Origin: a virus
Length of the DNA stretch: 20,234 nucleotides
IMG/VR virus record: IMGVR_UViG_3300001798_000107
Span: 1-20,234 of that record
Reading direction: 5' to 3' (one strand)
How positions within the stretch are numbered: position 1 is the first letter of the stretch; every line of letters starts with the position of its first letter. Of the stretch, positions 1 to 20,234 are shown piece after piece. A program made the position numbers and the translations under genes. A model generated the notes under the pieces. The model saw only the letters and a program-made list of their open reading frames with translations, was not told the origin of the DNA and ran no database searches.

Positions 1-179
1 TTGCCCATTACGACTCCGGGATGAAGCTTTATTTCATTCACAGTTTGCCAATCCCCTGAATAACCTTCCTGATGGCCGTTTCTGACCCGGTCGTTGTCCT
101 GCCACATTCTCAGCTGACTGTTAAGTTTCTCCTTGGTAATAATACCTGGGAGGATTTCATAGATAAATTCTGCAGCCAT
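1..179 (-). CDS. Hypothetical phage protein (N-terminal part, runs off the window)
   Basis: This leftward reading frame starts at an ATG at 179 with a good Shine-Dalgarno (AAAGGAG) a few bases upstream, and stays open for 59 codons to the window edge. The visible part begins MAAEFIYEILPG and is rich in charged and polar residues, with no signal peptide or membrane helix. I do not recognise the family. It is the last visible member of the far-left leftward gene group. Between it and the preceding gene lie a GGGGAGGGTGCCC element (208-220) and a 17-bp palindrome (221-237), so it may have its own regulated promoter or be under attenuation. Confidence 0.7.
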   Translation of the reverse strand, partial: MAAEFIYEILPGIITKEKLNSQLRMWQDNDRVRNGHQEGYSGDWQTVNEIKLHPGVVMG

Positions 180-207
180 TTCGTTCTCCTTTGTTTATTC
201 CCTCAAT

Positions 208-220
208 GGGGAGGGTGCCC
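208..220 (+). repeat. GGGGAGGGTGCCC repeat element, copy 1
   Basis: This 13-mer occurs exactly three times: here, inverted at 1822-1834, and at 2087-2099. Its last ten bases belong to the wider GANGGTGCCC family. It abuts the palindrome at 221-237. Confidence 0.6.
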
Positions 221-237
221 TTGTTAGAATCTAACAA
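221..237. promoter_or_regulatory. TTGTTAGAATCTAACAA palindrome, copy 1 (candidate operator)
   Basis: A perfect 17-bp palindrome with one central base. The identical 17-mer recurs at 1355-1371, and the 13-bp core GTTAGANTCTAAC recurs at 1940, 2476 and 3216. This copy overlaps the stop codon of the 231-476 gene and lies about 40 bases upstream of the 179 start. A dimeric DNA-binding protein is the likely ligand; which one is unknown. Confidence 0.55.
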
Positions 238-476
238 TCTGTTGCCTCCACGACCTTGAACTCCGTTCTAGCGCCCTTACCACGCTGGCTCACAGCGTAA
301 TCATTAAGATTACGCCAGAACTTCAGGCGCTCCTCTGAGTGCTCAGCTTTCGTGTATTCCAGGACTTCCCAAGGTTGCCACTGCAATTCTTCCTTTGCAT
401 TCACACCCCAATAGCAACGGCGCTGCGGGTCGGTATTCACGAGATGACGCTCACGCATCATAATTACTAAGCTCAT
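231..476 (-). CDS. Hypothetical phage protein, 81 aa
   Basis: The ATG at 476 follows a near-consensus Shine-Dalgarno (AAAGGAGGT), which supports the start strongly. The 81-residue product is charged, tryptophan-rich (several W in the middle third, around QWQPWEVLEY) and has no membrane segment. I do not recognise a family. It lies 28 bases downstream of the 505-1242 gene and is probably co-transcribed with it from the promoter near 1283-1311. Its stop codon is inside the TTGTTAGAATCTAACAA palindrome. Confidence 0.7.
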   Translation of the reverse strand: MSLVIMMRERHLVNTDPQRRCYWGVNAKEELQWQPWEVLEYTKAEHSEERLKFWRNLNDYAVSQRGKGARTEFKVVEATDC

Positions 477-504
477 TTAGTACCTCCTTTATTCCCTTAG
501 TGTT

Positions 505-1242
505 TCAAAAATCCAGGTGGTCGAGTATTCGGCTGTTGGGTAATGCCTTGTACCTGTCCATGAGTTCTTTTATTACTTCACGGCTGAAGTCCTTTCCTTC
601 GCGCACGACGAGTGCGAGTACATTGTCCACCCAAGTATCATCCTCACACTGCACATGCCCGTCGAACACATCGTCGAAACAGTACCGCATGCGGTTCTCG
701 AATACCCATTTCTTGAAGCGGTCAGCTTTACTGGCATCACTGTGCGGCAGGTAGGTACGGTTCATCCACCCTATTACGTTCTCTCGATAATGGCCGAGTC
801 CAGCCGGCATGTAGTGAAACGGGTTTACATCGCTGAGATAGAATCCCTCTACCGGCATGATACGCGGCATCCTCTTGCGGATAGAATACATACGGCGCCC
901 CTGAATGAAGGGCGTCTCTCCGAATGCGATTTCGAACAGGCTACGCGCAACGGGACGGATGGTGCTGCCCTCATGGTAGGTTGCATGCTTCCGCTTCGTG
1001 GTGTAGCCCCCAAACCACACCCAGGGGAGGTTATATTCGAAGGTAGTGACAGAGGTATCACGGAGGGTGCCCATCAGCGCCCGGCGCTCCGCGCATTCCA
1101 TTAGGCGAAAATTGGAAGGCTCCGTCCATTCAGGTAAAACCAGAATGTGTTTCTTCATTACCTTAGGGATTGCGGGTTCGAATTTCTCTGGTTTGTAGTG
1201 AGACAGGCCGTAGAACCCTAAGTATCCGTCTTCGCTTTTCAT
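505..1242 (-). CDS. Hypothetical phage protein, 245 aa
   Basis: A long leftward frame. I place the start at the ATG at 1242 (MKSEDGYLGF) because AAAGGA lies just upstream; the frame extends 23 codons further to 1311, but that stretch contains the likely -10 element of the promoter. The protein is rich in aromatic and basic residues (for example NLPWVWFGGY, GRRMYSIRKRMPR) and has a C-terminal charged helix. No catalytic motif, signal peptide or transmembrane helix is evident and I do not recognise the family. One GAGGGTGCCC element lies inside the coding region at 1063-1072. It heads the leftward group that also holds the 81-aa gene and the partial gene at the edge. Confidence 0.75.
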   Translation of the reverse strand: MKSEDGYLGFYGLSHYKPEKFEPAIPKVMKKHILVLPEWTEPSNFRLMECAERRALMGTLRDTSVTTFEYNLPWVWFGGYTTKRKHATYHEGSTIRPVARSLFEIAFGETPFIQGRRMYSIRKRMPRIMPVEGFYLSDVNPFHYMPAGLGHYRENVIGWMNRTYLPHSDASKADRFKKWVFENRMRYCFDDVFDGHVQCEDDTWVDNVLALVVREGKDFSREVIKELMDRYKALPNSRILDHLDF

Positions 1243-1282
1243 ATGTAATCCTTTGTGAATTGTAAGTGGAGATATGTTGGCT

Positions 1283-1311
1283 AGTGTAATACACTTTTTA
1301 GGTAGGGTCAA
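1283..1311 (-). promoter_or_regulatory. Probable sigma70-type promoter for the 1242 gene
   Basis: On the minus strand a -35 TTGACC (1306-1311) is separated by 17 bases from a -10 TACACT (1283-1288), which would start transcription near 1276, about 34 bases before the ATG. The -10 is one half of a 13-bp palindrome AGTGTAATACACT (1283-1295), so a bound regulator could block polymerase. A related palindrome lies at 1646-1656. Confidence 0.5.
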
Positions 1312-1354
1312 TGAGAGAAATGGGATTATTATGGATTAAATATTATTCGTAGTC

Positions 1355-1371
1355 TTGTTAGAATCTAACAA
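1355..1371. promoter_or_regulatory. TTGTTAGAATCTAACAA palindrome, copy 2
   Basis: Identical in all 17 bases to the copy at 221-237. It lies about 45 bases upstream of the -35 of the promoter at 1283-1311, in AT-rich DNA, a position that suits an operator or a looping site. Confidence 0.55.
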
Positions 1372-1821
1372 AATTTTGTAATTAAATAATATTGATAATC
1401 CGTCATAATGTTAGTGGAAAAGAATAAAAGTGGTGCTATAGTACCTCATTTTTGAGTTTTCAAAAAAGGCTCAAAAAGTGTAAGATAACTTCGTGTTATT
1501 GGAAGTCATTTTTAAGGAAAATGAAAAAAAAGGTGAAAAAAATAGATGAGAGAAATCAGGGGGATGGTGCCCTAATCGTTAACATTTTTAGTCATAATAG
1601 TGTATTATAAATAAATGGTGAAATCTCACTTATAGGCGATTCACTGTGTACTACACTTTATTTTCCAATTCCAGGGTCAAGGGTATTTTCATAATTTTTT
1701 GAATGGTATCTCTTTTATACTATATCTATATTATATATAAAAAATAGAATACAAAGAGTATAAAATATGGAAAGTTATTGTATCTGCTTCGCTATGTCAA
1801 ATAGATAGCACAACGGTGTGA

Positions 1822-1834
1822 GGGCACCCTCCCC
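1822..1834 (-). repeat. GGGGAGGGTGCCC repeat element, copy 2 (inverted)
   Basis: The plus strand reads GGGCACCCTCCCC, the exact reverse complement of the element at 208-220. It marks the left border of the iteron and parS cluster. Confidence 0.6.
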
Positions 1835-1844
1835 AGCCTAAACC

Positions 1845-1901
1845 GGCGAGTTAAACTGATGGGCGAGTTAATTCGGCGAGTTAAAATGGTTTGCGAGTTC
1901 T
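1845..1901 (+). repeat. Four iteron-like direct repeats of GGCGAGTTAA
   Basis: Three exact copies of GGCGAGTTAA start at 1845, 1862 and 1875, and a degenerate fourth copy (TGCGAGTTCT) starts at 1892. Spacing is 17, 13 and 17 bases, so copies 1 and 3, and copies 2 and 4, are each exactly 30 bases apart. The array ends six bases before the parS palindrome. Direct repeats of this kind beside an AT-rich tract typically bind a replication initiator or partition protein; no such protein is recognisable in the window. Confidence 0.6.
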
Positions 1902-1906
1902 GACGA

Positions 1907-1924
1907 TTGTTTCACGTGAAACAA
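1907..1924. promoter_or_regulatory. parS: Perfect parS-type centromere site
   Basis: TTGTTTCACGTGAAACAA is an 18-bp perfect palindrome. Its inner 16 bases, TGTTTCACGTGAAACA, match the universal chromosomal parS consensus (TGTTNCACGTGAAACA) bound by ParB/Spo0J in most bacteria. A perfect 16-bp match is very unlikely by chance in 20 kb, and it lies in a gene-free locus beside iterons. No parA or parB is in the window, so the site may be read by host ParB or by a phage ParB encoded elsewhere. The sequence match is certain; function is inferred. Confidence 0.75.
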
Positions 1925-1939
1925 TGGGTATGGCATTAG

Positions 1940-1952
1940 GTTAGACTCTAAC
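1940..1952. promoter_or_regulatory. GTTAGACTCTAAC palindrome, copy 3
   Basis: Third copy of the GTTAGANTCTAAC core, 16 bases to the right of parS. The close pairing suggests that the protein that reads it acts at the same locus. Confidence 0.5.
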
Positions 1953-1981
1953 AAACTGCTATATCAGCATGCAACGCAATC

Positions 1982-2052
1982 CGGGCACCGTCCGTAACGG
2001 CATCACGCACACAGGGTGTGGCGCGTGTCGCGCAGAATACGGACGGTGCCCG
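1982..2052. repeat. 15-bp perfect inverted repeat built from GANGGTGCCC elements
   Basis: CGGGCACCGTCCGTA (1982-1996) is the exact reverse complement of TACGGACGGTGCCCG (2038-2052), with 41 bases between. The arms contain two oppositely oriented members of the GANGGTGCCC family. The loop has shorter complementary runs of CAC/GTG type. It could form a long hairpin or cruciform, or hold two facing protein sites. It lies just downstream of the 2107-2622 gene on the leftward strand, so it could also stabilise or end that transcript, though no T-run follows. Confidence 0.55.
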
Positions 2053-2086
2053 TCAAGCGGGGCACCCTCGAGACCCGCATGGAGTC

Positions 2087-2099
2087 GGGGAGGGTGCCC
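2087..2099 (+). repeat. GGGGAGGGTGCCC repeat element, copy 3
   Basis: Exact copy of the 13-mer at 208-220. A shorter inverted relative (GGGCACCCTC) precedes it at 2060-2069. It ends eight bases before the stop codon of the neighbouring leftward gene. Confidence 0.6.
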
Positions 2100-2106
2100 G
2101 TGGCGA

Positions 2107-2622
2107 TTACATCAACCCTCCTGAGGTTTTGATTGTGAATGCGGTCTTTGAGTGGGAGAACACCCTGTCGTCCGGGGCCCCGAACTTACGCTTCTTGATC
2201 GATTTCAGGATATGACCACCAGAACCAGTCAGAGAACGCTGCTGCGCGGCTTCTTTGCGCATCATATCAGATGGTGAGATGTCTGGCTCATACTTTGAGA
2301 CAAGGGTGTCCCTGGGCCCCTGCAGGGCGCTTCTGGGCAGTTCTGAGAGGAGAGAACGGGCGGTGCCGGTCTGCAGGACCCCAAGCTTGTGCAGGAAAGC
2401 CTGTGCCTCGTAATACCGCGCATTCTCAATGATGGTCATGGCGGATACGAACATGGGAGTCTGGGGCACTACCGCGTTAGAGTCTAACTCGAGATAGGCG
2501 CAGAGCGGGTACGCGAGTTCTTCGGCATTACGAGCGCCGGCCATCGAGTTGACCAGAAAAGTGTAGGGGTCAGAAAATGTACGCGCTTGGGCAACGAGAA
2601 TTTTGGCTTTTTGGAAATTCAT
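2107..2622 (-). CDS. Hypothetical phage protein, 171 aa
   Basis: The ATG at 2622 (MNFQKAKILVAQ) is preceded by GGAG at a suitable distance; an upstream ATG at 2652 has no such site. The product looks soluble: a helical N-terminal half with runs such as TIIENARYYEAQAFLHKLG and a basic C-terminal third containing KSIKKRKFG. No family is recognised. The gene follows the 2706-3194 gene with an 83-base gap that holds a GC-rich hairpin, and it ends at the border of the parS/iteron locus. A GTTAGAGTCTAAC palindrome (2476-2488) lies inside its codons for LDSN. A role linked to the adjacent locus is possible but unproven. Confidence 0.7.
   Translation of the reverse strand: MNFQKAKILVAQARTFSDPYTFLVNSMAGARNAEELAYPLCAYLELDSNAVVPQTPMFVSAMTIIENARYYEAQAFLHKLGVLQTGTARSLLSELPRSALQGPRDTLVSKYEPDISPSDMMRKEAAQQRSLTGSGGHILKSIKKRKFGAPDDRVFSHSKTAFTIKTSGGLM
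2476..2488. promoter_or_regulatory. GTTAGAGTCTAAC palindrome, copy 4 (inside a gene)
   Basis: A 13-bp member of the palindrome family within the 2107-2622 coding region. An operator-like site inside a gene recalls the stoperators of temperate mycobacteriophages, which silence transcription when repressor binds; the comparison is by position only. Confidence 0.45.
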
Positions 2623-2662
2623 AATTTTTCTCCATGAAAAATGTTTGAGCAAAAAGATAGCG

Positions 2663-2690
2663 AGGGCGCCGCCGGTGAGGACGGCGCCCT
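2663..2690 (-). other. GC-rich intergenic hairpin
   Basis: AGGGCGCCG (2663-2671) and CGGCGCCCT (2682-2690) form a perfect 9-bp stem with a 10-base loop between two leftward genes. On the minus strand a run of five T follows only about eight bases after the stem, so it is a poor standard terminator. It may attenuate transcription or mark an RNA end. Confidence 0.4.
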
Positions 2691-2705
2691 GCTAAGTGGT
2701 TGATA

Positions 2706-3194
2706 TTACGCGGCTTTTTTGGTTTTGACCGCTGCGGTTTTCGGGAGGACGCTTGCCATAATCGCAGCGAACGTCTCCTTATCTGTGTCCCGGATGTGCA
2801 GAAGATACTTTGTTACCTGCTCAGACATTGGAATGACTGGAGCGGATTTTTTCGCTGCTTCTGCTTCTGCTTCTTTCGCTTTTTCAGCAGCTCGTTTTTC
2901 GTCTCTCATGCGCTTTGCTTCAGTCAAAATGCTTCCCGTAAAATCGGGATTAGCTTTGAATACGCTTTTTGCTTGGGAAATTGCCGACTTGCCGGACGAA
3001 TTAAGCGCCTTGTTATTTTGTATGGCCTGCAATTCAGCGAGAGCATTTAAGTCGCCTGATTGAAGCAATGCAAAGCTATTGTTTGCGATAATAGCAACCG
3101 CGCCTTTTTTTACCGAGTCGGCAGAAGCTAGATTTTCAAAAGCCGTATTAATAGCTTTCAAATTAGATTTTACGTCGATTTTTTTAGCAGTCAT
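2706..3194 (-). CDS. Hypothetical lysine/alanine-rich phage protein, 162 aa
   Basis: The start is the ATG at 3194 (MTAKKIDVKSN), preceded by GGAG with an 8-base spacer; the frame is open upstream but without a start signal. The protein is mainly helical. Residues about 92-116 form a highly charged A/E/K/R segment (KRMRDEKRAAEKAKEAEAEA) that could be a coiled coil, and the C-terminus (KTAAVKTKKAA) is a basic tail of the kind seen in nucleic-acid-binding proteins. Family not recognised. It is the first gene leftward of the control region at 3195-3853, with a promoter at 3356-3384 and two palindromes in its leader, so it is likely a tightly regulated early or control gene. Confidence 0.7.
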   Translation of the reverse strand: MTAKKIDVKSNLKAINTAFENLASADSVKKGAVAIIANNSFALLQSGDLNALAELQAIQNNKALNSSGKSAISQAKSVFKANPDFTGSILTEAKRMRDEKRAAEKAKEAEAEAAKKSAPVIPMSEQVTKYLLHIRDTDKETFAAIMASVLPKTAAVKTKKAA

Positions 3195-3214
3195 GTTTTT
3201 CACTCCATTAAAAA

Positions 3215-3229
3215 GGTTAGACTCTAACC
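3215..3229. promoter_or_regulatory. GGTTAGACTCTAACC palindrome, copy 5
   Basis: A 15-bp perfect palindrome (one central base), about 20 bases upstream of the 3194 start codon and next to its ribosome binding site. A bound protein here could block transcription or translation of that gene. Confidence 0.55.
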
Positions 3230-3327
3230 AGCAGCAGGTTGATTTTAGACATGGTTGTCCCTTGTTCAGGGCGCACCCCGTTATGAAAATCAGACCTACC
3301 TCCGGCCATTGTAAACCTTTCATTTAC

Positions 3328-3348
3328 GTTAATTGACTATCAATTAAC
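3328..3348. promoter_or_regulatory. Palindrome GTTAATTGA-CTA-TCAATTAAC (candidate operator)
   Basis: Two perfect 9-base arms flank a 3-base centre. It lies just downstream of the leftward promoter at 3356-3384, at roughly +1 to +21, the classical place for a repressor operator. Other short palindromes are near: ATTTTAA/TTAAAAT at 3389-3405 and ATTCAATTGAAT at 3416-3427. Confidence 0.45.
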
Positions 3349-3355
3349 TATCCCC

Positions 3356-3384
3356 AATATAGCCTACTGTTAAAAATAAATCAA
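3356..3384 (-). promoter_or_regulatory. Probable leftward sigma70-type promoter
   Basis: On the minus strand -35 TTGATT (3379-3384), a 17-base spacer, and -10 TATATT (3356-3361). Transcription would begin near 3349 and read the 2706-3194 gene after a leader of about 155 bases. Confidence 0.5.
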
Positions 3385-3476
3385 CACAATTTTAACGATT
3401 AAAATAAATAATATAATTCAATTGAATCAATGACTTACATAATAAATATGTATAATAAGGGTACTATGATTTTATT

Positions 3477-3505
3477 TTCACAACTAGGGCGTGTGCTATT
3501 ATAAT
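3477..3505 (+). promoter_or_regulatory. Strong rightward sigma70-type promoter
   Basis: A -35 TTCACA (3477-3482), an exact 17-base spacer and a perfect -10 TATAAT (3500-3505). It is the best promoter match in the window, yet no convincing rightward gene follows before the terminator at 3809-3836. It is divergent from the promoter at 3356-3384. Confidence 0.6.
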
Positions 3506-3557
3506 GTTGGGTCTATTATAAAAAATTTTTGACCGTTTACTCCAGGTTATGGTAATT

Positions 3558-3580
3558 GTCCTGTGTCAAGGACATAGGAC
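3558..3580 (+). other. 10-bp hairpin directly before the tandem repeats
   Basis: GTCCTGTGTC (3558-3567) pairs with GACATAGGAC (3571-3580) over ten positions, one of them G-T, closing a three-base loop AAG. It ends at the exact base where the first 16-bp repeat begins. Confidence 0.5.
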
Positions 3581-3669
3581 GGGCGCCGGCGGTGTCGGGC
3601 GCCGGCGGTGTCGGCGGTGTCGGGCGCCGGCGGTGTCGGGCGCCGGCGGTGTCGGGCGCCGGCGGTGTC
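3581..3669 (+). repeat. Tandem array of a 16-bp GC-rich unit (5 full copies plus a 9-base partial)
   Basis: The unit is GGGCGCCGGCGGTGTC. Identical full copies start at 3581, 3597, 3622, 3638 and 3654; a 9-base partial (GGCGGTGTC) lies at 3613-3621. The array is followed at once by GGGCACCC. The unit contains the overlapping self-complementary hexamers GGCGCC and GCCGGC, so both DNA and RNA could fold or pair between copies. It stands out against AT-rich surroundings and lies in no recognisable gene. Confidence 0.85.
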
Positions 3670-3802
3670 GGGCACCCGTAAGTCGCTATCATCGCTATTA
3701 AAGGTCTAAGTGTTATCCCTTAAGTCCCAAGTAGCCAATTAAAGGATCATATATGAGACGTTTATGCGGAGAAAACGGATCATAATGTCCGCAAAAATGT
3801 CC

Positions 3803-3836
3803 CAAATAAAAACCCGTACCTCGCGGTACGGGTTTT
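3803..3836 (-). terminator. Rho-independent terminator of the leftward replication operon
   Basis: AAAACCCGTACC (3809-3820) and GGTACGGGTTTT (3825-3836) form a 12-bp stem with a TCGC loop. Read leftward, the GC stem is followed by five T and a further T-rich stretch, a good intrinsic terminator placed 18 bases after the stop codon at 3854. Read rightward it has four T, so it may also stop transcripts from the 3477-3505 promoter. Confidence 0.8.
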
Positions 3837-3853
3837 CAGGGCCTGGCGGATGT

Positions 3854-3919
3854 CTAGTACTTAGGGGCTTTCGACTTGCCGGGTTTTTTCGAAGCCTTCT
3901 TTTTCTTTGGTGCAGCCAT
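3854..3919 (-). CDS. 21-residue lysine-rich microprotein
   Basis: The ATG at 3919 is preceded by AAGGAG with a 6-base spacer, and that Shine-Dalgarno overlaps the thyA stop codon. The 21-codon frame (MAAPKKKKASKKPGK and on to ...KAPKY) has nine lysines and three prolines, resembling a histone H1-type or basic tail peptide. It is the last gene before the operon terminator. Ribosome binding site, position and strongly non-random composition support a real gene despite its size. It probably binds nucleic acid or another acidic partner; function unknown. Confidence 0.6.
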   Translation of the reverse strand: MAAPKKKKASKKPGKSKAPKY

Positions 3920-3930
3920 TGTAATCTCCT

Positions 3931-4791
3931 TCAGATTGATACTCTTGCCTTGATCGGCGGATGAGAGTGGTAGTTCCCCAGAGTAACATCATCGAATTTA
4001 AAATCAAAGAGGTTTTTGATTTCTTTATTCAGCAGCAGGTCTGGAGGATCGAACAGGTCTCTCTGAAGCTGCTGCTTCGCCTGCTTGATATGGTTGTTGT
4101 AGATGTGAACATCTCCAAAGGTGTGCACGAAGTCCCCGAGCTCGAGGCCTGTTACCTGCGCGACCATGCTGGTCAGCAAGGCGTAGGACGCGATGTTGAA
4201 CGGGACGCCCAGGAACAGGTCGGCGCTTCTTTGATAAAGCTGGCAGGACAGCTTCCCGTTGACGACATAGAACTGGAACAGCGTATGGCACGGGGGAAGC
4301 TTCACCTGCCCTATCTCCATCGGGTTCCACCCGGTTACGATCAGGCGCCGGCAGTCCGGGTTGGTCTTGATCCTCTCCACCACGTTGGCAAGCTGGTCGA
4401 CTCCTTTGATCTTTATGGTGGTGACCTCTTGAACTATCACGTCTCCCCTCTGTCTGATTTCCCTCATCGGAAAGTCTATCGCGCCGAAGTTGCGCCACTG
4501 CTTTCCGTAGACGGGGCCCAGGTCGCCGTTCTCGTCCGCCCATTCGTCCCAGATCCGAACCCCGTTCTCCTGCAGGGTCTTGATGTTTGTGTTTCCAGAA
4601 ATAAACCATAGGAGCTCATGCACGATGGACTTCATATGCATCTTCTTGGTTGTCAGGAGCGGAAAACCTTTCGTCAGGTCACAGCGAAGCTGACGGCCAA
4701 AGACGGAGAGCGTCCCAGTGCCGGTGCGGTCTCCCTTCTGTGCGCCGTTCTCGAGGATGTCTTTCATCAGGTTCAGGTATTGTGTTTCCAT
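3931..4791 (-). CDS. thyA: Thymidylate synthase
   Basis: Converts dUMP to dTMP with methylenetetrahydrofolate, feeding phage DNA synthesis in the cytoplasm. The 286-residue product shows the family signatures in order: [12 protein letters not shown] near the N-terminus, GPVYGKQWR at 92-100, the paired arginines at 148-149 ([12 protein letters not shown]), the active-site cysteine C168 in LPPCHT, and [20 protein letters not shown] at 187-206. N199 in PFN is the residue that selects dUMP; dCMP hydroxymethylases of this fold carry Asp there, so plain thymidylate synthase is the better call. The C-terminus ([10 protein letters not shown]) is intact. It is about 20 residues longer than the 264-residue E. 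coli enzyme. The start ATG overlaps the upstream stop (TAATG), implying translational coupling. Confidence 0.96.
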
Positions 4792-5204
4792 TAGAGCATC
4801 TCCAACAATTTATGGTCGACGTAATCCTTCGGATCCAGATAGACGATTGGTTTGTTCGTCTCTTTCGCGCGAGTGATCTCCTTATCGACTCCCCAGCTTT
4901 TATCCCACCCCGGTATCGTCAGGACGGCAAGAAGGTCGCAGCGATCCAGTATCGGCAAGTCGAAGCCGAGCCATTCGGCGCCGCCCCAATGGTTCAGATC
5001 GAGAAGGTGTCCCTGCACTATAGGGGCGAACACCTTGTCTCCTTCGTTCATCATCTTCGTCAGGCATTGCTTGTGCGCCAGGTATCGGTTCTCCCTCATC
5101 GATGGCAGGTCGTGTGAGTACGGGCCGGCCAGGTAAATGAACTGAGTTGGTTTTACGGTAGCCTTCGTCGTCTCGTCTATTCCTTTTATCGTATTAAGCA
5201 TCAT
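4791..5204 (-). CDS. DUF1937 / nucleoside 2-deoxyribosyltransferase-like protein
   Basis: A 137-residue protein with the layout of the deoxyribosyltransferase-like Rossmann fold: IYLAGPYSH at about 23-31 (substrate-binding loop), a helix with [16 protein letters not shown], then VFAPIVQGH, and [14 protein letters not shown] followed by [17 protein letters not shown], where the Asp and Glu are candidate active-site residues. This pattern matches the DUF1937 family found in phages. A role in nucleotide salvage or metabolism fits its coupling to thyA (one-base overlap), but the reaction is unproven. Two adjacent ATG codons (5204 and 5201) follow GAGGAG; the second has the better spacing. The gene overlaps the end of the upstream 5194-5631 frame. 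Confidence 0.8.
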
Positions 5205-5631
5205 GGTTCTCCTCTATGGTTTCCTCGGTTTCTTTCTCTCTGAAGTCAAACGGGCCCCGTCCCCCGCCTATTTCCATCCCCACATACGTTTCGAAGCGGG
5301 TTCCTACGAGGCAATACAGGATGTTGCCTCTGTCCTCAAACCATTGGGTGTCCTTCGCTATTCTGAACTGTTCAGGTGTAACGACGAACTCTCTGTGGGT
5401 ATTTTTGGTGGTTAATGTGCAAAAACCAGGAACTTTTGGTATTTTAGGAGGTTTTTTCTGAGAAATTGCGCTTAAATCGAGGCAAATCTTGTGACTTTTC
5501 TGTTTTTCCATCTGTTTTTCCCACAATTTCAGCAATTTTTTAACAGAAATTTTTCTAATAATTCCTTTTGGAAAGGGCTTGTTACCCATTCTGTCCAAGA
5601 GCTGGCCAGCGTTTATGACACGGAGTTTCAT
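5194..5631 (-). CDS. Hypothetical protein of the replication operon, 145 aa
   Basis: The start ATG overlaps the replicase stop by four bases (ATGA), and its end overlaps the next gene, so it is translated as part of the operon. The N-terminal half is very basic (RKISVKKLLKLWEKQMEKQK, then a KKPPKIPKVPG linker); the C-terminal half (FVVTPEQFRIAKDTQWFED...YVGMEIGGGRGPFDF) looks like a small folded domain, ending in an acidic tail ([14 protein letters not shown]). No known family is recognised. Placement directly behind the primase-helicase suggests a DNA-binding accessory factor, which is inference only. Confidence 0.7.
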   Translation of the reverse strand: MKLRVINAGQLLDRMGNKPFPKGIIRKISVKKLLKLWEKQMEKQKSHKICLDLSAISQKKPPKIPKVPGFCTLTTKNTHREFVVTPEQFRIAKDTQWFEDRGNILYCLVGTRFETYVGMEIGGGRGPFDFREKETEETIEENHDA

Positions 5632-8057
5632 TTCTTCAGCACTTTCATATTATGAAATACGAATTTGCCTTGGGCTCCGCGCTCGAAGGTGATGTTCAGT
5701 TCACCCTTCTCCCGTCCTTCATTGCAGTAGTCTTCCATCTCGGTTTTGAACCGTTGTTTTGAGACAGCACTGGATGAGGCTGCAACCGTTGCGTATGACC
5801 AGTACGCAAGGTGCGCCTCATCCAGACCTATGGTCGCGCCTTCTTCGACCACAACTCGTTCTACAAGAAATTGTCTGACGCTTGAGTTTGTCAGTTCAAG
5901 ATCTTTCAGCGCTTCAAAATGGCTTGGTGGTAATTTATATGTTGGTCGTCCACTCATCTCCGGGTAAATCTCGAGAGCCCAAGCCACGATCTCTTCAATC
6001 TCTTCTTCCGCGATACTTTTACCGATAGATTCCACCTTATCTTCATTGTAGATGTGGTTGTTGAATGTGAAGATCGCCCATCTGCGGTTAAAACCAAAAC
6101 TGGTGTCTCTCGATTTGGGAAAGTGGTTCGATGAAAACCAATGCGCTGCTACAGGGAAGAAGCTGAACGGGCTTCCAAAAATATGACGTGAGGTTTTTTT
6201 ATCCCCTGCCACAACACTTTTGAATGCGGCGCCATCGATATATGCTTTCTCAGGCAACTCTCCGCAGACGTTTAACAACTTGCCGGCCAGGCCTGCGAAC
6301 TCAAACTTCTCGCTCCATTCCGTTGGAGGAAGTGCAATCTGGGCTTCTTCAGGGATCATCGTCTCGATTATATTCAGGAGCTGTGATTTTCCTGTTCCGC
6401 CTTTTCCTTTTAGAAGGATCGCCTGTTGGTATGCGGGTCCCTTACCCATGATCGTCGCGGAGATCACTTCCTTCAGGGCATGAAGACGCTCGGCGTAATC
6501 TTTTTCATTACCCCAGAAGTCTTCCATCATCTTCAGGAACCTTGGGCACTTCCCAGCCTGACTAGGCATATACCTGAACGGGAGTGTGTAGGTCATTCCG
6601 AAGCTGGGTTGATGCTCTACCAGTCTCATATCGGTGGTCAGGAACCCGTTGGCGAAGTTCACCCCGAACACTCGGGTCTTGCTCAACTCCTGAGGTACCA
6701 GAGTTGATATGGTGCGCATGATTCCCTTATGATCGCTCTCCCTCCTTGCCGCATCCATGGCGCCGAAGTCCACGGCGATCATTCTCAGGATGTCCTTCTC
6801 AACAACCTTCTTCCAGTGAGACCCGCCCCAAGTCATAAAGAAACCTTCGGCGAAGGCGAGTGGGCCTATTTTATCTTCGAACTCTTTTATCGCTTCGTGG
6901 GCGATCTCGGTATGGTTGGCACCGGCGATACCGCCGCGCTGTAGTTCTCTGACTCGAGCCTCGAACACACCCATCGGTACTTTTTCTGGGGAATTTCCGC
7001 TGATATATTTCATCAGCCGTTTCTTTTCTATGATCGACAGTTTAGGGGAGACAGATATTTTTTTCAGCATCAGCTCTATAGCCGTGTATTTTCTCGAACT
7101 GCCACCCTCTGGTGCTTCGAACTCACCCTTCAAGTACGCGTAGATTTGATCATGTGTCCATTCTTGTTGATCTTCCGTGAAGATCAGTCCGTAACCCTTC
7201 AGCTCTTCTTCGGTCATGTCCTCATCCCAACCAGTAGGGAGGATGTGTCCTTTGCTGTGAATGTCCTTGATCAGAAACTGCAGCATGCTCTTGACACCTT
7301 TATCGGGGTCAGTCGCGTCACCCGCCACTTGCTGCACCTGGTTGGTGACCCATGAATACATGTTGTTGATGCCGGTCTTGACCGAGATTTCACCGCGCTG
7401 TATGGCGTAGGCTTGCATGCCGGCGAATTGGGTCATGGCTGTGTCGCGCGACCCGGCGGAGACATAGTTCATAACGCGGAAGCTCTTCTTGTTCTCCAGC
7501 GGTGTGATAAGGGAGATCGCTGCGCGAAGCTGATCCTCGAAATCATCTGGAAGGGGTAGAAGCTGATCAAGCACATCATACAAGTTGCAGTTAGACGTAT
7601 ACGGTTTCTCTGTGTCGGGGTGGATGGATGGGGGAAGAACAAACTGGTTCCCCATTTGCAGACACTCGACGAGCATCGCTCCATTCTTGTCTATGATCTT
7701 AAAGGTCTTACCGTTGTTGCACTTTGGGTTGAACTTGTAGGCTTGTACAAACCCTTTACGACCCACCCGGCGCCACGGGGATTTAGGAAGGAGTTTCTCG
7801 ATCGCCGCGGCGATCTTGGGATCTTCAGTATCTAAGTCCACACCTACGATTTGGGATTGTGGTCCACAAACCAGGCCGATGTTGTTGTTTGCAAACCTGG
7901 CCAACCAGTTTTCCAAGGTGGCTGAATCTATGGGCTTGTCTTTCCATTTCGTCCAGTCATTGAAGAAGGGCGCCTTACGTTTTTTCCCATGCGCTCCAAG
8001 TGGCACAACCGAGATGCCGTGGGCGTTATATTTAGGGGCTTCCTGTCCGAAAATCAT
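5628..8057 (-). CDS. Primase-polymerase / SF3 helicase (D5-like replicase)
   Basis: A two-part replication enzyme of 809 residues that should prime and unwind phage DNA. The N-terminal 180 residues match bifunctional primase-polymerase domains: SVVPLGAHGKKRKAP, NIGLVCGP, the metal-binding DLD (D74, D76) and PPSIHPDT with H146. The C-terminal part is an SF3 helicase: Walker A GKGGTGKS at 551-558, a Walker B region LLNVCGELPE near 594-603, sensor HWFSSNHFP near 639-647, and arginines R658/R659 as candidate finger. The middle (about 200-500) is the linker and D5-N-like region. I use the ATG at 8057 because GAGGAG lies eight bases upstream; an in-frame TTG at 8063 is too close to it. Two bases separate it from the preceding 56-aa gene. 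No separate DNA polymerase is in the window. Confidence 0.92.
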   Translation of the reverse strand: MIFGQEAPKYNAHGISVVPLGAHGKKRKAPFFNDWTKWKDKPIDSATLENWLARFANNNIGLVCGPQSQIVGVDLDTEDPKIAAAIEKLLPKSPWRRVGRKGFVQAYKFNPKCNNGKTFKIIDKNGAMLVECLQMGNQFVLPPSIHPDTEKPYTSNCNLYDVLDQLLPLPDDFEDQLRAAISLITPLENKKSFRVMNYVSAGSRDTAMTQFAGMQAYAIQRGEISVKTGINNMYSWVTNQVQQVAGDATDPDKGVKSMLQFLIKDIHSKGHILPTGWDEDMTEEELKGYGLIFTEDQQEWTHDQIYAYLKGEFEAPEGGSSRKYTAIELMLKKISVSPKLSIIEKKRLMKYISGNSPEKVPMGVFEARVRELQRGGIAGANHTEIAHEAIKEFEDKIGPLAFAEGFFMTWGGSHWKKVVEKDILRMIAVDFGAMDAARRESDHKGIMRTISTLVPQELSKTRVFGVNFANGFLTTDMRLVEHQPSFGMTYTLPFRYMPSQAGKCPRFLKMMEDFWGNEKDYAERLHALKEVISATIMGKGPAYQQAILLKGKGGTGKSQLLNIIETMIPEEAQIALPPTEWSEKFEFAGLAGKLLNVCGELPEKAYIDGAAFKSVVAGDKKTSRHIFGSPFSFFPVAAHWFSSNHFPKSRDTSFGFNRRWAIFTFNNHIYNEDKVESIGKSIAEEEIEEIVAWALEIYPEMSGRPTYKLPPSHFEALKDLELTNSSVRQFLVERVVVEEGATIGLDEAHLAYWSYATVAASSSAVSKQRFKTEMEDYCNEGREKGELNITFERGAQGKFVFHNMKVLKK

Positions 8058-8059
8058 GT

Positions 8060-8230
8060 TCAATACTCCTCGTAAATCTTATATCCAATCGCCAGGCTGA
8101 GCCCGATGAAGATGGATATAGAGAGAGGAAAATATTCTGTGGGGAGAGGAAAGAAGTTGTAGATCACTTTACCTGCGCTGATCAGCAATAAGCTGGCAGC
8201 TGTAAAGAGGAAGGCGCGTATGAATAGCAT
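8060..8230 (-). CDS. Small two-helix membrane protein, 56 aa
   Basis: A complete frame from the ATG at 8230 (GGGAG eight bases upstream, overlapping the preceding stop codon) to a TGA two bases before the replicase ATG. The product has a hydrophobic helix at about 5-24 (RAFLFTAASLLLISAG), a short polar turn with FFPLPTEYFP, and a second at about 36-51 (LSISIFIGLSLAIGY), ending IYEEY: a helical hairpin in the inner membrane. Size and shape resemble holins or small phage membrane anchors, but it sits in the replication operon, not with lysis genes. Function unknown; membrane tethering of replication or superinfection exclusion are alternatives. Confidence 0.7.
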   Translation of the reverse strand: MLFIRAFLFTAASLLLISAGKVIYNFFPLPTEYFPLSISIFIGLSLAIGYKIYEEY

Positions 8231-8242
8231 AGGTGAGGCTCC

Positions 8243-8740
8243 CTATTGGATTGAGTCTTGTTTCTCTGCTGGTACAAAGTCGAGGGTCAGTTTAGAAATC
8301 CGGGCTGTGAATTCGTTTCTCTGGTCAGGATTGAGAATGTCACCCATAGCATCGAGGACAGTCTCAATGAAAGTATTCACGTTCTGGATGTAGATCAGTC
8401 TTTCTTTTAGTTCAACAATCTTCTCAAGCAACCCAACTGAGAGCCTGAAATAAGTATTGCGGTCGGCAGCATTGTCGGAAGTTTTCGCAGTCTCTCCATA
8501 AGTTTTCAGTCCTTCATATAGATCGGAGATTTCTTGTTGGAGGTCTTTTTCTCCCATGGGTTTTGAAACGTGGGCATGCGAATCAAAATCATTCACTGGG
8601 CTGGTGCAGGTGAAAAGATCTTTGACCCTCTGGTCATACGGACATTCCGGGTCAGAGAAATACTCTGGGTTATTTTCATATAGATCCATTACCTGCTTTA
8701 AAAGCTGGGTCGGCAGGGGTGGGTAGAAATTTGAAGACAT
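8243..8740 (-). CDS. Hypothetical phage protein, possible small terminase-like packaging protein
   Basis: A 165-residue protein whose ATG at 8740 has ACGGAGA seven bases upstream. It is acidic and mostly helical. The stretch from about 90 to 155 (ADRNTYFRLSVGLLEKIVELKER, then TFIETVLDAMGDILNPDQRNEF) resembles helical regions of proteins found beside phage terminase large subunits. It is encoded divergently, about 100 bases from the large terminase, so a DNA-recognition role in packaging is plausible. No clear helix-turn-helix is visible and it heads the leftward replication operon, so an early function is equally possible. Confidence 0.65.
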   Translation of the reverse strand: MSSNFYPPLPTQLLKQVMDLYENNPEYFSDPECPYDQRVKDLFTCTSPVNDFDSHAHVSKPMGEKDLQQEISDLYEGLKTYGETAKTSDNAADRNTYFRLSVGLLEKIVELKERLIYIQNVNTFIETVLDAMGDILNPDQRNEFTARISKLTLDFVPAEKQDSIQ

Positions 8741-8846
8741 TTTATTCTCCGTGTGTTCCTATAAAAACAGTGATACCATGAATTAGTGGCAAATCACAAG
8801 AACTAAAAATTAAAAATTCGTTAATTTCTGCAAAAAGATCGAAGTA
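8741..8846. promoter_or_regulatory. Divergent intergenic region between early-type and late operons
   Basis: These 106 AT-rich bases separate the leftward replication operon from the rightward late operon and must carry or receive promoters for both. I found no good sigma70 pair for the terminase. AATTAGTGGCAAAT (8781-8794) is nearly repeated as AATAAGTGGCAAAT (12428-12441) upstream of the protease gene, and may be a late-promoter element. Confidence 0.4.
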
Positions 8847-10586
8847 ATGTCCATAAATCGTTTCGCCGTAGAGTTATTGAAAAAATCCGACGAGAGGTTT
8901 TCCGTAGACTCGCTCACTATGTCAATGTCTGAGTGGGTCAGCAAAAATACGACAATTTTGGGAAAGCCTTTTTCGTTTAAGGGATACGACTTCCAGAGAA
9001 AAATCCTGGACGACATGCACCCCAACCTGGATTGCATTAAAATATCTCAGGTCGGTCTTACTGAAGTGATGATCAGAAAAATCCTCGCGTTTCTCAGGCG
9101 CCACGATGGTTTGTCTGCGATTTACAGCTTACCCACCCAGGAGATGTTCGAACGGATTTCAAGTGGGCGTATCAAGCCCATTATCAATACCGATAAAGTA
9201 TTTGCCGCGCAGGACGGAAACTCCCGATCGATGGGGATGATGCAGTTCGGAAGATCATTTCTCTACGTGGTCGCAGCGATAGAAACCGCCGCGACTTCCA
9301 TCAGCGCTGATGCCGTCTTTAATGATGAGGTAGATCTTTCAAATCAACAAACCCTTGGTCTGTTCGGTTCTCGTCTACAGAACTCCACCTGGAAGATAAG
9401 TCAAAGATTTTCAACCCCCTCATTCCCGGCATTCGGCATAGACCTCAACTGGCAAGCCAGCGATCAACACAACTATATGCGCCGCTGTACCTGTTGCGGG
9501 AACTGGAATATTCCTGAGTTCAATAGAGAGTATATCAACATTCCTGGACTCCCGGATAATATCGAGAATCTTGCTGATCTTCGTGTAGAGCATCAAGATG
9601 TTATTGATTTGTCTGCTTCGTTTGTGATGTGCGCCAAATGTCGTACAAGGCTGGATCTGTCAGACATAGGTGAATGGGTTTCAAAATATCCAAGCAGGAC
9701 AGAATCGAGAGGCTATCGTGTTACTCCGTTCTGTACCAACAAACTCCCGGTCAATTATATTGTCAGAGAACTTTGGAAGTATCAGAAGCTTGAGTTCACC
9801 CGCGGGTGGTGGAATACAGTTCTAGGCCTTCCCTATTCAGATGGAACTATCCAAATTCCTAAAGAAGATATCATAGCCTGTATGACCGATAACCCGGCAC
9901 CGCTGGAGTCGTCAAAGGCTGAAGGAATCTGGGTCGGTATAGACGTTGGTCAGGTGTGCCATATCATTATCGGGCGCGGGAGCGCTGAGTCCCCAGAGAT
10001 CATCAACATGTACACGGTTCATATAGACCAACTTGTTGAACACGTGAGAGATCTTTGTGCCACATCAAATGTTTATGGAGGTTGTATTGATAGGCATCCT
10101 TATGAACCTACTGCTCAAGATGTTTTTAATGTATCAGGCGGTAAAATCGTTGCCGTGGAGTATCGAGGACAAAAAGACATCAATATGGTTTACGATGTGG
10201 AGAAAAATCTTTCCCACGTCCAAGTAAATCACACCTCGTTTCTTGATAGAGTTTCCACAATCATTAAGAAGAGAAAATTACGCATCAGCGGGTACTCACA
10301 ATATAAGACCGTGTTCATAGAGCATCTCCGCGACATGGTAAGGGATGAAGTGCCGGGTGAACCTGCACAATGGAGAAAGCTGACGAAGAATGATCACTTC
10401 TTCCACGCAACTGGGTTCATGCTGGCTGCTCCGCATATACTTGAAATGTTTAGGTTAACTTCAAAACTGGAGACGAGAACTATGGTTCTTGGTAAGGTTG
10501 TTGATATAAAAGACGGGGGCGCCGGCTTGATCGGGGTCTCGAAATCTGATAACAAGGCTATTGCGAATAAACACTCCTGGCTATAA
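8847..10586 (+). CDS. terL: Terminase large subunit (GpA-like packaging ATPase/nuclease)
   Basis: Powers DNA translocation into the prohead and cuts the concatemer. The 579-residue protein has an N-terminal ATPase with a degenerate Walker A region (KISQVGLTE at 65-73, like the KSxQVGxTE motif of GpA terminases) and Walker B AVFNDEVD at 156-163. A four-cysteine zinc-ribbon-like insert follows (C214/C217 and C262/C265). The C-terminal RNase H-type nuclease shows acidic residues in GIDVGQ (D366), GGCIDRHP (D415) and KNDHFFHATG (D516). Its Shine-Dalgarno is weak (GAAG). It opens the rightward late operon, 20 bases before the portal gene. Confidence 0.93.
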   Translation: MSINRFAVELLKKSDERFSVDSLTMSMSEWVSKNTTILGKPFSFKGYDFQRKILDDMHPNLDCIKISQVGLTEVMIRKILAFLRRHDGLSAIYSLPTQEMFERISSGRIKPIINTDKVFAAQDGNSRSMGMMQFGRSFLYVVAAIETAATSISADAVFNDEVDLSNQQTLGLFGSRLQNSTWKISQRFSTPSFPAFGIDLNWQASDQHNYMRRCTCCGNWNIPEFNREYINIPGLPDNIENLADLRVEHQDVIDLSASFVMCAKCRTRLDLSDIGEWVSKYPSRTESRGYRVTPFCTNKLPVNYIVRELWKYQKLEFTRGWWNTVLGLPYSDGTIQIPKEDIIACMTDNPAPLESSKAEGIWVGIDVGQVCHIIIGRGSAESPEIINMYTVHIDQLVEHVRDLCATSNVYGGCIDRHPYEPTAQDVFNVSGGKIVAVEYRGQKDINMVYDVEKNLSHVQVNHTSFLDRVSTIIKKRKLRISGYSQYKTVFIEHLRDMVRDEVPGEPAQWRKLTKNDHFFHATGFMLAAPHILEMFRLTSKLETRTMVLGKVVDIKDGGAGLIGVSKSDNKAIANKHSWL

Positions 10587-10606
10587 AGTAGTGTGAGGGG
10601 ATTATA

Positions 10607-12073
10607 ATGGCTCTGAGCCTGTCACAAATCATACTTCCGAAGAGAAAAGCTAACCCAAAGGGGGCTTCTTCTACTTCCACCTTTAATGCCAGCTCCTCTG
10701 ATCAGGTGCTTGCGGCTCCAGATTTTCGTCAGCATCTTAGGGATATATTCACCGACCGGACATCTCAGGATGCGCGTCAGCTTATCACCGACCTTCTGAA
10801 ATTCGACTCAGATACCTCGGCCACCCTGCATGCGTTCTTAACAATCTCTGATACGCCGTTGCGGGTATATGCTTATGATGAAAACGGTCAGCTTGACCCA
10901 GCAGGACAGGAGCAACTCGATGCGCTACGCCGGTCGCTATTCCAAAGGTCGGACTACTCAACTGGTTTTGAGTTCACCAACTCTCAAGGAAAAGTTTCTG
11001 AGGATCTTCGTTATTGTATTCTCTGGCGCGGTGCTTGCGCTGCCGAGCTCCTGTTCGATAAACTTCTAATCCCTAACGATTTCAGAATTGTCGACCCGGG
11101 GGAGCTTTACTGGTACGAAAAACAACCTGGCTTGTATAAGCCAGAACAGAGACCAAAGGCTTCCAGCGATAAACTCCAACTGGATATTCCAACACTGTTT
11201 GTCAAATACCACAGGCAGAATCCTACAGAGCTTTATCCTCAATCCCCGTTTGTTTCGTCAATCAATACGATCGCCGCGCGTCAGCAGGTCATCAATGATC
11301 TTTATCGGATCATGCAAAAGACCGGATATCCGCGCATCGAGCTGACCGTGCTTGAGGATGTGCTTCGTAAGAATGCTCCTGCGGAGATTGCTGGCAGTGA
11401 AGCAAAGATGACAACCTGGTTGAGAGACCGGTTGAATAGCGTGGCTGCAGACGTTGCTACGATGCGCCCTGATGCAGTTTATGTTCATACTGATGCGGTG
11501 GAGTCCAAGATCCTGAATGAGAAGGGCCCCGGCACCGCTATGGATGTTACATCCATCATCGATGTGTTAAATGCTCAGAACCAGGCGGCGCTGAAGACCA
11601 TGTCTTCTATCATCGGTCGCGGTGAGAGTGGTGTAAACACATCTACTGTCGAGGCCAGGATTTTTTCTCTGAGCGCTCAAGCTCTCAATACACCGGTGGC
11701 GGATCTTTTCTCTGATGCGTTTACTCTGGCGATGCGCCTCACTGGATATTCAGGGTACGTGGTTTGTAGGTTCGATGATGTAGAACTTCGTCCAAAGACC
11801 GAGCTTGAAGCTATGCTGACAATGCGCCAATCCAGGATGATGCAAAACCTCAGTCTTGGGCTTATTACCGATGCTGAATATCATATCGAGATTTTCAACC
11901 GGCCACCACCAACAGGTTCTCCAACACTTTCTGGTACGGGCTTCATGCCTATGGCTGGCGCCGCCGGTGTCGACGCTGGAAGTGCAAGTCCTAACTCAGA
12001 CCCTCTGGGTCGCAGTATAACCCCATCAGATAACAAGTCCGCCAAATCAAACACAGTCAAGAGAGGTAAATAA
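10607..12073 (+). CDS. Portal protein
   Basis: Forms the dodecameric ring through which DNA enters and leaves the head and to which the terminase and tail attach. At 488 residues it has usual portal size. Features include an N-terminal disordered segment (to about residue 30), the clip and stem region around SSINTIAARQQVINDLYRIMQKTGYPRIEL, the conserved DVTSIIDVLNAQNQAALKTM stretch, and a flexible Gly/Ser/Pro-rich C-terminus that should lie inside the head. AGGGG eight bases before the ATG supports the start. Placement between terminase and protease agrees with the call. Confidence 0.9.
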   Translation: MALSLSQIILPKRKANPKGASSTSTFNASSSDQVLAAPDFRQHLRDIFTDRTSQDARQLITDLLKFDSDTSATLHAFLTISDTPLRVYAYDENGQLDPAGQEQLDALRRSLFQRSDYSTGFEFTNSQGKVSEDLRYCILWRGACAAELLFDKLLIPNDFRIVDPGELYWYEKQPGLYKPEQRPKASSDKLQLDIPTLFVKYHRQNPTELYPQSPFVSSINTIAARQQVINDLYRIMQKTGYPRIELTVLEDVLRKNAPAEIAGSEAKMTTWLRDRLNSVAADVATMRPDAVYVHTDAVESKILNEKGPGTAMDVTSIIDVLNAQNQAALKTMSSIIGRGESGVNTSTVEARIFSLSAQALNTPVADLFSDAFTLAMRLTGYSGYVVCRFDDVELRPKTELEAMLTMRQSRMMQNLSLGLITDAEYHIEIFNRPPPTGSPTLSGTGFMPMAGAAGVDAGSASPNSDPLGRSITPSDNKSAKSNTVKRGK

Positions 12074-12075
12074 AC

Positions 12076-12384
12076 ATGGATTCTCCAAATTCAGCCAAGG
12101 CAGAAAAAGGCCGGTATTGTGATCGTGATAGTTTCAATGCTCCCGCGAGACACTGCTTCGCGGTAACTCCCGACGATAATGACGAGCTTCCTCATTGTAC
12201 CCGCGGCATCATGGTATCAGTCGCGGGAAACGTCAGACTGGTTTTCGAGGCGGATGCCGACGATAACTCTCCAACGGATACGGATGTGACTTTGCCTCTG
12301 CTGGCGAAGACTTACTACCCATTTGCCGTTAAACAGATCTACGCAACCGACACCACAGCCACAGGGATTTTTGCTTTCTATTAA
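12076..12384 (+). CDS. Spike-base-like capsid protein (RCAP_rcc01079-like)
   Basis: A 102-residue protein two bases downstream of the portal stop. From residue 26 it follows the pattern of the small beta-sandwich spike-base proteins of the Rhodobacter gene transfer agent head (rcc01079): HCFAVTPDDNDELPHCTRGI, SVAGNVRLVF, LPLLAKTYYPFAVKQI and the end YATDTTATGIFAFY, matching the family ending VxATGTTATGIxALY. Such proteins sit at capsid vertices and support fibres or spikes. I recognise the pattern from memory and could not search, so it is likely but not certain. The N-terminal 25 residues are polar and probably flexible. Confidence 0.7.
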   Translation: MDSPNSAKAEKGRYCDRDSFNAPARHCFAVTPDDNDELPHCTRGIMVSVAGNVRLVFEADADDNSPTDTDVTLPLLAKTYYPFAVKQIYATDTTATGIFAFY

Positions 12385-12478
12385 TAAATATTATGGTATA
12401 TTAGTTGTGTAGCAACGAGTATCTTGTAATAAGTGGCAAATAAGGTTATACCTAAAAGAGAAGTCGATAGGGGTTTAC
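12385..12478 (+). promoter_or_regulatory. AT-rich gap before the protease gene, possible late promoter
   Basis: This 94-base gap holds AATAAGTGGCAAAT (12428-12441), 13 of 14 bases shared with 8781-8794. A weak sigma70-like pair (TTGTGT, 16 bases, TAATAA) overlaps it. It may give extra transcription of protease, scaffold and capsid genes. Confidence 0.35.
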
Positions 12479-13657
12479 ATGGGGAAAAAAGTCCTCGTTA
12501 CGGAGAAAATAAAGTCTGCTCTCAGGTTCGCACTCGACGATCCTGACGCTGATCCGTCGAAGTTTTCAATTTTTGAAGCCAACATGGTATCCACGGCGCC
12601 CCTTTCAAAGGGTGGGTTTTGGAATAAAGCTCGGTTGAGCGCTTCAACACTTATTGAGATGCAGGAGAAATTGAACGCTGCGGGTGGAGCTATCCCCCTA
12701 CAGATTATGCACGACACCCGACAGCTCCCCGTGGGGAAAGTTTTCAACGGCGCCTTAATGAGCGACACGCATGGTGAGACAACTCTTCACAGTCTTTTTG
12801 CTCTTTCAAATACGGAGACCAAGCTCGTCAATGATATTGAGAACTCCATTGTTGATGAGGTAAGCGTTGGTGTTCTTACAAAGCATGCGTTCTGTTCAGA
12901 GTGTAACTTTGACTACTTCGGTAAAGACGCTACGTTTGAGAATTTTTTCAATTTGACCTGTGCTGAAGGTCACGTGATCGGGGAAGACGGCGTTCACGTG
13001 AGACTTACAGGTCTGGAGTATTTTTCCGAGATGAGCCTGGTCGGTAAGGGCGCATCTAAGGACGCAAAGATTCTGCCCCGTGCAAAACAAAGCATGGGAC
13101 AGGAAACCCTGGACAGGTTGGCTGCTAGCGGCGCAATGCCGGTTGATAGTCGTGTCCTAACCGCCTCGTTCAAGCTGACCGAGGACACTCAACCCAAAGA
13201 AGGAGATAACAAAATGGATAAAGACCTTATCGATAAGGTTTCTACCCTCTCCTCTGATTTGGCAAAGAAGGATATTTCCATCTCTGAAAAAGATGCAAAG
13301 ATCACTGCTTTGACGGCGCAACTCGCGGAGGCGGAGAAAAAAATCGCCACCTTCGATGGTGCAAAGACCGAATCGGAGAAAGAGATTAACGCTCGGGCTG
13401 AAAAGGCCGAGACGAAATTGACGGAAGCAACTGCAAAGATGCTTCCGCATGCAAAAGCCGCATTGGTCGCTTCCGGTGCAGCTGACGCAACCCCTCCTGA
13501 AGATCTGGTGGCTATGCTCACCATGATTGAAGAAAAGGGGCTCAAACTCCATCAAGCAGTTGGGGCAACCCACTCTGATGGGGGCAAGAAGGATGTGAAG
13601 CAGACGGATGCGTCTGATGATCGTCGCAAGGAAGCTTTCCGAGTGAACAAGAAATAA
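12479..13657 (+). CDS. Prohead protease with C-terminal scaffold domain
   Basis: A 392-residue fusion for procapsid assembly and maturation. Residues 1-205 are the protease: H78 in MHDTRQLPVGKV and S129 in VDEVSVGVL are the best candidates for the catalytic His and Ser. A cysteine/histidine cluster (C139, C142, C161, H165) forms an apparent zinc-binding insert, as in several phage proteases. Residues about 246-340 are a charged coiled coil (long runs of K, E, A) typical of scaffolds, which line the procapsid and are then digested. An in-frame internal start at 13214 should make free scaffold. AGGGG five bases before the ATG supports the start. Confidence 0.85.
   Translation: MGKKVLVTEKIKSALRFALDDPDADPSKFSIFEANMVSTAPLSKGGFWNKARLSASTLIEMQEKLNAAGGAIPLQIMHDTRQLPVGKVFNGALMSDTHGETTLHSLFALSNTETKLVNDIENSIVDEVSVGVLTKHAFCSECNFDYFGKDATFENFFNLTCAEGHVIGEDGVHVRLTGLEYFSEMSLVGKGASKDAKILPRAKQSMGQETLDRLAASGAMPVDSRVLTASFKLTEDTQPKEGDNKMDKDLIDKVSTLSSDLAKKDISISEKDAKITALTAQLAEAEKKIATFDGAKTESEKEINARAEKAETKLTEATAKMLPHAKAALVASGAADATPPEDLVAMLTMIEEKGLKLHQAVGATHSDGGKKDVKQTDASDDRRKEAFRVNKK
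13214..13657 (+). CDS. Nested scaffold protein (internal in-frame start)
   Basis: Inside the protease gene, AAGAAGGAG lies eight bases upstream of an in-frame ATG (codon 246), one of the strongest ribosome binding sites in the window. Translation there gives 147 residues: the whole coiled-coil scaffold without the protease. This is the same strategy as lambda Nu3 inside gene C. The start falls exactly at the domain boundary. Production of the shorter form is inferred. Confidence 0.65.
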   Translation: MDKDLIDKVSTLSSDLAKKDISISEKDAKITALTAQLAEAEKKIATFDGAKTESEKEINARAEKAETKLTEATAKMLPHAKAALVASGAADATPPEDLVAMLTMIEEKGLKLHQAVGATHSDGGKKDVKQTDASDDRRKEAFRVNKK

Positions 13658-13668
13658 GGAGATAGAAC

Positions 13669-14112
13669 ATGGCTGCTATTGGTCTCACTTCTCTCCGGGG
13701 TATCGTTCATGACGAGTTCCAGTATCCATTCTTGCTGGCGTCAGGTATTACCCAGGCAGATGAAGGCAAAGCCGTCACTCTTGATTCGAGTGCCGCAAAT
13801 ACTGTCAAGCTGGCAGGAAACGGGGATCGTATCCTCGGTATCCTTATGGTCGCAGAAGTTCGTGCCATTGAAGGCATCAGCATCGGCACCATTGCGCTGA
13901 AAGGTGGCTACAAGTTTGTAGTGAATCCTGATGCGACTGCATCCAGCCCGGATGAAACTCCTGCTCTTGGGGATTATCTTGTCGGTGGTACCGACAGTTC
14001 TTCCCCAGCGATTAAGGGGTATGTTCAAAAAGCACAATCTTCCGATCCTCAGGATTGGTTGGTTGTTGAAGTCCTCGACAGCGGCGCTGCTGTCGTGGCC
14101 ATCCGGGTTTAA
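13669..14112 (+). CDS. Capsid decoration / cement protein
   Basis: A 147-residue beta-rich protein between scaffold and major capsid gene, the standard place for a head decoration protein. The stretch ASGITQADEGKAVTL, then NTVKLAGNGDRILGIL and alternating short hydrophobic and glycine-containing segments match small cement proteins (DUF2190-like). It should bind the outside of the expanded capsid. AAGGAG eight bases before the ATG supports the start. Exact family is inferred from pattern and position. Confidence 0.75.
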   Translation: MAAIGLTSLRGIVHDEFQYPFLLASGITQADEGKAVTLDSSAANTVKLAGNGDRILGILMVAEVRAIEGISIGTIALKGGYKFVVNPDATASSPDETPALGDYLVGGTDSSSPAIKGYVQKAQSSDPQDWLVVEVLDSGAAVVAIRV

Positions 14113-14123
14113 GGAGAAGCACA

Positions 14124-15317
14124 ATGCAAATCAATACCCGCCCCCTGAGTGAGATCAAAAAGATCGATCTCTCAAAGCTCGTAAAAGAGCTGAAGTCCGA
14201 TGTTGAGCAGGAATCAAAGAACGCAGGCATCAAGCTTGCGAAGGATGCTTCCAGCTTCGGCGTCAATATTCGCAACTACCTCCAACTGGCGGTAGGTCGT
14301 GAAATTGATAAAAAGGACGGTCTCGATGGTTATGAGATGGCTCTGTTCGAGCTGAATCTTCCCGTCAGGAATGATTTCGCAAACGGCATTTATCTGCAAG
14401 CCGCTTCGGAAACTTTCCAAACCTTCCCAGGTACCCGTGCCCTGTTCCCAGAAGTGATTGATGATGTGGTTCGTTTTGCAACCCGTCAAGATCAATTCGA
14501 AATCGTGGCGCCGATGCTTGCCAATAGCCGTACCATCGCCGGTAACGAGATGCTCTCCACTGTCATCAATGATGACGCTGGGGAACGCGATACCTTCTCG
14601 GTTCCTGAAATGGGCCGCATCCCGATCCGTACGATCAGGACTTCTCAAACGTCCGTGAAGATCTTCAAGCATGGTTCTGGTATTCGTACTTCGTACGAGT
14701 TCAGCCGCCGGGCTTCTCTGGATCTTCTGGTTCCGTTTGGTAACCGGATCGCTCGTGAGCTGGAAATCTCCAAGGTAACCGCCGCCACCACCATTCTGAC
14801 GAATGGTGATGGTGTGAATGGTGCCGCTCCATCAGTGAACCAGTCGTCTTTCAACACACCAACTGGTATCACGGCCACCAACGGTCAAATCAACTGGGCT
14901 CACCTTATGGCCTGGTTGGTTTCACGCGCACAAGCCGGCACCCCTATTGATACAGTCCTGATGAACTGGGATGCGTATCTGCAGTGGATGCTGATGTTTG
15001 GCAAGCAAACCATTGGCGCCGCTACCTACAACTTTGGTGCTCGTCCGATCGACAACCTCAATGCCGCCGGTGTTCAACTTGGTCGCCTCGACCTGGCTCT
15101 GAACATCACGCCGGTTCTTTCCAGTGCTACCGAACCTGGTACCCTGCTCGGGTTCAGCAAAGGTGATACGCTGGAAGAACTCGTTGAGTCGGGTTCCAAT
15201 ATCCAGGAAACGGAACGTGCAATCCAAACGCAAACCATCACGATGGTTCGCACGGAGAACACGGGTTACAAACTGGTATTTGGTGACACCAGAAGCCAGT
15301 TTGTGTTTGACGAATAA
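14124..15317 (+). CDS. Major capsid protein (HK97 fold)
   Basis: A 397-residue protein, the right size for an HK97-fold shell subunit. The N-terminal 60 residues are charged and helical (a delta-like region), followed by an extended arm and core with DTFSVPEMGRIPIRTI, IFKHGSGIRTSYEFSRRASLDLL, a spine-like helix (FGNRIARELEISKVTAATTIL) and the late LVFGDTRSQFVF. AAGGAG lies upstream of the ATG. A strong terminator follows, as is common after highly expressed capsid genes. HK97-type cross-linking residues were not assigned. Confidence 0.88.
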   Translation: MQINTRPLSEIKKIDLSKLVKELKSDVEQESKNAGIKLAKDASSFGVNIRNYLQLAVGREIDKKDGLDGYEMALFELNLPVRNDFANGIYLQAASETFQTFPGTRALFPEVIDDVVRFATRQDQFEIVAPMLANSRTIAGNEMLSTVINDDAGERDTFSVPEMGRIPIRTIRTSQTSVKIFKHGSGIRTSYEFSRRASLDLLVPFGNRIARELEISKVTAATTILTNGDGVNGAAPSVNQSSFNTPTGITATNGQINWAHLMAWLVSRAQAGTPIDTVLMNWDAYLQWMLMFGKQTIGAATYNFGARPIDNLNAAGVQLGRLDLALNITPVLSSATEPGTLLGFSKGDTLEELVESGSNIQETERAIQTQTITMVRTENTGYKLVFGDTRSQFVFDE

Positions 15318-15343
15318 TATTCGCCAGACTACAATAAATTTAG

Positions 15344-15380
15344 AAACCCCACCCGCCAGGAATGTGTGGGTGGGGTTTTT
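15344..15380 (+). terminator. Rho-independent terminator after the capsid gene
   Basis: AAACCCCACCC (15344-15354) and GGGTGGGGTTT (15368-15378) form an 11-bp stem with a 13-base loop, ending in a five-T run. It probably reduces read-through into the less abundant connector genes. Confidence 0.85.
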
Positions 15381-15399
15381 AAATAACAGGGAGAATAAA

Positions 15400-15774
15400 A
15401 TGAGTAAGTGCATCGTAAAACCTAAAAAACCAGAGTCATATCTTCTTCCCAACCGGGAGAGTATCAAACCGAACCGCCCTACTGTAGTAACCCTTACTTC
15501 ATATTTGGAGGGACTTATTGCTGCTGGTAAGTTAACAATCTATGCCTCTAATCTATCGAAAGACGCAAATCAAAATATATTCCTAGAGGTGTTGAGAGAC
15601 AGCAAGATGGATGAGACCTTAGCGGTTTCTTCTTACTGCGCCATGCTCGGGGTAGATATTCATGGTCAGCCCTTGACTGAGATGGAAGGAACTCTTGAGG
15701 ATGAAGAAGGGCCAGAAGAGGGAGATCTGGAACAGCTTAGTGATGATCATTTTGATCCGAAAGAGAATGATTGA
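15400..15774 (+). CDS. Hypothetical protein with acidic tail, 124 aa
   Basis: The ATG at 15400 follows AGGGAGAATAAA; the frame is open further upstream but that part lies inside the capsid gene and terminator. The N-terminal half is basic with prolines (KPKKPESYLLPN), the middle helical, and the last 30 residues strongly acidic (EGTLEDEEGPEEGDLEQL). Position between capsid and connector genes suggests a structural or assembly role. Not recognised. Confidence 0.65.
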   Translation: MSKCIVKPKKPESYLLPNRESIKPNRPTVVTLTSYLEGLIAAGKLTIYASNLSKDANQNIFLEVLRDSKMDETLAVSSYCAMLGVDIHGQPLTEMEGTLEDEEGPEEGDLEQLSDDHFDPKEND

Positions 15775-16502
15775 TGTCAAAGTATGTGAAAGACGGCTCA
15801 GCTTACGCCTATAAAGTTTCTTTTATGGTGGATGGGGAACTTGTAGTTCCTGATGTTGATAGCGTCTATTTGACGGTTACAAACAACGCCGGCACCATAA
15901 TCGATTATTATGATGAGCTTCAATTGGCGGTCCCAGCACTGGCCACTTCCTATGTTGAGGAATTTTCCGGGGCCGACAACACTTCCACTTTGACTTACGA
16001 GTTCAGGCATCTGGAATTCCGTTTTACCTACCAAGACAAGACTTACTTTATAAGGGATAGCTACATCCTTAGGGAGAGCCTTAACTTCCCCTTAAATGAG
16101 CAGGATGTGCGGGATCTTCTAGGTGTAAGTTCATCAGAGGCGCCAGACAACGCCATTGATATTTTCAGGGCGTATGACGGAGTAAAACTTGACGCTGGGG
16201 AGGCTGTGAATCTTGACACAATCATCTCAGGGGGTTCTATTTTAATACCGAGCGTCATCGAAGCTGTTAAATATAAAGCAGCCTTGGCATTGATGATCTC
16301 TATCCAGACATCGATGTTTCAAATGGAGCAGGCAGATAACACAATATATAACCGGTTTCAGAACATTGATTTTGCAGGGATCATAGATCAACTCACGAAG
16401 AAATATTCATCCCTGCTGAACGTGGTTCTAGAGATTGATACTCCCGAGGCGCCGCTTCTTTCTACACTGGCCGTAGGTACTGATCCGGTCACAAACACAT
16501 AG
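15774..16502 (+). CDS. Probable head-tail connector / head completion protein
   Basis: The ATG at 15774 overlaps the preceding stop by one base (TGATG). The 242-residue protein has two parts. Residues 1-95 are beta-rich and look like an immunoglobulin-type or carboxypeptidase-like module (VSFMVDGELVVPDVDSVYLTV, TYEFRHLEFRFTYQDKTYFI). From about 105 onward it is helical (LNEQDVRDLLGV, IIDQLTKKYSSLLNVV), like gp6/adaptor-type connectors that dock under the portal. Gene order capsid, connector, stopper, neck, terminator supports this. Confidence 0.6.
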   Translation: MSKYVKDGSAYAYKVSFMVDGELVVPDVDSVYLTVTNNAGTIIDYYDELQLAVPALATSYVEEFSGADNTSTLTYEFRHLEFRFTYQDKTYFIRDSYILRESLNFPLNEQDVRDLLGVSSSEAPDNAIDIFRAYDGVKLDAGEAVNLDTIISGGSILIPSVIEAVKYKAALALMISIQTSMFQMEQADNTIYNRFQNIDFAGIIDQLTKKYSSLLNVVLEIDTPEAPLLSTLAVGTDPVTNT

Positions 16503-16509
16503 GTGAACC

Positions 16510-17055
16510 ATGGTTGGGCTCAATAAGCTTCTTGGGGTCGGAAAACGGTTTCGTAGCCAGTTCAAGCTCATTGATGGTAGAGAATTTTTCGGGCAGATGT
16601 TGGATATTCCCGACACTAGCCGGGTTAGCAACTTTCTCTCAGCGCGTCGATATTTAAGAACTGCTCCCAACACATTCTTGGTCCCTGGGAATGTAATGAT
16701 TGCGCATGACACCACCTATATCATTGCAGAGCATGGAGAAGGTTTTTCGGTAGACCCAATCTACAAGCATTTCAAACTGTTTGGTGTTGATCAAATTCTT
16801 ACGTGGTATGGGAGTACTGTACAAGAGAACGCTGTGACTGGTGTGAAGGAAGTTTTCACAGATCAAGATAATGGGGTGGTATATCTTTCTACTCAGCCGA
16901 AAGCATCAATGGTTGATCATCTTCACATCCCACAAGAACAACATGTCGCAATTTGCGACCGCCAGGTATTGGTGGATGATCGTGTTGGGGACTTTGTGGT
17001 TGTTAAATCAGATATGGTCTTAGGGGTCTACGTCCTGGAATTGAAGAAGCGATGA
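16510..17055 (+). CDS. Probable head-tail stopper / joining protein
   Basis: A 181-residue, mainly beta-strand protein with AGGTGA before the ATG. Its size, beta content and position between the connector and neck genes fit the SPP1 gp16 / HK97 gp9-type stopper that closes the portal after packaging. Phrases such as ARRYLRTAPNTFLVPGNVMIA and TYIIAEHGEGF fit a compact barrel. The call rests on synteny. The stop overlaps the next start (ATGA). Confidence 0.55.
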   Translation: MVGLNKLLGVGKRFRSQFKLIDGREFFGQMLDIPDTSRVSNFLSARRYLRTAPNTFLVPGNVMIAHDTTYIIAEHGEGFSVDPIYKHFKLFGVDQILTWYGSTVQENAVTGVKEVFTDQDNGVVYLSTQPKASMVDHLHIPQEQHVAICDRQVLVDDRVGDFVVVKSDMVLGVYVLELKKR

Positions 17056-17822
17056 GTAAGAAAAACGAAGAGTCTATAAATCTTTTGGGGGATCAGATCT
17101 TCGCTTCTTTAACGGATCAGATCGATTCTGCTATCATTAATATGATGAAGACAATACGTACAAATATAAATCAGACCAATAAAAAATTCTTTAAGATTCT
17201 GACCAATAAAATTGTAAATAAGAAAAAATCCCCCTCGTTTGAAGGGGTGAAACCTATAAACTGGGCACCGCTCACTGAGTTGTATACCAGCCGTAGGTAT
17301 AAACAGCATAAAATACGATCGGATGTGTTTTATAAAAGTGGTAGAACGAAAGGAACTCCTTTGAGTGTCTCTCTTCCTTCCTTGAATTATGAGACAATCT
17401 TTGGTGTGCCAACCCTTACGTACAAATTAGGCTCTACTGCTCATGGGGATAGAGCAGAAGTTAGATATATCCAACGAAGGGCGGGATTCCAGAAAGTTAT
17501 ATACGGGAAAAAGGGAACAAGAATATCCCAAAGGACAAAGCTTCCGAAGAGTTTATCGGCGTTTGTGGAGCTCACACCATTCCCTGTGTTAACGGGAGAA
17601 TTTGCGACGAGTGTATTAGCCGGCGGGGATGATATGGCGGTCGAGACGTTTATCTTCGAGCACGAAACTGGACAAAATATTTCTGCAAAACTCACCAACC
17701 CTGGACCCGGCAGAGGAAAAATAGGCGCAGCATCTGGTAGGAAGCGTCTTGTACTTCGTGCCTATATGGAGTATTGGTTGAAAGTGGAAATGAGATCAGC
17801 AATGAGGCGTGGTGTAATATGA
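17052..17822 (+). CDS. Probable neck / tail completion protein (HK97 gp10-like)
   Basis: A 256-residue basic protein. The N-terminal 70 residues are helical and polar (SLTDQIDSAIINMMKTIRTNINQ), followed by a beta-rich core (TYKLGSTAHGDRAEVRYIQRR, GKKGTRISQRTKLPK) and a final amphipathic helix (LRAYMEYWLKVEMRSAMRR). Position immediately upstream of the tail terminator is that of HK97 gp10-type proteins that join head and tail. It is tied by four-base ATGA overlaps to both neighbours. Longer than the usual 120-180 residues. Confidence 0.55.
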   Translation: MSKKNEESINLLGDQIFASLTDQIDSAIINMMKTIRTNINQTNKKFFKILTNKIVNKKKSPSFEGVKPINWAPLTELYTSRRYKQHKIRSDVFYKSGRTKGTPLSVSLPSLNYETIFGVPTLTYKLGSTAHGDRAEVRYIQRRAGFQKVIYGKKGTRISQRTKLPKSLSAFVELTPFPVLTGEFATSVLAGGDDMAVETFIFEHETGQNISAKLTNPGPGRGKIGAASGRKRLVLRAYMEYWLKVEMRSAMRRGVI

Positions 17823-18271
17823 GTGGAATTTATCTAGATGTTCAATCATCCCTACTAGCGTTTTGTAAGGAAACCAAAGAAGCCATCTCCCTGGATGATT
17901 TTCAGGTTTTTGATTTCGATAGCAACGCCACATTGAATAAATTACCAGACGCGGATCTCATAGGAATAGCCGAATATTCTTTGGAGAACGATGAAGAAAC
18001 ACATATTGGTTCATGTTCTTTTGTTGTATGCACCTTGGCGGATGATGCCAATCTTCGCCGGCTTCGGCCTGTAGTGGATTATCTCTATTCAAAATTAGAG
18101 CCTGGGTTTGCAATCCCTATTGTGAGAACCGTTGATGGAGAACCAATAGGACAAGCCATAGTGATGAGACCAACAGCAGCATTGCCTCTTACGACCACTG
18201 AGGTCAGGCCTCTGATTGAGATTGTTCTTCGCTTTGGTCTTGCTCTAGAGAATCCACCATCTCTCGATTGA
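17819..18271 (+). CDS. Probable tail terminator protein
   Basis: The ATG at 17819 overlaps the preceding stop (ATGA). The 150-residue acidic protein has an alternating beta/helix pattern (HIGSCSFVVCTLADDANLRRL, RPVVDYLYSKLE, then QAIVMRPTAALPL) similar to gpU/tail-terminator folds that cap the tail tube and bind the neck. Placement between the neck-type gene and the tail tube gene supports this. The last 68 bases overlap the opposing gene at 18204-18425. Confidence 0.6.
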   Translation: MSGIYLDVQSSLLAFCKETKEAISLDDFQVFDFDSNATLNKLPDADLIGIAEYSLENDEETHIGSCSFVVCTLADDANLRRLRPVVDYLYSKLEPGFAIPIVRTVDGEPIGQAIVMRPTAALPLTTTEVRPLIEIVLRFGLALENPPSLD

Positions 18272-18425
18272 TCTGCATCTGAAGGTGCTTCTTCAAAATA
18301 TTCTCAATTTCCCCAGACAGACTTCGGCTGTTGTTCCGGGCCCGGTTTCGTATGGCCTGGTTTAGGTCTGGAGGAAGGTAGATGTTCACCGGGACTTTTT
18401 TCATATTAATGAAAGGGTTTGCCAC
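18204..18425 (-). CDS. Ribbon-helix-helix (Arc-like) DNA-binding protein, opposite to the late operon
   Basis: A 73-residue leftward frame inside the rightward tail operon. Residues 8-47 fit an Arc/MetJ ribbon-helix-helix domain: beta strand VPVNIYLPPDL, then helix QAIRNRARNNS and RSLSGEIENILKKHLQ. The C-terminal 25 residues are Gln/Glu-rich and probably disordered. The GTG start at 18425 has AAGGAG 13 bases upstream, which is long; an ATG at 18404 (MKKVPVNIY) also makes a complete domain. It overlaps the end of the tail terminator gene. It is likely a small transcriptional regulator acting on itself, on the divergent tail tube gene, or elsewhere. Confidence 0.65.
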   Translation of the reverse strand: MANPFINMKKVPVNIYLPPDLNQAIRNRARNNSRSLSGEIENILKKHLQMQINREMVDSLEQDQSEEQSQSEA

Positions 18426-18466
18426 TGTTTAATTTATACTCCTTAAAACATAACATGATATATTGG

Positions 18467-18492
18467 ATTGTTGAAGACATTTTTCAATCAAT
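18467..18492. promoter_or_regulatory. Inverted repeat between the RHH gene and the tail tube gene
   Basis: ATTGTTGAA (18467-18475) matches TTCAA-T-CAAT (18483-18492) in inverse orientation with one extra T. It lies in the 85-base divergent gap, just upstream of the tail tube ribosome binding site, so it could be the operator of the RHH protein or an RNA stem affecting tail tube translation. Confidence 0.35.
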
Positions 18493-18510
18493 GGCAAAAA
18501 GGAGATTCCC

Positions 18511-19284
18511 ATGCCCGGCTTAGCTAAAACGCAAAAGTTCATGCTGAACACCGCTACTGTAATGATCGGCCCACAAGCTGATCTTCACAACCTCAATCCT
18601 GCAGAACACTCAATCGGTCTCGTGAAAAACTTCACGCTGACGGCAGAACCCTCTTACACTGAACTTGGTCAAGGTGTGAAGAACGAGATCGTGTTCTCGG
18701 TTCTTACCAACAACCCTGTTCGTGCTACGATGGAGACCTATGAGTATACCGCGCGTAACCTTGCATACGGCCTCGGCCTGGCGGATGCTGAGAGCTTTAC
18801 GGCTCTGACGGCTACCACAGCAGTAAATGGCGCCATCGTTGCCGGCTCTCCTCCTGAGTTCGATCTGGTCGTTGATGACAATGCCCTTTTCTCTGCGGGG
18901 GATTTCATTCTGATCAAGAACGACAGTGAAGATGACTTCGTTGTCAGAGAGATTGCATCTACATCAACTGGTGAAGTGATCACCGTTACGATGGCTCTTC
19001 CTGACATCGCCGACAATGCACAGGTTCTGCTCGTCAACAAACTGGCGATTGGTTCCAAAGATGACCAGCCGTACTATGCTGCGAAGATCTCTGGTAAGCT
19101 TGCAGACGGCACTGTCTGTGTTATTGAGATCCCGAAACTGCGTATCATCAAAGGTTTCAGCCTTGCCTTTACGTCTCAGGACTTTGGCAATCTGCCCTTT
19201 GAGTTCACGATTTACAGCCAGGTTACTACTGACCCGTTCTATACGGAGTTCGGTGGTGATCAGTCCAGGATGTATCTCCAGTAA
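18511..19284 (+). CDS. Major tail tube protein
   Basis: A 257-residue beta-rich protein with AAAGGAG before the ATG. Its order (N-terminal tube strand region with VKNFTLTAEPSYTELGQG, a central insert at about 95-165 that may project outward, and the C-terminal KGFSLAFTSQDFGNLPFEFTIY) fits the tail tube fold of siphoviruses, which polymerises around the tape measure. Its own terminator follows and the tail chaperone genes come next, exactly as for a major tail protein. Sequence identity to a named family could not be tested. Confidence 0.8.
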   Translation: MPGLAKTQKFMLNTATVMIGPQADLHNLNPAEHSIGLVKNFTLTAEPSYTELGQGVKNEIVFSVLTNNPVRATMETYEYTARNLAYGLGLADAESFTALTATTAVNGAIVAGSPPEFDLVVDDNALFSAGDFILIKNDSEDDFVVREIASTSTGEVITVTMALPDIADNAQVLLVNKLAIGSKDDQPYYAAKISGKLADGTVCVIEIPKLRIIKGFSLAFTSQDFGNLPFEFTIYSQVTTDPFYTEFGGDQSRMYLQ

Positions 19285-19323
19285 AACGTCTCGCTCGTTA
19301 TCTCCCGAACGGGCTTGCAGCGT

Positions 19324-19360
19324 CAACCACCCCATGTTAGCATGGGGTGGTTGTTCTTTT
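19324..19360 (+). terminator. Rho-independent terminator after the tail tube gene
   Basis: A perfect 13-bp stem, CAACCACCCCATG (19324-19336) with CATGGGGTGGTTG (19341-19353), loop TTAG, followed by TTCTTTT. This suits strong expression of tail tube and lower expression of tail assembly genes. Confidence 0.88.
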
Positions 19361-19386
19361 AGGACAACACAACAAAGGGAGAACTC

Positions 19387-19827
19387 ATGTCAGAAACTAT
19401 GGAAAAGCCGAATGATCGGCTGAGCATTATGGTTAACGATAAACCTGCCGAACTGTTCATGTCGGCTGGTCTAATACGGCGCCTGGTGACGCGCACGATG
19501 GCCTCAGGTGAAGATGTTCATGGGCTATACTTCAACGTACCCCTGCAATCAGAGCTTATGCTGGAAGCTCTCAGGCCCCGCGCTGGGCATGGGGAACCTA
19601 AGTCGGAATGTTCCCTTGATGATTTCATTATGACAATTGAAGACGGGGAGCGCGTTACGACCTGGGTGACGGAGCACATCCTCTATTTTTTCGTGAAAAG
19701 CGCGACGAGGCTGCAAAAAGACCTGACGGCCCCGGAAGCGCTGCTTCAGAAATTAATGGGATCACCGACTGGTACGGAAGCCTTACCGGAGGGGAGTGCC
19801 TCTGCTGGGCCTACGACTGCCGGTTAA
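19387..19827 (+). CDS. Tail assembly chaperone G
   Basis: The 146-residue product (GGGAGA upstream of the ATG) lies between tail tube and tape measure, the fixed place of lambda gpG-type chaperones, which coat the tape measure protein during tail assembly. It is helical at 85-130 and has a Gly/Ala/Ser/Pro-rich tail. A -1 frame with no start codon overlaps its end and continues to 20045, the hallmark of the G/GT programmed frameshift. Confidence 0.8.
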   Translation: MSETMEKPNDRLSIMVNDKPAELFMSAGLIRRLVTRTMASGEDVHGLYFNVPLQSELMLEALRPRAGHGEPKSECSLDDFIMTIEDGERVTTWVTEHILYFFVKSATRLQKDLTAPEALLQKLMGSPTGTEALPEGSASAGPTTAG

Positions 19828-20045
19828 GTGACACGGAAGCAATTCTGTGGCAGAATACAGAGTGGGACATTAAAACCCGTTTGAAGCTAAAGTTGGGTTT
19901 CGAACGGGCGAGGTCTACCGAGGATCTTCAAATCCTGGCCTACGTTGTGTCTGGTCTCTTCGGCGGGGGTAAGGAAGAAGTTTCGGCACCTAAAAACGCT
20001 GTAGAGGCGAAGATGCAATTCGCCGCAATGATGGGGAAGAACTAG
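19387..20045 (+). CDS. Tail assembly chaperone GT (-1 frameshift fusion)
   Basis: The -1 frame relative to G is open from 19641 to the TAG at 20043-20045 and has no suitable start codon. It encodes a plausible T domain: TDWYGSLTGGECLCWAYDCR, then SDTEAILWQNTEWDIKTRLK and LQILAYVVSGLFGGG, ending MMGKN. The best slip site is T TTT TTC at 19686-19692 (codons 101-102), giving a fusion of about 219 residues. CAAAAAG at 19714-19720 is a second, weaker candidate. By family knowledge only a few percent of ribosomes shift, making minor GT that binds both tape measure and tail tube protein. Confidence 0.75.
19686..19692 (+). promoter_or_regulatory. Candidate -1 ribosomal slippery site T TTT TTC
   Basis: The heptamer is in the correct X XXY YYZ phase for G: both codons (TTT, TTC) re-pair with Phe tRNA after slipping back one base. 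It lies 46 bases after the last stop codon in the -1 frame. Confidence 0.6.
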
Positions 20046-20234
20046 GTGGCTGTAGATAAACCAACCTTAGAGATTGTAATCCAGAGGCTTGATCAGCTCA
20101 CCAAGCTTCAAGAGTCTCTTCTTTCATCCAACAACTCAGCCAGAAATCTAGAGACAACTTTCAACAGCATGAGGACGCTCGTTGGGCAGATCGCCGGCGA
20201 GACGGTCGCATTCAACAAAGCGATGGCTGGGGCA
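20046..20234 (+). CDS. Tape measure protein (N-terminal part, runs off the window)
   Basis: A GTG codon directly after the GT stop, with GGGGAAG about six bases before it, opens a frame of 63 codons to the window edge. The visible part (AVDKPTLEIVIQRLDQLTKL and on) is a helical, coiled-coil-like sequence typical of the N-terminus of tape measure proteins, and the position right after the chaperones fits. It should set tail length and later help DNA entry. Only the first 63 residues are visible. Confidence 0.75.
   Translation, partial: MAVDKPTLEIVIQRLDQLTKLQESLLSSNNSARNLETTFNSMRTLVGQIAGETVAFNKAMAGA

Follow-up and report, generated by a model that had tools for sequence, protein, structure and literature searches.

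The tandem array at positions 3581-3669 of the window (the whole 20,234-nucleotide stretch of IMG/VR record IMGVR_UViG_3300001798_000107 analyzed here, which is a fragment of a tailed phage) is predicted to adjoin a genome terminus, namely the end of a long direct terminal repeat (DTR) that faces the primase, with the DTR genes on one side and the primase operon on the other. This is the best-supported reading of the locus from its sequence and its relatives, and the position of the array next to a predicted DNA-packaging terminus was the main point missed by a preliminary description of this DNA. The existence of the array, the homology of the terminus signal to the signals of relatives, and the enrichment and one-sidedness of tandem repeats at that signal are supported by the data presented below.

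As first described, the array contains five perfect 16-bp GC-rich copies of GGGCGCCGGCGGTGTC in non-coding DNA (3581-3596, 3597-3612, 3622-3637, 3638-3653 and 3654-3669, + strand). The 9-nt partial unit reported with them, GGCGGTGTC, does exist, but it separates copy 2 from copy 3 within the array (3613-3621) and is not at the end. The array is not explained by chance: the most frequent 16-mer in any of 50 first-order shuffles of the window had two copies at most, versus the five observed. Within the 81-kb contig of the same phage it was the sole strong GC-rich array, and a search for the array in bacterial genomes found none.

The array is situated in a 730-bp non-coding gap between a leftward ORF (2706-3194) and thyA (3931-4791), and the AT-rich setting noted previously was evident on its left flank (35% GC at 3001-3500). 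A hairpin identified by sequence and folding, TCCTGTGTCAAGGACATAGGA (3559-3579, + strand), directly precedes the array on its 5′ side, and its earlier characterization as "perfectly placed" was fair wording; one of its nine pairs is G-T/G-U, so that it does not form a perfect DNA palindrome. On the primase side of the array is a bidirectional terminator-like stem, AAAACCCGTACC-TCGC-GGTACGGGTTTT (3809-3836), and such a stem follows the repeats in several relatives as well as in the window. After thyA and before this terminator, a 21-codon ORF on the - strand (3854-3919) with a strong ribosome-binding site was observed, the product of which would be the very basic peptide MAAPKKKKASKKPGKSKAPKY.

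The number of short perfect repeats is easily misjudged from short reads, and the repeats or their number could in principle have resulted from mis-assembly. However, record IMGVR_UViG_3300025536_000001 (81,127 bp, hereafter G001) was 100% identical to the window over the 13.6 kb compared, and its array matched that of the window base for base, the internal partial unit included. Although the two samples are possibly not independent, this agreement of two contigs argues against an artefact, as do the arrays present at the same locus in other family members, and we consider mis-assembly extremely improbable.

The large terminase and primase of the phage are homologous to those of long-DTR siphophages of the JWF/Lumi/Seuss type and are arranged in the same divergent layout, and the length of G001 fits the unit genome of about 80-85 kb of that type. 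Relatives identified by TerL and primase were Achromobacter phages JWF and 2-1, Xylophilus phage Lumi, Caulobacter phage Seuss (37-39% identity to the window phage in the two proteins) and Acinetobacter phages, e.g. EAb13, while the closest TerL relatives with sequence reaching the locus were G003 and G005 (52-54% identity). Exact long terminal repeats were present in the five records compared at their ends (JWF, 1466 bp; 2-1, 1542 bp; Lumi, 2298 bp; Seuss, 1748 bp; EAb13, 2177 bp), positioned in all five just past the primase and its neighbors. A metagenome contig that looked complete, L139, had no end repeats. The genome ends of Lumi and Seuss had been derived from reads, by PhageTerm and PAUSE, respectively (PMC9959647, PMC4591317).

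The primase-side DTR end of JWF, 2-1, Lumi and EAb13 was located 7-22 bp before the 8-mer AAAATTTT, which in Seuss was replaced by GAAATTTT. Within 4 kb, AAAATTTT was found on the primase-downstream side in 17 of 52 loci, versus 5 of 52 on the opposite side, which was the longer one. Alignment of the sites placed a T-tract ~52 bp upstream of the AAAATTTT-type signal in nearly all of them, and in many the T-tract was preceded by AAGG..GTAC. Of 35 relatives, 15 had the combination AAGG..GTA..TTTT at the site, and its occurrences in 1.15 Mb totalled only 20 when both strands were counted. Two further candidates were rejected: the 10-mer AAATTTTTGA was too strict to be a universal terminus marker (3 of 51 loci), and a recognition motif common to both genome ends did no better than control windows.

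The corresponding signal of the window (3457-3529) lies between the presumed DTR genes and the primase operon. Its upstream element, AAGGGTACTATG-A-TTTT (3457-3475, + strand), is shared with the two nearest relatives, and its downstream element, AAAATTTT (3522-3529, + strand), was recognized by comparison with relatives; in G003 and G005, AAGGGTACTATG-TTTTT is followed some 50-60 bp on by AAATTTT. AAGGGTAC-N2-6-TTTT has a single occurrence in the 81-kb contig, and the composite AAGG..GTA..TTTT..AA(A/T)TTTT is likewise unique there. Because the DTR ends of the five relatives are known, the predicted cut, corresponding to the primase-side DTR end, was placed by analogy at about 3499-3503. The array would thus begin about 80 bp past the cut on the primase side, and it starts 59 bp after AAAATTTT. 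The assignment of the terminus to this site is a prediction that we regard as quite likely to be correct, and the underlying sequence rule predicts, without reads, the packaging cut in siphophages of a large group, most of them uncultured.

Two results count against the assignment: an ungapped core model built from the relatives did not find the window site, and a gapped core model ranked it second (E 0.13, versus 0.013 for a site 17 kb away). The higher-scoring site (G001 39090-39171), which falls in a short gap in a leftward gene run and has neither the AAGGGTAC element nor tandem repeats, was rejected as a terminus. A palindrome, CAGAAATTTTTGAAAAATTTTCTG, was observed beside a GTTAGACTCTAAC site (G001 39083-39106; L017 19083-19106); in the terminus model it scores above the window site, and it could represent an operator or leader element.

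Transcription offers a different explanation of the region, namely a ~320-nt non-coding RNA that would start on the + strand at the promoter TTCACA-17-TATAAT (3477-3505), run across the array and stop at the terminator at 3809-3836. With 11 of 12 consensus positions matched, this promoter is the best in the first 9 kb, and the stretch folds better than its shuffles (z -6.6). The minus strand, however, folds nearly as well (z -6.0), as expected from the terminator stem and the GC-rich repeats; a + strand promoter match of at least 10 was present at only one of 38 sites, the window itself; and an Rfam search of the region gave no match. A non-coding RNA is very unlikely because the promoter is not common to the relatives at this position and the two strands fold about equally, and the RNA sponge suggested in the preliminary description was left unsupported by the same rarity of the strong + strand promoter.

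The DTR itself is presumed to extend leftward from the signal. G001 carries a single copy of it, as expected for a collapsed DTR, although this does not constitute proof. By analogy with JWF, 2-1 and Lumi, and from the gene layout, the left DTR end is expected in a non-coding AT-rich stretch (1312-2106), and two ORFs on the - strand are presumed to lie inside the DTR: one of 181 aa (2107-2652), for which no homologue was found, and one of 162 aa (2706-3194), for which none was found outside the same phage. A search of the relatives for homologues of these presumed DTR genes likewise detected none, which counts against the terminus reading, and the gene to their left showed weak similarity only (26% over 85 aa).

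Other repeated elements were observed in and around the presumed DTR. Five GGGCACC/GGTGCCC sites are clustered in 280 bp at the presumed left DTR end (1822-2100), and a further copy follows the array at 3670; two pairs of these sites form inverted repeats (GGGCACCCTCCCC with GGGGAGGGTGCCC, and CGGGCACCGTCCGTA with TACGGACGGTGCCCG). Positions 1839-1898 comprise two 30-bp direct repeats with GGCGAGTTAAA, and G005 has GCGAGTTAAAAT at a comparable place. The 81-kb contig contains 14 copies of the 13-bp palindrome GTTAGANTCTAAC (core TTAGANTCTAA), versus 0.08 expected by chance, located at window positions 224, 1358, 1941, 2477 and 3217 and at nine more positions in G001 as far as window coordinate -13371. 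All 14 fall within a single 16.6-kb block of leftward genes, of which the presumed DTR forms part, with none elsewhere in the contig, and the palindrome is also present in the near relative G005. These palindromes resemble the operators or stoperators of a phage regulator.

Tandem repeats were found at the signal in many relatives, and almost always on the same side. Among 33 non-redundant sites, one of them that of the window, repeats with a TRF score of at least 50 within 260 bp of the signal followed it in 15 and preceded it in one. Other positions in the same loci led to an expectation of 1.2, and 15 was reached in none of 200,000 simulations; with the window omitted, repeats followed the signal in 14 of 32 sites. 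Sites were picked by the signal and not by repeats, with a few AAAATTTT hits that were far from the expected place or coding dropped by eye, a curation that introduces some selection into the count of 15 of 33. About half of the relatives had no detectable tandem repeats after the signal, and the repeats are thus not obligatory in the family.

The place of the repeats is conserved and their sequence is not. Units ranged from the 12 bp of ACAACCACCTCG in G005 to 16 bp in the window and in L078 (AGGTCCGAAGAGGCTG) and 32 and 20 bp in Seuss, and even loci with a near-identical flanking core (L174, L178, L179 and L184, and the pair L167/L168) differed in unit and copies. Of the two origins proposed earlier for the exact identity of the copies, conservation of place without conservation of sequence favors recent expansion over strong selection for the exact unit.

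The same variability bears on whether the repeats are iterons of a replication origin, bound by a phage replication protein and adjoined by an AT-rich stretch that would serve as the unwinding element. Consistent with an origin, AT-rich DNA is found beside the repeats, the primase operon is close by, and the GC-skew minimum of the 81-kb contig is ~2.6 kb off. The conserved element at the locus nevertheless coincides with DTR ends, and an origin is improbable because the repeats vary in sequence and are often absent while the primase is conserved.

We tentatively assign the array to the packaging terminus, with a multi-site docking platform for terminase, renewed by slippage, as its likeliest role, a proposal to which we give slightly less than an even chance. 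The terminase would recognize AAGGGTAC..TTTT - cut - AAAATTTT at the right DTR end in replicated concatemers, and the repeats, which start ~80 bp past the cut toward the primase, would keep the packaging complex (a ring of small terminase or a partner) in place at the cut. With recognition spread over many weak contacts, the array sequence would be free to vary, and array length would change via replication slippage, the presumed generator of the repeats. We infer that packaging proteins may bind the array, and the protein sites suggested in the preliminary description are plausible as a packaging docking zone of this kind. A search for a small terminase with Pfam, PHROGs and PDB profiles gave no informative match. 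By position only, the candidate is the conserved phrog_30421 protein encoded between primase and TerL (8243-8740, - strand), which is present in 113 loci and has no Pfam or PDB match.

Extended to the whole family, the proposal would combine a conserved cut signal with a hypervariable repeat platform, the sequence of which turns over phage by phage at a fixed place and may mark self DNA and co-evolve with the packaging proteins. We view this extension as conceivable but doubtful.

The main rival to docking is neutral slippage where the DNA is cut and copied. The array would then be a by-product of slippage at the terminase nick and during DTR extension synthesis, without function and in the same location as predicted by docking. 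Staggered nicks at a fixed site, with extension synthesis at these nicks, give rise to the terminal repeat in DTR phages (PMC5557969). The changes in unit sequence, period and copy number from phage to phage, and the lack of an array at about half of the sites, are consistent with such a by-product. The near one-sidedness of the repeats (15 versus 1) argues against it, as does the presence of repeats at the packaging sites of the unrelated phages T7 and SPP1, and we consider a purely neutral origin possible but rather unlikely. The recombination hotspot raised in the preliminary description is possible solely in this sense, as slippage where DNA is cut and re-synthesized.

Within the family, Seuss provides a close parallel to the array of the window: at the same locus, with a signal of the AAATTTT type, its 1,748-bp DTR is followed on the same side by tandem repeats that are GC-rich and perfect (CCCGCTCGCGGGTC..., 32 and 20 bp). 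The unit sequence of Seuss is unrelated to that of the window, and its DTR was predicted from reads, whereas that of the window was inferred by homology. No papers on a conserved signal with a variable repeat layout in the JWF/Seuss group were found in the part of the literature that was covered. In the SPP1/SF6 phages, box or direct repeats occur at the packaging-initiation site, where some direct repeats differ between phages beside other features that are conserved, and the DNA-binding domain of the SF6 small terminase has little sequence preference (PMC4737164). These phages differ from the present case in using headful (pac) packaging, in having few and imperfect repeats, and in the location of the site at the small-terminase gene.

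T7 likewise has tandem repeats in non-coding DNA on the inner side of its left DTR, the same relative place as predicted for the window; in its sequence, a CCTAAAG array extends 14-180 bp past the end of the 160-bp DTR. T7 is, however, an unrelated podovirus with a short DTR, and its heptamers recur imperfectly at a 13-bp period, in contrast to the exact copies of a 16-bp unit in the window. Terminal tandem repeats, already known from T7, thus recur in an unrelated group with fast sequence turnover. With this second group at hand, it can be tested whether these repeats function in docking or are scars left by the cut-and-copy formation of DTRs.
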